A stretch of DNA of 64,000 nucleotides from Clostridia bacterium. GTDB lineage: Bacteria > Bacillota > Clostridia > Christensenellales > QALW01. This document shows, in pieces, positions 1 to 64,000 of the stretch. The stretch is taken from contig JAFVVO010000010.1 of NCBI GenBank assembly GCA_017502165.1, forward strand, positions 1 through 64,000, written 5' to 3'. A model generated the notes under the pieces. The model was not told the DNA's origin, searched no databases, and saw only the letters and a program-made list of their open reading frames with translations. Positions within the stretch are counted from its first letter, which is position 1. Each line of letters begins with the position of its first letter. Both the position numbers and the translations under genes were made by a program.

Positions 1-56
1 AACCCACGACCTCTAGCGTGACAGGCTAGCGCTCTAACCAGCTGAGCTACCGGGCC
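1..56 (-). tRNA. tRNA-Asp (GTC), 3' part cut by window start
   Basis: Read on the minus strand, the acceptor strand GGCCCGG pairs with sequence beyond the window. A D-arm (GCTC..GAGC) and an anticodon stem CTAGC/GCTAG enclosing the loop CTGTCAC are visible, which gives anticodon GTC (Asp). The T-arm is incomplete because the window begins inside it. It lies 5 bases from tRNA-Val, so the two are probably co-transcribed. Confidence 0.9.
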
Positions 57-61
57 AATGA

Positions 62-137
62 TGGTGGGAACAATAGGGCTCGAACCTATGACCCTCTGCT
101 TGTAAGGCAGATGCTCTCCCAGCTGAGCTATGCTCCC
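62..137 (-). tRNA. tRNA-Val (TAC)
   Basis: A complete 76-base cloverleaf can be read on the minus strand. The acceptor GGGAGCA pairs with TGTTCCC, the anticodon stem TCTGC/GCAGA holds the loop CTTACAA (anticodon TAC, Val), the T-loop is GGTTCGAGCC, and the CCA end is encoded. It is upstream of tRNA-Asp in the direction of transcription. Confidence 0.95.
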
Positions 138-204
138 ATCATATGCGTGCTTCTTTCAAAGCGTAGTAATTATATTATAGATAAATTGTTTTGTCAACTG
201 TTTT

Positions 205-900
205 TTAACTAAATTTCGTCATATCTTTTTGGAGCTTCTTTATTATTCTTTTTTCAAGACGTGAAATGTAAGATTGAGATATTCCTAATTTATCGGCAAC
301 CTCCTTTTGCGTCAGTTCCCGTGGACAGTCTATGCCAAACCGCAGCTTTATTATCTCTCTTTCTCGCGGATTAAGTCGATCAATAAGCAGCCGCAGCATT
401 TTTATATCGTCCTTTTCGTCCATATCCTTATGTACTATATCGGCGTCGGTGCCAAGAATATCCGAAAGCAACAGAGCGTTACCGTCCCAATCAACCTTGA
501 GAGGCTCTTCAAAGGAAACCTCCCCCTTGATTTTAGAGGTGCGACGCAGGAACATCAGAATTTCGTTTTCAATGCATCTTGAAGCGTAGGTTGCAAGACG
601 AATTTGCTTATCTCCGTTATAGGTGTTAACCGCCTTAATCAGCCCGATTGCGCCAATGCCCGTTAAATCTTCAATGGAAATTCCCGTATTTTCGAACTTT
701 TTTGCAATGTACACCACAAGCCGAAGATTATGTTCAATGAGCTTTGAACGCGCCCAATCTTCACCGTTTTTTAAGCCTTCCAGCGCTTGCTCCTCTTCTT
801 CTCCCTCAAGGGGCGGAGGAAGGGTTTGACTTCCGCCAACATAATATATGCGCTGAAAAGAAAAAAGTTGTCTTAATTTTTCAAATAATCTTTTTAACAT
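205..900 (-). CDS. sigE: RNA polymerase sporulation sigma factor SigE
   Basis: Mother-cell-specific sigma factor of sporulation, made as an inactive precursor. The 231-residue product has a short hydrophobic/basic pro-sequence (about residues 1-26, ending in YYVGG) followed by LPPPL, the typical start of mature sigma-E. Sigma region 2 lies at about residues 55-125 ([16 protein letters not shown], then [14 protein letters not shown]) and region 4 with its helix-turn-helix at about 170-228 ([23 protein letters not shown] is the HTH, quoted in part). The start ATG follows AAAGGAG. It overlaps the end of spoIIGA, which encodes the membrane protease that removes the pro-sequence, matching the B. 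subtilis spoIIG operon. SigK is a possible confusion, but the pro-sequence and the partner gene favour SigE. Confidence 0.95.
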
Positions 901-1660
901 ATTTTCTCCTTTATTAAATCAGGATTTGCCAAAGCGGAAAAGCTTGGTGAAAATCTGTTTTCGCAAAGAGCGACCACGCAATCTATTTCAACCGTTTCAC
1001 CGTTAAAGGTCAGATGCGCCGATTTTGGTCTGAAGCCTACCAGCGCCCCGCTATCCCCCACGCAAGAATAGGGAATTATAAGCGGTTTGATTTTTTCTTC
1101 CTCTGCCCCCTGCAGAGCACTCTTTTCTATTAAAACTACGGGAGTAGAACCGTAATAAAGTGAATTTCCCGTATCAATAAGGCAGGGAATTTCCTTTCCC
1201 AGCACAAAAAGCATTCCCGTATGCTCACGGGCACGGGTCCGTTGCATTAAGGGAACCAATAACTTGTAAAAGATAACGGCAAAAAGCACGGAGCAAAGGG
1301 CTATAACAAACAAAAGACCGTCAGAATAGAAAATTCCGTTTTCTAAAGAAGAGGCAAACAGCAAATTTATCACTCCAAACAAAGCACCTGCAAGAATGAG
1401 CATACTTGCAAATAAGTGTAAATAAGCGGTGATTTTCTTTTTTCCGAAGCAAATAAGGAGCATTGACGCAAGGCAAGCGAATTTGGTTAAGGGAGAGTTA
1501 AACCCGTTCCACAAAGGCAAAGGCAGGCGTAAACTGCACCAAAAACGCTTGCTAAAAAAACGTGTTTGCATTTTTGGTTAGTAATTTTGCCCGAAATCAA
1601 AAGCAAAAAACAGTCTACTGCGAAGTTTTCCAAAAACACCAGTTCAACGTAAATTATCAT
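894..1660 (-). CDS. spoIIGA: sigma-E processing peptidase SpoIIGA, split by a frameshift
   Basis: Membrane-bound aspartic-type protease that activates pro-sigma-E. The N-terminal membrane part (starting [13 protein letters not shown] at ATG 1660, after AAGGTG) is in one frame and stops at 1487-1489. The rest, with further membrane segments and the catalytic [10 protein letters not shown] motif (Asp codon near 1173-1175), continues in the -1 frame from about 1502 to 894. Joined, the two parts give a protein of normal family layout: five or so N-terminal membrane helices, then a soluble protease domain. At the junction lies G GGT TTA (1499-1505), which has the form of a -1 slippery heptamer. 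The gene may therefore be mutated, mis-sequenced, or translated by frameshifting. It overlaps sigE by a few bases. Confidence 0.85.
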
Positions 1661-1723
1661 CTGCTTCACCTTAAACCTTAAAGCCCCGGAGGCTTAATTT
1701 TGCCGCAACGTTTCGGTACTTTA

Positions 1724-1729
1724 ATTGTA
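1724..1729 (-). promoter_or_regulatory. possible spoIIGA -10 (TACAAT) with Spo0A-like box upstream
   Basis: TACAAT on the minus strand, about 60 bases before the spoIIGA start. About 20 bases further upstream is CCGACAA (around 1751-1757), which resembles a degenerate Spo0A box (consensus TTCGACA). The B. subtilis spoIIG promoter is a sigma-A promoter with an over-long spacer activated by Spo0A. This is an inference from spacing and resemblance only. Confidence 0.3.
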
Positions 1730-1845
1730 GCAAAATCAAAATAAAAAGGTTGTCGGTTAAGGATAGAAAATTTTGACATTTTTGCACTATTTCTTATTCA
1801 GAGTATTTTTCAATTTCAAAATAAAAAAATCACCAAATTTTCTCT

Positions 1846-1873
1846 TTGATTTTTTGGAAGCTTGTGATATAAT
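1846..1873 (+). promoter_or_regulatory. sigma-A promoter for degV-rplI
   Basis: TTGATT, 16-base spacer, TATAAT with an extended -10 (TGaTATAAT). The promoter is 60 bases before the DegV start. Confidence 0.7.
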
Positions 1874-1932
1874 TAAGTTGTATTTATATATTATTTTATA
1901 TCGCGGCGGTTTTCGTCGCAAAAGGAGAAAAA

Positions 1933-2781
1933 ATGAAGAAGATTAAAATTCTTTCTGACTCTACGTCAGACCTCTCCAAAGAACTGCTTGAGAAATACGA
2001 TATAGCCGTTCTTCCCTTGCAGGTTAACTTAGGTGAGGAAAGCCGTTTCGACGGAAAAGATGTTACCCCCGATGAAATTTATGCCTGGGCTGACAAAAAT
2101 GGCAAAACCCCCACAACAAGCGCTCCGTCCCCCGATGCTGCAGAAAAATTTATCGGTGCATACGCTGCAGATTACGATTTAATCGTCTTTACTATCAGTA
2201 GCGAAATGTCTTCAACCTATCAGGTTCTTTGCAACGCGGCATCAAACTTCCCCGAATCAAAGATCACCGTTATTGACAGCCGCAACCTTTCAACAGGTAT
2301 TGGTTTGCAGGTTGTTACCGCTGCCGAAATGGCTAAAAACGGCGCAGACTATGATGCGATAATTGCAAAAATCAACGAGATTATTCCCAAGGTACGCGCA
2401 GGCTTTGTTGTTGAAGACGTTCTGTTTTTACACAAAGGCGGAAGATGCTCTGCTTTGGCGGCTTTTGGCGCTACCGCACTTAAGCTTCGCCCCACGTTAG
2501 CAGTTGTTGACGGATTTATTAAGGTTGACAAAAAGGTGCGCGGTGATATTCACAGTGCCACAATGAAATATGCAAAGGGACTTGAAGAAAACATCTTAAA
2601 CGCCGACGAGGAAGTGGTGTTTATCACCCATTCAGGCACAAGTCAGGAAATTATTGACGACGTTTATGCATACGTTTCTTCCCTTAACAAATTCAAAAAC
2701 ATATATATTACCCGTGCAGGCTGTGTTGTTTCTTCACATTGCGGCGCAGGTACTTTAGGTGTATTATTCATATCAAAATAA
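1933..2781 (+). CDS. DegV family fatty-acid-binding protein
   Basis: DegV/FakB proteins bind a fatty acid and present it to a kinase (FakA) for phosphorylation and entry into phospholipid synthesis. The 282-residue product is full length. It starts with the family's SDSTSDLSKELL segment, carries TSAPSPDAAEKF at about residues 58-70 (lipid carboxylate-binding region) and HKGGRCS at about 166-172 (C-terminal lobe). The ATG follows AAAGGAG. It lies 18 bases before rplI and is probably co-transcribed. The specific lipid bound and the partner kinase cannot be read from this window. Confidence 0.9.
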   Translation: MKKIKILSDSTSDLSKELLEKYDIAVLPLQVNLGEESRFDGKDVTPDEIYAWADKNGKTPTTSAPSPDAAEKFIGAYAADYDLIVFTISSEMSSTYQVLCNAASNFPESKITVIDSRNLSTGIGLQVVTAAEMAKNGADYDAIIAKINEIIPKVRAGFVVEDVLFLHKGGRCSALAAFGATALKLRPTLAVVDGFIKVDKKVRGDIHSATMKYAKGLEENILNADEEVVFITHSGTSQEIIDDVYAYVSSLNKFKNIYITRAGCVVSSHCGAGTLGVLFISK

Positions 2782-2799
2782 TTTTTACGAGGTGATTTT

Positions 2800-3240
2800 A
2801 TGAAGGTAATACTTTTAGCAGACGTAAAGGGTTCAGGCAAAAAAAATCAGATAATTGACGTTAATGACGGTTATGCCCGTAACTTCCTTATTCCCAGAAA
2901 ATTAGCAAAGGAAGCAACTGCAACAAATCTTAACGCAGTTAACGTTGCAAACGAAGCCGAAGCCCACCGCAAGCAAGTGCAAAAGGCAGAAGCCATTGAA
3001 AACGCCAAAAAACTTGAAAAATTAAGTGTTACCATCATAGGTAAAGGCGGAAACGGCAAAATGTTCGGCTCACTTTCTTCTATTGACGTTGCAAACGCCA
3101 TTAAAGCTCAGCACAATCTTGATATCGATAAGAAGAAAATCGACGTTCCCAGTATGAAAACAGCCGGTGAATATACCGCAACACTCAAGCTCTTCCCCGA
3201 CGTTTCAGCAAAATTAAAGGTTATTGTTGAGGTTGAGTAA
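2800..3240 (+). CDS. rplI: 50S ribosomal protein L9
   Basis: Large-subunit protein L9, which binds 23S rRNA near the base of the L1 stalk. The 146-residue product has the standard layout: an N-terminal RNA-binding domain ([19 protein letters not shown], then [17 protein letters not shown]), a long central helix and a C-terminal domain with [15 protein letters not shown] at about residues 78-92. It starts at an ATG after GAGGTG, follows the DegV gene closely, and ends just before a strong terminator. Confidence 0.97.
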
Positions 3241-3250
3241 ATAAAAAAAC

Positions 3251-3285
3251 AGAAGGTGGATATTTTTCCACCTTCTTATTTTTAT
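3251..3285 (+). terminator. rho-independent terminator after rplI
   Basis: Perfect 10-bp stem AGAAGGTGGA / TCCACCTTCT with a 6-base loop, followed by a T-rich tract. Confidence 0.9.
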
Positions 3286-3294
3286 ATATTGAAA

Positions 3295-4035
3295 TTATTT
3301 ATTTAATTCAAAGACTTTGGTTACAACTACATCGTCCCAATTGTCTACCTCTTCATCTTCTAAATCAGCTAATGGCAAAAACTCAAAAATAACTTGAGTA
3401 CCATCTTCAGAAAAACGAATATCTTTAATGGTTGACCTAATAACATATGTAATACCTTCCAACCCCTCTGTAAACTGCATTCTATCTTTATTATAATCAA
3501 AAGCATTATGCACTACTATACGTTTTCCTTCTGTAAAATATGCAATTAAATCATTTTTAACCGCAACAGGACCTTCATAGTAGCTGGAAGCTACGCCTTT
3601 TTCAACATCATATAATTTACATGTAGGAAAAACGTTTGTTCCGCCGAAACCATATTCCAATACTACTATGTTCCCTTGTTGAGAAATATTGAAGACTCCC
3701 CTATACCCGTGGTAGCCTTTATCTAACAAATTACCTGCATTATCGTATATTTCGTAAAAATCTCCAACGTGTTTATCACTTTGTTTTATTACGTAATTTT
3801 TTGTCTGTTCTACAACTTTAATGAAAGTGTCTTCAAAGTTTTCGAAAGTATTATAATAGACGTCGGAATTGTCTTCCTCATCGTTTTCCTTATCACCGTT
3901 ATTTTGTCCGCCAGAATCTTGATTTCCGATATTTTGGTCACTTGTTCCCGGCACATCATTCTTCTGACCGTCATCACAGCCCACTATAGACATTCCTATT
4001 AACAAAACAAGTACCAAGCATAAAAGTTTTTTCAT
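3295..4035 (-). CDS. putative lipoprotein, function unknown
   Basis: I do not recognise the family. The product starts MKKLLCLVLVLLIGMSIVGC, a lipoprotein signal peptide with the lipid-modified Cys at about residue 20. Next comes a low-complexity linker rich in Asn, Gly, Gln, Asp and Glu (about residues 23-60), then a soluble domain of about 180 residues that looks like beta-strand repeats (NIVVLEYGFGG, KNDLIAYFTEGKRIVVHN). It may be a beta-propeller-like or sensor domain; this is inference. ATG 4035 is preferred over GTG 4044 because the latter overlaps the ribosome-binding site GGGTGA. It is convergent with rplI. Confidence 0.7.
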   Translation of the reverse strand: MKKLLCLVLVLLIGMSIVGCDDGQKNDVPGTSDQNIGNQDSGGQNNGDKENDEEDNSDVYYNTFENFEDTFIKVVEQTKNYVIKQSDKHVGDFYEIYDNAGNLLDKGYHGYRGVFNISQQGNIVVLEYGFGGTNVFPTCKLYDVEKGVASSYYEGPVAVKNDLIAYFTEGKRIVVHNAFDYNKDRMQFTEGLEGITYVIRSTIKDIRFSEDGTQVIFEFLPLADLEDEEVDNWDDVVVTKVFELNK

Positions 4036-4156
4036 TATAATCACCCTTTTTTATTATATCAAACAAAAAAAGCGAACGCAAGATATTATTGCTCAAGTCA
4101 TTATTTTTATTTATCAGAAACGAGTACAAAAATTATAAAAAAACAAAAATATTCTG

Positions 4157-4185
4157 TTGACTTAAATTGAGAATTACAGTATAAT
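4157..4185 (+). promoter_or_regulatory. promoter for tRNA-Leu
   Basis: TTGACT, 17-base spacer, TATAAT, placed 26 bases upstream of the tRNA. Confidence 0.85.
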
Positions 4186-4211
4186 ATACCCGTTAATCAA
4201 ATGATTGACTT

Positions 4212-4300
4212 GCCGGAGTGGCGGAATAGGCAGACGCCCGGGACTTAAAATCCCGTGGGTAGTAATACCCGTACCGGTTCGACCCCGGTCTTCGGCACCA
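4212..4300 (+). tRNA. tRNA-Leu (TAA)
   Basis: An 89-base class II tRNA. The acceptor GCCGGAG pairs with CTTCGGC, the anticodon loop CTTAAAA gives TAA, the long variable arm GTGGGTAGTAATACCCGT is typical of leucine tRNAs, the T-loop is GGTTCGACCCC, and CCA is encoded. Confidence 0.97.
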
Positions 4301-4301
4301 A

Positions 4302-4333
4302 AAAGAACAACTCAAGCGAGTTGTTCTTTTTTT
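4302..4333 (+). terminator. terminator after tRNA-Leu
   Basis: Stem AAAGAACAACTC / GAGTTGTTCTTT with loop AAGC, followed by a run of T. Confidence 0.9.
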
Positions 4334-4357
4334 GTTTTCATTTATCAAAAAAAAATA

Positions 4358-4388
4358 AAAGCCACTATTTTTCATAGTGACTTTTTTT
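4358..4388 (-). terminator. terminator after ftsZ
   Basis: On the minus strand GTCACTAT / ATAGTGGC form a stem around a short A-rich loop and are followed by a T-rich tract. It is 14 bases past the ftsZ stop. Confidence 0.85.
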
Positions 4389-4401
4389 GTTTGTAATTAA
4401 A

Positions 4402-5688
4402 TTATCTGCGATGTCTTCTTGTGATGGCGGGCATATCGAAATCGATATCGTCATCATATTCGTCTTCCTCTTCATCCTCATCGTTGTTCATAAAGGAGGA
4501 AAAGATACCGCCGCGTTTTGCAGGAGCCTCGTCTTCAGCTTCTACTGCTCTGCGTCTTTCTTCACGTCTGGGCATAAAGATTTCATCATCGTCAACCTCT
4601 TCAACCTCCATTTTGGAAGCAGCGCTTGAGCCTGCGTTGAAGTTAGTCATAACAAGGCCGTCGTCCTCGTTGTCGTATTCGGGCTCAACTGTGCGGGTAA
4701 CACGCTCGGTCATTCTCTGAGGTCTTGAAGGACGTCTGTCATTCTTTTCAAAGCCGGTAGCGATAATAGTAATACGAACTTCGTCGTCAAGACTTTCGTC
4801 AATACCTGCACCGAAGATGATGTTTGCATCGGGAGAAACTGCCTCGTGAACAAGATATGCAGCTTCGTTGATTTCGTTAAGTGAAAGACTTGCGTCACCC
4901 ATAATACTAAGAAGAACGCCTGTTGCACCAGAGATAGTAGTTTCGAGCAAGGGGCTGGAGATTGCGTGCTTTGCAGCGTCGATAGCACGGTTTTCGCCGG
5001 TGCCGATACCGATACCCATGTGAGCAATGCCCTTGTCCTTCATAATGGTACGAACGTCAGCAAAGTCAAGGTTAATGGTGTTGGAGCGAGTAATAAGCTC
5101 GGAAATACCGGATACGCCCTGACGAAGAACCTCGTCTGCCTGACGGAAGGCTTCAGTCATAGAAGTACCCTTGCCAACAACCTGCAAAAGCTTGTCGTTG
5201 GGAATAACGATAAGGGAGTCAACCTCTTCCTTAAGCTCGGCAATACCCTTATCAGCATTGTTTGATCTTGCTCTGCCTTCGAACAAGAAGGGATAAGTTA
5301 CAACGCCAACGGTTAAAATACCCATTTCCTTTGCAACCTCTGCAACGATGGGAGCTGCACCTGTACCGGTTCCGCCGCCCATACCTGCGGTAACGAATAC
5401 CATATCTGCTCCGCGAAGCTGATCCATAATATCGTCACGGCTTTCTTCTGCCGCTTTCTTACCGATTTCAGGATTTGCGCCTGCGCCGGGACCCTTTGTA
5501 ATTTTTTCACCAATCTGTAATTTCTTGTTTGCTTTTGAACGTTGAAGTGCCTGACGGTCGGTATTGATAGCAATGTACTCAACACCCGTAAGACCTGCTG
5601 ATATCATTCTGTCAACAGCATTGTCGCCGGCGCCGCCTACACCTACTACTTTAAGTTGGGCAAAACCCATATCAAGATCGATTTCCAT
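4402..5688 (-). CDS. ftsZ: cell division protein FtsZ
   Basis: Tubulin-like GTPase that forms the Z-ring. The 428-residue protein has the GTP-binding signature [12 protein letters not shown] at about residues 105-116, the catalytic T7 loop region [11 protein letters not shown] at about 205-215, a long acidic linker (about 320-415) and the conserved C-terminal peptide [14 protein letters not shown] that binds FtsA and other partners. ATG 5688 (MEIDLDMGF) has an ideal AAAGGAG; an in-frame TTG at 5706 would swallow that site. It is the last gene of the division cluster, 21 bases after ftsA. Confidence 0.98.
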
Positions 5689-5709
5689 AATAACTTCTCC
5701 TTTCAAGAG

Positions 5710-6882
5710 TTAAAAACCTAATAAATTTTTTATATTTTCAAAAAAACCTATTTCGTCATCCGTTTCAGCTTCAAGGGCAAGATCCATTACCGCTAAGGCT
5801 GACGCATAACAAGGTTGATTGAAGCGTGTTGACTGTGGCGAAATAATGCTGGTGTTACGCTGAATAGCTCTTTGAACAAACTCGCGTAAGCCTCGCATTG
5901 ATGCTCCGCCGCCCGTTAAATATACGGGAACGTAATAAGGAAGATTATATCCGCAGGAAGCAAGATAACGGGAAATTACCTTAAGCATTTCAAGCATTCG
6001 TGCTTCTATGACGCTTTGAACTTGCTGTGCTGAGAATCGCTGAAATTTGTACGTTTCTCTGTCGCAAACCTCATAAACGTCGTCTTCCGTAAGTGAAAGC
6101 CCGAAAATCGAGCGTTTCTTTAATTCTTCTGCCAGGTCTTGCTTGACCTTAAACATTTTAGAAATATCGTTGGTAATATTGGCGCTTCCAAAGGGAAAAA
6201 CCTGATGCACTAAAAGCCCGTCACCCTTGGCCACCGCAACGCTGGTTGAGTTTGCGCCTATATCTATTATAATGGCTCCGCCGTCACGCTTGTCCTGAGG
6301 AGTAAAGCGTATGGCCTGAGCGTATGAAGATGCAACAAGTGTGCTTGGAGCAAAACCGCCGCGGGCAAGTATTTTTGAAACGCCCGAAACAAACCATTTC
6401 TCCGCAAACACGTATGAAATTACTGCGCTGATTTTTCCTGCCTTACGGCTGACCGGCTCCATAGTTCTTCTTGCACCGTCAAGTGTGAAGACTACGGGAC
6501 AGCGATGTATCAGCGTATATTCCTTTGGCACTTCAAGCTTGCTTCTACCTATTTGGTAAAGTTCGTTTATATCCGACTGAGTAATCGTCTTATGTTTAGG
6601 AAATTCAAGCTCTGCCTTAAAGCAGACTACTTTAACGAAATCAGCAGGCACACCGATGTGAACGTTCTTAATTTTCCGCCCTGCCATCTTCTCCGCATCT
6701 CGCAGACAACTGTTTATTGCCCTTGCAAGAGAATGCTTGTCTGCCCATTTACGATTCTTGTATCCCGAATACTGAGCAACCGCAGAGCCTAAAATATGAG
6801 CATCGTCATACTGACCGGCTTCGCTGATTATAGAAACAACCTTACTGGTGCCTATTTCAATTATTGTTGAAATCTGCCTCAT
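5710..6882 (-). CDS. ftsA: cell division protein FtsA (divergent)
   Basis: Actin-like ATPase that tethers FtsZ to the membrane. The 390-residue protein shows phosphate-binding motifs of the actin fold at both ends of the nucleotide pocket (IEIGTSKVVSII near the N-terminus, IDIGANSTSVAVAKGDG at about residues 210-225) and the adenosine motif LTGGGASMRGL at about 322-332. It ends in an amphipathic helix, FFENIKNLLGF, which fits membrane attachment. It diverges from textbook FtsA, so the call leans on length, fold motifs and position directly before ftsZ. GGAGGG lies 8 bases before the ATG. Confidence 0.85.
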   Translation of the reverse strand: MRQISTIIEIGTSKVVSIISEAGQYDDAHILGSAVAQYSGYKNRKWADKHSLARAINSCLRDAEKMAGRKIKNVHIGVPADFVKVVCFKAELEFPKHKTITQSDINELYQIGRSKLEVPKEYTLIHRCPVVFTLDGARRTMEPVSRKAGKISAVISYVFAEKWFVSGVSKILARGGFAPSTLVASSYAQAIRFTPQDKRDGGAIIIDIGANSTSVAVAKGDGLLVHQVFPFGSANITNDISKMFKVKQDLAEELKKRSIFGLSLTEDDVYEVCDRETYKFQRFSAQQVQSVIEARMLEMLKVISRYLASCGYNLPYYVPVYLTGGGASMRGLREFVQRAIQRNTSIISPQSTRFNQPCYASALAVMDLALEAETDDEIGFFENIKNLLGF

Positions 6883-6926
6883 TAGGTTAGCCCTCCGAAT
6901 TTTGAAAGGTATAATACCTCCTATAT

Positions 6927-6954
6927 ATAATAACAGAAAAATAAAAAAAGTTAA
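6927..6954 (-). promoter_or_regulatory. possible promoter for ftsA-ftsZ
   Basis: On the minus strand TTAACT, 16-base spacer, TATTAT, about 45 bases before ftsA and after a terminator-like hairpin. It would let ftsAZ be expressed separately from the upstream mur genes. Confidence 0.5.
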
Positions 6955-6968
6955 AGTGTTTTTTTAAG

Positions 6969-6993
6969 AAAATCGCAATTTTTACGCGATTTT
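6969..6993 (-). terminator. hairpin/possible terminator after ftsQ
   Basis: AATCGC / GCGATT inverted repeat followed on the minus strand by TTTTCTT. The surrounding 6940-7037 segment is otherwise extremely A/T-homopolymeric. The stem is only 6 bp, so termination is likely partial. Confidence 0.5.
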
Positions 6994-7037
6994 TTTACTT
7001 TTTTTAACTTTTTTTACCTTTTTTTGCTTTTTTTATG

Positions 7038-7784
7038 TTATTGGCCGATATAATAACTGTCTGCACTCTCCATATGGAGTACTTGTCCGGCAGTTATTTT
7101 TTCTTTTACGGCGTTGACTGTTACGTCTAAACGCCGTAATCTGTCGTCAGCAGAAAAACTGTTTCCTATCTGAACGGTTATTCCGCCTTCGTAGGTTAAT
7201 CGGATTTTTTCGGGATTTTCCACGTCTATTCCCTTAATTTTATAAACAAGGTCATATTTCTCCATAGCCGTTAAAACAGAGAAAACGCTCTCCATTTTTT
7301 CTGCCGAGTCGCTTTGAATCTGTTTGCCGTACTGGGGCTGGGCAATTCCCATATTGTAAACCACCACCAAGCTGCTGTCGGCAGTATTGTTCAGCCCTAA
7401 GGCAATGCCCTCTTTATCAATAACGTAATAGCCGTTAACTGTGCCTATCTGCGCAACGGCGGAGCGCTCGCGCACCTTAATAACTATTCCCGTGGGGAAC
7501 GTGCGGGTTATATCCTCAACAACAATAAAGGCATTTTGCTCAATATTGGTTTTTGCCTGCGCCTCATCAACGTGAATGATGTTGGTATTATAGTCAATAC
7601 CGCTGGCATTGATGATTTCCTGCTGAGAAAATCTGTTGTTGCCCTCAACGGTTATACTGGTTACGTTAAATAACGAGCTGTTTACGAGCAAAAAGAACAC
7701 AACAATTAATATGAATACGAATATCCACATTAAAATCGGACTTGGTCCGAGATTTTCCTTTCTTTGTTCTTTTCTTTTGCTCAT
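7038..7784 (-). CDS. ftsQ: cell division protein FtsQ/DivIB
   Basis: Bitopic divisome protein that bridges FtsL/FtsB partners and the septal synthase. The product has a short basic cytoplasmic tail (MSKRKEQRKENLG), one membrane helix at about residues 20-40 (ILMWIFVFILIVVFFLLV) and a POTRA domain (FNVTSITVEGNNRFSQQEI at about 44-63, quoted in part), then the beta domain. ATG 7784 follows TTGGAGGAA; the in-frame TTG at 7802 is inside that site. It begins 1 base after the murA stop, so the two are translationally close. Confidence 0.9.
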   Translation of the reverse strand: MSKRKEQRKENLGPSPILMWIFVFILIVVFFLLVNSSLFNVTSITVEGNNRFSQQEIINASGIDYNTNIIHVDEAQAKTNIEQNAFIVVEDITRTFPTGIVIKVRERSAVAQIGTVNGYYVIDKEGIALGLNNTADSSLVVVYNMGIAQPQYGKQIQSDSAEKMESVFSVLTAMEKYDLVYKIKGIDVENPEKIRLTYEGGITVQIGNSFSADDRLRRLDVTVNAVKEKITAGQVLHMESADSYYIGQ

Positions 7785-7785
7785 T

Positions 7786-9042
7786 TTATTCCTCCAAAAC
7801 AACTATTTCACCGCCTAAGGCTTTAAGTTGTTTTTCCAATTCAAAATATCCTCTGTCAATTAGGCCGTCGTCCTTTACGACGGTAATTCCGTCTGCCGCA
7901 AGACCTGCAAGCACTAAGGCCGCACCGCCCCGAAGGTCGTGGGTGTTTACCGTTGCGCCCTTTAATTTTTCAACGCCGCGGATTACTGCCATTCGGTCCT
8001 TAACGGTTATATCGGCGCCCATTTTCTTCAGCTCGCCCGTTAAGCGAAATCTGTTTTCAAACACGTTTTCAATTAAAATACAAGTACCCTTTGCAACGGT
8101 CTGAAGAGTCATCATAGGTGACTGCAAATCCGTTGGAAAGCCCGGATACGGCATGGTTTCAATAATATTTGACGCTTTGAATCTATCGTGGCATCGAACC
8201 ACTATACCCTTATCCTCATCAAGAATTTCGCATCCGCCGTCGCGAAGCTTTCCTGCAAGAACGTTAACACATTCCCGTTGGGCGTTTTTAATGAAAATTT
8301 CGCCCTTTGTTAGCGCTGAAGCTATCATAAAGGTGCCCGTAACTATTCTGTCGGGCATTGCGGAATATTCACAGCCCTCAAGCCTTTCAACGCCGTGAAT
8401 GACTATTCTTCCCGTACCTGCGCCGCTTATTCTGCCGCCCATTTTGTTGATGAAGTTCTGCAAATCAACAATTTCGGGCTCCTTTGCCGCGTTACAGATA
8501 ACCGTTGCTCCCTGAGCTAAGGATGCGGCCATCATAACGTTTTCAGTTGCGCCAACGCTGGGATAATCAAGATAGACCTCGCTTCCCTGAAGCCTTGAGC
8601 AGCTGCAAAGCACGTGACCCTCGGTTTCCGTTACCGTTACGCCTAAATCGCGCAGGCCCTTAAGATGTAAATCAATAGGTCTGATGCCGATATCGCATCC
8701 GCCCGGATACCCAAGCTCTGCCTTTCCCATTCGGGCAAGTAGGGGACCTAAAATAAATATTGACGATCTGAGCTTATGCATAAGCCCGTCGTTCATTGAG
8801 TAGTTATGTATGCTTCGCGTATCAATACGCACCGTTTGGTCGGCGTACTCTATTTTGCAGCCTATGTCGCGAAGCAGGTCCAACATGGTAAGTACGTCGC
8901 TAAGGGGCGGACAGTTGCTTATTTTACATTCTCCCGAGGCGAGAACTACTGCCGCCAATATAGGTAATAATGAATTTTTGGCACCGTGAATTTCCACTTC
9001 TCCCGAAAGAGAATTTCCGCCGCAAATCACTATTTTTTTCAT
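7786..9042 (-). CDS. murA: UDP-N-acetylglucosamine 1-carboxyvinyltransferase MurA
   Basis: First committed step of peptidoglycan precursor synthesis: transfer of enolpyruvate from PEP to UDP-GlcNAc in the cytoplasm. The product is 418 residues, the usual length. Family features include IHGAKNSLLPILAA near the N-terminus and the loop PGGCDIGIRP with the catalytic Cys at residue 116. ATG 9042 follows GAGGTG. Its place between ftsW and ftsQ is where murG and often murC/murB lie in many Firmicutes. Confidence 0.97.
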   Translation of the reverse strand: MKKIVICGGNSLSGEVEIHGAKNSLLPILAAVVLASGECKISNCPPLSDVLTMLDLLRDIGCKIEYADQTVRIDTRSIHNYSMNDGLMHKLRSSIFILGPLLARMGKAELGYPGGCDIGIRPIDLHLKGLRDLGVTVTETEGHVLCSCSRLQGSEVYLDYPSVGATENVMMAASLAQGATVICNAAKEPEIVDLQNFINKMGGRISGAGTGRIVIHGVERLEGCEYSAMPDRIVTGTFMIASALTKGEIFIKNAQRECVNVLAGKLRDGGCEILDEDKGIVVRCHDRFKASNIIETMPYPGFPTDLQSPMMTLQTVAKGTCILIENVFENRFRLTGELKKMGADITVKDRMAVIRGVEKLKGATVNTHDLRGGAALVLAGLAADGITVVKDDGLIDRGYFELEKQLKALGGEIVVLEE

Positions 9043-9116
9043 TCTTAATTTCACCTCAAATATTAAATCTCTACGCTTTAATATATGCGGTGAAATTTTT
9101 ATTCGTTAAAAATCTT

Positions 9117-10253
9117 CTATTCTTCCTTGTTCGGTTTTCGTGTTTTGTGTGAGGAAATACTTAGAAGTATTCCCGTTGAGCATAGGGTTACCGCCAGTGA
9201 GCTGGCGCCCTTTGAAATAAAGGGAAGCGTAAGTCCCGTTGAGGGAAGCACGTTAGTTGCAACGCCCATATTTATAAATGCCTGAAGTACGATCAGGGTG
9301 GTTATTCCCACGGCTAAATAGGTGCCGAATCTGTCGGAGGCCTCCATAGCAATTTTAATACCGAAAAATGCGTATGCAACGTATAAGCCGATTACCAGAA
9401 CTGCTCCTACAAAGCCGAATTCCTCGCAGATAATTGAGAAAATATAGTCCGTATCGCTCATGGGAAGATGCGTAATTTTTTGTTTGCTGTTTCCAAGGCC
9501 TACACCGAACAGTCCGCCGTCACCAATGGCGTAAAGGGACTGTACGATCTGATATCCCACGTCCTTAGGGTCATCCCAGGCGTGAAGCCAGGCATCGAAG
9601 CGTCGGCTCTGATAGCCTACTACGGAAATCATCAAGGGAACCAGCGCACCGATTCCTGCTACGCCTGCGGCAAGAAAGCCCCAAGGCATTCCCGAAACGA
9701 ACATAACGATAACCGTTGCGCCAAGAAGACACATGGTTGTTGAAAGGTCGGGTTCAACAATTATAAGCGCCGCTAAAATGCCAATGGGAAGAAGCAGACG
9801 GAACCAGCTTTTCGCGTCTCTGTACCACCATTTATTTGCAGAGGTATAGAGGGAGGCAAATATGATGGCTACTACCTTAGCAATCTCCGAGGACTGAATG
9901 GTGATGCCAATGCCGGGAACTCTTATCCAACGGTGAGAATCGTAAACGGGATCAAAGAAAAATACTGCAATCAGAGCGATAATGCTGGCAACGTACAGGG
10001 ACCAGAATATTTTAGGTCTCTTTAACAATCTGTAGTCCATTCTGGAAATACAGAACATAAACAGCAGTCCGACTACCGCAACGATTGCCTGATTACGAAA
10101 ATCGCTTAAATAGGAGGTGTTATTTGAATGTATTAAAGAATCGTTATAGGTGGTGCTGAAAACCATAACAAGACCTATGCAGGTCAGAATTATGGTTATA
10201 AGCATAAGCGGTAAGCAAATACCCTCACGAACTACCTTTCTTTCTTTTGCCAT
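9117..10253 (-). CDS. ftsW: septal peptidoglycan glycosyltransferase FtsW
   Basis: SEDS-family polymerase that works with the cognate class B PBP. The 378-residue polytopic protein has about ten membrane helices and SEDS motifs: SHRWIRVPGIGITIQSSEIAK at about residues 114-134 (quoted in part as SHRWIRVPG and QSSEIAK) and DTDYIFSIICEEFGFVG at about 275-291, followed by the C-terminal NVLPSTGLTLPFISKG. Its place between murD and murA, in a cluster with spoVD/ftsI, makes FtsW more likely than RodA or SpoVE, though SpoVE cannot be excluded. Confidence 0.92.
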   Translation of the reverse strand: MAKERKVVREGICLPLMLITIILTCIGLVMVFSTTYNDSLIHSNNTSYLSDFRNQAIVAVVGLLFMFCISRMDYRLLKRPKIFWSLYVASIIALIAVFFFDPVYDSHRWIRVPGIGITIQSSEIAKVVAIIFASLYTSANKWWYRDAKSWFRLLLPIGILAALIIVEPDLSTTMCLLGATVIVMFVSGMPWGFLAAGVAGIGALVPLMISVVGYQSRRFDAWLHAWDDPKDVGYQIVQSLYAIGDGGLFGVGLGNSKQKITHLPMSDTDYIFSIICEEFGFVGAVLVIGLYVAYAFFGIKIAMEASDRFGTYLAVGITTLIVLQAFINMGVATNVLPSTGLTLPFISKGASSLAVTLCSTGILLSISSHKTRKPNKEE

Positions 10254-10273
10254 AAAAGCACTCCCAAAGTCAA

Positions 10274-11620
10274 TTAAAAGTTGTTTACTATTTCCTTAAA
10301 CACTCTTCCCCGCTCCTCAAAGTCCTTGAACATATCAAAGCTCGCGCAAGCAGGTGAAAGTAATACGTTGTAGCCGTCGGAAGCATTTTTTCTTGCTTCT
10401 GAAACGGCCTCCTCAAAGCTGCCTGAAACCACGGTGTAATTTTTCCAACCAAATGCGTCCGCTGCCTCTTTAAGTCTCGGTGCCGTAACGCCTAAAAATA
10501 CCGTGTGCTTAATGTTTTCGGTAAAGGCTTCAAAGAGAGAATCGAAGCTTCCGCCCTTATCGTAGCCTCCAAGCAAAAGCACCGTTGGCGCGGTCATTGT
10601 TTCAATAGCCTTAATTGTTGAATCGGGATTTGTTCCCTTGGAATCGTTTATATACGTTACTCCGTCCTTAACGCAGACGGTTTCAATTCTGTGTTCTACA
10701 CCCGTAAAGGTTTTAAGGGTTTGAGCAACTGCTTGTGCAGAAGCTCCGCAAAGCATAGTAAGTGCCGTTGCCGCTAAAGCATTTTCAAGATTATGAGGGC
10801 CTTTTATTTTGATTTCATCTACCGAGCAAACCTCCTGCTCAGCTCCTCTAAAGGCAAAAACAACCTTGTTATCGCGGACAAACGCGCCTTGCTTTAAGGC
10901 TTCCTTGCGCGAAAAATATACTACCGTGCCGGGCACTCTATCTGCGCAGGCTCGGACGGTTTCATCGTCAAAATTAAGCACGGAATAATCATCTTTAGTC
11001 TGATTTTCGAATACTCTGAGCTTGGCGGCAATGTAATTTTCCATTGTTTTATGGCGAATCATATGGTCTTCGGTAATATTAAGAAGCGCCGCCGCCTTAG
11101 GCTTAAACTGCGAAATACCCTCAAGCTGATAGCTACTGATTTCCGCAACCATAACGTCGTCCTTGGTTGCTTCAAGTGAATGGGCTATGTAAGGCTCGCC
11201 TATGTTGCCTACCACGAAGCAGCCTCTCTCGGCAGTTTTGAATATTTCACCCGTAAGGGTCGTGGTAGTGGTTTTACCGTTAGTGCCGGTAATAGCAACG
11301 GTTGTGCCTTTGCAAAGACGATATGCCAGCTCAATTTCCGCAAGCACTTCTTTGCCCTGCGCCTTTGCCTTTTCAGCATAAGGAAGCGTTAAAGGCACGC
11401 TTGGGGAAATAACGATTAAATCTGCTTTATCAACAAGCTCGTCAGGCTTTTCACCTAAACGGAATTCGTAATCGTTTTTATCTAAGTTTTCTAAGCCTTC
11501 AAGCTGATTTTCAGGCTTGCTATCGTTAAGAATAACCTTTGCTCCGAGGCTTTTAAGCACGGGAGCCGCGGCAATACCGCTACGTGCCATTCCTATTACA
11601 AGAACACTTTTATCCTTCAT
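10274..11620 (-). CDS. murD: UDP-N-acetylmuramoylalanine--D-glutamate ligase MurD
   Basis: ATP-dependent cytoplasmic ligase adding D-Glu to UDP-MurNAc-L-Ala. The 448-residue product has the N-terminal Rossmann domain (VLVIGMARSGIAAAPVL), the Mur-ligase P-loop AITGTNGKTTTT at about residues 109-120, the central-domain Mg/ATP motifs and the C-terminal domain with INDSKGTNPDST and LLLGGYDKGG. It lies 20 bases before ftsW and 9 after mraY. Confidence 0.97.
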   Translation of the reverse strand: MKDKSVLVIGMARSGIAAAPVLKSLGAKVILNDSKPENQLEGLENLDKNDYEFRLGEKPDELVDKADLIVISPSVPLTLPYAEKAKAQGKEVLAEIELAYRLCKGTTVAITGTNGKTTTTTLTGEIFKTAERGCFVVGNIGEPYIAHSLEATKDDVMVAEISSYQLEGISQFKPKAAALLNITEDHMIRHKTMENYIAAKLRVFENQTKDDYSVLNFDDETVRACADRVPGTVVYFSRKEALKQGAFVRDNKVVFAFRGAEQEVCSVDEIKIKGPHNLENALAATALTMLCGASAQAVAQTLKTFTGVEHRIETVCVKDGVTYINDSKGTNPDSTIKAIETMTAPTVLLLGGYDKGGSFDSLFEAFTENIKHTVFLGVTAPRLKEAADAFGWKNYTVVSGSFEEAVSEARKNASDGYNVLLSPACASFDMFKDFEERGRVFKEIVNNF

Positions 11621-11629
11621 AAATACCCC

Positions 11630-12610
11630 TTATTTGAACTCAACTGCTAATATGAGCGCAAGTGCACATGACACAATTGTTATTAAAGTGTACATTGCAG
11701 TTACGGTAGTTTCGTGGTAACCGAGCAATTCATAATGATGATGAAGCGGTGCCATTTTGAAAATACGCTTTCCGTGGCGAAGCTTAAAGGAGCCTACCTG
11801 CAAAATAACGGAAACGCAGGTTGCAACGAGCATTACGCACATAATTGGAAGCAAAAGCGCCATTTTTGAAAACAGAGCGCAGATTGCAACGCATCCTCCG
11901 AGAGCAAGAGAGCCGGTGTCACCCATAAAAATTCTTGCAGGATAGGAGTTAAAGCGCAAAAATCCTAAGCATGCTCCTGCCATAGCACTTGAGAGCATAG
12001 CCACCTGACTGTTGCCCTGGCCCGTATAGACGCTTGCGGCCAAAATAGCAATAGTTACGCCCTGCACCAAGGTCATTCTTGAAGCAAGACCGTCAAGACC
12101 GTCGGCAAGGTTTTCACCGTTGGTGATGGCAATAATAACGAACATTGCAAAGGGAATATACCAAATTCCGAAATCAACGTTTCCTACGAAGGGCACAAAA
12201 ACGTCACTGCCGATATTAACGTAGGCGTGATATGAAACGATTAAGGCAATTAAGAACTGTCCGATTATTTTCTGATACGCCTTAAGACCTAATGAGCGCT
12301 TTTTAACGATTTTAATAAAATCGTCCAAAAATCCGATAAGTCCGTAGCCTACGGTTGCTAAAAGAGCAAAAAGCGCATTTGAAGTAAATCCGAACACAGC
12401 TGCGCAAACGCAAATGGCAAGAACTATCATAATTCCGCCCATTGTGGGAACGTTTTGCTTTTTAAGGTGTGATGCGGGGCCGTCGTCACGCACCTGCTGA
12501 CCGAAGCGCAACCTCTGCATCATCTTAATTATAAAGGGTCCGCAAACAAGGCAAACTAAAAATGCCAGCAAAAACGGATATAAAAGATATGAATGTTCAA
12601 TATTTATCAT
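11630..12610 (-). CDS. mraY: phospho-N-acetylmuramoyl-pentapeptide-transferase MraY
   Basis: Membrane enzyme that makes lipid I from UDP-MurNAc-pentapeptide and undecaprenyl phosphate. The 326-residue product has about ten membrane helices and the family signatures PTMGGIMIV (about residues 54-62), IGFLDDFIK (about 89-97), NLADGLDGLA (about 166-175) and the HHHYE motif near the C-terminus (LHHHYELLG). murF, commonly found between murE and mraY, is absent here. Confidence 0.97.
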   Translation of the reverse strand: MINIEHSYLLYPFLLAFLVCLVCGPFIIKMMQRLRFGQQVRDDGPASHLKKQNVPTMGGIMIVLAICVCAAVFGFTSNALFALLATVGYGLIGFLDDFIKIVKKRSLGLKAYQKIIGQFLIALIVSYHAYVNIGSDVFVPFVGNVDFGIWYIPFAMFVIIAITNGENLADGLDGLASRMTLVQGVTIAILAASVYTGQGNSQVAMLSSAMAGACLGFLRFNSYPARIFMGDTGSLALGGCVAICALFSKMALLLPIMCVMLVATCVSVILQVGSFKLRHGKRIFKMAPLHHHYELLGYHETTVTAMYTLITIVSCALALILAVEFK

Positions 12611-12620
12611 AAGTATCCCC

Positions 12621-14072
12621 CTATTCAGCCGTCAGCTTTTCAACGATTTCTCTGTCGGAAAAGTGATGCTTTACTCCGCAAATTTCCTGATAGTCCTCAT
12701 CACCTTTACCGCAAATAGCAATTACGTCACCCTTTTGTGCAAGGGTAAGGGCAATCTTAATAGCCTCTTCTCTGTCGGCATTTCTTTCGTACGGGCAATC
12801 GGTATTTTTGATACCCTGCTCAATACTGTCAATAATACTTTCGGGCTCTTCAAAGCGAGGATTATCGCTTGTAAGCACGCAATAATCGCTTAACTGACCT
12901 GCAATGCGTCCCATAATTGAGCGTTTTGCCGAATCTCTGTTACCGCCGCAGCCGAATACGCAAATCAGCTTTCCCTTCTTAAATGCGTTGATTGACGAAA
13001 GCACGTTTTCAAGTCCGTCGGGTGTGTGGGCATAGTCTACTATTACCGTTATATCACGTCCGTTAGTGTTAACGGCTTCAAATCGACCGGGAACAAACGA
13101 AAAGGTTTTTATTCCCTTAACACATTCTTCAATTCCAAGCCCTGCGGAAATACAGCATCCTATGGCACAAAGCACGTTACTTATATTAAATAAGCCCGTG
13201 GTGCTAGTTAAAATAGAATATTCCTTATTTTCATATTCAAGGGTAAATTCGCTTGTTGCTGAATGAAGCACGATGTTCTTTGCAGTTAAATCGGCGTGCT
13301 TACTAATTGAATAGCTTAAGCAAGGAACGTTTCTGTCACTGTAAATTTTTCTTCCTAAGCTATCGTCAATATTAACTATTCCCTTTTGAGAATGTTCAGG
13401 CAGGAAAAATTTTTCCTTTGTTTTTGCGTAATTTTCCATTGTTACGAAATAATCAAGATGGTCCTGAGTTAAATTCGTAAAGCCTGCGCTGACGAAAGAA
13501 ATTCCGTCAACCTTATATAAATCGAGAGCGTGGGCAGTTACTTCCATCACCACCCACTTTGCACCCTTTTCTACCATAAGACTAAGGGCATAATGAAGCT
13601 CAATGGGGTCGGGAGTTGTGCTGGTTAAAATTTTAACGTCCAGCTTTTCGTCGTCAACGTAAATTCCGCTTGTGCCGATAACACCGCAGGAAATTCCGTT
13701 TGCTTTTGCTATTGCTTTAACAATATAGGAAATACTCGTTTTTCCGTTAGTTCCGGTAACGCCTATCATTTTAAGCTTTTCGGCGGGATTGGAATAAAAG
13801 CTTGCAGAAGCGTGCGCCATTGCGCTTCGGGTATTTTCTACTATAATTTGAGGAATCTCACATTCAACCTTATGCTCCACAACTGCGGCGCAAGCACCGT
13901 TTTCATAAGCGCTTTGCACGAATTTGTGGCCGTCAACCTGAGTGCCGTTAATGGCAAAATACAAGGTTTTTGCCTTACACTTGCGTGAATCGATTGTTAG
14001 AGCTTCCACATTAACGTTTTCTGCGCCGTTAACAAAAACCGCGCCGAGAGAAAACATTTCCTTTATCAGCAT
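12621..14072 (-). CDS. murE: UDP-MurNAc-L-Ala-D-Glu ligase MurE, meso-DAP type
   Basis: Adds the third amino acid of the stem peptide. The 483-residue protein carries the P-loop VTGTNGKTSISYIV at about residues 107-120 and the substrate motif DNPRFEEP at about 397-404. The DNPR signature is the one described for meso-diaminopimelate-adding MurE, as opposed to the lysine type, so the wall is expected to contain meso-DAP. It is 9 bases from spoVD and 10 from mraY. Confidence 0.96.
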   Translation of the reverse strand: MLIKEMFSLGAVFVNGAENVNVEALTIDSRKCKAKTLYFAINGTQVDGHKFVQSAYENGACAAVVEHKVECEIPQIIVENTRSAMAHASASFYSNPAEKLKMIGVTGTNGKTSISYIVKAIAKANGISCGVIGTSGIYVDDEKLDVKILTSTTPDPIELHYALSLMVEKGAKWVVMEVTAHALDLYKVDGISFVSAGFTNLTQDHLDYFVTMENYAKTKEKFFLPEHSQKGIVNIDDSLGRKIYSDRNVPCLSYSISKHADLTAKNIVLHSATSEFTLEYENKEYSILTSTTGLFNISNVLCAIGCCISAGLGIEECVKGIKTFSFVPGRFEAVNTNGRDITVIVDYAHTPDGLENVLSSINAFKKGKLICVFGCGGNRDSAKRSIMGRIAGQLSDYCVLTSDNPRFEEPESIIDSIEQGIKNTDCPYERNADREEAIKIALTLAQKGDVIAICGKGDEDYQEICGVKHHFSDREIVEKLTAE

Positions 14073-14081
14073 ACCTTCACC

Positions 14082-16025
14082 TTAATCAATACCGTAATGA
14101 ACGGTAGTATCAACCTTATTTGCACCCGTCACCTTAATAATACTGTATTTTGCTACAGTCTTTCCTGCGGCGGGCGTCTGAGAAATAACACTGCCGGAGC
14201 CATCGATTTCCACAAGCAAGCCTGCATTTTTAAGCACGCTTGCGGCATAATCGCAGGAGGAGCCTATTAAATTAGGTACGGTTACCATTTCCTTCTGAGC
14301 CTCTTCGGTAGGCTTAATCTGTCTGTACTGCAAAATCTTGCTTATAATCTGACCTGCATAGGGTGCGGCAGTAACGGAGCCGTAATCGTTATACATCTGT
14401 GCTTCGTCAACGGTTACAAGCACTGCAATTTCAGGGTCGTTTGCAGGCGCAAAGCCGAAGAATGAGCCAACGTGAACACCCGAAACGATTACACCGTCGC
14501 GGTATTTTTGTGCCGTTCCCGTCTTGCCGCCTACTCTGTAGCCTTCAACCTGAGCGTTCTTACCTCCGCCCTTTGCAACTACGTTTTCAAGCAGGCTTCT
14601 CATGGTAGCGCTTGTTTGCGCTGAAATTACCTGCCGAATTTCTACGGGCTCGTTTTTTAACAAAACCTTGCCCTCGTTATCCGTCATAGAAGCAACGAAA
14701 TAGGGCTGATACAGTATTCCTCCGTTTATAACTGCGCAAGCAGCAGTTAAAAGCTGAAGAGGCGTTACCGCAATGGACTGACCAAAGGCAATTCGTGCCA
14801 GGTCAGTATTTTTAACGTATTTAGGCGCTAATATAATGCCCGATTGGTCGGCTGAGAAATCAACGCCCGTGGTGGTGTTAAAGCCGAAAGAATATAAATA
14901 TTCGTATAATTTTTTCTGTCCTAAGGAAAGCCCCATCTGCATAAAGGCGGGGTTGCAGGAATTGGCTAAAACCTCCGCAACGTTCTGTGTGCCGTGAGGA
15001 ACCGTTCTCCAGCATTTTATCTTTTCACCGTCAACAATATGGTACCCGGGACAGTAGAAGCTGCTGCTTTCGGTTACGGTTTTATTTTCCAGCGCCGCGG
15101 AAAGAGTAAAAATCTTAAAGGTTGAGCCGGGCTCATAGGTATCTAAAATACAACTATTTCTTGAATAAGTCTTTTTTTCGTCACCCGTTGCAGTATTGGG
15201 ATCGAAGTCGGGCAGGTTAACCATTGCCAGAATTGCGCCTGTTTTGGGATTTATTACTATGCAACGTACCGCTTTAGCCTTTGTGTCCGTCAGGCAAGCG
15301 CGCATTACGTTTTCCGCAAAGGACTGAATTGCGTAATCAACGGTCAAATTAAGGTTTACGCCGTTGGTGGCGTCAATATATCTCTGCTCACTTCCCGGAA
15401 TCTGACCGCCGGAGACGTCAGTTGAAGAAATAAGCTTTCCCGTAAGACCGCGAAGCTGCTTATCGAATTTTAATTCTAAGCCGTCACTTCCTACGCCGTC
15501 ACCGTTAACTGCGCCTAAAACCTGCACCAAGGAAGAACCCTTGGGATAATAGCGCTTAACGTCGTCAACCAAATAAAGACCGTCAATATCAAGCGTCTCA
15601 ATATAGGCGGCCTGCTCCTCGGTAAGATGACGGGCAACGATATACTCGCTTACCGACTTATCGGGATCATAATTTATTTTTTTGTATAAGCTTTCATAGG
15701 AATACTGTCCGCCGAAAAGCTGAACAAGCATAGTTGTTAAGGCTTCGGCAGAATATCCCGACTTACTTAATTTTTTCGGTTTTGAATTTAAGGTTTTAGA
15801 GGCGGCACTTATGGCAAGTGCTTCACCGGTGGCATCGTAGATGGTACCTCGTGACGCGGCTACCGTGGTGGTAGAGGTCCATTGCCCCAGAGCCTTGCGC
15901 TGAAGCGTGTCAGCCGCAAGAATCTGCCAGTAAAATAATGCGCCCACTATGATAGAAAATGCTAATATCATAGCAAGGCACACTAATAACAACCTATTCT
16001 TATATCTGTTAGCTTTTACGCCCAA
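14082..16025 (-). CDS. spoVD: class B penicillin-binding protein, SpoVD/FtsI type, with PASTA domain
   Basis: Transpeptidase partner of the SEDS polymerase. The 647-residue protein has an N-terminal membrane helix (about residues 12-34), the PBP dimerisation domain, and a transpeptidase domain with the active-site STFK (Ser 301), an SCN-type motif (NSCNPAF) and the KTGT motif (GGKTGTAQKY). It ends in a single PASTA domain (about 575-640, TVPNLIGSSCDYAASVLKNA). SpoVD and division PBP2x/FtsI are hard to separate by sequence; the single PASTA domain and 647-residue length fit SpoVD-like proteins. It starts at a TTG with an excellent AGGAGG 8 bases upstream and overlaps ftsL by 10 bases. Confidence 0.88.
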   Translation of the reverse strand: MGVKANRYKNRLLLVCLAMILAFSIIVGALFYWQILAADTLQRKALGQWTSTTTVAASRGTIYDATGEALAISAASKTLNSKPKKLSKSGYSAEALTTMLVQLFGGQYSYESLYKKINYDPDKSVSEYIVARHLTEEQAAYIETLDIDGLYLVDDVKRYYPKGSSLVQVLGAVNGDGVGSDGLELKFDKQLRGLTGKLISSTDVSGGQIPGSEQRYIDATNGVNLNLTVDYAIQSFAENVMRACLTDTKAKAVRCIVINPKTGAILAMVNLPDFDPNTATGDEKKTYSRNSCILDTYEPGSTFKIFTLSAALENKTVTESSSFYCPGYHIVDGEKIKCWRTVPHGTQNVAEVLANSCNPAFMQMGLSLGQKKLYEYLYSFGFNTTTGVDFSADQSGIILAPKYVKNTDLARIAFGQSIAVTPLQLLTAACAVINGGILYQPYFVASMTDNEGKVLLKNEPVEIRQVISAQTSATMRSLLENVVAKGGGKNAQVEGYRVGGKTGTAQKYRDGVIVSGVHVGSFFGFAPANDPEIAVLVTVDEAQMYNDYGSVTAAPYAGQIISKILQYRQIKPTEEAQKEMVTVPNLIGSSCDYAASVLKNAGLLVEIDGSGSVISQTPAAGKTVAKYSIIKVTGANKVDTTVHYGID

Positions 16026-16558
16026 CTTTTAATCCTCCTAGAAACGTTGCTGACCCAGTCGAGCACTGAATCGTAAAGGTTTACGTTTTCCTGATTTGCA
16101 GAAGCGTCTTCACAATCCGTACCTGCGGGGCAAACTACCGTTACGATATCGTCCTGCTCGGGATACTGCAGGTGCAATTGATTCTGGGCAATATCAAAAT
16201 AAGAATTAAGCTCACTACCAACGGATCCGTCCTTTTCTACGGTATTAAGCATAATCTCAAGCTTTGTTTTCTCGTTTGCAAGGCTGCGGATCTGTCTGTT
16301 ATTGCTATAAATCTCTGCATTACGGAAAACAACTAAAAAGCCCATTGCCGCAACGCATACTACCAAGCAAGCAAGAGAAGTATATCTTGCAACCTCTGCC
16401 TTGCGTGCCTGACGTTTTTGCGCACTTTGTGATTTTGTTTTTTTCTTGGGCGCGCGTTTTCTCTCAGGCTGGGGAACGTACTGAGGCTGCAAAGCGGCGT
16501 TTCGGTCTGTTCCGTAGTAAACACGGTAATTTGTCTGACTGCTTCTTTGCTTACTCAT
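16016..16558 (-). CDS. ftsL: FtsL-like cell division protein
   Basis: Small bitopic divisome protein. The 180-residue product has a long basic, Lys/Arg/Gln-rich cytoplasmic region (residues 1-58), one membrane helix (about 60-78, SLACLVVCVAAMGFLVVF) and a short coiled coil (about 80-105, NNRQIRSLANEKTKLEIML), the FtsL/DivIC pattern. FtsL proteins are poorly conserved, so the name rests on topology and its position between rsmH and spoVD. ATG 16558 is preferred over GTG 16567, which overlaps the ribosome-binding site. Confidence 0.75.
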   Translation of the reverse strand: MSKQRSSQTNYRVYYGTDRNAALQPQYVPQPERKRAPKKKTKSQSAQKRQARKAEVARYTSLACLVVCVAAMGFLVVFRNAEIYSNNRQIRSLANEKTKLEIMLNTVEKDGSVGSELNSYFDIAQNQLHLQYPEQDDIVTVVCPAGTDCEDASANQENVNLYDSVLDWVSNVSRRIKSWA

Positions 16559-16599
16559 TATATTCACCCTTTCCTGATTTTATGTTTTATTCTTTTACC

Positions 16600-17526
16600 T
16601 TAAAGTCTCTCCATTACCCTGAGCTTTGCGCTCTTACTGCGGGAATTTTCCGTTAATTCTTCTTCGCTTGGTGTAATTGCCTTAGTTACCACCTTAACCG
16701 TCGGAACCTTACCGCAAATACATACGGGGATTCTTGGGGGGCAGGTGCAGGGATTTGCAAGATTTTGCATTGTGTGTTTAATAATTCTGTCCTCTAAGCT
16801 GTGGAAGGTTATAACACACATTCTCCCTTTAGGATTAAGGCGCTCGCTAACCGCGCGAACAGTCTTTTCTAAAATGGCAAGCTCATTGTTAACTTCAATT
16901 CTGATTGCCTGAAACGTTCTTTTTGCAGGATGGGGACCCGTTCTTCTTGCTCTGGTGGGAATTGCTCTTTTGATTATTTCAACCAATTCCCCCGTGGTGT
17001 TGATTGAGCCCTTCTGTCTTTCATTTTCAATATATTGTGCGATTCGGGAAGCCCATTGCTCTTCACCGTAATCGCGGATAATTCTTGTAAGCTCTTTTAC
17101 CGAATATTCATTTACTACGTTAAATGCGCTAATATACTGGCTTTGGTCCATACGCATATCAAGAGGTGCGCTGTGCTGATACGAAAAGCCTCGCTGAGCG
17201 TTGTCAAGCTGATAGGAGCTGACTCCCAAATCAAGAATACAACCGTCTATTTTATCAATGCCTAAAGAATCAAGTACGTTTGTTACGTCAGCAAAATTGC
17301 TTTTGACTAATGTTACTCTGTCACCGTAGGGCTTTAATCTTTCCCCTGCGGCCTTAAGAGCATCGTCATCACGGTCAATACCGATAAGCCTGCAATTTGC
17401 TCTTTTTAATATGGCTTCACTGTGTCCGCCACCGCCAAGCGTTCCGTCAACGTATATTCCGCCGTCAACAACATTTAACAAATCTATACTCTCATTAAGC
17501 AATACCGACGTATGCTTAAATTCCAT
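16600..17526 (-). CDS. rsmH: 16S rRNA (cytosine1402-N4)-methyltransferase RsmH
   Basis: SAM-dependent methylation of C1402 in the decoding centre. The 308-residue product shows the N-terminal [13 protein letters not shown], the SAM-binding [16 protein letters not shown] at about residues 25-40, the family motif [10 protein letters not shown] (about 98-107) and the C-terminal [13 protein letters not shown]. It overlaps mraZ by 11 bases. Confidence 0.97.
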
Positions 17527-17977
17527 TTTTGCCTCCGGAAATTCTTTCTGCCATCTCCTGCTGAAGTGTTCTGCGTGTTTCTAAGGTTGAATACTGACCT
17601 TCAAGCCAGTTTTCAGTATCCCAGATTTCGAAATAATCACCTAAGCCTGCGGCCACAAGCTCCTTCTTGAAGCCTGCATATTTTCTGTAATCTACGGGAA
17701 TAAGGATACGGCCTGCCGCATCAAGACTGCCCTGCGTTACGTTGGTGAAGATGGAACGGCGGAACTTGTTTGCGTTAATGTCAAGCATATTGATACTATC
17801 AACCTGCTGGGTCATCTTTTCCCACTTTTCAGCAGGATAAATTGCGATACACTTTTCTTCACTGCAGGAAATAACGAAATCTTCCCCAAGCTGAGCCTTA
17901 TACTTAGCAGGAATTCTTACTCTGCCCTTATCGTCGATAGTGATATCGTAACGACCTAAAAAGCCTTTGATTGCCAT
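17516..17977 (-). CDS. mraZ: transcriptional regulator MraZ
   Basis: DNA-binding regulator of the division cluster, built of two SpoVT-AbrB-like halves. The 153-residue product has the first half with [18 protein letters not shown] (residues about 9-26) and the second with [18 protein letters not shown] (about 81-98), including the DxxGR signatures in both halves. It is the first gene of the cluster. The region upstream carries an array of the GTGGG-type boxes MraZ is known to bind, so autoregulation is likely. Confidence 0.96.
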
Positions 17978-18030
17978 CTTTACACCTCCGTTTCCGTAGA
18001 ATAGTTATAATTTTGGAATGATACGCTTAT

Positions 18031-18059
18031 ATAATAACACTTTTCTGCCCACTTTGCAA
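18031..18059 (-). promoter_or_regulatory. promoter of the mraZ division cluster
   Basis: On the minus strand TTGCAA, 17-base spacer, TATTAT, 54 bases before mraZ. A GTGGGC box sits inside the spacer, as expected for a promoter that MraZ can block. Confidence 0.8.
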
Positions 18060-18165
18060 CACTTTTTATTAAAAAATTATGTATTTTTTTAATTTTTTGC
18101 CCACTTTTTTACACTTTTTTGTATTGGTATCCACTTTTGCCCATTTTTAAGCCTTTTTTTGCCCA
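18047..18165 (-). promoter_or_regulatory. MraZ operator array (paired boxes, 10-bp period)
   Basis: Four pairs of boxes with a 10-bp period are read on the minus strand: GTGTTGCAAAGTGGGC (18047-18062), GTGTAAAAAAGTGGGC (18099-18114), TGGGCAAAAGTGGAT (18129-18143) and a degenerate TGGGCAAAAAAAGGC (18151-18165). MraZ of several bacteria binds direct TGGGN repeats separated by 5 bases. The first pair overlaps the promoter. The number of pairs, spread over 120 bases, is unusual. Confidence 0.75.
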
Positions 18166-18215
18166 TCTGTTTTGCTTTTGTTACGGCTTTTGTTTTTATT
18201 TTTTTAACATTTTTA

Positions 18216-18247
18216 TTGTTGCTTTATCAACAAACGTAATGTATAAT
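18216..18247 (+). promoter_or_regulatory. promoter and inverted-repeat operator for the GH36 gene
   Basis: TTGCTT (18219-18224), 17-base spacer, TATAAT (18242-18247). The inverted repeat TTGTTG-N6-CAACAA (18216-18233) covers the -35 box, a likely repressor site for sugar control. No matching regulator gene is nearby. Confidence 0.65.
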
Positions 18248-18288
18248 AAATTACAGATTTTACTATATCAAGAAAGGAAAAACAAAAA

Positions 18289-20091
18289 ATGAATTATGGT
18301 TTCAGATTACATTTTTACGACAAGACAGTATTTGTTTCTCAGAGCACGTTAGAAGCAAAATGTGACGGAAATAAAAAAACGTACGCCACAACCGTTGAAG
18401 GCTGTAACGTACTCTGGCAGTTTGTTGAAGAAAATGAATACACCGCTATAAAATTATCAATTAAGAGTGATTCTCCCCTTAATCTTAAGCGGATAGACAG
18501 CTTAGTATTTAATATCGGCACTCCCGGAAAGACCGATAAACTTGCTTCTTTTACAAATGCAAGCGTTCGTTCTCAAATCCGTTTCCCTTGGGAATTAGGT
18601 GTAGATAGAGAATATTTCGGCGATTGCTTTGCTCACTTTGCCGATTTTGAATCAAAAGGTACTGCAATAGCATTCCTTTCCCCGTTTTCAAACCCCATCG
18701 GTGCAGGCGCAAAAGCCCTTTCGGACGGCACAATAGAGTTTTTTGCAAAAACTGAATACACCGAAGCAAAATCCAAGGAGCTTGAGCTTGAAACAGAAAC
18801 GCTTTTGCTCTTTACAAGCGCAACAATTAACGAAATTTATACCGTTTACCGTTCTCTTTTGCCCCAAAGTACCTTCGATATGCCTAAACTTGTCGGCTGG
18901 AATACATGGGACTATTATTTAACCCGCGTTACTCCCGAAGATATTGAAGAAAACGTTAACGCGCTTAAGAATATGTCTTTTGCCGACAAGCTGGACTACA
19001 TTGTTATTGACGACGGTTGGCAGAAGCAATGGGGTGATTGGCGTGAAAACGAAAAATTCGCTTGCGGCATTAAGCACGTTGCAGACGTAATTAAAAACGC
19101 AGGATTTATTCCCGGAATCTGGATGGCGCCTCTTTTTATTCAAAAGGACAGCTCAGTTTTAGTTGACCATCCCGATTGGTTCTGCCGTAATGAAGACGGT
19201 AGCCTTGCTGAAGAATACGGCAGATTTTGTCTTGACCCCACAGTTCCCGAAGCAAGAAAATTTATTCTTGACAACTTCCGATATCAGTACGATGCAGGCT
19301 ACCGTTTGTTCAAGATAGACTATCTTTCAAAGCTTATTTCCGTAAAGAAATTTTACGACCCCACAAAAACCGCTTACCCCATTCTCCGTGAGCTTATGGC
19401 GGATATTAAAGCCATCGGCGATGACGTAATTATTTTAGGTTGTTCACTTCCCGTTCAATGCGGTGCAGATATTGCTCCGGCAATGAGAATCGGTGTTGAT
19501 ATTCATAACCACTTCACCCATGTTCATTGGATTGCCGAATCTCTTGCTTGGACCTGGATGTACAACAACAAGGTTACAAGAATTGACCCTGACTTTTTAG
19601 TTGTTCGCGGTGAAGAAACTGCAGACGAAGAGCTTATTTGGGAGGGCAACGGCAGAAACTCCTTCCTTCCCCCTATCGCAAACAAAATGACCGACGGCGA
19701 GCTTTTCCAGAGCCGTTGGAGACACGGTGACCAGTTTACCGCCATTGAAGCGGAAACCTGGGCAAATCTCGTGGCAGTTTGCGGCGGTAATATCTTCCTT
19801 TCGGATAAAATGTCCGTTTTGAACGAAAAGGGTATTAAAATTATCGAAAACGCTTTTAAGATCGAAGGTAATTTTGGTTATCCCCGCTTCTTAAAGGAGG
19901 ACACCCGTAACGCTTCCGTTTGGGAAAATGAAAAGGGCATCTTGGTTGTTAACTGGGAAAACATTCCCCGCACAATGACAGTTGATTGCGATTTTGAGGT
20001 TACTTCCTCAATCAAGGAATTTGCCTATAAAGACGGAAAATTGACCGTAACGCTTCTTCCTCACGAAAGCTTCTTCGGCTTTAAGAAATAA
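18289..20091 (+). CDS. GH36-type glycoside hydrolase (alpha-galactosidase-like)
   Basis: Predicted cytoplasmic glycosidase; no signal peptide. The 600-residue protein has a beta-rich N-terminal domain and a (beta/alpha)8 barrel starting near residue 200 with VGWNTWDYY, followed by VIDDGWQKQWGDW, GIWMAPLFIQ and LFKIDYLS, where the Asp of KID would be the nucleophile in GH36. It is distantly related to the two tandem paralogues that follow and closer to the raffinose-synthase/alkaline-galactosidase side of the family. Substrate is therefore uncertain; alpha-galactosides are the best guess. AAAGGAAAAA precedes the ATG. It is divergent from mraZ. Confidence 0.82.
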   Translation: MNYGFRLHFYDKTVFVSQSTLEAKCDGNKKTYATTVEGCNVLWQFVEENEYTAIKLSIKSDSPLNLKRIDSLVFNIGTPGKTDKLASFTNASVRSQIRFPWELGVDREYFGDCFAHFADFESKGTAIAFLSPFSNPIGAGAKALSDGTIEFFAKTEYTEAKSKELELETETLLLFTSATINEIYTVYRSLLPQSTFDMPKLVGWNTWDYYLTRVTPEDIEENVNALKNMSFADKLDYIVIDDGWQKQWGDWRENEKFACGIKHVADVIKNAGFIPGIWMAPLFIQKDSSVLVDHPDWFCRNEDGSLAEEYGRFCLDPTVPEARKFILDNFRYQYDAGYRLFKIDYLSKLISVKKFYDPTKTAYPILRELMADIKAIGDDVIILGCSLPVQCGADIAPAMRIGVDIHNHFTHVHWIAESLAWTWMYNNKVTRIDPDFLVVRGEETADEELIWEGNGRNSFLPPIANKMTDGELFQSRWRHGDQFTAIEAETWANLVAVCGGNIFLSDKMSVLNEKGIKIIENAFKIEGNFGYPRFLKEDTRNASVWENEKGILVVNWENIPRTMTVDCDFEVTSSIKEFAYKDGKLTVTLLPHESFFGFKK

Positions 20092-20109
20092 AACTCCAAA
20101 AATAATAAA

Positions 20110-20150
20110 AGCAGTGCAACAGCACTGCTAACGGAGAAGACAAAGTCTTC
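20110..20150 (+). repeat. two small perfect hairpins before a terminator
   Basis: AGCAGTGC-AACA-GCACTGCT (20110-20129) and GAAGAC-AAA-GTCTTC (20136-20150) lie directly upstream of the GC-rich terminator hairpin. They may stabilise the 3' end of the mRNA. Confidence 0.6.
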
Positions 20151-20168
20151 CCCATTTAATAAACATAA

Positions 20169-20200
20169 CGGGGCGGAAATCCGCCCCGCTATTCTTTTTT
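20169..20200 (+). terminator. terminator between convergent GH36 genes
   Basis: Perfect 8-bp GC-rich stem CGGGGCGG / CCGCCCCG with loop AAAT and a downstream ATTCTTTTTT. The hairpin could also serve the minus-strand gene ending at 20205. Confidence 0.9.
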
Positions 20201-20204
20201 GGAA

Positions 20205-22226
20205 TTATTTTTCAATAGTGTAAATCATCAAGGTTCCCGAGCGCTTGGGGCAAGAGTAAGTAAAGCCGTCTTTAATTTCATAGCCCATTTTGTCAAACTC
20301 CTCACCGGTATATCTGTCAACAAAATGATAACGCTTGCCGAGATTTTCGCCGTCAACGTGCAAGGGGACGGTTATCTCGTCCTGCTCGCAAAGAATGTTG
20401 CGCATAAAATGCACACAGCCGCGCAAGTGCTCAGCATCATCAAACTGTGCGGCATACCAATCCTCGTCACTTCTGCGGCAAACGGTTAAGGGATAATAGT
20501 CGCCCGCCATTGAAATTACGGCTGAATCAAGCCAGATATCTCTTGCCCATTTAAGAAGCTTAAGATGCTTTTCTTCTGCATCAAACTTAAAGGGATAGCA
20601 GAACATAGGAATAGTCATAGTGGCAAGGAAGTTATATTCCGACCAAGGCTGAGGGTTTTTAGGATCCATCGTGCCGTCAGGCTGATCATAAGCATAGGGA
20701 ACTGACTTAAAGTACGGAATCCACTCAAGCATCTGACGGTACTGTCCCTGCTTCATATTGGCATCGCCATAGCCCCAGTCCGAATAATGAAGCGGAACTG
20801 CTCTGCGCATAAGCTCAATATCGTTTCTTCTTCCGCCCATAGCGCAGTTATCAATCCAAAGGCCGGGATTACGCTCAACTAACGTATCCCAGAATCTATA
20901 CAAGCCCTGAATATGAAGGTTCTCTAAAATGCCTTCGCGGTTTTCTTCCTGATGAACGTCCCAATAATGCATTGGTTGATAGTTAAAGTCCTGACGGTAA
21001 ACGGTGATCTTGTTCTCTTTAATAAAAGCGTCAAGAGTATCTATAAGCCAATCGCAAGCCTCGGGATTTGCAAGGTTTACAAGGCTGTTTTCTCTGAACC
21101 ATTTTTCCGGACTTTCCTTATCGTGCAGGAAGTAATCGTGATGCTCAACGTAAGACTTAGTACCAACGTGCGAACGCTCGGATTCAGACCAAACCAGAAA
21201 GTCCATGCCCTCCTGAGCGCACTTTTCTCCGATAGGTGCCATTGTGTTGGGAAAACGCTCGGGATCAACACAGAGATTGCCTACGCCGCTCTTCCAATAG
21301 TCGCTTGTATAGGGAGAATATTGCTTATCGCAAGCAAACCAACCTGCGTCTATCCACCAAATGTCAGGCTTCAAGCCCATTTCAATCCATTTATCAATGG
21401 CTTCGAGCTGATTTTCCTCCGTCGCACCCGTAAACTCAACGGTACCGTTAACGTTGCCGTGAGTTGCCGCAACCAAGGGCTTAAGAGGCTCGCCTTTTGC
21501 GCGAGGCATAATGTGTCCGTAATAGAATGAGCGCCAAAGGTTGCATATTTTTATTTCGTCGTTTCCGTCGGCAACCAAGAATGTAATTGACGGTGTGCGC
21601 ACGGTTTCGCCGGGCAATAAGTAGGTGTTAAATTTCTTCTGACCGATTACAACTCTTGCGCCGTTTTCTTCTTTTGAAATTTCGCTTTGCCAGGCGGCTG
21701 ACCAGCCAATAGCAATATTAACTAAGAATCCGTCGAAAATAAGGCGCATATAGGGATTTTCGCCCATACAAGAGTTGCCGTCCCACATATACGGATGCTT
21801 GATTATCGGCTCCTTAGTAACCTCAGTGCGCCACCAGGTATAGCCGTCGGCACGGAACGGATCACCGTTGCCGTGAAGAAGCACGGGCTTTTCGCCTTTA
21901 ATTACGGCATCAAACACCTTAAACTCAGTGATCTGAGGTGAATTTTTGTCCGATTCGTTAGTAATATAGAACGTCCACTCAAAAACGGGAAAATCTCGGT
22001 ACTGCTTATATTCAAGCTTAAGAGTAAGTCCCTCCGGAGTTTTTGCGGTAACAAAATACATAACGATATTTGCGTCAATAATTTTTCTTTCTGCTTTAGG
22101 GCTAAATTCTTTAGGAATACCTACGTATTTTTTATCCCCAATTTTGTACGTTACGGGAATTAACGTAGGGTCCTGGAAATAGAAAAGCTCATTGCTCTTT
22201 TTAAGGTCCGCGATTGTAGGCTTCAT
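20205..22226 (-). CDS. alpha-galactosidase, GH36 family (paralogue A)
   Basis: Predicted cytoplasmic retaining alpha-galactosidase. The 673-residue protein has an N-terminal beta-sandwich (about residues 1-250), a barrel domain and a C-terminal beta domain. Catalytic regions fit GH36: WWIDAGWF (about 293-300), VYRQDFNYQP with the nucleophile Asp (about 416-425) and WIDNCAMGGRRNDIELMRR with the acid/base Asp (about 465-483). ATG 22226 (MKPTIADLKK) has AAGGAAGG. The 672-residue gene upstream is a paralogue, nearly identical at both ends but different in the segments around the active site. It has its own promoter. Confidence 0.92.
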   Translation of the reverse strand: MKPTIADLKKSNELFYFQDPTLIPVTYKIGDKKYVGIPKEFSPKAERKIIDANIVMYFVTAKTPEGLTLKLEYKQYRDFPVFEWTFYITNESDKNSPQITEFKVFDAVIKGEKPVLLHGNGDPFRADGYTWWRTEVTKEPIIKHPYMWDGNSCMGENPYMRLIFDGFLVNIAIGWSAAWQSEISKEENGARVVIGQKKFNTYLLPGETVRTPSITFLVADGNDEIKICNLWRSFYYGHIMPRAKGEPLKPLVAATHGNVNGTVEFTGATEENQLEAIDKWIEMGLKPDIWWIDAGWFACDKQYSPYTSDYWKSGVGNLCVDPERFPNTMAPIGEKCAQEGMDFLVWSESERSHVGTKSYVEHHDYFLHDKESPEKWFRENSLVNLANPEACDWLIDTLDAFIKENKITVYRQDFNYQPMHYWDVHQEENREGILENLHIQGLYRFWDTLVERNPGLWIDNCAMGGRRNDIELMRRAVPLHYSDWGYGDANMKQGQYRQMLEWIPYFKSVPYAYDQPDGTMDPKNPQPWSEYNFLATMTIPMFCYPFKFDAEEKHLKLLKWARDIWLDSAVISMAGDYYPLTVCRRSDEDWYAAQFDDAEHLRGCVHFMRNILCEQDEITVPLHVDGENLGKRYHFVDRYTGEEFDKMGYEIKDGFTYSCPKRSGTLMIYTIEK

Positions 22227-22276
22227 TTTTCTATCCTTCCTTTTATTAATGCAAAGCGCATTGTTTATATGGCAAT

Positions 22277-22305
22277 ATAATACTCCTTCTTCCCGCCGAT
22301 TGCAA
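22277..22305 (-). promoter_or_regulatory. promoter of GH36 paralogue A
   Basis: On the minus strand TTGCAA, 17-base spacer, TATTAT, about 50 bases upstream of the start and after the terminator of paralogue B. Confidence 0.7.
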
Positions 22306-22331
22306 TACCCTTTTTGCATAAATTTTCAAAA

Positions 22332-22362
22332 AAAGAGCCTATACGCAACCGTATAGACTCTT
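22332..22362 (-). terminator. terminator of GH36 paralogue B
   Basis: AAAGAG-x-CTATACG / CGTATAG-x-CTCTTT stem with a CAAC-type loop, followed on the minus strand by a run of T. It separates the two paralogues into different transcripts. Confidence 0.85.
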
Positions 22363-22369
22363 TAACCTA

Positions 22370-24388
22370 TTATTCAACTGTGTAAATCATCAAAGTTCCC
22401 GAGCGCTTGGGGCAAGAGTAAGTAAAGCCCTCATTTAATTCATAACCCATTTTATCAAATTCTTCATTTGTAAACCTATCAACAAAATGGTAGCGTTTAT
22501 TAAGATTTTCTTTATCAACGTGCATTTTTACGGTTATTTTCTCTTGTTCGCAAAGAATGTTGCGTATAAAATGCACACAACCGCGCAAGTGCTCAGCATC
22601 ATCAAACTGTGCAGCATACCAGTCCTCGTCACTTCTGCGGCAAAGAGTTAAGGGATAATAATCCCCTGCAAGTGAAATTTCTGCCGATTCGCGCCAGATA
22701 TCTCTGTATGCAATAACCATTTCAAGCTCTTGGTCAGTAACGTCAACGGTAATTCTGGGAGTAAACACGGGTGCCGTCATAACGGTTAAAAAGGCAAATT
22801 CTTCTACCAAGGACGTGTAGCTTGGCTTATACGTTCCGTCAGGCTGATCCCATGCCATAGCAGAAGAACGGAAATACGGTATCCACTCAAACATCTGTCT
22901 GTACTGCGCCTGCTTGATGGGGTGCTTGCCGTAAGCCATATCCGTATAATGCAAGGGTACCGATCGGCGCATAAGCTCAATATCGTTTCTTCTTCCGCCC
23001 ATAGCGCAGTTATCAATCCAAATTTCAGGGTTGCGTTCTACAAGCGTATCCCAGAATCTGTACAAGCCTTGAATATGCAGATTCTCTAAAATACCCTCGC
23101 GGTTTTCCTCCTGATTTTCATCCCAATAAGGCATTGGCTGATAGTTGAAATCCTGGCGGTAAATGGTGATTTTGTTAGTTTTGATAAAATCGTCAAGAGT
23201 GTCAATAAGCCAATCGCAAGCTTCGGGGTTTGCAAGGTTGAACAGATTGTTATCCGTCAGCCACGTTCCGGGCTCGCCCTTTTTATAGAGCAAATACTCG
23301 GGATGCTCTTTGTATGTTGAGGTGTTTATATGTACTCTTTCCGACTCAGACCAGGTCAAAAATTCAACTCCCAGCTCCTTGCACCTTTCACCGATAGGCG
23401 CCATAGTATTGGGGAAGCGTTCAGGGTCCGTATAGAGATTTCCAACACCGCTCTTCCAATAATCGCTTGTGTGAGGTGCAAACTGCTTATCGCAGGGGAA
23501 CCAGCCTGCATCTATCCAGAAAATGTCAGGCTTGTAGCCGCGCTGAGCCATACTGTTAAGAGCGTCGAGCTGATTTTTCTCCGTTGCGCCCGTCTGCTCA
23601 ACGTATCCGCCGATATTGCGGTGAGCAAAGGTCGTCTTAGGCTGAAGAGGTCTTCCGTTCTGACGGGGAATAATGTGGGCAAAATAGAAGGAGCGCCAAA
23701 GATTACCGATTTTTATTTCGTCGTTTCCGTCAGCAACCAAGAATGTAATTGACGGTGTGCGAACGGTTTCGTTAGGTTTTAAGTATGCGTTAAATTTCTT
23801 CTGACCGATTACAACTCTTGCGCCGTCTTCTTCTTTTGAAATTTCGCTTTGCCACGCGGCCGACCAGCCGATAGCAATATTAACTAAGAATCCGTCGAAA
23901 ATAAGGCGCATATAGGGATTTGCTCCCATACAGGAGTTGCCGTCCCACATAAGAGGATGCTTTACAATTGGTTCTGACTTAACCTCATCGCGCCACCAAG
24001 AAAAGCCGTCCTCGCGGAAATTGTCACCGTTGCCGTGAAGAAGTACGGGGTTTTCCCCCTTGATTACAGAATCAAATACCTTGAATTCGGTAATTTGAGG
24101 TGAATTTTTATCGGATTTGTTGGTAATATAGAACGTCCACTCAAAAACGGGGAAATCCTTATATTGCTTATATTCGATGCGAAGCTCAAGCCCCTCAGGA
24201 GTTTTTGCGGTGACGAAGTACATAACGATATTTGCGTCGATAATTCTTCTTTCTGCTTTAGGGTTAAATTCTTTAGGAATACCCACGTATTTTTTATCCC
24301 CAATTTTGTACGTTACGGGAATTAACGTAGGGTCCTGAAAATAGAAAAGCTCTCTGCTTTTTTTAAGATCTGCGGTTGTCGGTTTCAT
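22370..24388 (-). CDS. alpha-galactosidase, GH36 family (paralogue B)
   Basis: Tandem paralogue of the gene at 20205, 672 residues. It keeps the same catalytic regions (FWIDAGWF, IYRQDFNYQP, WIDNCAMGGRRNDIELMRR), so it should be active. The first about 215 residues and the last about 100 are almost the same as in paralogue A. The differing stretches lie mainly at about 230-290, 340-370 and 490-575, where loops around the substrate site would be. ATG 24388 follows AGGAGG at ideal spacing. A strong TTGAAA-N17-TATAAT promoter precedes it. Different chain-length or linkage preference from paralogue A is inferred. Confidence 0.92.
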   Translation of the reverse strand: MKPTTADLKKSRELFYFQDPTLIPVTYKIGDKKYVGIPKEFNPKAERRIIDANIVMYFVTAKTPEGLELRIEYKQYKDFPVFEWTFYITNKSDKNSPQITEFKVFDSVIKGENPVLLHGNGDNFREDGFSWWRDEVKSEPIVKHPLMWDGNSCMGANPYMRLIFDGFLVNIAIGWSAAWQSEISKEEDGARVVIGQKKFNAYLKPNETVRTPSITFLVADGNDEIKIGNLWRSFYFAHIIPRQNGRPLQPKTTFAHRNIGGYVEQTGATEKNQLDALNSMAQRGYKPDIFWIDAGWFPCDKQFAPHTSDYWKSGVGNLYTDPERFPNTMAPIGERCKELGVEFLTWSESERVHINTSTYKEHPEYLLYKKGEPGTWLTDNNLFNLANPEACDWLIDTLDDFIKTNKITIYRQDFNYQPMPYWDENQEENREGILENLHIQGLYRFWDTLVERNPEIWIDNCAMGGRRNDIELMRRSVPLHYTDMAYGKHPIKQAQYRQMFEWIPYFRSSAMAWDQPDGTYKPSYTSLVEEFAFLTVMTAPVFTPRITVDVTDQELEMVIAYRDIWRESAEISLAGDYYPLTLCRRSDEDWYAAQFDDAEHLRGCVHFIRNILCEQEKITVKMHVDKENLNKRYHFVDRFTNEEFDKMGYELNEGFTYSCPKRSGTLMIYTVE

Positions 24389-24417
24389 TTCTGCCTCCTG
24401 AAATTGTACTTTGAAAT

Positions 24418-24446
24418 ATTATATAGCATTTTTGCAGTTATTTCAA
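24418..24446 (-). promoter_or_regulatory. promoter of GH36 paralogue B
   Basis: On the minus strand TTGAAA, 17-base spacer, TATAAT, 30 bases before the start; divergent from malQ. Confidence 0.8.
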
Positions 24447-24474
24447 TAGCATTTAACAAATTTTAACTTTCACA

Positions 24475-24503
24475 TTGCAACAAAACAAAAAATTTGGTAT
24501 AAT
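24475..24503 (+). promoter_or_regulatory. promoter of malQ
   Basis: TTGCAA, 17-base spacer, TATAAT, 30 bases before ATG 24533. Confidence 0.8.
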
Positions 24504-24532
24504 CATTTCATTAAGATTGTGAGAGTGATTTT

Positions 24533-25974
24533 ATGTTGCGCGCAAGCGGTGTTTAATGCACGTTTCTTCCCTTTGGGGCGACTTTGGTTGCGGTTCCTTC
24601 GGTGAAGAAGCAAAGAGGTGGATAGATTTTTTGTCTGACTGCGGTTTTACCTATTGGCAGACTCTCCCCTTTTGCATTACCGACGAATTTAATTCCCCCT
24701 ATAAATCCTACAGTGCCTTTAGCGGAAATCCCTTTTTCATAGACCTGCCCACCTTGGCAGAAAAGGGACTTTTAACTAACGAGGAATTACTTTCTTCTAA
24801 GCAAGTCACTCCCTATCTTTGCGAATTTGACCGCTTAGGAAAAGAGAGGATTACTCTTTTAACGAAGGCTTCTGCTAGAGCAAAGAATAAAAAGAAAATT
24901 TTAGATTTTATTTCTTCCCGCCCCCAATTAGAAAGCTTCTGCAAATTTATGGCTCTTAAAGAGGCTAACGGCGATATTCCCTGGAATAAGTGGTCGAAAA
25001 CCGAATTTAATCAGGACACCTATTTTGCCTGGTGCTTTATTCAGTATGAATTTTTTAATCAGTGGTTAAAAATAAAAAAATACGCCAACGAAAAGGGCGT
25101 TTATATTATAGGTGACGTTCCCATTTACGTTTCCTGGGAAAGCTCTGACGTTTGGGCTAACCCCGACCAATTTCTTCTTAACAGCTTAAACGAGCCTGCC
25201 TTTGTTGCAGGTGTTCCGCCCGACTATTTTGCCGTTGACGGTCAGCTTTGGGGGAATCCCATTTACGATTGGGATAAAATGAAGCGGGACGGCTTTTCCT
25301 GGTGGAAGGAGCGTATGCGCTTTATGGCAGAGCTGTTTGACGGAGTCCGCATCGACCATTTTAGAGGTCTTGAAGCCTATTACAGTATCCCTGCCGCCGA
25401 CAAAACCGCGAAAAACGGCGTTTGGAAAAAGGGGCCCGGAATGGATTTAATAAACGCTATTATGCCTATAGTTAAGGATAAGCTGGTTATCGCGGAGGAT
25501 TTAGGTGATATTACCCCCGAGGTTCGCAAGCTTGTTAAAGACAGCACCTTCCCCGGAATGAGCATACTGCAGTTTGGCTTTTTAGGCGACCCCAATTCAC
25601 CGCACCTGCCTCACAACCACAAAAACAACCTTGTTGCCTATACCGGCACCCACGACAACAACACTCTTTTAGGCTTCGTGTGGGAAATGGACGAGGGCAC
25701 GCGCAGAAAATTCCTTGATTACTTCGGTGTTCCCCATAGCCAATGGAATAATTGCTACGATACGGTTTTGCGTTCAATGTTTGCTTCAAGCGCAGGAGCT
25801 TTGATTCTTCCCGTTCAGGATCTATTGCTTTTCGGCTCTGACACCCGCCTGAACAAGCCGGGCTGTGCCGAAAACAACTGGGGCTTCCGTGTTCTGAAGG
25901 AGCAAATTGATTCCATAGATAAAAACAAGTTCCTTTATTGGAACGAAATTTATTGCAGAAAGCCTTCTCTTTGA
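24533..25974 (+). CDS. malQ: 4-alpha-glucanotransferase MalQ, frameshift near the N-terminus
   Basis: Transfers maltodextrin segments between glucans (GH77). The body (from ATG 24556, 472 residues) contains the GH77 motifs GVRIDHFRG (nucleophile Asp), IAEDLGDITPEV (acid/base Glu) and GTHDNNT (third acidic residue). The family N-terminus, R-SGVLLH-S-LP, is present but split: ATG 24533 encodes MLRASGV and then meets TAA, while HVSSLWGDFGCG continues in the -1 frame. One extra T in GTGTTTAATG would restore a continuous MLRASGVLMHVSS. As it stands, the stop TAA overlaps ATG 24556 (TAATG), which could allow re-initiation, giving a protein lacking eight residues. It is next to the galactosidases. 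Confidence 0.9.
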
Positions 25975-26012
25975 CTTACTTGCAAGCCTTGAAATCGAAT
26001 AATTAAAATTAT

Positions 26013-26042
26013 AACCCTCCGCCTTCATCTCAGCGGAGGGTT
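26013..26042 (+). terminator. terminator after malQ
   Basis: Perfect 10-bp stem AACCCTCCGC / GCGGAGGGTT. The T-tract after it is imperfect. Confidence 0.75.
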
Positions 26043-26051
26043 AGTTCTATT

Positions 26052-26219
26052 TTATTTTCTGGGATTTCCTTTTCCTAAACCTTGAGCTATTTGAGGAAAT
26101 TCATTTTCCATATCACCCGTGGGCTGAATGTTGTACGTGCCGTATTTGTTTACCAGCTCAAAGGAATCCTGAGCAGGTCCCTGAACGTTATTATCAATAA
26201 CAAAGCTTTTCTTCTTCAT
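26052..26219 (-). CDS. small conserved-looking protein, unknown function
   Basis: A 55-residue protein starting MKKKSFVIDNN, with a good GAGGTG before ATG 26219. Composition is balanced and the sequence looks constrained (GPAQDSFELVNKYGTYNIQ, then a Gly-Lys-rich tail), with no membrane helix and no Cys. I do not recognise a function. It lies 49 bases downstream of mtnN on the same strand and may share its transcript, which would put it with the luxS-mtnN methyl-cycle genes, but this link is only positional. Confidence 0.7.
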   Translation of the reverse strand: MKKKSFVIDNNVQGPAQDSFELVNKYGTYNIQPTGDMENEFPQIAQGLGKGNPRK

Positions 26220-26268
26220 ATTTTTCACCTCAAAGAAAAGTTTGCCCAAAGGAAATAATTTTATTCTT

Positions 26269-26955
26269 TTATAATTTTGAAACCAGTGAAAGTGTTATTT
26301 TTGCGGAGCTTTCCGCCGCCTTTTTAACAAAGGTGGGATAATCCATTTCCGCTTCACCGTCAGCAGAATCGGATATGGCGCGGATAACCACGTAATCAAC
26401 CTTATTAACGTACGCCACGTGGCCTATTGCCGCTCCCTCCATTTCGCAGGCAATTGCGCCGAAGCAGGAAATAATTTTCTCCTTCTGCTCCTTTGCCGCA
26501 ATAAACTGGTCGCCTGAGGCAATACAGCCAATCTTACAGTTTAATCCTACCTCGCGCACGCTTTCTTCGGCAAGCTTAGCCAATTTTTCGCTCGCGGGAA
26601 GCTTAATAACGTTTATTCCCGAAATCAAGCCCACGGGGTCACCGATGGGTGAGGTATCCATATCGTGCTGAACGGTACAGCAGGAAATTGCCACGTCACA
26701 AACTGAAAGCTCCTTAGTTAAGGTTCCTGCAACACCCGTGTTGATTAACGTATCGATTCCAAATTCAAGAATCATAGTCTGAGCGCAGATTGCGGCAAAC
26801 ACCTTACCGATTCCGCACTGTGCCACCACTACCTCCTTGCCCGAAAGCAAGCCGCAGGTAAATTCAATATTGCTTACGGTTTTTGCTGAAGCATTTTGCA
26901 TTTTGCTTTTAAGTGCTTCAACCTCTACCGCCATTGCGCCGATAATACCTATCAT
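26269..26955 (-). CDS. mtnN: 5'-methylthioadenosine/S-adenosylhomocysteine nucleosidase
   Basis: Cleaves adenine from S-adenosylhomocysteine and methylthioadenosine; the ribosylhomocysteine produced is the LuxS substrate. The 228-residue protein starts MIGIIGAMAVEVEALKSKM and has the family motifs LINTGVAGTL (about residues 70-79), IASGDQFIA (about 145-153), CEMEGAAIGHVAY (substrate Glu pair, about 170-182) and RAISDSADGEA with the catalytic Asp. It overlaps luxS by 4 bases (ATGA), so the two are translationally coupled and act in consecutive steps. Confidence 0.96.
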   Translation of the reverse strand: MIGIIGAMAVEVEALKSKMQNASAKTVSNIEFTCGLLSGKEVVVAQCGIGKVFAAICAQTMILEFGIDTLINTGVAGTLTKELSVCDVAISCCTVQHDMDTSPIGDPVGLISGINVIKLPASEKLAKLAEESVREVGLNCKIGCIASGDQFIAAKEQKEKIISCFGAIACEMEGAAIGHVAYVNKVDYVVIRAISDSADGEAEMDYPTFVKKAAESSAKITLSLVSKL

Positions 26956-27416
26956 TTTTCTTCTCCTACGTATTCAAAATTATTCCAGTTTTCAAGCGCC
27001 TTAAGATATTTTCTGCACTCGATTTTTGCTTTTTCAAGGTCAAGCTCTTTATAGTTTCCGCACTCCTTGCGGGTATTACCAAAGACCTCTCCCTGATGGT
27101 CAATTATCTTTTGAAGCGTCGCCTTAACAAGCTCTAACGCATCGTTGCACGTCATATCCCTGACAAGCAGATAAAATCCCGTTCTGCAACCCATAGGTCC
27201 AAAGTAAACCACCTGACTGCCCGCTTCGGAAAATCGGGCATACGTTGCAAACATATGCTCCACCGAATGCATGGTAATGTTGTCCATATAATCGCCGCAA
27301 TTAGGCTTGCGGGTGCGCAGGTCAAAGGTTAAAACGTCCCCGTCAACCCGCGAAAGATACATTCCCGGAACAATAAAGTCGTGGTCCACCTGAAAGCTTT
27401 TAATCTGATAATTCAT
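26952..27416 (-). CDS. luxS: S-ribosylhomocysteine lyase LuxS
   Basis: Converts S-ribosylhomocysteine to homocysteine and the AI-2 precursor DPD. The 154-residue product from ATG 27416 has the metal ligands His 50 and His 54 in HSVEHMFATY and Cys 119 in ECGNY, plus the family's GCRTGFYLL at about residues 77-85. AAAGGGAT precedes the ATG. It is first in the luxS-mtnN operon and divergent from the ferredoxin gene, with which it appears to share a palindromic -35 box. Confidence 0.97.
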   Translation of the reverse strand: MNYQIKSFQVDHDFIVPGMYLSRVDGDVLTFDLRTRKPNCGDYMDNITMHSVEHMFATYARFSEAGSQVVYFGPMGCRTGFYLLVRDMTCNDALELVKATLQKIIDHQGEVFGNTRKECGNYKELDLEKAKIECRKYLKALENWNNFEYVGEEK

Positions 27417-27445
27417 AATATCCCTTTCAAAAAAAGTCAAATAAC

Positions 27446-27473
27446 AATATATTTTTTGTAAAACCGCTTGCAA
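27446..27473 (-). promoter_or_regulatory. promoter of luxS-mtnN
   Basis: On the minus strand TTGCAA (27468-27473), 16-base spacer, TATATT (27446-27451). The same self-complementary hexamer is the -35 of the divergent ferredoxin promoter. Confidence 0.6.
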
Positions 27474-27495
27474 AATACGTTTTTCGTGCTATAAT
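27468..27495 (+). promoter_or_regulatory. promoter of the ferredoxin gene
   Basis: TTGCAA, 16-base spacer, TATAAT with an extended -10 (TGcTATAAT). Confidence 0.8.
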
Positions 27496-27525
27496 AAAGA
27501 CAGTAAATAAGCGGAGGTGAAAATG

Positions 27526-27696
27526 ATGGCTTATAAGATTACTGATGATTGCATTTGTTGCGGTGCTTGCGCAGGTTCCTGCCCTGTAAACGCAATTTCC
27601 GAAGGTGACGGCAAGTACGTTATCGACGCTGATGCTTGCATTGAATGCGGTGCTTGTGCAAACGATTGCCCCGTAGGTGCTCCCGTTCAGGACTAA
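27526..27696 (+). CDS. 2[4Fe-4S] ferredoxin
   Basis: Clostridial-type small electron carrier, 56 residues, starting MAYKITDDC. Two cluster motifs are complete: Cys 9, 12, 15, 19 (CICCGACAGSCP) and Cys 38, 41, 44, 48 (CIECGACANDCP). GGAGGTG lies 8 bases before ATG 27526; the ATG at 27523 is also in frame but too close. It would take electrons from the PFOR encoded at 48262 and pass them to hydrogenase; that link is metabolic inference. It is monocistronic, with its own promoter and terminator. Confidence 0.97.
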   Translation: MAYKITDDCICCGACAGSCPVNAISEGDGKYVIDADACIECGACANDCPVGAPVQD

Positions 27697-27710
27697 TATG
27701 CAACCAGCCT

Positions 27711-27760
27711 GCATTGATTAATCAATGCCCTTTTGAGAGAATAATATTCTCTCTTTTTTT
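27711..27760 (+). terminator. palindrome and terminator after ferredoxin
   Basis: A perfect 18-base palindrome GCATTGATTAATCAATGC (27711-27728) is followed by the hairpin GAGAGAAT / ATTCTCTC (27735-27753) and a T-tract. Confidence 0.85.
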
Positions 27761-27793
27761 ATTTTATCATATTGATAAAAGTGTGTAAAGCAC

Positions 27794-27822
27794 AAAAAAG
27801 TGATGGAAGCCATCACTTTTTT
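27794..27822 (-). terminator. bidirectional terminator before the flippase gene end
   Basis: AAAAAAGTGATGG / CCATCACTTTTTT with a 3-base loop; A- and T-tracts flank both sides, so it can work on either strand. Confidence 0.85.
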
Positions 27823-27866
27823 ATTTTTACGCTCTGGTTAACCAAATCATTATAACTTTAATCAAG

Positions 27867-29159
27867 CTACAAGGCTTTAGTTATTTTTTTCTCTTTTCTA
27901 AAATAAGAAATGCACAAGGAAAAATTTATTAAAAACGCCAGCGCGTCCTGAATACAGTTTCCCATAACGAAGCCGTAAATGCCGAATTTGCGTGCCAACA
28001 GAAAGGTCAATATAACACCAAAGGCTCCGTCGATAATGCTTGTTACCATTAAGGTTTTCTGCTTACCTATGCCGTTCAGGGTTGTTCGGCACATATGACT
28101 TAATCCTAGAAAGATTACGCTTGGCACAAGCATAACCATAAATTTCCCTGCAAGGGGCTGATTGAAAACCTCCTTTGCAAAATAAGGCCCAAACAGTATA
28201 AGCAAAACGGAAAATACCGCCGTTATTCCAAAGGAAACTAAAAGCGAAAGGACAAATTTCTTTTTAATTATTTTAACCGATTTAAGATTCCTTGCTATCT
28301 CAGGCAGAATTACTACGCACATTGCGCTGATAACCGTCATCGGCACGAATACCACCGGATACGCCATAGAAGTCAATATTCCGTATTGCGAAAGGGCCGT
28401 CTCCTCACTCAAGCCGTAATGCACCAGGCAAATAGGTAAGATGGTTGTGGTGCAAAGGTGCAATAGTGACGTGCCTAATCGTGCCAGCGTTGGAGGATAT
28501 GCGTTTTCAAGTAATTCACGTTTATGCGCCGCCTGCTTAAAATCAATTTTTCCGCAGGCAAGGCTCATTAAGCAAAAGGAAACGATTCCCCCGAAGCCCA
28601 CCGCAAGTGCAGGTAACGCCGCCTGAGAAGCGTCTTCCGTTTTTACAAAGAGACGGACTAAAATAATTGCAAAGGCAATTTTGCCGATCTGCTCGATTAT
28701 TTCAAATGCCGCAGGGCAGATAGATTTGCCTTTAGCGTGCAGATAGCCTGCATAAATTGACGCGAGAGCACCAAAGCTGACGGCAGGAATCAGCGCAAGC
28801 ACTACTTTAGACGCAGAAGGAGAATGCAGAAAGGTATTTGCAATAAAATCCTTACCTAAAAACAGAATGAGGCTTGATATTACGGCAGGAATTATGCCTA
28901 TGGATATTGCCCCCGCAAGTACGCCTTTTTCCTGATTTTTACTTGCGTATTTTGCACAAAGACGGTTCGTTGCATTGGGAAGCCCCGTTGCAACGGGCAC
29001 GATAAACACGCCGTAAACGGACATGGCAAGCTGATAAATTCCAAGGGCAACGGGAGAAATTTCCTTAGCAAGCCACACCTTGTATACCATACCTAATATC
29101 CGCACTAAAATGTTGCTGACGGCTAAAAACCCGACGTTTATAAATATGCTTTTTCTCAT
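27867..29159 (-). CDS. MATE/MOP-superfamily flippase, SpoVB-like
   Basis: Polytopic membrane protein of 430 residues with about 14 predicted helices, starting MRKSIFINVGFLAVSNILVR. The N-terminal pattern (VRILGMVYKVWLAKEI, then LGIYQLAMSVYGVF and ATGLPNATNRL) matches the polysaccharide transporter branch that includes SpoVB and related lipid-linked oligosaccharide flippases. It could move lipid II-type precursors for spore cortex or other surface polymers. It is not MurJ in the strict sense, and sequence alone cannot fix the substrate. The start is chosen at ATG 29159 behind a weak GGTGAT. It is divergent from cysS. Confidence 0.82.
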   Translation of the reverse strand: MRKSIFINVGFLAVSNILVRILGMVYKVWLAKEISPVALGIYQLAMSVYGVFIVPVATGLPNATNRLCAKYASKNQEKGVLAGAISIGIIPAVISSLILFLGKDFIANTFLHSPSASKVVLALIPAVSFGALASIYAGYLHAKGKSICPAAFEIIEQIGKIAFAIILVRLFVKTEDASQAALPALAVGFGGIVSFCLMSLACGKIDFKQAAHKRELLENAYPPTLARLGTSLLHLCTTTILPICLVHYGLSEETALSQYGILTSMAYPVVFVPMTVISAMCVVILPEIARNLKSVKIIKKKFVLSLLVSFGITAVFSVLLILFGPYFAKEVFNQPLAGKFMVMLVPSVIFLGLSHMCRTTLNGIGKQKTLMVTSIIDGAFGVILTFLLARKFGIYGFVMGNCIQDALAFLINFSLCISYFRKEKKITKAL

Positions 29160-29250
29160 TTTATCACCGATAAAGAGTATGAAGCAATTTTTGTCGATAG
29201 TACGCATCCTTATTTTGAAATTTCAAAAAAGATTGCTCTTTTAGACATAA

Positions 29251-29284
29251 AACGGTTGCAACAACCGTTCTATTTTGTTATAAT
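29251..29284 (+). promoter_or_regulatory. promoter and inverted repeat upstream of cysS
   Basis: TTGCAA (29256-29261), 17-base spacer, TATAAT (29279-29284). The perfect inverted repeat AACGGTTG-CAA-CAACCGTT (29251-29269) spans the -35 box and may be an operator. No T-box leader is seen between this promoter and cysS. Confidence 0.75.
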
Positions 29285-29324
29285 AATAAATAATATTTTA
29301 ATAAATTTATTTACGGAGTTCCCT

Positions 29325-30716
29325 ATGTTAGTTTACAACACTCTTACAAACAAAAAAGAAGAATTGAAAACCATTCATCCTAACGAAGTGCGTATGTATT
29401 CCTGCGGGCCTACGGTTTATTCCTACGCCCATATCGGCAACCTCAGAACGTACGTGTTTATGGACCTGCTTCGCAGAGCTCTTTCCGTTGACGGATACAA
29501 GCTGTTAGGTGTTATGAACATTACCGACGTTGGACATTTAACAAGCGACGCCGACGAAGGTGAAGATAAAATGGAGAAGGCCGCAAAGGCTCAGCAGAAA
29601 TCTCCCCTTGAAATTGCCGCATATTACACCTCGATTTTTAAGCAGGACGTTGCAGCGCTTAACATTTCTCTTCCCGAAATCGTGCCCAATGCGACAGATC
29701 ATATTCCCGAGATGATAGAGTTTGTTAAAACTCTTGAGGATATGGGCTTTGCTTACGAAACTGACGACGGCATTTACTTCGATATTGTTGCCTACGGCAA
29801 ATACGGTGTTTTATCTAAACTTGATTTAGACGAGCAGCTTGCAGGCGCCCGTGTTGAAGTTAACGACCAGAAACGCCACCCTGCCGACTTTGCACTTTGG
29901 AAGAAGGCTCCCAAGGAGCATCTTCAGCAGTGGGAAAGTCCTTGGGGTATGGGTTATCCCGGCTGGCATATTGAATGCTCCGCCATGGGCCGAAAATATC
30001 TTGGTGACACCTTTGATATTCACACCGGCGGTGTTGACCATATTCCCGTTCACCACGAAAACGAAATTGCACAGTCAACCGCTCTTTTAGGTCACCCTGC
30101 AGTTAATTACTGGATGCACGGTGAATTTATGATGGTTGACAACGGCAAAATGAGCAAAAGCCTTGGTAACACGTATACCGTTGCTGACCTTAAGGCGAAA
30201 GGCATTATGCCCCTTACCTTCAGATATTTCTGCTTGAACGCTCATTACAGAAACAAAATCAACTTCACCTGGGACGCCATCAAGGCATCTCAAAAAGCAT
30301 ATATCCGCTTGCTTGAAGCCGTTTCTGCTAACAAAAATGCCGAAAGTGACGAAACCTGCAAGGAGCTTTGCGAAAAGGCATACGCTGATTTTATGCAGGC
30401 AGTTAACGATGATCTTAACGTTCCCAAGGCACTGGGCATTTTATGGAATCTTCTCCGTTCAGGCAAAACCTCAAAGGAAATTTTTGACACAGCCGTTAAA
30501 ATGGATGCTATTTTAGGTCTTGACCTTGCTAACGGGGTCGTTCCCTTAGAAGAAGAAAACGATATTCCTCAGGAATTACTTGAAAAACTTGCTCTTCGCA
30601 CTCAGGCAAGAAAAGAAAAGAATTGGGCTCTTTCCGATTCTCTTCGTGATGAAATCAATGCCGCAGGCTATGATATTAAGGATTCTGCCGAGGGTTCAAC
30701 GCTGGTTAAAAGGTAG
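29325..30716 (+). CDS. cysS: cysteine--tRNA ligase
   Basis: Class I aminoacyl-tRNA synthetase. The product from ATG 29325 (MLVYNTLTNKKEE, after GGAG) is 463 residues, the usual size. It has the zinc-ligand Cys and HIGH-type motif in MYSCGPTVYSYAHIGNLR at about residues 24-41, GWHIECSAMGRKYLG with further zinc ligands, HPAVNYWMHGEF, and the KMSKS motif GKMSKSLGN at about 270-278. An in-frame upstream extension to 29256 is discarded since it lies in the promoter. Confidence 0.97.
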   Translation: MLVYNTLTNKKEELKTIHPNEVRMYSCGPTVYSYAHIGNLRTYVFMDLLRRALSVDGYKLLGVMNITDVGHLTSDADEGEDKMEKAAKAQQKSPLEIAAYYTSIFKQDVAALNISLPEIVPNATDHIPEMIEFVKTLEDMGFAYETDDGIYFDIVAYGKYGVLSKLDLDEQLAGARVEVNDQKRHPADFALWKKAPKEHLQQWESPWGMGYPGWHIECSAMGRKYLGDTFDIHTGGVDHIPVHHENEIAQSTALLGHPAVNYWMHGEFMMVDNGKMSKSLGNTYTVADLKAKGIMPLTFRYFCLNAHYRNKINFTWDAIKASQKAYIRLLEAVSANKNAESDETCKELCEKAYADFMQAVNDDLNVPKALGILWNLLRSGKTSKEIFDTAVKMDAILGLDLANGVVPLEEENDIPQELLEKLALRTQARKEKNWALSDSLRDEINAAGYDIKDSAEGSTLVKR

Positions 30717-30777
30717 CAGCACAACCTTTCCTGTGCAAAAATCCGATTTTGTTTTGAAGCACAAGAATTAAATGTAG

Positions 30778-30803
30778 AAATCTAACGTTTTTACTTAGAT
30801 TTT
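30778..30803 (+). terminator. terminator after cysS
   Basis: AAATCTAA / TTAGATTT stem with a 9-base loop and a short T-tract, about 60 bases past the cysS stop. Confidence 0.6.
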
Positions 30804-30815
30804 TGCAAAAAACAT

Positions 30816-30844
30816 TTGACACATATTTGTTTTGTGGGTATAAT
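30816..30844 (+). promoter_or_regulatory. consensus promoter of rpmE
   Basis: TTGACA, 17-base spacer, TATAAT: a perfect sigma-A match. Confidence 0.92.
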
Positions 30845-30888
30845 ACCTATGCTTAGTAATAAGGAATAGAAAAGGAGTTGATACTACA

Positions 30889-31086
30889 ATGAAACAGGGT
30901 ATCCATCCGGATTACAAAAAGGTAACAGTAAAGTGCGCTTGTGGCGAAACCTTCGAAACAGGCTCAGTTAAAGATTCTCTTTCTGTAGAAATCTGCTCAA
31001 AGTGCCATCCTTTCTATACCGGTAAGCAGAAGTTAGTTGACTCTGCCGGCCGTGTAGATAAGTTCAAGAAGAGATACGGACTTTAA
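30889..31086 (+). CDS. rpmE: 50S ribosomal protein L31, zinc-binding form
   Basis: The 65-residue product starts [19 protein letters not shown]. Its four Cys residues (KCACGETF at 15-22 and CSKCHPF at 36-42) are those of the zinc-containing (C+) L31, a known intracellular zinc store in B. subtilis. AAAGGAG precedes the ATG. It is monocistronic between a consensus promoter and a strong terminator. Confidence 0.97.
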
Positions 31087-31102
31087 TAGTTACAAAAAAA
31101 GA

Positions 31103-31137
31103 AGACTGTCTTATTTTAAGGCAGTCTGTTTTTTTAT
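31103..31137 (+). terminator. terminator after rpmE
   Basis: AGACTGTCTT / AAGGCAGTCT stem (one G-U pair), 5-base loop, then a T-run. Confidence 0.9.
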
Positions 31138-31167
31138 TTTTGGCTTATTTTTTGATGAGGAAAAATT

Positions 31168-32064
31168 TTATTTTATCCTTTCCCCCGTTTTAGCGTTGAC
31201 GTATATTACCCAATATCCGCTTTCGTGAGGCTTCGCGCAATCAATAGGTATCCATTGACAATAGCCCTCCAGCTTTGTGGGAGGCTCTTCGCTCCAAGGC
31301 AGATTAAAGCCGTAGCACAGATACATCGGCTCTTCATTTTCATCAAAAATAACGCCCAAAACGTATTCCGCATCTTCCTCGTTTATCTTTACCCATTTTG
31401 AACCGGGAATTAAAGAATTCAGCAGCTCCTCAGGCTCGTTTTTATCCAGCGCCTGCAAAAAGTATTCCTGATTACATTCCCAATAGGAATCGGGAGCTTT
31501 TTTCTCTTCTCCAAGCACCTGCTTTATTTCATCTATCGTATTCGTTTCACTTTGAATTTCTGCCGTTTCTTCTGCAATGCTTGTTGTTTGGTTATCCATA
31601 GCTATCCCCTGCGCCTTTTCTTTCTGCGCAGTTATTTCTGCTCTATCAGCAGTTGTTTCCTTGGCGGTTATTTCTGCACTATCGGAATCTGCTTCCTTGG
31701 CAGTTGTTTTTTCATTTTTGAAAGTCGTCTGCTCAATTTCAGAGTTTACCAAGTCGGCTTTAACGTGCTTTTCGATACCTTCCTTTAAGGAATTGGCACT
31801 TCCTGAAAACAATTCAAGCTGTGCCGCGCCGTTAGAGACAGAAAACACGCCGCAATTAGCGGGCTTTTTGTTGCAGGGAGAAGATGTTCTAAAATAATTT
31901 TTGCCCATCTCCCCAAAGAAAAACTGATTGTCCGCAATACACCAATATCTTTTATTTTCGCTGCCCTTAGCGTAAACGGACATATTTCGGTAGCCATCCT
32001 CAAACTTAAAGAAGCCTTCCCCGCCTTCAACAATGCTTTTTAATATAATAAGCTCGTCAGTCAT
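31168..32064 (-). CDS. uncharacterised two-domain protein with repeat linker
   Basis: I do not recognise the family. The 298-residue protein has no signal peptide or membrane helix. An N-terminal domain of about 95 residues is aromatic-rich (EGFFKFEDGYRNMSVYAKG, RYWCIADNQFFFGEMG). A low-complexity Ala/Thr/Glu/Lys linker (about 105-180) contains two and a half copies of a 12-residue repeat (AKETTADRAEIT, AKEADSDSAEIT). A C-terminal domain of about 100 residues is Trp/Tyr-rich (DSYWECNQEYFLQAL, VLGVIFDENEEPMYLCYG). Its ATG overlaps the stop of the amidotransferase-like gene upstream, so the two are co-translated. Confidence 0.7.
   Translation of the reverse strand: MTDELIILKSIVEGGEGFFKFEDGYRNMSVYAKGSENKRYWCIADNQFFFGEMGKNYFRTSSPCNKKPANCGVFSVSNGAAQLELFSGSANSLKEGIEKHVKADLVNSEIEQTTFKNEKTTAKEADSDSAEITAKETTADRAEITAQKEKAQGIAMDNQTTSIAEETAEIQSETNTIDEIKQVLGEEKKAPDSYWECNQEYFLQALDKNEPEELLNSLIPGSKWVKINEEDAEYVLGVIFDENEEPMYLCYGFNLPWSEEPPTKLEGYCQWIPIDCAKPHESGYWVIYVNAKTGERIK
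31628..31711. repeat. 36-bp in-frame tandem repeat, about 2.3 copies
   Basis: Two 36-base units (31628-31663, 31664-31699) and a partial third, each encoding 12 residues of the linker above. Units differ at several positions and keep the reading frame. Confidence 0.8.
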
Positions 32065-32672
32065 TTTTCAACACCTCGATAAATCTTATGCTTTCTTTTT
32101 GCTTTTATTACATTTTTGAATCTGTGCATAAAGAAACGGTCATTCATTCGTTCGGGGTGAAACTGCAACAAAATCGCAGTTTTGCTTTCCGCCCATTCAA
32201 TTACCTGACCGAAAACTCCAAAGGCAAAAAAATCGGGAGCAAGACGGTCTATCCTCTGATGGTGCATTGAATTGACCGTTAAAATCCTGCCTTGCACAAA
32301 CATTTTGTGGTAAACATCCTTCTCGCCCTTGTGCAAGGAAGAATTTTTCATATCGCAAATTGTTCCCCCAAGAAAAACGTTCAGAACTTGCGCTCCGCGG
32401 CACACGCCTAAAAGCGCCTTATTACGTCCTCGCAAAAATGCTTGATATTCAAAGCAATCACGCACCCAATCTCCTTCAACGCCCACTTTCTCAGCAGAAT
32501 AAAAATAATGCTTCAAATCTCCTCCGCCTGTAAAAATCAAGCCGTCAAGGTCCTTTATTTTTTCCAAATGCGCTCTTCTGCTGATGATAACCGCCTGCAA
32601 GCCGTTATTTTTAACCCATCTGACGTAATTGGTTGGAAATTTATCCTTTCCGCAAACTATACCAAGCTTCAA
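32061..32672 (-). CDS. class I glutamine amidotransferase-like / peptidase C26 protein
   Basis: Related to gamma-glutamyl-GABA hydrolases (PuuD type). The 203-residue product contains GLIFTGGGDLKHY (oxyanion-hole region, about residues 47-59), the nucleophile motif LGVCRGAQVLN with its Cys at about 98, and the catalytic His-Glu pair in LLQFHPERM. I choose TTG 32672 (MKLGIVCGKDKFP), which has AGGTGA 5 bases upstream; the longer in-frame extension runs antisense into gapA. It could hydrolyse gamma-glutamyl amides; this is inference. It overlaps the unknown gene at 31168 by 4 bases. Confidence 0.82.
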   Translation of the reverse strand: MKLGIVCGKDKFPTNYVRWVKNNGLQAVIISRRAHLEKIKDLDGLIFTGGGDLKHYFYSAEKVGVEGDWVRDCFEYQAFLRGRNKALLGVCRGAQVLNVFLGGTICDMKNSSLHKGEKDVYHKMFVQGRILTVNSMHHQRIDRLAPDFFAFGVFGQVIEWAESKTAILLQFHPERMNDRFFMHRFKNVIKAKRKHKIYRGVEK

Positions 32673-32702
32673 ATAAATCACCTGAGAAAGTATATGTGGA
32701 GA

Positions 32703-32737
32703 AAATAAAAAAATACCCAAGCAAAACGCTTGGGTAT
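32703..32737 (-). terminator. terminator after gapA
   Basis: ATACCCAAGC / GCTTGGGTAT perfect 10-bp stem, 5-base loop, T-tract on the minus strand. Its position before the amidotransferase-like gene means that gene depends on read-through or an unseen promoter. Confidence 0.92.
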
Positions 32738-32757
32738 AATTTGTTTTGAGTTTAGAA

Positions 32758-33786
32758 TTAAAGCTCTGCGAAGTACTTGATTGTACGAACCATCTGGCTG
32801 GTGTAGGAGTTCTCGTTGTCGTACCAAGAAACAACCTGAACCTGATAGGTGTCCTCGTCAATCTTAGCAACCATGGTCTGAGTTGCATCGAAGAGTGAGC
32901 CGTAACGCATACCGATAACGTCAGAAGAAACGATATCTTCCTCGTTGTAGCCGAAGGAAGCAGAGGATGCAGCCTTCATAGCAGCGTTGATGCCTTCCTT
33001 AGTAACGTCAGTTCCCTTAACAACTGCAACAAGAATGGTGGTTGAACCGGTGCAGGTGGGAACACGCTGTGCAGAACCGATGAGCTTGCCATTAAGCTCG
33101 GGAATTACAAGACCGATAGCCTTTGCAGCGCCGGTGGAGTTGGGAACGATGTTCTGTGCGCCTGCGCGAGCACGACGAAGGTCGCCCTTGCGGTGAGGAC
33201 CGTCAAGAATCATCTGGTCGCCGGTGTAAGCATGAACAGTAGTCATGATACCGGACTGAATTGCTGCATAATCGTTAAGAGCCTTAGCCATGGGAGCAAG
33301 GCAGTTAGTGGTGCAGGAAGCAGCGGAAATAATCTGGTCATCAGCAGTAAGAGTGTCCTCGTTTACGCTGAAAACGATGGTCTTAAGATCGTTGCCTGCG
33401 GGAGCAGAAATAACAACCTTCTTTGCACCTGCGTTAATGTGAGCCATTGACTTTTCCTTGGAGCAGTAGAAACCGGTGCACTCTAAAACAACGTCAACAC
33501 CAATTTCACCCCAGGGGCAATCAGCAGCATCTTTGCAAGCATAGATTTTGATTTCCTTACCGTCAACGATAATGGAATCCTCAGTAGCTTCTACAGTGTG
33601 CTTGTTTTCACCGATGTAGCCAAGGTATGAACCCTGAGCGGTGTCATACTTAAGAAGGTGAGCAAGCATCTTGGGGCTTGTAAGGTCATTGATAGCTACA
33701 ACATCATAACCTTCTGCACCGAACATCTGGCGGAATGCAAGACGACCGATACGACCGAAACCGTTAATAGCAACTTTTACTGACAT
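32758..33786 (-). CDS. gapA: glyceraldehyde-3-phosphate dehydrogenase, type I
   Basis: Glycolytic NAD-dependent oxidation of GAP. The 342-residue product starts [19 protein letters not shown] (NAD-binding) and has the active-site SCTTNCLAP with the catalytic Cys at residue 158, plus the C-terminal [17 protein letters not shown] 33786 follows GGAGGAA. It is monocistronic, with its own promoter and terminator. Confidence 0.98.
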
Positions 33787-33828
33787 ATTAAATTCCTCCA
33801 ATTAAGAAAATATTTTTTTATCTCTGTT

Positions 33829-33857
33829 ATTTTATACCATTATTGATTTTTATGCAA
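33829..33857 (-). promoter_or_regulatory. promoter of gapA
   Basis: On the minus strand TTGCAT, 17-base spacer, TAAAAT, 43 bases upstream of the start. Confidence 0.6.
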
Positions 33858-34003
33858 GCAAATATACGCCGAATTTTCAAATTTTCAAAAAATATTCATA
33901 GTTTTTCGGCACATTTTTCCGTTTATCAAACTAAAAGCCCGATTTTTACATTAAGAAATTAAAATTTACAAAAATTTTATTCTCTTTTTTTCGGTTTTTG
34001 TGC

Positions 34004-34038
34004 TTTACTGTCAGATGGTTTTATGGTAGAATACCATA
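34004..34038 (+). promoter_or_regulatory. possible polC promoter with inverted repeat
   Basis: TTTACT (34004-34009), 17-base spacer, TAGAAT (34027-34032). The -10 lies inside the inverted repeat TATGGT-AGAAT-ACCATA (34022-34038). Confidence 0.5.
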
Positions 34039-34079
34039 TAGAATTTTATATTATTATAATAATTTTATGGGAGGCTAAA

Positions 34080-37000
34080 ATGGCAATCGTTCTTTCAGGC
34101 AAAGACTCAAAATTTAATAACGCTCTTACGGCGATGCTTTCTTCTGATTTGCTTGAAAGATTACAGTTCGATAAGGCGGTTATTTCCGACGACGGCAGTA
34201 TCTGGGAGCTGTACTTTTTGTCTTCCGGCACAGTTTCCGATGATGATAAGGCCCTATTGAATGAAACGCTGAAGAAAATCGTCCCCCCTACCGTTACCTA
34301 CGAGGTTGAATTCGTGCTTGCTGAAATTGATGACGACGAGGATATTTATGCATCTGTTCCCGTCCCTGAATTTGCCCCCGAGAGCTCTTCAGGTGAAGTT
34401 TTCGAGGAAGCTGATAATGAGATTAACGATAAAACCTCTGATGACATTGCTTCTGCCTATGAAAACGAAGCCCTTAATGATATTGATGCAAATAATGAGG
34501 ATACTTTAGAAGCCTCTGAAATTCCTGCAAGAATTCCCGAAATTCCCACAAGAGATGAAGACAGTGCTCAATCAGGTGATTCTGCCATGGAAAGATACCG
34601 CAAAAGAATGGAGGAGCTTTCAAAAAAGGCTGCCGAGCACGCGGTGGAATTTGAAAAGACTCACACTAAAAAGCCCTCTGTAAAAAAGAATACCAAGCTT
34701 TCAAAGGACGGCATTGCTCTTTTAGGCAAGGATTTTCCTTTAGATAAAATAACACCCATAAGTGAGCTTTCGGAGTTTTCTTCCTTTAACACCATTTGCG
34801 GTGACGTAATAAATAAGGAAACCAAAGAAATTATGGACGGTAAAAAGGTAATTTTAACCTTTGCTGTTACCGACTACACTTCCACAATATGCGGTAAGTT
34901 TTTCTTAAAGCCCGACGAGGTTGAGGCTTACTCGGAAATTTTAGACGGTCATATTGCCATTCGTTGCAAATGTATTGTTGACGATTACACCAACGAGCTT
35001 ACTATTAAGCCCTTTGATATTAAAGCCGTTGCAACGAAAAAGAAAACTGACGATGCACCTGAAAAACGAATTGAGATGCATCTTCATACAAAAATGAGCC
35101 AGATGGATGGTCTTGTTGACGCAAAGCAGCTGGTTAAGCTTATGCTCTCCTACGGTCACGATACCGTTGCCATTACCGACCACGGCGTTGTGCAAGCCTT
35201 TACCGATATGGAGGCCGCCCTTGCAAAGTGCGGTGCCAAGGATAAAATTAAGCTTATTTTCGGTGTTGAGGGATATCTTCTTGACGACGACCCCGTAATC
35301 AAGGATATTGACGAAAACGCTCGCCTTGCAGACGTTCCTTATTGCATTTTTTCACTTAGAACAACCGGTTCAAGTGCCCTGACGGCAAAAATATTCGAAA
35401 TAGGCGCTTGCATTTGGAAAAACGGTAAAATGCAAGATAAAACCTTTTATATGCACGCTAACCCACACGTGCATATTGACTCAAAAATCCTTGAGGAAGC
35501 AGGTGTAGCTCCTGAAACGCTTGCTTCTGCTCCCGAAATTGAGCAGGTGCTTAAGGCATTTAACGAATTCAGCGCAGGCTGTGTTCTGGTATCCCATTCG
35601 GCAGCCGCTTCCTTGCCCTTTTTATGCACGGCAGGAGAGGAAATCGGTATAGATTTCGACAGGCCCTGCATTGACACCTTACGTGTTTCGCGAGAGACAA
35701 TCCCCACCATAAAAAGCGGTAAGCTGAACAAGGTTTGCGATGCTCTCAACGTAAAAATGGGTGAACTGACCGATTCGTTAAAGGAGGCGGAGATTACCGC
35801 CGTAGTGCTTAACAAGCTGATCGATGTGCTTGCCCAAAAGAGCATTTTCACCGTTGGCGAATTAAACCGGCAGATGCAGACGGACAACGGCAACAGCTAT
35901 CACATAATTCTTTATGCAACCAACAAAACGGGTTTATTTAACCTTTATTCCTTGATAACCGAATCACATTTACATCATCTGCGCAGGAAGCGCCCCCAAA
36001 TGCCCCGTTCGGAAATTATCAAGCACCGCGAAGGCTTGCTGATTGCTTCCGCTTGCGAAGCAGGTGAGCTTTACCGTGCGTTGCTTCGCGGCGTTTCCGA
36101 CTTAAAACTTGAAAAGATTGCGGATTTTTACGATTACTTAGAAATTCAGCCTTTAGGCAACAACGATTTCCTTGTGCGTGAAGGCGCAGTACGTGATACC
36201 GAGCATTTAATCGAGCTTAACAAGAAAATTATTGCCTTGGGTGAAAAGCTTGGTAAGCCCGTTATTGCTACGGGTGACGTGCATTATCTTCAGCCTAACG
36301 ACGCTATTTTCCGTTCCATTATTCAATGTGCAGAGGGCTATCCCGAGGCAGACATTCAGGCGCCCTTATATTACCGAACTACTCAGGAAATGCTTGACGA
36401 GTTCTGGTACCTTGACGAAAAGAAGAGGCACGAAATCGTTATTGAAAACCCGCGGAAGATCGCTGATTTGTGCGAACCGATGGAATCCTTCCCGAGAGAC
36501 CATCTGTATACGCCCGAAATGGACAATGCTGAAAACGAGCTGAGAGAGATGTGTATGAAAAACGCATACGCTCTTTACGGCAATCCCTTGCCCGAAATAG
36601 TAGAAAAGCGTCTTAATAGAGAGCTTGAATCAATTATTTCAAACGGCTATGCGGTTTTATACTTAATTGCCCATAAGGTAGTTAAAAAATCCAACTCCGA
36701 CGGTTATTTCGTTGGTTCACGAGGAAGCGTTGGCTCCTCCTTTGCCGCTACCATGGCAAATATTACGGAGGTTAACCCGCTTCAGCCCCACTACGTTTGC
36801 CCCAACTGTAAGCATTCCGACTTTGACGTTGATAAAACAAAGTACGACTGCGGAATTGATATGCCCGTAAAGGCGTGTCCTAAATGCAATACGGAAATGA
36901 TGCGTCTTGGCTTCAATATTCCTTTTGAAGTGTTTATGGGCTTTGACGGTGACAAGGTTCCCGATATTGACCTTAACTTCTCAGGTGTTTATCAGCCTAA

Positions 37001-38393
37001 GGTGCACAAATACATTGAAGAGCTTTTCGGAAGCGAATACGTGTTCCGCGCAGGTACCATCGGCGGTGTTGCCGAAAAAACCGCCATCGGCTACACTAAA
37101 AAATTCGCAGAGGAATACGGTAAAGGCAGGTTGCGTTCGGCTGAAATTCAGCGTCTTGCAAGCGGCTGTATCGACGTTAAGCGCACAACCGGACAGCACG
37201 CAGGCGGCGTTGTTATAGTTCCCAAGCAGTATAACATCAACTGCTTTACGCCTCTTCAGTACCCTGCAAACGATCCTTCTCAGGGCATCATTACCACTCA
37301 CTTTACATTTAACTCCCTGCACGATACGTTGCTTAAGGCTGATATTTTAGGTCACGACGATCCCACGGTTATCCGTATGCTTGAGGATTTAACGGGGCTT
37401 GATACTAAAACTCAAGTTCCCCTTGACGACCCTAAGGTTATGAGTCTGTTCTTATCTCCCGAAGCGTTAGGTGTTACGGAGGAGGATATTGATTCTAAAA
37501 CGGGCACTCTCGGCTTGCCCGAGTTTGGTACGGGCTTTACGAGAAAAATGCTTGAGGAAGCAAAGCCCACCACTTTCTCGGATTTAGTAAAGATTTCAGG
37601 TCTTTCCCACGGAACAGACGTTTGGACGGGCAATGCCCAGGACCTTATTGCCAACGGCACCGCTACCATCAGTGAATGTATCTGTACGAGAGAGGATATT
37701 ATGAATACCCTTATTCAGAACGGCTGCGAATCCTTCCTTTCCTTCGATACTATGGAGAAGGTCCGCAAGGGCAAGGGTATTCCCGAAAAATATCTTGAGC
37801 ATATAAGGGAGCACAATATTCCCGAATGGTTTATTGAATCCTGCAATAAAATCAAGTATATGTTCCCCAAAGCGCACGCGGCGGCATACGTTACAACGGC
37901 GCTTCGCGTAGGCTGGTACAAGGTTTATAAGCCCCATCAGTATTACACCACCTACTTTACCGTTCGTGCCGACGATTTTGAGGTTGGCATCACCACCATG
38001 TCACCTAAGGAAATAAGAAACCGCATTGCGCAATACAAGGCTCAGCCCAGTATGACGCCTAAGGAAAAGGGCATCGTGGTTATGCTTGAAATGGTGCTTG
38101 AAATGAAAATGCGCGGCATCAACTTCACAAACATTGATATTTATGCTTCCGAAGCTACCGCCTTTACCATTACGGAGGATAACCTTATCCGTCCCCCGCT
38201 TAACGCAGTTCCCGGTCTTGGTGAAACGGCCGCCGAATCTATCGTGGAGGCAAGAAAAGCAGAGCCCTTCAAATCTCAGGACGATTTACTTATCCGCACC
38301 AAGCTTTCTTCGACCCTGCTTCACGCTCTTGAAGAATGCGGTTGCCTTAAAAATCTTCCCAAAAGTCAGCAAATAAGCTTGTTTGATTTTTAA
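34080..38393 (+). CDS. polC: DNA polymerase III alpha subunit, PolC type, with degenerate exonuclease site
   Basis: Replicative polymerase of low-GC Gram-positives, 1437 residues from ATG 34080 (after GGGAGG). Domains in order: N-terminal domain with an acidic linker (to about 200), OB fold (about 235-330), split PHP domain (MHLHTKMSQMDG at about 338, ITDHGVVQAF), inserted DEDD exonuclease fold (about 415-600), then PHP remainder, polymerase (GSRGSVGSSFAATMA, PDIDLNFSG with catalytic Asp residues, zinc motif CPNCKHSDF), the fingers (HAAAYVTTALRVGW) and a C-terminal clamp-binding QQISLFDF. The exonuclease fold is intact in outline, but ExoI D-x-E has become Ser425-Leu-Arg427, the ExoII Asp is Ser511 and the ExoIII H/D positions are changed (Glu569 for Asp). 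Proofreading by this domain is therefore doubtful. Confidence 0.95.
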   Translation: MAIVLSGKDSKFNNALTAMLSSDLLERLQFDKAVISDDGSIWELYFLSSGTVSDDDKALLNETLKKIVPPTVTYEVEFVLAEIDDDEDIYASVPVPEFAPESSSGEVFEEADNEINDKTSDDIASAYENEALNDIDANNEDTLEASEIPARIPEIPTRDEDSAQSGDSAMERYRKRMEELSKKAAEHAVEFEKTHTKKPSVKKNTKLSKDGIALLGKDFPLDKITPISELSEFSSFNTICGDVINKETKEIMDGKKVILTFAVTDYTSTICGKFFLKPDEVEAYSEILDGHIAIRCKCIVDDYTNELTIKPFDIKAVATKKKTDDAPEKRIEMHLHTKMSQMDGLVDAKQLVKLMLSYGHDTVAITDHGVVQAFTDMEAALAKCGAKDKIKLIFGVEGYLLDDDPVIKDIDENARLADVPYCIFSLRTTGSSALTAKIFEIGACIWKNGKMQDKTFYMHANPHVHIDSKILEEAGVAPETLASAPEIEQVLKAFNEFSAGCVLVSHSAAASLPFLCTAGEEIGIDFDRPCIDTLRVSRETIPTIKSGKLNKVCDALNVKMGELTDSLKEAEITAVVLNKLIDVLAQKSIFTVGELNRQMQTDNGNSYHIILYATNKTGLFNLYSLITESHLHHLRRKRPQMPRSEIIKHREGLLIASACEAGELYRALLRGVSDLKLEKIADFYDYLEIQPLGNNDFLVREGAVRDTEHLIELNKKIIALGEKLGKPVIATGDVHYLQPNDAIFRSIIQCAEGYPEADIQAPLYYRTTQEMLDEFWYLDEKKRHEIVIENPRKIADLCEPMESFPRDHLYTPEMDNAENELREMCMKNAYALYGNPLPEIVEKRLNRELESIISNGYAVLYLIAHKVVKKSNSDGYFVGSRGSVGSSFAATMANITEVNPLQPHYVCPNCKHSDFDVDKTKYDCGIDMPVKACPKCNTEMMRLGFNIPFEVFMGFDGDKVPDIDLNFSGVYQPKVHKYIEELFGSEYVFRAGTIGGVAEKTAIGYTKKFAEEYGKGRLRSAEIQRLASGCIDVKRTTGQHAGGVVIVPKQYNINCFTPLQYPANDPSQGIITTHFTFNSLHDTLLKADILGHDDPTVIRMLEDLTGLDTKTQVPLDDPKVMSLFLSPEALGVTEEDIDSKTGTLGLPEFGTGFTRKMLEEAKPTTFSDLVKISGLSHGTDVWTGNAQDLIANGTATISECICTREDIMNTLIQNGCESFLSFDTMEKVRKGKGIPEKYLEHIREHNIPEWFIESCNKIKYMFPKAHAAAYVTTALRVGWYKVYKPHQYYTTYFTVRADDFEVGITTMSPKEIRNRIAQYKAQPSMTPKEKGIVVMLEMVLEMKMRGINFTNIDIYASEATAFTITEDNLIRPPLNAVPGLGETAAESIVEARKAEPFKSQDDLLIRTKLSSTLLHALEECGCLKNLPKSQQISLFDF

Positions 38394-38420
38394 CTCGGAG
38401 TTTATTTGATTTTCTACATA

Positions 38421-38447
38421 AAGCACCGTTTTTTGCGGTGCTTTTGT
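38421..38447 (+). terminator. terminator after polC
   Basis: AAGCACCG / CGGTGCTT stem with a 7-base T-rich loop, followed by TTGTTATT. Confidence 0.85.
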
Positions 38448-38465
38448 TATTCCAAAAAATCCCCA

Positions 38466-38495
38466 TTGACAAGGAAATATATAAAATGTTATTAT
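38466..38495 (+). promoter_or_regulatory. promoter of the cohesin gene pair
   Basis: TTGACA, 18-base spacer, TATTAT, 30 bases before the coding start. Confidence 0.7.
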
Positions 38496-38525
38496 ATATT
38501 ATAGTATACATCACTTTGAAGGAAG

Positions 38526-39440
38526 GTGTTTAAGATAAAGCGAGTTTTAGCAATACTGTTGCTGATTTCAATATTTTCTTTTTCATTTGTTATATCCGCC
38601 CAAGACGCAATGGCGCTTTCTCTGTCTTCCGCCTCAGGCAGTGTCGGTGAGCAAGTAACTCTTAACTTGATTTTAGAAAATAACTCAGGTGTTGCCGCTC
38701 TCTACGTTCAGCTTGATTACAATACAGAGCTTTTCACTCTTAAATCGGTTGACGATAAGGCGCTTTTAGAGGACTTTGCCTATGCCGATAACGCGGGCAG
38801 AGTTGTTCTTTCCTGGGAGCCTGCCACACATAACAACAGTCAGAGCGGTTCCTTGGCAACGCTTACCTTCGAAATTAATCAAAGCGTTACCGCCCTCGGC
38901 AAAAAGGAAATTACCTTAACTGCCATTGAAAACGGCATTATTGACAAAGATACCAACGTTGTTCCTTGTACACTTTCTTCAGGAAGCATAGAAATAGTTT
39001 CTCCCTTCCCTGAGGAAATTACCTCCGACGGCTTAACGGTAGATAATGAAAACGGCCGCATCAGTAAAATTGCCGCAGAAACAACGGCAGAAAGCTTCCT
39101 TCAAAAAATTGACCAGAACGAAAGTGTTAAGCTTTATACTGCGGACAATAAGGAAGTAAACAGCGCCGATTTTGTAGGCACGGGAATGATTCTTAAGCTT
39201 GTTGACGGTGAAACCGTTAAACGCCAATACGTTATTATCGTAACGGGTGACTGCTCCGGTGACGGGCAGGTTACCATTACGGATATGCTTTCAGTTAAAG
39301 GCTCTATTTTGAATAAAGTGGCTATCGTAAACGCATATAAGCTTGCGGCAGACACTAACGGTGACTCACTTGTAACCGTTACCGATTTTATTCAGATTAA
39401 AGCGCACGTTCTTGGCATAAGCTCTATAACCGCAAGATAG
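38526..39440 (+). CDS. secreted cohesin-dockerin protein
   Basis: Exported protein of about 300 residues. A signal peptide (VLAILLLISIFSFSFVISA) is followed by a cohesin-type beta-sandwich (about residues 30-158; SGSVGEQVTLNLILENNSG, AALYVQLDYN), a small linker domain common in gut dockerin proteins (about 165-238, VGTGMILKLVDG) and a type I-like dockerin with two calcium loops (DCSGDGQVTITDMLSVKGSIL and ADTNGDSLVTVTDFIQIKAH, in part). Having both cohesin and dockerin suits a bridging scaffold or adaptor. The start is uncertain: GTG 38526 sits inside the ribosome-binding site, while ATA at 38535 is ideally spaced. The next gene, 9 bases on, is a membrane-anchored cohesin protein. Confidence 0.85.
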   Translation: MFKIKRVLAILLLISIFSFSFVISAQDAMALSLSSASGSVGEQVTLNLILENNSGVAALYVQLDYNTELFTLKSVDDKALLEDFAYADNAGRVVLSWEPATHNNSQSGSLATLTFEINQSVTALGKKEITLTAIENGIIDKDTNVVPCTLSSGSIEIVSPFPEEITSDGLTVDNENGRISKIAAETTAESFLQKIDQNESVKLYTADNKEVNSADFVGTGMILKLVDGETVKRQYVIIVTGDCSGDGQVTITDMLSVKGSILNKVAIVNAYKLAADTNGDSLVTVTDFIQIKAHVLGISSITAR

Positions 39441-39449
39441 GAGAAATAT

Positions 39450-40706
39450 ATGAAGAAATTTATAACACTTTTAACAGCGTGTATTTTATGCGTAGTTGCT
39501 ATCCTGCCTCTTAGCGCATTTGCGGCAAGCTCAGCGGCAACTCTGACAGGTCCCGGTGTCGTTAGGGCCGGTGACACTATCACCCTTTCCTTTAACCTTG
39601 CAGGAAGCAATATTTACGCCGCTTCAGGTATACTTTCATTTGATAGCAATCAATTAACCTTAACGGGCACAAAGCAGACTATTTCTGCCCCTTGGATAGT
39701 TGAATTCAACGGAAATAATATGGTTGCTTACGACAATAATTTAACTGCCCCCATAAGTAACAGCAAATCCTTGTTTACCGTAACCTTCAAGGTAAAATCC
39801 GTTGCACCGGGCACGAATATAAAGGTACAGGTTAAAACAGTTAAAACCTCTGACGGAATAAAGGATACGGACTTAAACGATATTACCTATTCCGTTACCG
39901 TTGCCCAGCCCCTTTCCTCTGATGCTACACTTAAGGGCCTTACGGTTTCGGGAAGCACCTTAACCCCCGCATTCTCTGCAGGCACTACCACCTATAGCAT
40001 CGGCACCGTTCCCTTCTCTGTTTCAAAGCTTACGGTTTCAGCAAGCGCTAACCACGCGGGCGCAAAGGTTTCCGTTAGCGGAACCTCCTTAAGCGTAGGC
40101 GCTAACACGGTTACAATTACCGTTACCGCCGAAAACGGCAGTAAGAAAACTTATAAAATAAACGTCACGCGCCAGCAAGACCCCAACTATAAGGCGTCAT
40201 CAAATGCAAATTTAGGCACGCTTAACGTTTCATCAGGTCAGCTTTCCCCCGCATTTTCGCCTGATAAAACAGAGTATATCGTCTACGTGCCCTTTGAGGT
40301 TACTACCTTTGGTATTACCGGTACCGCTCAGGACAAAAAGGCTGTAAGCGTTACAAGTGCCACTATCCCTGAGCTTTCACTTGGTGAAAACAAAACCTCT
40401 CTCACCGTTACCGCTGAGGACGGCACAAAGAAAACATACACCGTAACGGTTATGCGTATGCCTCTTCTGAATGAGTCTTTACCTGAGGTAACCCCAACGC
40501 CCACTCCCACCGCTTCCCCGACAGATGCTCCCATTGAGCAGGAGCAGCCTGATGACAGAGCAATTATCTGGTCCTGGCAAACAATAGCTCTGCTGGTGCT
40601 TGCCTGCCTCTTAGGTGCGGTTATCTCTTGGGTAATAACGAGTCTTATTATCGGCAAGAGAAAGGCTTACCGCAATTATTCCGCGGAAAACGATTACGAT
40701 TTTTAA
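39450..40706 (+). CDS. membrane-anchored cohesin protein with two cadherin-like beta-sandwich domains
   Basis: Surface protein of 418 residues. A signal peptide (LLTACILCVVAILPLSAFA) is followed by a cohesin-like domain (about 28-150; GPGVVRAGDTITLSFNLAG), two repeats of the cadherin-like beta-sandwich fold seen in many surface proteins (about 155-245 and 252-342; DATLKGLTVSGSTLTPAF and NANLGTLNVSSGQLSPAF), a Pro/Thr-rich wall-spanning stretch (TPTPTPTASPTDAP) and a C-terminal membrane helix (about 372-395) with a basic tail. This is the layout of an anchoring scaffold. It is co-transcribed with the cohesin-dockerin gene, so a two-protein surface assembly is likely. Its ligand is unknown. Confidence 0.85.
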   Translation: MKKFITLLTACILCVVAILPLSAFAASSAATLTGPGVVRAGDTITLSFNLAGSNIYAASGILSFDSNQLTLTGTKQTISAPWIVEFNGNNMVAYDNNLTAPISNSKSLFTVTFKVKSVAPGTNIKVQVKTVKTSDGIKDTDLNDITYSVTVAQPLSSDATLKGLTVSGSTLTPAFSAGTTTYSIGTVPFSVSKLTVSASANHAGAKVSVSGTSLSVGANTVTITVTAENGSKKTYKINVTRQQDPNYKASSNANLGTLNVSSGQLSPAFSPDKTEYIVYVPFEVTTFGITGTAQDKKAVSVTSATIPELSLGENKTSLTVTAEDGTKKTYTVTVMRMPLLNESLPEVTPTPTPTASPTDAPIEQEQPDDRAIIWSWQTIALLVLACLLGAVISWVITSLIIGKRKAYRNYSAENDYDF

Positions 40707-40708
40707 TA

Positions 40709-40752
40709 GACAACAAAAAAGTGTTCTCTTTGTGAGAACACTTTTTTGTTGT
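40709..40752. terminator. bidirectional terminator
   Basis: A long near-perfect stem with ACAACAAAAAAGTGTTCTC in one arm and its complement in the other. A/T tracts at both ends serve the convergent cohesin and zinc-ribbon genes. Confidence 0.92.
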
Positions 40753-40760
40753 CTTTTTTA

Positions 40761-41207
40761 TTAAATTACGGTGCAGATTATAAATAAAACTGCAAAGGCT
40801 AAAAGGAAAATTGCAACTGTTGCTAAAGCGGGAAGCGTTTTAACCTTGGGAACTGCAATGGGCTCCGTTGGTTTTGGCGGCTCTTCTTCGTTAATTTCCA
40901 CAACGCTTGCATCTTTTGCTTCTGCCCTATCGGTTACGGTTTCCTTTTCTGTAGAAAACACCGTTGAGCTTACGTTAAGCTGATTGCCGCAGGAAAAACA
41001 AAATCTGTTTTCTTCATTATTTACCGCACCGCAACGGGAGCATTTTTCGCCGAAGGCTTTTCCGCACATAATGCAATAGTCTGCGTCCTCGTCGTTAGCC
41101 TGACCGCAATGAGTGCAATATTTACTTGGTCTTGTCTCCGTACCGCAGGATACGCAAAATCTTTCTTCGTCACCGCAAACGCGGGAGCAATTTGCACAGA
41201 TTTTCAT
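40761..41207 (-). CDS. zinc-ribbon membrane protein
   Basis: A 148-residue protein with three or more zinc ribbons in the first 75 residues: CANCSRVCGDEERFCVSCG, CTHCGQANDEDADYCIMCG and CSRCGAVNNEENRFCFSCG. An acidic/Pro-rich linker and one C-terminal membrane helix (about 127-147, PALATVAIFLLAFAVLFIIC) follow. The N-terminal ribbons should face the cytoplasm. Function is unknown; such proteins are common in Clostridia. Its ATG overlaps the stop of the glycosylase gene by 4 bases. Confidence 0.85.
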   Translation of the reverse strand: MKICANCSRVCGDEERFCVSCGTETRPSKYCTHCGQANDEDADYCIMCGKAFGEKCSRCGAVNNEENRFCFSCGNQLNVSSTVFSTEKETVTDRAEAKDASVVEINEEEPPKPTEPIAVPKVKTLPALATVAIFLLAFAVLFIICTVI

Positions 41208-42055
41208 TTTTCATCTATTCCTTTTATTTTATTTTCTCTTGCATAATAGAAAAGATATTGTTGAGCTATGCCCGCATACTGCCCGAAAGCATTTTGGGCG
41301 TATTGCCAGATTTCTTCCTTGGTAGACGCTTTCTTTATAAACAAGGCTTCCATCACCTTTTTAATCCAAGTGTCTACCGGAAAAGCGTCAAGATAATTAA
41401 GACCGAACAAGCATACGCAATCTGCCACCTTAGGTCCCACGCCCTTCAGCTTGACAAGCTCCTCCTTGGCACAGAAATATCCTGCTGATTTAAGCTTTTC
41501 TTCATTGATTTTGCCATCAAGCATTGCCTTAACGGTTTCAACAAGATATTCGCTTCTGTATCCGCAGCCGAAAGAAGCAAACTGCTCCTTAGTTACGTCC
41601 TTCATCTCTTCCGCCGTAGGAAAGGCATAAAAGACGTTGCCGTCAAACTCAACGGGCTTACCGAAAGAAAAACAAATACGCTCAATTATAGCTTTAATTC
41701 TGCCGATATTATTATTTTGGGAAATAACAAAGGAAAATAACGCTTCCCAAAGCTCTTGCTGAAGTATTTTCATACCTTTGCCGTATTCTATGGCAAGCAT
41801 AAGGTTTTCTTCCTTGGGAAAGCTTTGGGCAATATGCTGATAATCTCTGTTTAAGTCGAAATAACTTGCAAAATCTTTTTCAAATGCCTGCTTTGTTATT
41901 CCATCAACAACAAGCACGTCATTATGCTTTTCTAAATATATAACCTTGTTTTTGGCAATGCCAAGATAACCGCTTTTATAGGGATTAAACCTGAAGCATT
42001 GACCGTTATCAAAGGTATTTTTCAAATCAAAATCTTTTATTTCTATTTCAAACAT
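41204..42055 (-). CDS. ogg: 8-oxoguanine DNA glycosylase (OGG1 type)
   Basis: Base-excision repair glycosylase/AP lyase of 283 residues. The N-terminal beta domain (FDLKNTFDNGQCFRFNPYKSG, in part) is the OGG/AlkA-type N-domain. The helix-hairpin-helix lies at LKGVGPKVADCVCLFGL (about residues 204-220), with the catalytic Lys expected inside this hairpin region (GPKVAD) and the catalytic Asp in FPVDTWIKKVM (about 226-236). NNNIGRIKAIIERIC (about 115-129) fits the damaged-base pocket. It repairs oxidised guanine; a useful activity beside a polymerase that may not proofread, but the closeness to polC may be chance. Confidence 0.9.
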   Translation of the reverse strand: MFEIEIKDFDLKNTFDNGQCFRFNPYKSGYLGIAKNKVIYLEKHNDVLVVDGITKQAFEKDFASYFDLNRDYQHIAQSFPKEENLMLAIEYGKGMKILQQELWEALFSFVISQNNNIGRIKAIIERICFSFGKPVEFDGNVFYAFPTAEEMKDVTKEQFASFGCGYRSEYLVETVKAMLDGKINEEKLKSAGYFCAKEELVKLKGVGPKVADCVCLFGLNYLDAFPVDTWIKKVMEALFIKKASTKEEIWQYAQNAFGQYAGIAQQYLFYYARENKIKGIDEK

Positions 42056-42071
42056 TAAAAACCTTTTTTAC

Positions 42072-42102
42072 TAAAAAAAAGACCGCACTGTTCCGTGCGG
42101 TC
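42072..42102 (-). terminator. terminator after rpmA
   Basis: GACCGCAC / GTGCGGTC stem with a 6-base loop, followed on the minus strand by a run of eight T. Confidence 0.92.
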
Positions 42103-42113
42103 CATTTCATTTT

Positions 42114-42395
42114 TTATGCTACGGGATAAATGCTAACCTGCTTTTTATCCTTGCCCTTATGTTCAAAACGAACAACACCGTCTGCCAAAGCAAAGAGCGT
42201 ATCATCACTACCGATACCTACGTTAAGGCCGGGATGAATTTTTGTTCCTCTCTGACGAACGAGAATATTACCTGCAATTACAAACTGACCGTCTGCACGC
42301 TTAACACCAAGACGCTTGGATTCGCTGTCACGGCCGTTTTTAGTTGAGCCAACACCTTTTTTATGGGCGAATAACTGTATGTCCATGCGGAGCAT
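42114..42395 (-). CDS. rpmA: 50S ribosomal protein L27
   Basis: Large-subunit protein whose N-terminus reaches the peptidyl-transferase centre. The 93-residue product starts [20 protein letters not shown]. The extra N-terminal residues before AHKKG form the Firmicutes-type extension that Prp protease removes (cut expected after LF). ATG 42395 has a strong GAGGAGG. It begins 1 base after the prp stop. Confidence 0.97.
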
Positions 42396-42396
42396 T

Positions 42397-42723
42397 TTAC
42401 TGTACCTCCTCGAAAATTTGTATTTTTCCCGGATTTGCTTCATCAAATGATTGAAGCCCGAGAACAAGTGTCTGAAAAATTGTACGGCACTGAATATCTT
42501 CTGCTTTCTTTTGCGGAATCTTAACAAAAAGGTCCGCTTCGGAAATCTTAATTTCAGGCTTAGCCTTTGCAACGTCCTCAAGACCTATGCACGCAGTTTG
42601 CGTAATAGCTGAAACCGCGGCGCAGTAGATACAACCGTCAGTCTCCTCATCAAGCACGTGGCCCTTTGCCCTGAATGCGAAAATATCGCCGTCTTTGGTT
42701 TTATAAACCGTAATCTTTGTCAT
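42397..42723 (-). CDS. prp: ribosomal-processing cysteine protease Prp
   Basis: Cleaves the N-terminal extension of L27, shown to be needed in Staphylococcus aureus. The 108-residue protein has the catalytic His in RAKGHV (about residue 22) and the Cys in IYCAAVSAI (about 34), the two invariant positions of the family. It lies between rplU and rpmA, as in most Firmicutes, and its target L27 carries the matching LFAHKKG site. Confidence 0.93.
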
Positions 42724-42724
42724 A

Positions 42725-43036
42725 TTACTTTGAAATCTTGTTGATTTCTACTTTTGTAAAAGGCTGACGGTGGCCGTTGGTTCTGCGATAGCCTTTTTTA
42801 GCCTTGAACTTGAAAACAACTACCTTTTTGCTCTTACCCTGAGCAAGAACCTTGCCTTCTACAACTGCGCCTTCTACAACGGGAGTACCAACAGTAACTT
42901 CGTCACCCTCGCCGCAAAGAAGAACGTCAAACTTAACTGTGGAATCAACCTCAGCGTTGAGCTTCTCTACATAGATAACGTCGCCCTCTTGAACACGGTA
43001 CTGCTTACCGCCTGTTTTAATAACTGCAAACATCAT
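42725..43036 (-). CDS. rplU: 50S ribosomal protein L21
   Basis: Large-subunit assembly protein, 103 residues, starting [18 protein letters not shown] and ending in a basic [26 protein letters not shown] precedes two adjacent ATGs (43036 and 43033). First gene of rplU-prp-rpmA. Confidence 0.97.
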
Positions 43037-43114
43037 GTAGCACCTCCTCTACAAATCTCGCCAAAATATCGGTACCCGAATTAACGGGATTCTACAAACA
43101 CGACCATGTGCGGC
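43037..43114 (-). promoter_or_regulatory. possible L21 leader (ribosomal-protein autoregulatory element)
   Basis: The roughly 78-base 5' UTR between the promoter and rplU contains CCCG-TTAATT-CGGG and other short pairings. Firmicutes rplU mRNAs are known to carry an L21 leader structure. I cannot verify the consensus by eye. Confidence 0.4.
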
Positions 43115-43120
43115 TTGATT

Positions 43121-43149
43121 ATAATATCACAAAGAAATCAATATGTCAA
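43121..43149 (-). promoter_or_regulatory. promoter of rplU-prp-rpmA
   Basis: On the minus strand TTGACA, 17-base spacer, TATTAT. Confidence 0.85.
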
Positions 43150-43185
43150 ACGAAAATATTATTTTTTCTTTATTTTTATTTTGCG

Positions 43186-43214
43186 TTGACTTTTTTCCTA
43201 ATACATATTAAAAT
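43186..43214 (+). promoter_or_regulatory. promoter of the YgjV-like gene
   Basis: TTGACT, 17-base spacer, TAAAAT, 32 bases before the ATG. Confidence 0.75.
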
Positions 43215-43246
43215 AATCAGGTATTTTAGAGTTTTCAGGAGCTTTT

Positions 43247-43786
43247 ATGTTCGATTTAGTTGTTCAGGCAATAGGCATTATTGCCATGGCAATTGCTATA
43301 TTGTCTTTTCAGGCAAAAACACAGCGCACAATCATTTTTATGCAGATGTTTTCGACGCTTCTTTTTGCCGTTCATTTCTTTCTTTTAGGTGCTTACGGTG
43401 GAGTAATGCTCAATCTTATTTGCGCTGCACGCTCTGTTGTGTACGTTCAAATTCACAAACCATGGGCATCGCACCCTGCTTGGATTTTTATTTTCAGTGC
43501 TTTTTCGGTTGCAAGTTATTTCATTACGATATTTGCGCTTACGCCTCAGATAACCTTACCCATTCTTCTGCTTGAAATATTGCCCGTTATAGCAAACGTA
43601 ATTACCACAGTTTCGCAACGAATGAAGGATGCAAAATCAGTTCGAAAAATAAACGTCTGGGCATCACCTTTGTGGCTTATCTATAATGTTGTAAATCACT
43701 CCATAGGCGCCACAATTTGCGAAAGCTTTGTTATAATTTCAATTATAATTGCAATGCTCAGGCTTGACAGAAAAAGAGCTGAATAA
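43247..43786 (+). CDS. YgjV-like inner membrane protein
   Basis: A 179-residue membrane protein with about six helices. The opening (QAIGIIAMAIAILSFQAKTQ, then MQMFSTLLFAVHFFLLGAYGG) matches the YgjV (Imp-YgjV) family, whose function is not established. The internal VWASPLWLIYNVVNHS is also typical. AGGAG precedes the ATG. It has its own promoter. Confidence 0.78.
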   Translation: MFDLVVQAIGIIAMAIAILSFQAKTQRTIIFMQMFSTLLFAVHFFLLGAYGGVMLNLICAARSVVYVQIHKPWASHPAWIFIFSAFSVASYFITIFALTPQITLPILLLEILPVIANVITTVSQRMKDAKSVRKINVWASPLWLIYNVVNHSIGATICESFVIISIIIAMLRLDRKRAE

Positions 43787-43799
43787 TAATCACAAACGC

Positions 43800-43828
43800 T
43801 TGATATTTTAGGTGTTTTGTGTTAAAAT
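43800..43828 (+). promoter_or_regulatory. promoter of the 43846-46741 gene group
   Basis: TTGATA, 17-base spacer, TAAAAT, followed by GAGGTG and the ATG. Confidence 0.7.
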
Positions 43829-43845
43829 TTTTTTGAGGTGTTTTT

Positions 43846-44373
43846 ATGGACAGATTTGAACAAACAATTCGCAGAAAAGACGAAAATCAGGCGTCTAAGG
43901 ATAAAATGAAATATCATTTTTGCTTTGCCCTTTCCATTGCTTCGGGGCTGTACGCCATTATTGCATTCGTAGGAATTTTCGGCGCTTTATTGCGTTCGCA
44001 AATTCCCACCTTTGCCAACCTTATCCCCTTTGCAGTATCCTTGGCAATAGCGATTTTCTTCTTTATTAAAAAGGACGATATGGTGGTTGAGTTTGACTAC
44101 GCTCTTGAAGACGACCGCTTGATTATAGCAAAAATCAGAAATCTTTCCTCAAGGAAAGAAGTTCTCAACCTTCCCGCTTCTGCTCTTAAGCGCTTGGAAG
44201 CTTATTCTTACGCGGCTTTTGCAAGCACCGACGCTAAAAAGACTAACTGCTCACTTAACTCTGACGAAGAAAAATATATGCTGTTTTTTGAGCAGGATTC
44301 AGAATTAAATGTTTTGGTTTTTGAGCCTAATGAAAGCTTACGCTCAGCCATTAAAAAGGAATTAAACAGATGA
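43846..44373 (+). CDS. two-helix membrane protein of unknown function (DUF6106-like)
   Basis: A 175-residue protein with a charged N-terminus, two membrane helices (about residues 24-48 and 55-75) and a cytoplasmic domain of about 100 residues (VVEFDYALEDDRLIIAKIRN, LNLPASALKRLEAYSY). It resembles Clostridia proteins annotated DUF6106, from memory only. Its stop overlaps the start of the cysteine desulfurase (ATGA), as such genes often do, hinting at a shared task; no function is known to me. Confidence 0.65.
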   Translation: MDRFEQTIRRKDENQASKDKMKYHFCFALSIASGLYAIIAFVGIFGALLRSQIPTFANLIPFAVSLAIAIFFFIKKDDMVVEFDYALEDDRLIIAKIRNLSSRKEVLNLPASALKRLEAYSYAAFASTDAKKTNCSLNSDEEKYMLFFEQDSELNVLVFEPNESLRSAIKKELNR

Positions 44374-45491
44374 TTTATCTTGATAACAGTGCCACAACGC
44401 GCGCCTTTTCTTCTGTTGCGCAGGTTGTGAGCGATTCAATGCAGGAGCAATATTATAATATTTCTTCTCCCTATTCCAAGGCGCTTGAAACGGAAAAAGC
44501 ACTTATAAGCGCCACAAAAATTATAGCGTTATCACTTAATGCTGATCCAAAGGAAATCATTTTCACCTCCGGCGGCACCGAAAGTGATAATACGGCTATA
44601 TTATCTGCCCCAGCAGGAAGCGAGGTTATTGTGTCTGCCGTTGAGCACCACGCAATACTTTCCTGCGCTCGTCCCTTAGAAAAAAAGGGCTGTAAAATGA
44701 TTATTTGCCCCGTTACTCCCCTTGGTACAGTTGACCCCGCAGCCTTAAAGAATTTAGTTAACGAAAACACTTATTTAGTAAGCATAATGCACGTTAACAA
44801 CGAAACGGGGGCAATAAATCCTATTGCCGAGCTTGTGCGGGCGGTAAAAGAGAAAAATCCAAAGACTTTGTTTCATTCTGACGGTGTTCAGGCTTTTATG
44901 CACGTTTGCACAGATGTTAAAAAGCTTGGTGTTGATATGTATTCCGTCAGTGCCCATAAGGTTCACGGACCTAAAGGCGTGGGTGCTTTATTCATTAAGA
45001 ACAAAACTCCTTTTACGCCCTTTATTTACGGCGGCGGTCAGCAAAACGACCTGCGTTCAGGCACAGTTAACGTTCCGGGCATTTGCGGCTTTGCAAAGGC
45101 TATAGAAGAAATCTCATCAAGCAATTCTTTTGCACAAAAGCTTGCAAAGATTAAAAGCGCATATACTGAAAAGCTTTTGGCCATTCCCGATTCTAAGCTT
45201 ATTTGCCCCAATTCAGCCCCGAACATACTAAGCATTGCATTTTTAGGTGTTAAAGCCTCGTCACTTCAAAACGCTTTGGAGCAGGAGGTTATTATCGGCA
45301 AAGGCAGTGCCTGCACAAGCCGTTCAAGCAAGGTCAGCCACGTTTTAGAAGCTATGAGCTTGCCCTTAAACGTTGCCGAAGCAACAGTTCGAATCAGTTT
45401 TGGCGCATTCAACACCTTAGAAGAAGTTAATGATGCTTGCGAAAGCATTGAGCAAAAAATAGCATATTTAAGAAAATACAAACGTAAATAA
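44370..45491 (+). CDS. cysteine desulfurase (NifS/IscS family)
   Basis: PLP enzyme that takes sulfur from cysteine as a persulfide. The 373-residue protein begins MIYLDNSATTRAFSSVAQV and has TSGGTESDN (PLP phosphate site, about residues 65-73), VEHHAIL, the PLP lysine in SAHKVHGPKG (about 195-204) and the persulfide Cys in GKGSACTSRS (about 314). It lies 14 bases before thiI, the arrangement of B. subtilis nifZ-thiI, so its main role is probably sulfur supply for 4-thiouridine in tRNA. Confidence 0.95.
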   Translation: MIYLDNSATTRAFSSVAQVVSDSMQEQYYNISSPYSKALETEKALISATKIIALSLNADPKEIIFTSGGTESDNTAILSAPAGSEVIVSAVEHHAILSCARPLEKKGCKMIICPVTPLGTVDPAALKNLVNENTYLVSIMHVNNETGAINPIAELVRAVKEKNPKTLFHSDGVQAFMHVCTDVKKLGVDMYSVSAHKVHGPKGVGALFIKNKTPFTPFIYGGGQQNDLRSGTVNVPGICGFAKAIEEISSSNSFAQKLAKIKSAYTEKLLAIPDSKLICPNSAPNILSIAFLGVKASSLQNALEQEVIIGKGSACTSRSSKVSHVLEAMSLPLNVAEATVRISFGAFNTLEEVNDACESIEQKIAYLRKYKRK

Positions 45492-45505
45492 ACGGAGAAA
45501 AAATT

Positions 45506-46741
45506 ATGAGTTACCGCAATATGATAATCGTAAAGGTTGGCGAAATTCACTTAAAGGGTCTTAACCGTCCTTTCTTTGAGCGCACCTTAATTAACAATAT
45601 GAAGCAGGCATTAAAATGCTTTGAAGACATTCGTATAAGCATCAGCCAGAGCAGAATTTTCGTTTACAACATTATGCCCGAAAATTTAGAAGAAGCGCTA
45701 AACATTTTAAGCAAGATTTTCGGTATTCACGCTCTTTCACCTGCAAGAGAATTTGAGAAAACTATTGAAGCCTGCATCGAAAACGCAGTTGATATGTTAA
45801 AGCAGGCAGGCATTACTTCAGGTACTTTCAAGGTTAAGGCACGCAGAGCCGATAAGCACTTCCCTATTGAATCTCCCGAAATTGCCGCAACAGTTGGTGG
45901 CGGAATTTTAGAAGCATTCCCCGATATGAAGGTTGACCTGCACAATCCCGACCGGATTATTGAAGTTGAAATCCGCGATAAAGCATACGTTTATTTTGAA
46001 ACTGTACCTGCCGTTGGCGGTATGCCCATTGGCACAAACGGTCGTGCCGCATTGCTTCTTTCCGGTGGAATTGACAGTCCCGTTGCAGGCTATATGATTG
46101 CAAAGCGCGGTGTTCAGCTTGACGGAATCCATTTCTACAGTTATCCTCACACCAGTGAACGCGCAAAGGAAAAGGTTTTCGAGCTTGCTCAGGAGCTTTG
46201 CGCCTACGTTACACGCCTTTCTGTTTTCATCGTACCCTTTACTCATATTCAGGAACAGATTTACGATAAATGCCCCGATCAGTTTATGACGATTCTTACC
46301 CGCCGCTTTATGATGAAGATTTCCGAGCGTATTGCAAGATTACGTTCCTGCGGCGCGCTTGTTACGGGAGAAAGTATCGGTCAGGTTGCAAGTCAGACAA
46401 TGGAAAGCTTGCTTACCACCGATAATGCGGTAAATCTTCCCGTTTTCCGTCCCGTTATTGGAATGGATAAGCTGGAAATTATGGAAATTGCCCGTAAAAT
46501 CGGCACTTACGAAACCTCAATTCTTCCTTATGAGGACTGTTGTACCGTATTTACTCCCCGTCATCCTGCAACAAAGCCCAAGCTTGATGAGGTTATTAAG
46601 GCAGAGGCTCTTTTAGATGAAGAAGCGCTTATCCGCGAAGCTATGGAGATGGTAGAGCGCATCGATATTGATGCAAACGGCGTTATCCATACTCAGAAGC
46701 TCGTTGATATGGCTATTTGGAAGGATTATATTAAAGAGTAA
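45506..46741 (+). CDS. thiI: tRNA 4-thiouridine synthase ThiI
   Basis: Adenylates U8 of tRNA and transfers sulfur. The 411-residue protein contains the N-terminal ferredoxin-like and THUMP domains (about residues 1-165), then the PP-loop LLLSGGIDSPVAGYM (about 177-191) and the C-terminal AANH-type domain with EDCCTVFTPRHP. There is no rhodanese domain, as in Bacillus, so sulfur must come directly from the adjacent desulfurase. The ATG follows CGGAGAAA. Confidence 0.96.
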   Translation: MSYRNMIIVKVGEIHLKGLNRPFFERTLINNMKQALKCFEDIRISISQSRIFVYNIMPENLEEALNILSKIFGIHALSPAREFEKTIEACIENAVDMLKQAGITSGTFKVKARRADKHFPIESPEIAATVGGGILEAFPDMKVDLHNPDRIIEVEIRDKAYVYFETVPAVGGMPIGTNGRAALLLSGGIDSPVAGYMIAKRGVQLDGIHFYSYPHTSERAKEKVFELAQELCAYVTRLSVFIVPFTHIQEQIYDKCPDQFMTILTRRFMMKISERIARLRSCGALVTGESIGQVASQTMESLLTTDNAVNLPVFRPVIGMDKLEIMEIARKIGTYETSILPYEDCCTVFTPRHPATKPKLDEVIKAEALLDEEALIREAMEMVERIDIDANGVIHTQKLVDMAIWKDYIKE

Positions 46742-46782
46742 TACTACTGCGTTGTTGAGACGCACATCTTTTGGAGCACAAA

Positions 46783-47655
46783 ATGAAAAAGTCTTATATT
46801 CTTGCCCTTTGCGCTATTCTCCTTTGGTCTACTATGGCAACTGTTTCAAAGCTGCTTTTAGGCTCCTTCAGCAGCTTTCAGGTTTTATGTGTCAGCTCCC
46901 TGGTAGCGTTTTTATTCCTGCTGATTCTTTGCATTTGCAACGGAAAAATCAAGCTATTGAAGGACTACAAGCCCAAGGATTACCTGATAACTGCCCTGAT
47001 AGGCTTACCCGGATTATTTTTCTATTACGTTTTTTATTATACGGGCGCTTCAATGATGCTTGCCTCTCAAGCATTTATTATTAACTATCTGTGGCCCATA
47101 ATGAGCGTAGTTTTTGCTTGCATAATTCTTAAGGAAAAGATGACCTTCAGAAAGGTTATTGCCATAATTATTTCCTTTATCGGAGTAATTATCGTTTCGG
47201 GCAAGGATCTTTTCAATTTTAACGCTAACTTCATTTTAGGTGCAGCTTGCTGTGTGATGGGTGCCGTTTCCTACGGCTTGTTCACCGCACTTAACAAAAA
47301 GGTTTCCTATGACAAGACCGTATCTACCATGATATTTTATCTTGTAACCTTCATTATTTGCTTAATTATAAACGTTTTTGACGGACGCGCCTTAACGCTT
47401 GATGCTTATTCCCTGCCGGGTCTTATCTGGAACGGCATCGGTCCCATGGCAATCGCAAATACCCTTTGGGCGTTGGCATTGGTTAATGGGTCAACCGGAA
47501 AAATTTCTAATTTAGCCTACATCACCCCATTTGTTTCGTTGATATGGACGAGAATTTTCCTTTCTGAGCCTATTTCTCTCACTTCCGTTTTAGGCTTGGC
47601 GGTAATAGTGCTTGGAATTTTCGTTCAACTGTTTGAAAATAAAAAACGAACCTGA
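46783..47655 (+). CDS. EamA/DMT-superfamily transporter
   Basis: Ten-helix permease of 290 residues with two EamA repeats (about residues 5-135 and 150-285; ILLWSTMATVSKLLLGS and the second repeat AVSYGLFTALNKKVSY). SQAFIINYLWPIMSVVFAC is typical of the drug/metabolite exporter group. Substrate unknown, perhaps an amino acid or purine. ATG 46783 follows TTGGAG. It lies 41 bases after thiI and may be on the same transcript. Confidence 0.88.
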   Translation: MKKSYILALCAILLWSTMATVSKLLLGSFSSFQVLCVSSLVAFLFLLILCICNGKIKLLKDYKPKDYLITALIGLPGLFFYYVFYYTGASMMLASQAFIINYLWPIMSVVFACIILKEKMTFRKVIAIIISFIGVIIVSGKDLFNFNANFILGAACCVMGAVSYGLFTALNKKVSYDKTVSTMIFYLVTFIICLIINVFDGRALTLDAYSLPGLIWNGIGPMAIANTLWALALVNGSTGKISNLAYITPFVSLIWTRIFLSEPISLTSVLGLAVIVLGIFVQLFENKKRT

Positions 47656-47666
47656 CATAAAATTTT

Positions 47667-47697
47667 AATCCCCATTTATGCAAAATAAATGGGGATT
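47667..47697. terminator. terminator between convergent genes
   Basis: Perfect 13-bp stem AATCCCCATTTAT / ATAAATGGGGATT with loop GCAAA; weak T-tracts on both sides. Confidence 0.8.
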
Positions 47698-47701
47698 AAT
47701 T

Positions 47702-47875
47702 TCATTGGTCATCTTCAATATTTTCTAATGCCACTCTTACTGCTTCAACAACAAAAGCCGTAAATGTGCAATTCTTTCCATCGATAGCCATTTCAACTTT
47801 TTCAATTATATCGTTAGGAAATCGCACACATTTATTAGTTGTCTGCGGAATGGACGGAATGCTAAACTTTTTCAT
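47702..47875 (-). CDS. small ribbon-helix-helix-like protein
   Basis: A 57-residue protein starting MKKFSIPSIPQTTNKCVRFP. The stretch NKCVRFPNDIIEKVEMAIDG followed by TAFVVEAVRVALENIE fits an RHH fold: a beta-strand (CVRFP), helix, turn, helix. RHH proteins of this size are usually DNA-binding repressors or antitoxins. AGAGGTGAT precedes the ATG at good spacing. It is divergent from a small lipoprotein gene across a 135-base region rich in palindromes, so it may regulate that gene or itself. No toxin-like partner is adjacent. Confidence 0.7.
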   Translation of the reverse strand: MKKFSIPSIPQTTNKCVRFPNDIIEKVEMAIDGKNCTFTAFVVEAVRVALENIEDDQ

Positions 47876-47920
47876 ATTATCACCTCTGTAATACAATTAT
47901 ATATAAAAATTTTCTTTTTG

Positions 47921-47966
47921 TATGCATTACATTTGTATTGCAATATGCATCTTTTTGTGTTATAAT
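47921..47966 (+). promoter_or_regulatory. promoter with repeated TATGCAT boxes upstream of the lipoprotein
   Basis: TTGCAA (47938-47943), 17-base spacer, TATAAT (47961-47966). Two copies of TATGCAT (47921-47927, 47944-47950), 23 bases apart, flank the -35 box and could be operator half-sites. Confidence 0.65.
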
Positions 47967-48010
47967 ACATTCGACAACAATATCAAACACACATAAAGGG
48001 AGGTAAAAAT

Positions 48011-48198
48011 ATGAAAAAGTTTTTGTTGTTGATTTAATTATTTTTTCTTTAGTGAGTTGCATTTTCTTATCAGGTTGTAGTAGCGATTACACAGCCAAAG
48101 ATTTTCAGGAAGCTAAAGGACATTATTTTAGCGTAAAAGCATCAAGCTCCGATAAACGAATGGTTGAAGGTTTTTATAAATGGAAATCTCAACAATAG
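48011..48198 (+). pseudogene. small lipoprotein gene, frameshifted after codon 8
   Basis: ATG 48011 has an excellent GGGAGG and encodes MKKFLLLI before a TAA (48035-48037). The -1 frame continues LIIFSLVSCIFLSGCSSDYT and about 37 more residues to TAG 48196-48198. Together they make a standard lipoprotein signal peptide with lipobox LSGC and a mature peptide of about 40 residues. One extra T in GATTTAATT would join them into a 62-residue protein. Either the gene is decayed or the base is missing from the assembly. Function unknown; it may be controlled by the divergent RHH protein. Confidence 0.7.
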
Positions 48199-48210
48199 TT
48201 TTTGTCGCCA

Positions 48211-48245
48211 AAAAAGACTCCGATTGAATCAATCGGAGTCTTTTT
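48211..48245. terminator. bidirectional terminator
   Basis: AAAAGACTCCGATTG / CAATCGGAGTCTTTT stem with loop AAT; serves the lipoprotein gene and the convergent PFOR gene. Confidence 0.93.
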
Positions 48246-48261
48246 GTTTTAACTAATTAAA

Positions 48262-51200
48262 TTAGTCGTTGTAAAGAGCCTGAAGCTTTTCAAGGTGTGC
48301 GCGCTTTGCCTTTGCGGTTTCAGCTGCCTTGTTAAACAACTCTTCTGCTCTTTCGGGGAAGGAGCGGGTAAGTGATGAATAACGTGCCTCGTTAAGAATA
48401 AACTCTTTGTAATCGGTTGTGGGTGCCTTGGAGTCGATTGTGAAGGGCTTTTCGTTGGCCGGATTGAAGCGGAACATATGCCAGTAACCGCAGTCAACAG
48501 CCTTCTTCATTTCTTCCTGGCAGTGAATCATACCACCCTTAATGGAGTGCATTTCGCAGGGTGAGTAACCGATAATAAGTGAGGGTCCGGGATATGCTTC
48601 AGCTTCCTGGATAGCCTTAAGGGTCTGATTCATATCAGCGCCCATAGCGATCTGTGCAACGTAGATGTAGCCATAGCTCATTGCGATTTCTGCAAGGCTC
48701 TTCTTAGCGATAGCCTTACCTGCAGCTGCGAACTGAGCAACCTGACCGATCTGAGATGCCTTGGAAGCCTGACCGCCGGTGTTGGAGTAAACTTCGGTAT
48801 CGAATACCATAATGTTAACGTCTTCACCGGAAGCAAGAACGTGGTCAACACCGCCGAAGCCGATGTCATAAGCCCAGCCGTCGCCACCGAAGATCCAAAC
48901 GGACTTCTTGCCAAGATATTCTTTCTCGCAAAGAATCTGCTTTGCAGTGGGACAACCCTCTGCTGCAGCCTTTTCAAGCTCAACGATAAGTGCCTTTGTA
49001 GCAACTGCGTTTGCCTTACCGTCGTTAGCGGTTTCAAGGTATGCGTTTGCAGCGGCCTTGAACTCGTCAGATGCCTTATCGGATTCGGTCATTTCCTTAA
49101 CAAGACCCATAAGCTTTTCACGGATAGCCTTCTGGCCAAGGTACATACCGTAGCCGTGCTCTGCGTTATCCTCGAACAAGGAGTTAGCCCAAGCAGGACC
49201 GCGACCTTCCTTGTTTACGGTGTAGGGGCTTGTTGCGGCAGGACCGCCCCAGATGGATGAGCAGCCTGTAGCATTTGAAATGTACATTCTGTCACCGAAA
49301 AGCTGGGTGATTAAGCGAGCGTAAGCAGTTTCAGCACAACCTGCGCAGGAGCCGGAGAACTCTAAGAGAGGCTGTTTGAACTGGCTTGCTACAAGATTCA
49401 TATTAGCAGTAGTTTCTTCCTTCTCGGTAACAACGTCAACACAGTAATCAAATACCTGCTGCATATCGTCCTGAGATTCACGGGAAACCATCTTAAGTGA
49501 GTTGGTGGGACAAACGCCTACGCAAACTCCGCAACCCATACAATCCATAGGTGAAACTGCTAAGGTGTAGGTGTAAACCTTACCAACGGGACGCTTGCCC
49601 TGAAGAAGATTTGCAGGAGCTGCTGCTAATTCCTTCTCATCAAGAGCGAAAGGACGGATAGTAGCATGGGGGCAAACGAAGGAGCAACGGTTACACTGTG
49701 CGCAGGTGGTGTTATCCCACTTGGGAACCATAACTGCTACACCGCGTTTTTCGTATGCTGATGCGCCCTGCTCAAAGGTACCGTCAGCGTGGTCAACGAA
49801 AGCGGAAACGGGAAGAAGATCACCGTTCATCTTTCCAACGGGCTTCATAATGCCGTCAACCATCTTGATAAGCTTTGCTCTGCCCTTTGTGGTGGGAGCT
49901 TCTGCAACGTCAGTTGCGTCTGCCCAAGATGCAGGAACGTCAATCTTAACGAATGCTGTTGCACCGGCATCAATAGCCTTGTGGTTCATATCAACAACGT
50001 CCTGACCCTTCTTGAGATAGGACTTAGTTGCAGCATCCTTCATGTGCTGGATAGCTTCTTCCTGAGGCATAACCTTTGCAAGAGTAAAGAAAGCGGACTG
50101 AAGAATTGTGTTAGTTCTCTTGCCCATACCAATCTGCTGTGCAAGGTCAATAGCGTTAACAGTGTAAAGCTGAATATTGTTTTTAGCAATATATCTCTTT
50201 GCTTCGCCTGAAAGCTTTTCATCAAGCTCTTTTGCATCCCACTGGCAGTTGATTAAGAATACACCGCCGGGTTTAACGTCGTTAACCATTCTGTAGCCCT
50301 TTTCAACGTAAGAGGGGTTATGGCAAGCAACGAAGTCAGCCTTGTTTACGTAATAGGGGCTTCTGATAGCCTTATCACCAAAGCGAAGGTGAGAAATTGT
50401 AATACCGCCGGTCTTCTTGGAGTCATACTGGAAGTATGCCTGAACGAACTTGTCAGTATAGTCACCGATAATCTTAATGGAGTTCTTGTTAGCACCAACG
50501 GTACCGTCACCGCCAAGACCCCAGAACTTGCACTCGATAGTGCCTTCTGCTGCGGTGTTGGGAGCGGGAACTTCTTCAAGAGAAAGGTTTGTAACGTCGT
50601 CAACAATGCCCATGGTGAACTGACGCTTAGGCTCGTCCTTTGCAAGCTCGTTGTAAACTGCGAAAATGCTTGAAGGAGGAGTATCCTTGCTGCCTAAGCC
50701 GTAACGGCCGCCGATAACGGTTGCATCAACGGAAGCATTTGCAAGAGCAGTAACAACGTCAAGATAAAGGGGCTCGCCAAGAGCACCGGGTTCTTTTGTT
50801 CTGTCTAAAACAGCAATCTTCTTTGCAGTTGCAGGGATAGCTTCAATAAGCTTGTCTGCTGCAAAAGGTCTGTAAAGGCGAACCTTGATTAAACCAACCT
50901 TTTCGCCTGCTGCATTAAGATAATCAACAACTTCTTCTGCAACGTCGCAAACGGAGCCCATAGCAATAATAACGCGTTCTGCATCTGCTGCGCCGTAGTA
51001 GTTGAAGAGCTTATAATCAGTACCGAGCTTTGCGTTTACTTTGTCAAGATACTTTTCAACGATAGCGGGAACTGCATCATAGTAAGCGTTGCAAGCTTCA
51101 CGGTGCTGGAAGAAAATATCTCCGTTTTCGTGGCTGCCGCGCATTACGGGACGCTCGGGGTTAAGAGCACGCTTGCGGAATGCGTCAACTGCATCCATAT

Positions 51201-51786
51201 CGCACATTTCCTTAAGATCTGCATAATCCCAGACAGCAACCTTCTGAATTTCGTGAGAGGTACGGAAACCGTCAAAGAAGTTAAGGAAGGGTACTCTGCT
51301 TTCGATAGAAGCAAGGTGTGCTACTGCACCGATGTCCATAACTTCCTGAGGATTGGACTCAGCCATCATTGCAAAGCCTGTCTGACGGCAAGCATAAACG
51401 TCGGAATGGTCACCGAAGATGTTAAGTGCGTGGCTTGCTACGCAACGAGCTGATACGTGGAATACACAGGGAAGTAATTCACCTGCGATTTTGTACATAT
51501 TGGGGATCATCAACAATAAACCTTGTGATGCGGTGTAGGTGGTGGTAAGTGCACCTGCTGCTAATGAGCCGTGAACTGTACCGGAAGCGCCTGCTTCGGA
51601 CTGCATTTCAGCAACCTTTACGGTTGTGCCGAAAATGTTTTTCTGACCTTGTGCTGCCCACTGGTCAACGTAGTCTGCCATGGGGCTTGAGGGGGTAATA
51701 GGATAAATACCTGCAACCTCGGTAAATGCGTAGCTTACGTAAGCAGCAGCATTGTTACCGTCCATGGTCTTGAACTTTCTTGCCAT
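48262..51786 (-). CDS. nifJ: pyruvate:ferredoxin (flavodoxin) oxidoreductase
   Basis: Oxidatively decarboxylates pyruvate to acetyl-CoA and CO2, reducing ferredoxin. The single-chain 1174-residue protein has the usual domain order: N-terminal pyrimidine-binding domain (GIYPITPSSPMADYVDQW), domain II, the gamma domain (WGLGGDGTVGANKNS), the 2[4Fe-4S] ferredoxin insert (CNRCSFVCPHATIRPF and CMGCGVCVGVCPTNSL), then the TPP domain with its own cluster ligands (GSCAGCAETAYARLI, NATGCSSIWGG) and the TPP signature GDGWAYDIG. AGGAGG precedes the ATG. Central enzyme of clostridial fermentation. Confidence 0.98.
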   Translation of the reverse strand: MARKFKTMDGNNAAAYVSYAFTEVAGIYPITPSSPMADYVDQWAAQGQKNIFGTTVKVAEMQSEAGASGTVHGSLAAGALTTTYTASQGLLLMIPNMYKIAGELLPCVFHVSARCVASHALNIFGDHSDVYACRQTGFAMMAESNPQEVMDIGAVAHLASIESRVPFLNFFDGFRTSHEIQKVAVWDYADLKEMCDMDAVDAFRKRALNPERPVMRGSHENGDIFFQHREACNAYYDAVPAIVEKYLDKVNAKLGTDYKLFNYYGAADAERVIIAMGSVCDVAEEVVDYLNAAGEKVGLIKVRLYRPFAADKLIEAIPATAKKIAVLDRTKEPGALGEPLYLDVVTALANASVDATVIGGRYGLGSKDTPPSSIFAVYNELAKDEPKRQFTMGIVDDVTNLSLEEVPAPNTAAEGTIECKFWGLGGDGTVGANKNSIKIIGDYTDKFVQAYFQYDSKKTGGITISHLRFGDKAIRSPYYVNKADFVACHNPSYVEKGYRMVNDVKPGGVFLINCQWDAKELDEKLSGEAKRYIAKNNIQLYTVNAIDLAQQIGMGKRTNTILQSAFFTLAKVMPQEEAIQHMKDAATKSYLKKGQDVVDMNHKAIDAGATAFVKIDVPASWADATDVAEAPTTKGRAKLIKMVDGIMKPVGKMNGDLLPVSAFVDHADGTFEQGASAYEKRGVAVMVPKWDNTTCAQCNRCSFVCPHATIRPFALDEKELAAAPANLLQGKRPVGKVYTYTLAVSPMDCMGCGVCVGVCPTNSLKMVSRESQDDMQQVFDYCVDVVTEKEETTANMNLVASQFKQPLLEFSGSCAGCAETAYARLITQLFGDRMYISNATGCSSIWGGPAATSPYTVNKEGRGPAWANSLFEDNAEHGYGMYLGQKAIREKLMGLVKEMTESDKASDEFKAAANAYLETANDGKANAVATKALIVELEKAAAEGCPTAKQILCEKEYLGKKSVWIFGGDGWAYDIGFGGVDHVLASGEDVNIMVFDTEVYSNTGGQASKASQIGQVAQFAAAGKAIAKKSLAEIAMSYGYIYVAQIAMGADMNQTLKAIQEAEAYPGPSLIIGYSPCEMHSIKGGMIHCQEEMKKAVDCGYWHMFRFNPANEKPFTIDSKAPTTDYKEFILNEARYSSLTRSFPERAEELFNKAAETAKAKRAHLEKLQALYND

Positions 51787-51818
51787 AAAAAATTCCTCCT
51801 AAATATTTTTTACGTTTT

Positions 51819-51856
51819 GGTTGAAAAGAACCCTCTGCAGCAGATTCTTTTCAACC
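51819..51856 (-). promoter_or_regulatory. large hairpin in the PFOR 5' UTR
   Basis: Perfect 12-bp stem GGTTGAAAAGAA / TTCTTTTCAACC with an inner TCTG-CAG-CAGA hairpin, about 33 bases upstream of the start and with no T-tract after it. An mRNA stability or regulatory element is likely. Confidence 0.65.
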
Positions 51857-51895
51857 AATCCGTTTTGTTAAATTGATTTCTGCCTATTATAGCCG

Positions 51896-51901
51896 AAATG
51901 C
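51896..51901 (-). promoter_or_regulatory. -10 box of the PFOR gene
   Basis: TATAAT on the minus strand, 110 bases before the start; the -35 region is poor (TATATA at 17 bases), so activation by a regulator is possible. Confidence 0.45.
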
Positions 51902-52030
51902 ATCACCATATATAATACTACTTTTATTAAAATAAGTAAACCGAATTTGCAATTTTTTTTGCGTTTTTTATAAAAATTTTTCCTTTGCTTTTGCCGTTTT
52001 TGTTTTCTTTTATTTTTTTGCTTCCAGAAT

Positions 52031-52064
52031 AACAAGACCGCTCTGTTTTCAGAACGGTCTTGTT
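52031..52064 (-). terminator. hairpin after the SLOG-family gene
   Basis: AACAAGACCG / CGGTCTTGTT with an inner TCTG/CAGA extension, immediately past the stop. The T-rich tail is better on the plus strand, so it may act in both directions. Confidence 0.7.
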
Positions 52065-52541
52065 TTATATTTTTATAATTTTCTTGCCACGGCTTTCGGC
52101 GTACAAAAAGGTGTACTGTGTACCGCCCGGCTTTCCGCGGTAATATGCAATTAAAACGTCGGAATTATCCACCATAAAGGCATCACGAAAGTGCATACAG
52201 CCCGTTACATATTTTTCAAACAGAACCGTTACCGAATCTGCCTGAGATAATATTTCTCTGTACGTTTCCTGCTGTTTCCGGGTCCATTTTGCGTCCTGAT
52301 CCTTGCATGGTACGGCTATTTCAAGCGTTATGGGACAGGTTTTCTTTTTTTCAAGCACTGCTTGAGCCGCAAGAGTATCAAAGCCTAAAGCTCCGCCGCA
52401 GATAAATCTCGTTATGCCGCTTTCAACGCATTGGTCTATAGCCTGACGGAGTTTTTCCTTAATGCTTGGCAGGTCCTCTTTGGCAATAATTCTGTGCCCG
52501 GTAAAGCAAGCGGTCAGCTTAAAATCAAGTTTCTTAATCAT
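52065..52541 (-). CDS. SLOG-family protein (DUF1273/YpsA-like)
   Basis: A 158-residue Rossmann-like protein. ACFTGHRIIAKEDLP near the N-terminus, FICGGALGFDTLAAQAVL at about residues 47-64 and SDVLIAYYRGKPGGTQYT near the C-terminus are the nucleotide-binding signatures of the SLOG superfamily (TxGHR, GGAxGxD, GG-T). SLOG proteins bind nucleotides or nucleotide-derived ligands; the role here is unknown. ATG 52541 overlaps the potD stop region (TGATATG). It is the last gene of the polyamine operon by position only. Confidence 0.82.
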   Translation of the reverse strand: MIKKLDFKLTACFTGHRIIAKEDLPSIKEKLRQAIDQCVESGITRFICGGALGFDTLAAQAVLEKKKTCPITLEIAVPCKDQDAKWTRKQQETYREILSQADSVTVLFEKYVTGCMHFRDAFMVDNSDVLIAYYRGKPGGTQYTFLYAESRGKKIIKI

Positions 52542-52542
52542 A

Positions 52543-53925
52543 TCAGTCCCAGTACCTTGCGCGACGCTTTTTCTCAATGGCGTTATAAATCAGAATAAAC
52601 GCTATTACGCTTGCTAAAACTCCGCAAATAATAGGAAGCGCGTTGCTCTCCTCACTATCCTGAATTTTAAGTGAATCCCAGCACTCGTTAAGGTAGTTTT
52701 GGGTTGCTTCATCGAGGCAAGCAAAGCCTTCCTTTTGGAACCGGAACACGTCTTCACCGTAGAGTATGTCGTAGGCCTCCTCGTGCATTTCATTTTCAAC
52801 GAAATACTTATAATATTCGTCCTGCTGAACAAGCATATTAGGCGAGCCGTAGCAAATATATTCCGAGTTTATTGCAGAAATATTTTCTGTGGGATCATCT
52901 GAAACGGAAAGCATAAAGTTGATGTATTCTTCCGCAATTTCAGGGTGCTTGGCGCTGGTGGGAATACACATAGCATCAAGGAAGGAGTTGGAGCCCACCT
53001 CAGGATAGAACAGGCACAGCTCATAGTCCTCGCAGTTCCAGGTCATCGTAAAATAGTCGCCTGCGTAATAGGGCGCAATTGCCGCATTGCCCGTTTCCAT
53101 TTTATTGAAAACCTCATCCATTACGTACTTCTGAATAAGAGGCTGTTGCTCTTTTAATTTCTCTAATGCGCGGTCGTAAATTTCCTTTCCGCCCTCATCA
53201 AGCACGGAAGCGTTAATATAACTTATCGCGCCCTCGTAATTATCTTCGCCCATCATCATAAACTGAGCGGTTGCAAAGGCGTCACGGGAGTTATTGAACT
53301 GCAAAATACCTAAATCCTTGTATTTTTCGTTCCACAAAACACCCCAGCCTTCTGCTTCAAATTCTTCCTGAGAAAAGTCCTCAAAGGTCTCCTCCAGGAG
53401 AGTTTTATTATAAATAATTCCTACCTTGCAGAAGGTATAGGTGGCAGAGTAATAGGTCTTTTCGCCGTTTTCGGTAACGTAGGAAACGCCCTCCGCCTGA
53501 TAAGCTTCCCCAATATTTGCATAATTGGGAATATTATCAATATTTATTGGCTGAATAAGATTTTCGCGGATAAGCTTGGTAATTAAATATTCCGAAGGAA
53601 TAATTATATCGTAGCTTGCGTCGGAGGTAGTCATTTTAGCGTAAAGCTCTTCGTTGGAAGCGTAAGTAGTATAGTTTACTTCCACCTTTTTGTTAGGATA
53701 TTTTTCGGCGTAATATTTTTCAAACTCGGCGTTTATGTCAAGATACGGAATTTCTATTACGTTTCCGTCCTCGTCCTCATATTCCCATGAGCCGTCACCG
53801 TCGGAAATATATTCGCCCCAGTTAAATACGTTAAGGGTTATAACCTCTTCTTCCGCTTCACCGCAGCCCGTAAATGCAAAGAGAATAACCGAAACAGCTA
53901 AAAGCACACAAAATATTTTCTTCAT
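52543..53925 (-). CDS. potD: polyamine ABC transporter substrate-binding lipoprotein with C-terminal membrane helix
   Basis: Spermidine/putrescine-type binding protein, 460 residues. A lipoprotein signal peptide (MKKIFCVLLAVSVILFAFTGC) precedes the binding domain (LNVFNWGEYISDG, SYDIIIPSEYLI, FNNSRDAFATAQ, AIAPYYAGDYFTM), which matches PotD/PotF. Unusually, the C-terminus has a predicted membrane helix (about residues 425-446, ALPIICGVLASVIAFILIYN) and a basic tail, so the protein would be anchored at both ends. It overlaps potC by 4 bases. Binding of polyamines is likely but not proven by sequence. Confidence 0.9.
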   Translation of the reverse strand: MKKIFCVLLAVSVILFAFTGCGEAEEEVITLNVFNWGEYISDGDGSWEYEDEDGNVIEIPYLDINAEFEKYYAEKYPNKKVEVNYTTYASNEELYAKMTTSDASYDIIIPSEYLITKLIRENLIQPINIDNIPNYANIGEAYQAEGVSYVTENGEKTYYSATYTFCKVGIIYNKTLLEETFEDFSQEEFEAEGWGVLWNEKYKDLGILQFNNSRDAFATAQFMMMGEDNYEGAISYINASVLDEGGKEIYDRALEKLKEQQPLIQKYVMDEVFNKMETGNAAIAPYYAGDYFTMTWNCEDYELCLFYPEVGSNSFLDAMCIPTSAKHPEIAEEYINFMLSVSDDPTENISAINSEYICYGSPNMLVQQDEYYKYFVENEMHEEAYDILYGEDVFRFQKEGFACLDEATQNYLNECWDSLKIQDSEESNALPIICGVLASVIAFILIYNAIEKKRRARYWD

Positions 53926-54770
53926 TTTTTTGCCTCCTGCTGTTTCTTTAATTTTCTTGCCTGACGCTTTGCCTGAATTTCTTCCCTTGAACCTGCCAGG
54001 TTAGCAAGTACAAGCAACAAGAAAATTGCAATAATCATAAAGGTTGAAAGCGCGTACATATCAGGCGTAACGGTGCCCTTACCCGTCATTGAATAAATAA
54101 GCAACGGCAAGGTCTGAACTGTAGATTTGGGACGGACGAAATAGCTTATAACGAAATCGTCAAAGGACATGGTAAATGCCATAATAAGTCCCGTTAAAAC
54201 ACCGGGAAGCAGTTGAGGTAATTCCACCTTAAAAAATGCCTGAGTAGGCTTGCAACCTAAATCGAGGGCGGCTTCAGTCTGAGTTTTATCCATCTGCTTG
54301 ATTTTGGGAAGCACGGACAAAATAACGTAAGGAAGACCGAAAGTTGTATGAGCAATCAGCAAGCTTATCATATCAAGCGTATCGTCGCTTTTAATAAACT
54401 TAAGGGTTGAAAGGGTGCCCATAAACAAAAATGCCATTGAAACCGCAGTAACGATTTCGGGGTTTACCATAGGAATATTGGTAACGGTCATAACAGAACT
54501 TTTTATAAACTTGTTTTTAAGCCTGCTGATACCGATAGCCGCAAAGGTTCCTATTACTGTTGCAACTAAAGAAGATGAAACTGCAATAATAAGCGAATTT
54601 ATCAGTGCTTCCTTTGCCTTTTCGTTTTGTAAAATGGATTCGTACCATTTAAGTGAAAATCCACCGAAAACGCCCGTACTTTCAAGGGAGTTAAAGGAAA
54701 ACACCATCAAAATAATAATAGGCGCGTACAAAAGCACAAAGCAGGCGATAATATATGCGTTCTTTTTCAT
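53922..54770 (-). CDS. potC: polyamine ABC transporter permease PotC
   Basis: Membrane permease of 282 residues with six helices. The ABC-coupling EAA motif is EAALDLGCKPTQAFFKVELP (about residues 160-179). VFSFNSLESTGVFGGFSLKWY near the N-terminus is typical of PotC. It overlaps potB by 1 base (TAATG) and potD by 4. Confidence 0.93.
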   Translation of the reverse strand: MKKNAYIIACFVLLYAPIIILMVFSFNSLESTGVFGGFSLKWYESILQNEKAKEALINSLIIAVSSSLVATVIGTFAAIGISRLKNKFIKSSVMTVTNIPMVNPEIVTAVSMAFLFMGTLSTLKFIKSDDTLDMISLLIAHTTFGLPYVILSVLPKIKQMDKTQTEAALDLGCKPTQAFFKVELPQLLPGVLTGLIMAFTMSFDDFVISYFVRPKSTVQTLPLLIYSMTGKGTVTPDMYALSTFMIIAIFLLLVLANLAGSREEIQAKRQARKLKKQQEAKK

Positions 54771-55606
54771 TACATAATACCTCCTGCCGCAACGCTCTCG
54801 TCGTCATCAGTATAATGATTCATAATCAAGGTGCTTACAACGATTAAAATCATTAAAACGAATGACAAGGTAGCGCCCTTGTTATAGTCGGCAGAAATTG
54901 AGAGCATTCTTGCCTCAATAGCGTCACCGATAAGATACGTGTTGGCTCCGCCCAAGCGCTGTGAAATGTAGAAGGTGCTTACGCAGGGTACGAACACCAT
55001 TGTTACGCCCGAAACAACGCCTGCAAGGCTGAGAGGCATTATAACCTTGGTTAATGCCTGAATACTATTGCAGCCTAAATCGGTGGCGGCTTCCACAAGC
55101 TTAACGTCAAGCTTGGTAAGAACGGAATAAATAGGCAAAACCATATAGGGCAGGAAATCGTAAACCATACCTACTATTACGGCAAAGCGGGTATCCATAA
55201 GCTCAAGGCTTACGCCGAAATTGCCTAACAAGCTGTTAAGAAGTCCGTTTTTCTCAAGCAAAATTGCAATGGAGTCAGTTCGGATAATAAAGTTGATCCA
55301 CATTGGAAGCATAACCAGCATTATAAGGATTTTCTGGGTGGTGGGTTTAGTTCTTGAAATGGCAAGTGCCAAGGGATAACCTATTAAAAGGCACACCACC
55401 GTTGCAATAAATGCAAGCATTATTGAAAGTGAAAAGGTGCTTGCATAATGCTCAATGATGGCAAAATTATCAAGCCCTGCAAACTTGCCTTCACTATCGG
55501 TAAACGCGTAGTAAAGCACGTATCCGATGGGAACGATAATAAAAATTATCGCCCAAACGTAATAAGGCATTGATGCAAGCTGTTTCATAAAGGAGTTTTT
55601 CTTCAT
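54770..55606 (-). CDS. potB: polyamine ABC transporter permease PotB
   Basis: Six-helix permease of 278 residues. [20 protein letters not shown] and the EAA motif [20 protein letters not shown] (about residues 170-190) are typical of PotB. Its ATG overlaps the potA stop by 4 bases, so translation is coupled through potABCD. Confidence 0.93.
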
Positions 55607-56730
55607 TCCTCGATTACCTCCGTTGCATCGGAAAGCTTTTCAAGCTCATCACTGAATGAAGAGTAATCGCCAAACATATTGGAATATTCTGACTTTTTCA
55701 TAACGTGGATAGCGTCAGGCTCAATATAAAGACCGATTTTCTGGTCTGCCCCAACGTAGTCGGTGGTCTGAATCATCCACTTAAAGCCGTTAATATCAAC
55801 GATAATTTCGTAATGCACGCCCTTGAAGGTTACTGACGTTACAACGCCCGAAAGCATTGCCTTGTCACTGTCAACGTCAACAACGTCAACGTCCTCGGGA
55901 CGAACTACAATGTCAACGGGTTCATTCTTTTCAAAGCCTTTGTCAAGGCAATCAAAAACGTGGCCCGAGAACTTTGCCTTAAAGTCCTCAAGCATTACGC
56001 CGTCAACGATATTGGATTCACCGATAAAGTCAGCAACAAAGGCATTTTTAGGCTCGTTGTAAATATCGGTGGGAGTGCCGATTTGCTGAATTTTACCGTC
56101 AGCCATAACCACAACCGTATCGGACATGGAAAGTGCTTCCTCCTGGTCGTGTGTTACGTAAATAAAGGTAATTCCCGTTTTAAGCTGAATATTTTTAAGC
56201 TCATTCTGCATATCCTTGCGGAGTTTAAGGTCAAGTGCGCCCAAGGGCTCGTCAAGAAGCAGTACCTTAGGGTCGTTAATTAACGCTCTTGCAATGGCAA
56301 CTCGCTGCTGCTGACCGCCCGATAGCGTGTTAATATTACGCTTTTCGAAGCCTTTAAGGTTTACAAGGGCAAGCATCTGCTTTACCTTAGGACGAATATC
56401 CTCGTTCTTCATCTTCTTAAGGCGCAAGCCAAAGGCAACGTTTTCATACACGTTAAGATGGGGAAAAAGCGCGTATTTCTGGAAAACGGTGTTTATATTG
56501 CGCTTATAGGGCGGAATATCGTTAAGCAGCTTATCCTCAAAATAAACCTTGCCCGTGTCAGCCGTTTCAAAGCCTGCAATAATGCGCAGTGTGGTGGTTT
56601 TACCGCAGCCGGAAGGTCCTAAAAGAGTAATAAATTCGTTTTCACGGATATAAAGACTGATGTTTGACAAAATCTGCTCGTCGTCAAAGCTTTTAGAAAT
56701 ATTTTCAAGTGCAACAATAATCTTCTTCAT
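55603..56730 (-). CDS. potA: polyamine ABC transporter ATP-binding protein PotA
   Basis: Cytoplasmic ATPase of 375 residues: Walker [10 protein letters not shown] (about 38-46), Q-loop, signature [15 protein letters not shown] (about 138-152), Walker [12 protein letters not shown] and the switch His in [11 protein letters not shown]-terminal TOBE regulatory domain follows (about 285-350). It lies 12 bases after the XRE-cupin regulator gene. Confidence 0.95.
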
Positions 56731-56742
56731 ATTTACTCCTTA

Positions 56743-57276
56743 TTAAAAGCTGGGCGGGGTGCTTACCCACAAAACCACTGCCTTTGTATTAGCCGTATTT
56801 TCAATGTAGTGAGGTCGATTCGAATTGAAGTAGAACGAACCGCCCTTTTTACATTTTTTCTTTTGATTTCCGCAAACTACCGAAATTTTGCCTGCAAGCA
56901 CGAAGCCGAACTCTTCCCCCTCGTGAGGTGCGTCCTCATCGGTTTTAGCGCCGGGAGCAAGTTCTACAATAATAGGCTCCATAGAATTTTTCTGTGCCGA
57001 CGGCACAAGCCAAGTTACAGAAACATCATCTGCCTCCTTGACAAAATAGTCCTCGGGAGTATAGGCAATTTTCTCGTCAGGCTCGTCGGAGAAGAAATCT
57101 CCCGGATTAGTGCCGAGGCATTCAAGAATATCTAACAGCGTTGCAATACTGGGGCTTGTTAAATCTCTTTCAATCTGCGAAATAAAGCCCTTGGAAAGCT
57201 CGCTTCTGTTTGCAAGCTCCTCCTGAGTAAGCCCACGTTGGACTCGCATCATTTTTATCTTCTCACCTATCTGCAT
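56743..57276 (-). CDS. XRE-family regulator with cupin domain
   Basis: A 177-residue regulator. The N-terminal HTH (about residues 5-60, RGLTQEELANRSELSKGFIS and QIERDLTSPSIATL) is XRE type. A C-terminal cupin (about 95-177; PHEGEEFGFVLAGKISVVCG, NSNRPHYIENTANT) is the sensor half. This pairing is that of PuuR-like polyamine/amino-acid regulators and it leads the potABCD operon, so it probably senses polyamines and represses the operon. Two identical 23-bp inverted repeats upstream are its likely sites. Confidence 0.92.
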   Translation of the reverse strand: MQIGEKIKMMRVQRGLTQEELANRSELSKGFISQIERDLTSPSIATLLDILECLGTNPGDFFSDEPDEKIAYTPEDYFVKEADDVSVTWLVPSAQKNSMEPIIVELAPGAKTDEDAPHEGEEFGFVLAGKISVVCGNQKKKCKKGGSFYFNSNRPHYIENTANTKAVVLWVSTPPSF

Positions 57277-57342
57277 TTTTACATCTCCTTATTTTTCAAG
57301 GCGCAGGCAATTTGTTATGCCGTTTTTATGCAATCTAAATAA

Positions 57343-57365
57343 AAAGTTTATTTTTGCTAAACTTT
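57343..57365 (-). promoter_or_regulatory. operator O1 of the XRE-cupin/pot operon
   Basis: Perfect inverted repeat AAAGTTTA-N7-TAAACTTT placed just downstream of the -10 box, where a bound repressor would block initiation. Confidence 0.75.
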
Positions 57366-57378
57366 CAAGATAAATAAA

Positions 57379-57406
57379 ATTATACTTAAAGTAATTTTTT
57401 TGTCAA
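57379..57406 (-). promoter_or_regulatory. promoter of the XRE-cupin/pot operon
   Basis: On the minus strand TTGACA, 16-base spacer, TATAAT. Confidence 0.8.
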
Positions 57407-57533
57407 TAGTTTTTTTGTAAATAATACGACAAAATTCGTTTTTATAAAAAATCGGCAAATCCCTTGCTATGACGGAGTTTTAGCCGTTTATACCCACGAA
57501 GCTTTTTTCTTGTTATGCATTGCGGTTTTTCTT

Positions 57534-57578
57534 GAAGTTTAGTTATTTGCCTGCAAAAGTTTAGTTATTATAAACTTT
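57534..57578 (-). promoter_or_regulatory. operator O2 of the XRE-cupin/pot operon, with extra half-site
   Basis: AAAGTTTA-N7-TAAACTTT again (57556-57578), same arms and spacing as O1, 213 bases upstream. A further copy of AAGTTTAGTTATT starts at 57535, 22 bases before the matching part of O2. The rest of 57277-57665 shows no gene and is A/T-rich. Confidence 0.7.
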
Positions 57579-57610
57579 ATAGGGAGTTTTTTGTATTTTT
57601 TGAAAATAAA

Positions 57611-57652
57611 AAAATTTCCTCCCTGCTTTACCAAGAGAGAAATATTTTTTAT
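57611..57652 (-). terminator. possible terminator after the J-domain gene
   Basis: An imperfect hairpin (AAATATTTCTCTC pairing loosely with GGGAGGAAATTT on the minus strand) followed by TTTTTTTATTTTC. Confidence 0.4.
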
Positions 57653-57665
57653 TAAATTGTTTTCC

Positions 57666-58340
57666 TTAACAGCAAAGAATCCACGGATAGCATCTTCCGC
57701 CGGTCAGGCAGCATAAAAGCCAAGGCAAAAAATTCAAGCACATACGCATTTTTGAACCGTTGAACGTCATGCTTCTTTGAGAATAGTATTTTCCCTGCGC
57801 ATTGATTTTTGCAAGGAAATCTTTATATTCTAAATTGTTCGGCTCTTTCTGTACAGCTATATTGGCATAATTAAGTGCCGCTGCAGTATTTCCTAAATGA
57901 TAGTTTGCCACCGCCGCAAGATAATACCACTGGGCTGTCCGTTCATTAACAGCATTAAGCAGACGCAAGGCATCAAGATACTGTCCCATAGCAATACATT
58001 GGCGCACCGCCGAAAAAATATCCGCCGTAGAGGAATATCTCCTTGAGCCGTAATCACCGCTTCCGCCATAGCCGTACCCGCCGTAGCCGTTACCACCGTA
58101 TCCACCGTATCCGTAACCGCCTGAGCCATAGTCACCCGTGCCATAGCCGCCTGCAGAATAATCGTCACCGTTTCTCAATGCGTCATAGGCGGCATTGATC
58201 TGGCTCATTTTTTCTTCTGCGTGCTTATCGTTTGGGTGAAGGTCGGGATGATATTTTTTTGCTAATTTTTTATATGCCTTTGAAATTTCCTCCTGGGTTG
58301 CCCCCGGGGAAACCCCCAGCACTTTATATGGGTCGCTCAC
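57666..58340 (-). CDS. J-domain protein with Tyr/Gly-rich region and Cys-rich hydrophobic tail
   Basis: A 224-residue Hsp70 co-chaperone-like protein. The J domain is at residues 3-58 ([20 protein letters not shown], with HPD at 31-33). A region of YGG repeats follows (about 65-100, [19 protein letters not shown]), then two TPR-like helices (about 115-185) and an odd tail ([20 protein letters not shown] and a final Cys pair), perhaps membrane-associated or lipid-attached. GTG 58340 is preferred: AGGAGG lies 8 bases upstream and GTGA overlaps the previous stop, giving coupling to the DUF5685-like gene. It is not DnaJ, which has a zinc domain. Confidence 0.85.
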
Positions 58341-59128
58341 GAAAACGCCCTCCTGAATCTGCTCCAAATACCTGAAAACAGTATGTTTTCGATGATATTT
58401 TTATTTTCTTCTATATTCATTATATCATACGCTTCCGTACAATCGGATAATAATATTGTTAAAATTTGCTGAAAATTTTTCGATGGAATTTCCACCATAG
58501 GATTAAAGTGACATTTTCTTAAGTCACTTTTAAGGTCAACACAAGCGTCCATAATATATATGACCTTGCCGAGAGCAAAGCCGAAGCTTCTCAATTTTTC
58601 GTCATTGGAATCAACGTCAAAAATCTCTCCCATAAGTCTGCCGAAGCAGGCTGAAGCCTCATCGGGATTATGCACCTCTGCGGCCTCTATTTTATATAGG
58701 TCATCAAGGCACCTTTTTATTTCCGCATCCTTCTGAGGATACCTTTTTTGCACCTCTGTTACCCCGCCTTCAAGAGCACGGGCAAAGACCTTTGCGCTCA
58801 GGCTGTTATCGTCCCTTACGTCGTCCGCCAGTTTATACTTCGTAAGCAGAATATTCATATCGGCGGCATAATATGTATATTTGTTCATTTTTGCACATTT
58901 GCGTTTTAATGGGTGTATTGCGCATCTGAAATCCTCTTCTTCGCTATTTTGAGAAAAATACGAGGTAAGGAACAAAACGAGGAAGGTCATATCAAAATTC
59001 AAGGTTAAGCGGGACGGATTCCCGAACCTTTCACCTATTGCACGGCACAAGCCGCAGTAATAGGACTGATAAGTTTTTCTGTCCTGCTCGCTTAAAGCCT
59101 CAAGATCTGCTAAAACGAATCCAAACAT
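58337..59128 (-). CDS. DUF5685-family protein
   Basis: A 263-residue, mostly helical protein of unknown function. [17 protein letters not shown] (about residues 20-36) with its Cys pair, [14 protein letters not shown] (about 68-81), and [18 protein letters not shown] near the end place conserved-looking Cys, His and Asp residues that could bind a metal. Remembered as DUF5685, which is commonly beside J-domain genes in Clostridia. It overlaps sfsA by 19 bases and the J-domain gene by 4, so all are co-translated. Confidence 0.8.
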
Positions 59129-59793
59129 ACCTTTACCTCATTGTTTATCTTGATACTATCCGCCGTAATAAAGCAATCATAGGCGCAAATTTCAACGCCG
59201 CTTTCCTTTGCTTTAACCAAGGCGGCGGCAAATTGAGGGTCCGTCTTCCAATTAGGTCTGAACTCCTGTGCGCCGTCAAACTGAATAACGAATATAATTT
59301 TTGCGCCAAGCCCGTTCTTTTTCGCGTCTATCAGCTCCAGCAGGTGCTTTTTACCTCTTTCGGTAGGCGCATCGGGAAACATTGCGATATTATTTTTTTC
59401 CAAAGTTACGCCTTTTACTTCAATAAAGGTTTTGGCATTATCCTTTTCTATCATCAAATCAAATCGTGAATTTTTATAGAAAACTTCCCTTTTAACAGCG
59501 TAATCGGGATATGCCCGAGCAACAAATTCCCTTGCCACGTCATTGGGAATCTGTGAATCAATATTAAAAATTCTGCCCTGCTTTTCCACCGCAACAATAT
59601 CCCACTTGGTTTTTCTTAAGGGATTGGCGGATTCCGCAAGGTAAACTACGGCGTTTTCAACCAAAAGCTCCTTGCATCTGCCCGTATTTTTTACGTGGCA
59701 AACCTCTTCCCTGCCGCTGAGCAAAACGTGGGCAATAAATCTGTTGGGACGGCGCAAAAACACACCCTTAATAATTGGGCAGGAATAAATCAT
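59110..59793 (-). CDS. sfsA: SfsA-family DNA/RNA nuclease
   Basis: A 227-residue protein of the sugar-fermentation-stimulation (SfsA) family, now regarded as a nuclease-type fold. RRPNRFIAHVLLSGREEVCHVKNTGRC (opening OB-like domain, in part), then RFDLMIEKDNAKTFIEVKGVTL at about residues 118-139 with the PD-(D/E)xK-type residues D and E-x-K, and FPDAPTERGKKHL. It overlaps the HAD gene by 4 bases. Confidence 0.92.
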   Translation of the reverse strand: MIYSCPIIKGVFLRRPNRFIAHVLLSGREEVCHVKNTGRCKELLVENAVVYLAESANPLRKTKWDIVAVEKQGRIFNIDSQIPNDVAREFVARAYPDYAVKREVFYKNSRFDLMIEKDNAKTFIEVKGVTLEKNNIAMFPDAPTERGKKHLLELIDAKKNGLGAKIIFVIQFDGAQEFRPNWKTDPQFAAALVKAKESGVEICAYDCFITADSIKINNEVKVCLDSF

Positions 59794-60473
59794 AATTGCT
59801 CCAGAACGCCCATAAATTCACTGAGAGAGTGGATTTCAAAATCAGGCTTAATATTAGTGGCTACCTCGCCTTTTTCGTTAAACCAGCAGGTTTTTATTCG
59901 GGCATTTTGCCCTCCCAAAACGTCAGAGGACAGTCTGTCACCTAAAATGATGGCTTCATCGCGGTTAAAATTCTCAATTTGCTCAAAGCACTTAATAAAG
60001 AACTTCTCGCTGGGCTTATCGAAGCCAACCTCCTGGGAAATAAATATTTTATCAAAATAATCCTCAAGATGTGCCTTTTTAATTCTCGGCCACTGAACAA
60101 CAGAATTTCCGTTGGAAACGGCTATAAGAGAGTATTTGCCCTTTAATTCTTCTAAAAGCTCCTTTGCGCCGGCAATGAAATCTGCATTTTGCGAAAGAGT
60201 GGCAAAATAAAAATCGTTGGTTTTGTGGGGGTCCGCCTGAACACCCACGTGGGCAAAAAGCAACGCAAAGCGTTGAATAAGTGCCTCGCTTCTTGTTAAT
60301 TCCCCCTTTTCTATCTTACTCCAGACCGACGAGTTTATGCGGCTGTAAAGGGCAACGTTTTCCTCCGTTACGCTAATGCCCAATTCCTCAAAGGTCCTTG
60401 CCAAAGCCTTTTGCTCCGCAAGAGAAAAGTTCAGAATCGTATCATCCAAATCCATTAAAACAAACTTTATCAT
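59790..60473 (-). CDS. HAD-superfamily hydrolase, YjjG-like nucleotidase
   Basis: A 227-residue phosphatase. Motif I DLDDTILNF (nucleophile Asp, about residue 8), motif II VSNGNS, the Lys in GFDKPSEKFF and motif IV GDRLSSDVLGG are present. The INSSVWSKIEKGELTR cap segment is typical of YjjG (noncanonical pyrimidine nucleotidase). Substrate is therefore likely a pyrimidine nucleoside monophosphate, but HAD substrates are hard to assign. It overlaps both neighbours by 4 bases. Confidence 0.87.
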   Translation of the reverse strand: MIKFVLMDLDDTILNFSLAEQKALARTFEELGISVTEENVALYSRINSSVWSKIEKGELTRSEALIQRFALLFAHVGVQADPHKTNDFYFATLSQNADFIAGAKELLEELKGKYSLIAVSNGNSVVQWPRIKKAHLEDYFDKIFISQEVGFDKPSEKFFIKCFEQIENFNRDEAIILGDRLSSDVLGGQNARIKTCWFNEKGEVATNIKPDFEIHSLSEFMGVLEQL

Positions 60474-61180
60474 TTATCCAAGTATTCCTTTAATTTATCG
60501 GGAAAGTTTATGGTTGTGCCTTCAACGCCAAGAGTGCAGGCCTTCTTCATAAGCTCTGTAGTGAAAGTGCCCCAAAGACGCACCTCAAGCCCCATTGATT
60601 TTGCAAGCTCTACGTGCTCTTTTTCGGTTACTTCCGTCTTGGGACAAATCTGCACGCCGCCGATGGAAAGGAGCTTTTCGCAGGTTTCCTTATTGATCGG
60701 CTCTAAAATTAGCCAAGAGAGACGAATGTCCTTGTCAAGAGAACGCATTTCCTCTAAAAATTCAAATTGAAACGAGGAAACGTACACCTTATCCATAGCG
60801 TTGTATCTTTTGATAATTTCCAGAGTTTTTTCTTCGCAGCCGCAAGATTTAAGCTCGATGGCAAAGGTTAAATCAAGATGAAAATATCTCTCGGCAAACT
60901 CTTCTAACGTAGTTATTTTCTCTCCTGCATATTTTTCGTCTTTCCAGGAGCCGAAGTCCATTTCCTTAAGCTCTGCCAAAGTGTAATCCTCTATTTTGCC
61001 CGTGCAGGAGCATCTGCCGTCTAACTTATCGTTATGAAACAGAACCATTTCACCGTCGCGGGTACGCTGAACATCAGTCTCAATTCCGTCTGCTCCCATT
61101 TTAATTCCCAAATCAAAGGAAGCTACCGTGTTTTCGGGGGCGTATTCCGAAGCACCTCTGTGTGCATAATTTATAAACAT
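60470..61180 (-). CDS. glycerophosphodiester phosphodiesterase
   Basis: Hydrolyses glycerophosphodiesters to glycerol-3-phosphate and alcohols. The 236-residue product begins with the GDPD motif YAHRGASEYAPENTVASF, then GADGIETDVQRTRDGEMVLFH (catalytic His, metal-binding Glu and Asp; in part) and FAIELKS. No signal peptide, so it is the cytoplasmic UgpQ-like form. First gene of the five-gene operon; GAGGTA precedes the ATG. Confidence 0.93.
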   Translation of the reverse strand: MFINYAHRGASEYAPENTVASFDLGIKMGADGIETDVQRTRDGEMVLFHNDKLDGRCSCTGKIEDYTLAELKEMDFGSWKDEKYAGEKITTLEEFAERYFHLDLTFAIELKSCGCEEKTLEIIKRYNAMDKVYVSSFQFEFLEEMRSLDKDIRLSWLILEPINKETCEKLLSIGGVQICPKTEVTEKEHVELAKSMGLEVRLWGTFTTELMKKACTLGVEGTTINFPDKLKEYLDK

Positions 61181-61213
61181 TTTTCTACCTCACATCTTCT
61201 TTTTACCTTTTCC

Positions 61214-61242
61214 ATTATACCCTTTTTTTGCCGATTTTTCAA
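61214..61242 (-). promoter_or_regulatory. promoter of the 61180-57666 operon
   Basis: On the minus strand TTGAAA, 17-base spacer, TATAAT, 34 bases before the start. Confidence 0.8.
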
Positions 61243-61346
61243 GTCGTTTTTGGGTTAATGTAAAGTATATCCTTAATTGGTTGAAAAAAGCAGAAAAATT
61301 TTCGTTTTTTTGATAAAAAATGCGTGCATTTATTTCACACCTATGC

Positions 61347-61352
61347 TATAAT
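61347..61352 (+). promoter_or_regulatory. extended -10 promoter of the hydrogenase operon
   Basis: TGcTATAAT, 80 bases before the first gene; the -35 is weak (TGCATT region at 17-18 bases). Confidence 0.6.
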
Positions 61353-61431
61353 GTTATCGTGCGCGTATATGGTTTTATTTTATATATAAAATATCATACT
61401 CGTATTATGCAAAATTTAGGAGGAACAAAAA

Positions 61432-61908
61432 ATGGCTTTAACAAAGGAACAGAAGCAAGCTGCATTTGATGAATTGGCTCAATTTATCGAAAGCGTAAAA
61501 GACGACCAAGGCAAAATAATGCCCATTATGCAGCAGGCACAAAAACTTTTGGGCTGTGTTTCGCTTGAGGTTCAGGAATTTATTTCTGCAAAAACAGGCG
61601 TTCCCGTTGCAGAGCTTTACGGCATTGCAACCTTCTATGCACAGTTCACACTTGAACCCAAGGGTGACAACGTTGTTAGCGTTTGTCAGGGTACGGCATG
61701 CTACGTTAAAGGTGCTGCCGCTATTTTAGACGAAGTTAAGAACATTCTCGGTATTGACGCAGGACAGACCACTGCTGACGGCAAGTTCTCTATTCAGGAC
61801 ACCCGCTGTCTCGGTTGCTGCGGTCTTGCTCCCGTTATGACAATAAACGAGGATGTTTACGGCAAACTTTTACCCAGCGAAGTAAAAGATATTTTAGCAA
61901 AATACTAA
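61432..61908 (+). CDS. NADH dehydrogenase/hydrogenase [2Fe-2S] subunit (NuoE/HydC type)
   Basis: Thioredoxin-like [2Fe-2S] protein of 158 residues. The four ligands are in CQGTACYVKGA (about residues 83-93) and RCLGCCGLAPVM (about 123-134), the C-x4-C...C-x3-C pattern of the family. It feeds electrons between NADH and the flavin subunit in electron-bifurcating [FeFe] hydrogenases (HydABC). AGGAGGAACA precedes the ATG. First gene of the operon; the catalytic HydA/HydB subunits are expected beyond the window. Confidence 0.93.
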   Translation: MALTKEQKQAAFDELAQFIESVKDDQGKIMPIMQQAQKLLGCVSLEVQEFISAKTGVPVAELYGIATFYAQFTLEPKGDNVVSVCQGTACYVKGAAAILDEVKNILGIDAGQTTADGKFSIQDTRCLGCCGLAPVMTINEDVYGKLLPSEVKDILAKY

Positions 61909-61929
61909 TTCAAAAAAGGAATCAATTCT

Positions 61930-62283
61930 ATGACAATCAGTACAATAAAAGAGCTTTTAGATGCCGAGGTTTTATGTTCGGAAGATTCTTTGTCCCGGCA
62001 TGTATATTCAGCTTGCGGTTGTGATTTGATGAGTGACGTACTTGCTTACGTAAAGGACCAAGGCGTGCTTTTAACAGGTCTTGTAAATCCTCAGGTAATC
62101 CGCACGGCTTTAATGATGGATATTCTTGCCATCGTTTTTGTCCGTTCAAAAATGCCTACAGAGGAAATGCTTGAGCTCGCCAATGAAAACGGCATTGCTA
62201 TTTTGAGCACCGACAAACGTCTTTACGAAGCTTGCGGTATTCTTTATTCCAACGGTTTAGTTGGTAATAAGGTTAAATCATGA
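61930..62283 (+). CDS. DRTGG-domain-like protein
   Basis: A 117-residue single-domain protein (TISTIKELLDAEVLCSEDSL, GCDLMSDVLAYVKDQGVLLTG, ENGIAILSTDKRLYEACGIL). This is the DRTGG-type domain regularly found in clostridial hydrogenase operons between HydC and the HydS-like gene; function unknown, maybe ligand sensing. It overlaps the ATPase-domain gene by 4 bases (ATGA). Confidence 0.78.
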   Translation: MTISTIKELLDAEVLCSEDSLSRHVYSACGCDLMSDVLAYVKDQGVLLTGLVNPQVIRTALMMDILAIVFVRSKMPTEEMLELANENGIAILSTDKRLYEACGILYSNGLVGNKVKS

Positions 62284-62705
62284 GTGAACCTTTAGTTTTC
62301 CGTTTTGATGTTGACGGCGACGATTTTACGTCTGCAGGTCAGGCATCAGTTCAAGTAAAAAAGAATCTTCGACAATTAGGTCTTCTCCCCGAAATTATCA
62401 GAAGAGTTTCTATCGCTATGTATGAGGGCGAAATCAATATGGTTATTCACGCCGGCGGCGGCAAGGCCGAGGTTCAGGTTGACAATGAATGTGTAACCAT
62501 CATTCTTGAAGATAAGGGCCCCGGTATAAAGAATATTGAGCAAGCCATGCAGGAAGGCTTCTCCACCGCTCCCGATGCAATTCGTTCGTTGGGCTTCGGT
62601 GCAGGTATGGGTCTTCCCAATATGAAGCGATACAGTGACGAAATGAATATTTCTTCCGTTGTGGGAGAAGGCACAAAAATCGTTATGAAGGTATTCATTC
62701 GGTAG
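62280..62705 (+). CDS. ATP-binding protein, anti-sigma factor/HATPase type
   Basis: A 141-residue GHKL-fold protein like SpoIIAB/RsbW. N-box EGEINMVIHAGGG (about residues 49-61), G1 box LEDKGPGIKN (about 77-86) and G2 region GFGAGMGLPNMKRYSD (about 106-121) are present. In hydrogenase operons this gene stands next to the HydS-like sensor and may act as a kinase or anti-sigma factor in a redox-signalling path; this is inference. It lies 10 bases before the HydS-like gene. Confidence 0.87.
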   Translation: MSEPLVFRFDVDGDDFTSAGQASVQVKKNLRQLGLLPEIIRRVSIAMYEGEINMVIHAGGGKAEVQVDNECVTIILEDKGPGIKNIEQAMQEGFSTAPDAIRSLGFGAGMGLPNMKRYSDEMNISSVVGEGTKIVMKVFIR

Positions 62706-62715
62706 GTGATCGTAT

Positions 62716-63984
62716 ATGAAAGGATATGAACACTCGGTACAGCTTGACCCTAAAAAATGTGCGGGCTGCACAACCTGCTTAAAGCACTGCCCCACTGAAG
62801 CTATCCGTATTAAAAACGGCAGAGCCGTAATTGCCGACGCAAGATGCATTGACTGCGGTGAATGTATCCGTGTTTGTCCGCACAAGGCAAAAAAAGCCGT
62901 CTGCTCCTCCTTGGAGGATATGGAAAAATTCAAGTGGAAAATTGCTTTGCCTGCGCCTACGCTTTACGGTCAGTTTGATAATCTCAGTGACGTTGACTTC
63001 GTGCTCAACGGCTTAAAGAAAATAGGCTTTGACCAGGTGTTTGAGGTTTCTAAGGCAGCCGAGCTTGTTTCGGCTTATACGAGAATGTACTTAAAGACCG
63101 ACGGCGTTAAAAAGCCCGCCATCAGCTCTGCGTGTCCCGCAGTAGTACGTTTGATCGGCCTTCGATTCCCCTCACTTAACGACCATATAATTCACATGCT
63201 TCCCCCCATGGAAGTTGCCGCACAGTTGGCAAGAAAGCAAGCCAAAGAGCTTAATCCTTCCCTGAAGGACGAGGAAATAGGCGTTTGCTTTATTACCCCC
63301 TGCCCTGCAAAAGCAAGTTATGTTAAAAACGGCTTTGCAGGCTACGAAAGTAAGGTAGATGCGGTTATTTCCATAAGTGATATTTATTTCCAGCTTATAA
63401 GCGAAATGAAAATGGACGATTCAGTCGATACTCTTTCCGAGTCCGGAATGATTGGTATCGGTTGGGCATCTTCAGGCGGCGAAGCAACGGCAATATTCAA
63501 TGAGGACTATCTTGCGGCTGACGGTATTGACAACGTAATCAGAGTTCTTGACCAGATAGAAAACGGTAACGTTCCGCCCTTAGAATTTATCGAGCTTAAC
63601 GCTTGTATTGGCGGCTGCGTAGGCGGTGTTTTAACTATTCAGAACCCCTTTGTTGCAAAGGCAAGGCTTCAGAGCCTTCGCAGATACCTGCCCGTTTCGC
63701 AAAACTTCATTGACAAAAAAAGCTCGTACATACCCGATGAATATTTATTTAATGAGCTTCCCGAATATCAGCCCATCTCCCGCTTAAGCGATTCAATGGC
63801 CGAATCAATGCGAATGATGGCGGATATTCAGAGATTTAAGGAATGTCTGCCGGGAATTGACTGCGGTTCCTGCGGTGCGCCTACCTGCCGCGCCTTTGCA
63901 GAAGACGTTATTAAGAAAACCGCCTGCCCTGAGGACTGCCTCATTGCAGCAAGCAGAGCAAAAAAAGCGGAAAAGGAAAATTAA
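62716..63984 (+). CDS. HydS-like [FeFe]-hydrogenase-related sensor protein
   Basis: A 422-residue protein. An N-terminal 2[4Fe-4S] domain (CAGCTTCLKHCP and CIDCGECIRVCP, within residues 16-60) is followed by an H-cluster domain. The four cluster-ligand cysteines appear kept (Cys140 in SSACPAV, Cys196 in TPCPAK, Cys297 and Cys301 in ACIGGC), but the proton-transfer Cys before Cys140 is Ala139. That replacement is described for the putative sensory hydrogenase HydS. A C-terminal Fe-S motif (CGSCGAPTCRAFAED, about 386-400) ends the protein; the PAS domain of the best-known HydS is missing. A sensor rather than a bulk H2-producing enzyme is likely. Confidence 0.87.
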   Translation: MKGYEHSVQLDPKKCAGCTTCLKHCPTEAIRIKNGRAVIADARCIDCGECIRVCPHKAKKAVCSSLEDMEKFKWKIALPAPTLYGQFDNLSDVDFVLNGLKKIGFDQVFEVSKAAELVSAYTRMYLKTDGVKKPAISSACPAVVRLIGLRFPSLNDHIIHMLPPMEVAAQLARKQAKELNPSLKDEEIGVCFITPCPAKASYVKNGFAGYESKVDAVISISDIYFQLISEMKMDDSVDTLSESGMIGIGWASSGGEATAIFNEDYLAADGIDNVIRVLDQIENGNVPPLEFIELNACIGGCVGGVLTIQNPFVAKARLQSLRRYLPVSQNFIDKKSSYIPDEYLFNELPEYQPISRLSDSMAESMRMMADIQRFKECLPGIDCGSCGAPTCRAFAEDVIKKTACPEDCLIAASRAKKAEKEN

Positions 63985-63985
63985 A

Positions 63986-64000
63986 ATGACTGTCAGACAG
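63986..64000 (+). CDS. start of the next hydrogenase-operon gene (cut by window end)
   Basis: ATG after AAAAGGAAAA encodes MTVRQ and then runs off the window. In comparable operons a DRTGG-type or PHP-type gene follows the HydS-like gene, so this is a guess by position only. Confidence 0.5.

Follow-up and report, generated by a model that had tools for sequence, protein, structure and literature searches.

The window, a stretch of 64,000 nucleotides, carries on its forward strand an unbroken open reading frame of 1456 aa (34023-38393) that encodes a full-length PolC. The frame matches the PolC profiles NF001688 (1562 bits) and TIGR01405 (1420 bits), together with the Pfam families DNA_pol3_alpha, PHP, finger, HHH_6 and, weakly, RNase_T (Table 1). 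Residues are numbered here from the first codon of the frame. An earlier, sequence-only reading had counted from M20, so that its S425, R427, S511 and E569 are our S444, R446, S530 and E588; the segment it singled out, 35349-35786, corresponds to residues 443-588. Directly 3' of polC, positions 38526-40706 encode two proteins, one combining cohesin and dockerin and the other cadherin-like with a membrane segment at its C-terminus, and an OGG1-type 8-oxoguanine glycosylase is encoded nearby (41204-42055). Below, G000 denotes the genome of the window, G001 its congener, and G004 a member of a sister genus in the same family; order, family (f) and genus labels are the group codes of this analysis. 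The genomes are mostly drafts, and claims of absence are based on high-quality genomes and on repeated observation.

Table 1. Features of polC in the window, with residue numbers counted from the start of the 1456-aa frame
Feature	Positions	Strand	Basis and remarks
polC, probable true start M20 of the frame (1437 aa)	34080..38393	+	GGGAGG at 34069-34074 before ATG; NF001688, TIGR01405
PolC N-terminal (NTD) region	34080..34667	+	alignment to PolC NTD; fast evolving, G001 identity 41%
OB domain	34695..35057	+	alignment
PHP domain, first half; ligands H353, H355, D362, H387, E416 intact	35070..35294	+	G001 identity 82%
Degenerate DEDDh exonuclease insert, fold retained (predicted)	35313..35840	+	RNase_T 48.5 bits; AF2 model; Foldseek
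ExoI motif YCIFSLRTTG; S444, R446 replace catalytic D, E	35340..35369	+	alignments
ExoII motif LVSHSAAASL; S530 replaces catalytic D	35586..35615	+	alignments
ExoIII motif LTDSLKE vs HHRAxxD; His position T583, Asp position E588	35766..35786	+	alignments
PHP domain, second half; ligands H649, C678, D752, H754 intact	35895..36422	+	G001 identity 81%
Polymerase catalytic D981, D983 (PDIDLNF)	36963..36971	+	alignment
Polymerase catalytic D1107	37341..37343	+	alignment
C-terminal beta-clamp binding motif QISLF	38370..38384	+	sequence; QISLF in G001 too

In a MAFFT alignment with PolCs of the same order and other Clostridia, the catalytic D, E, D, H and D positions of the exonuclease (Exo) are occupied by S444, R446, S530, T583 and E588, and pairwise HMMER alignments to two solved exonuclease domains, 2p1j and 9qpc, independently put the same residues opposite the catalytic ones. 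E588 is a conservative D-to-E change; the other four are non-conservative. DEDHD stands at these positions in 167 of the 198 PolCs of the first set, compared with SRSTE in the window and SRTFE in G001. These alignments confirm the sequence-only reading that every proofreading catalytic position is replaced, five out of five; comparison with related PolCs, which it had named as a possible refutation, revealed no intact DEDDh set in the insert. These residues rule out a normal DEDDh exonuclease here, and the earlier conclusion that the domain is not a working proofreader of that type stands. The protein is not an Exo-less PolC either, as a 197-aa insert is present. As had been noted, the motifs for polymerase, PHP and clamp binding are all still there: the triad D981/D983/D1107 of a PolC-type core is intact, the nine PHP ligands form a complete HHDHEHCDH nonet, and QISLF is retained.

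The insert sits between PHP ligands E416 and H649 and is predicted to keep the DEDD fold. The AlphaFold2 model of residues 345-800, a structure prediction that had been suggested as a check, places this fold with confidence (mean pLDDT 92.0, pTM 0.84), and its best Foldseek matches are full PolC structures (9qrn/9qpc, TMq 0.86-0.87). Between the window and G001, identity is 81% in the polymerase, 81-82% in PHP and 53% in Exo. The resulting Exo/Pol divergence ratio of 2.55 exceeds that of pairs with live exonucleases (median 1.85, maximum 2.20; 32 within-family pairs of matched divergence). We attempted dN/dS for the window and G001, but synonymous sites were saturated and no omega value was obtained. 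In a second clade with dead exonucleases, in family f11, the inserts measure 175-191 aa and Exo omega is 0.12-0.46, under the neutral value of 1. Together, the Exo divergence, the predicted fold, and the f11 insert lengths and omega indicate a domain that is chemically dead by sequence, yet retained, for which we infer a scaffold role.

Timing and recurrence of the loss

The G001 PolC is 72% identical to that of the window over the aligned part and carries the same kind of replacements, while the exonuclease of G004 is fully live (DEDHD). This places the loss on the branch leading to the genus. In G004, polC occupies its canonical locus, adjoining rimP; in G000 and G001 it lies far from rimP, on other contigs, indicating that polC was also relocated on the genus branch. 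Inspection of the canonical rimP-nusA site in both G000 and G001 revealed no remnant of an old polC.

In a PolC tree of 127 rows, built with the Exo columns excluded, the most parsimonious history has seven switches in Exo state, roughly seven independent events within the order. Besides the window genus (G000, G001), these comprise the f11 clade, in which 20 genomes of seven genera have wholly degenerate exonucleases that trace to one event by parsimony; G014, with ExoI D to Y; G110; G135, with ExoII D to E, whose inactivity is the least certain; G010, in which the insert is deleted; and the second PolC of G273 (L247, contig C95), which has NVD at the polymerase aspartates and DEAHK in Exo and occurs alongside a normal PolC of that genome. 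Among 69 PolCs from elsewhere in the class, a sample picked towards close and odd cases and thus unsuited as a prevalence estimate, 62 are live, 3 are Exo-less, and 4 (f71, f74) have inserts unrecognisable as exonuclease. PHP inserts unlike any exonuclease occur in other orders at L402 and L404 (f74) and at L406 and L407 (f71), with lengths of 314-316 aa or 133-142 aa.

Candidate proofreaders

G000 encodes one PolC and one DnaE, as in a PolC plus DnaE1 system, which excludes, for the genome as assembled, the earlier suggestion of a second, specialised PolC. The DnaE (1166 aa) has an intact PHP nonet in both G000 and G001 and is 78% identical between the congeners; its length, C-terminal region and nonet suggest the DnaE1 type. 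MutS is also present. The sequence-only reading survives in its core, a dead exonuclease within a PolC that keeps its polymerase, PHP and clamp motifs; of the alternatives it offered, a second PolC fails for the assembled genome, and a separate DnaQ-type enzyme, as set out below, finds no support as a conserved partner.

We consider it probable that the sole PolC is a live polymerase whose exonuclease, dead but folded, was lost in the ancestor of the genus, with PHP editing and MutS maintaining fidelity. The metal-binding chemistry of Exo would have disappeared, with the fold kept, on the branch where polC left its usual operon, and the dead insert would persist for its structural role in the PHP loop. 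Editing in the 3'-5' direction would fall to the trinuclear PHP site of PolC, DnaE1, or both, backed by MutS mismatch repair. The window PolC contains the complete nonet of PHP-type proofreading polymerases, HHDHEH[C/H]DH, and the intact nonets of PolC and DnaE1 make PHP-based editing the best-fitting option. Among the PolCs examined, a broken PHP site (the common ligand-6 variant not counted as such) occurs in none of the 34 whose Exo is non-live, and the 10 in which the PHP site is broken all retain a live Exo; this mutual exclusion is suggestive only, as the rows are related and significance is not reached (Fisher p 0.37). Two PolCs of f63 (L386, L387) show the reverse of the window, a live Exo beside a badly broken PHP nonet. 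In Geobacillus kaustophilus PolC, one of the nine PHP ligands is missing and PHP exonuclease activity is absent, two observations that have been tied together (PMC5636811). Within the literature examined, we found no demonstration of PHP exonuclease activity in any PolC. An exonuclease from outside the RNase_T family might also act in trans, which counts against the PHP model, as does the one unconserved DEDDh protein of G000.

An unlikely alternative is that PolC itself has been demoted: DnaE1 would perform the main synthesis with its own PHP proofreading, and the PolC exonuclease would have decayed because little or only specialised synthesis was left to the enzyme. At its end, this path would remove the PolC polymerase altogether, the state of most of the order, in which only 119 of 396 sampled genomes have one. 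The full-length DnaE1 with its intact nonet and the departure of polC from its operon in the genus fit such a course. However, between the congeners the polymerase and PHP regions of PolC show no less conservation than DnaE, and the f11 PolCs with dead exonucleases keep a Pol omega of about 0.06.

Replacement of the dead domain in trans by a stand-alone DEDDh enzyme appears very improbable. The sole other RNase_T protein of G000 does have an intact DEDDh set, but it is a 171-aa protein on contig C39 (L001:1474-1989) encoded beside a transposase-like ORF. G001 yielded no RNase_T match other than PolC, G004 no second match, and several f11 genomes with dead exonucleases no RNase_T match at all. 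As G001 lacks a counterpart to the 171-aa protein, we reject for the genus, on the evidence of these RNase_T matches, a DnaQ partner that is both separate and conserved.

A mutator lineage, which would dispense with working 3'-5' proofreading and rely on nucleotide selection and mismatch repair, is very improbable. In Bacillus subtilis, a polC allele deficient in proofreading acts as a strong mutator (PMC11890065), so uncompensated loss is possible in principle; against it, the loss persists across the genus and across the 20-genome, seven-genus f11 clade, the PHP nonets are conserved, and MutS is kept. That the replaced residues are an assembly or sequencing artefact is barely credible, for even though the G000 assembly is in 44 contigs, the frame is open, similar losses occur in more than 20 further genomes of the order, and the idea is refuted by G001, whose PolC, 72% identical, shows the same losses.

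A polymerase-less counterpart of PolC

Beyond the sequence-only reading, the genus proved to share the loss, which recurs within the order and has its opposite, an exonuclease kept and a polymerase lost, in most of the order. Most of the 77 searched genomes that gave no full PolC match encode an ORF of 510-554 aa that matches a 10-row model end to end (L264:1474-3024 in G027, L266, L267, L281 and L283-L325). Its NTD and OB regions are homologous to those of PolC (hhalign probability 99.8%, E 9e-30, 288 columns) and are followed, in most, by a QxxLF-like motif and then by an intact DEDDh Exo, with no PHP domain and no polymerase. The gene lies at the polC locus, with ispG or rseP on one side and rimP on the other, in 14 of the 15 genomes examined, the fifteenth (G019) being unrecognised by the reference set. 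In a tree that left out the deadened copies of f16 and f19, the NTD-OB-Exo sequences group in a single clade (SH-aLRT 100) that is nested within the PolCs of the order, implying one change of state. None of the tested genomes that have PolC yielded the protein. In the f19 (L324, L325) and f16 (L326, L327) copies Exo is degenerate and the QxxLF motif is absent, so the protein appears there without polymerase and without exonuclease chemistry.

Most simply, the NTD-OB-Exo gene is a polC cut down to a proofreading subunit, which would presumably partner DnaE1. We give roughly even credence to a two-way uncoupling in this order, in which the polymerases of several lineages, their Exo dead but folded, would proofread via PHP and, in one large clade and by a single event, the NTD-OB-Exo protein would have become a clamp-binding proofreader for DnaE1. 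A search limited to open-licence literature returned no paper that deals with the PolC of this order or describes a truncated PolC reduced to its exonuclease.

Relation to known systems

The built-in exonuclease of PolC is the textbook proofreader of Firmicute replication. PolCs with a dead Exo are recurrent, long-lived exceptions to it, providing a natural test of how a genome is copied by a polymerase without its standard proofreader and natural material for asking whether the PolC PHP site proofreads. The mirror gene, in which Exo is kept and the polymerase lost, may be the more novel of the two, and suggests a route from a replicase to a separate proofreading subunit.

The window protein shares with canonical PolC (B. 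subtilis, G. kaustophilus; NF001688, TIGR01405) the order NTD-OB-PHP with inserted Exo-Pol-HhH, the clamp motif, the triad and the nonet, and differs in that all five DEDDh positions of the insert are replaced. Exo-less PolCs, which make up 6% of PolCs and come almost entirely from Clostridia and Negativicutes, likewise operate without DEDDh proofreading and are paired with DnaE1 (PMC3919608). There the insert is absent, whereas that of the window is full-length, predicted to be folded, and catalytically dead, a plausible intermediate towards the Exo-less state. Exo-less PolCs and shrunken or unrecognisable inserts are found in the present PolC set too. Given that Exo-less PolCs were already known, dead but fold-retaining PolC exonucleases represent a new step on a known road.

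With the PHP-proofreading DnaE1 of Mycobacterium tuberculosis (PMC5636811), the window PolC has in common the complete nine-residue ligand set, expected to hold three zinc ions; it differs as a PolC with a dead DEDD domain in its PHP loop, and its PHP activity is only predicted. According to a 2026 survey, it is the PHP domain that is inactivated in Pol III alpha, not the DnaQ proofreader (PMC12926913). Pol I orthologues and PolA2/APEX with an inactivated 3'-5' exonuclease similarly keep a vestigial DEDD-fold exonuclease (PMC12926913), but these are A-family repair or accessory enzymes, whereas the window protein is a Pol III alpha subunit.
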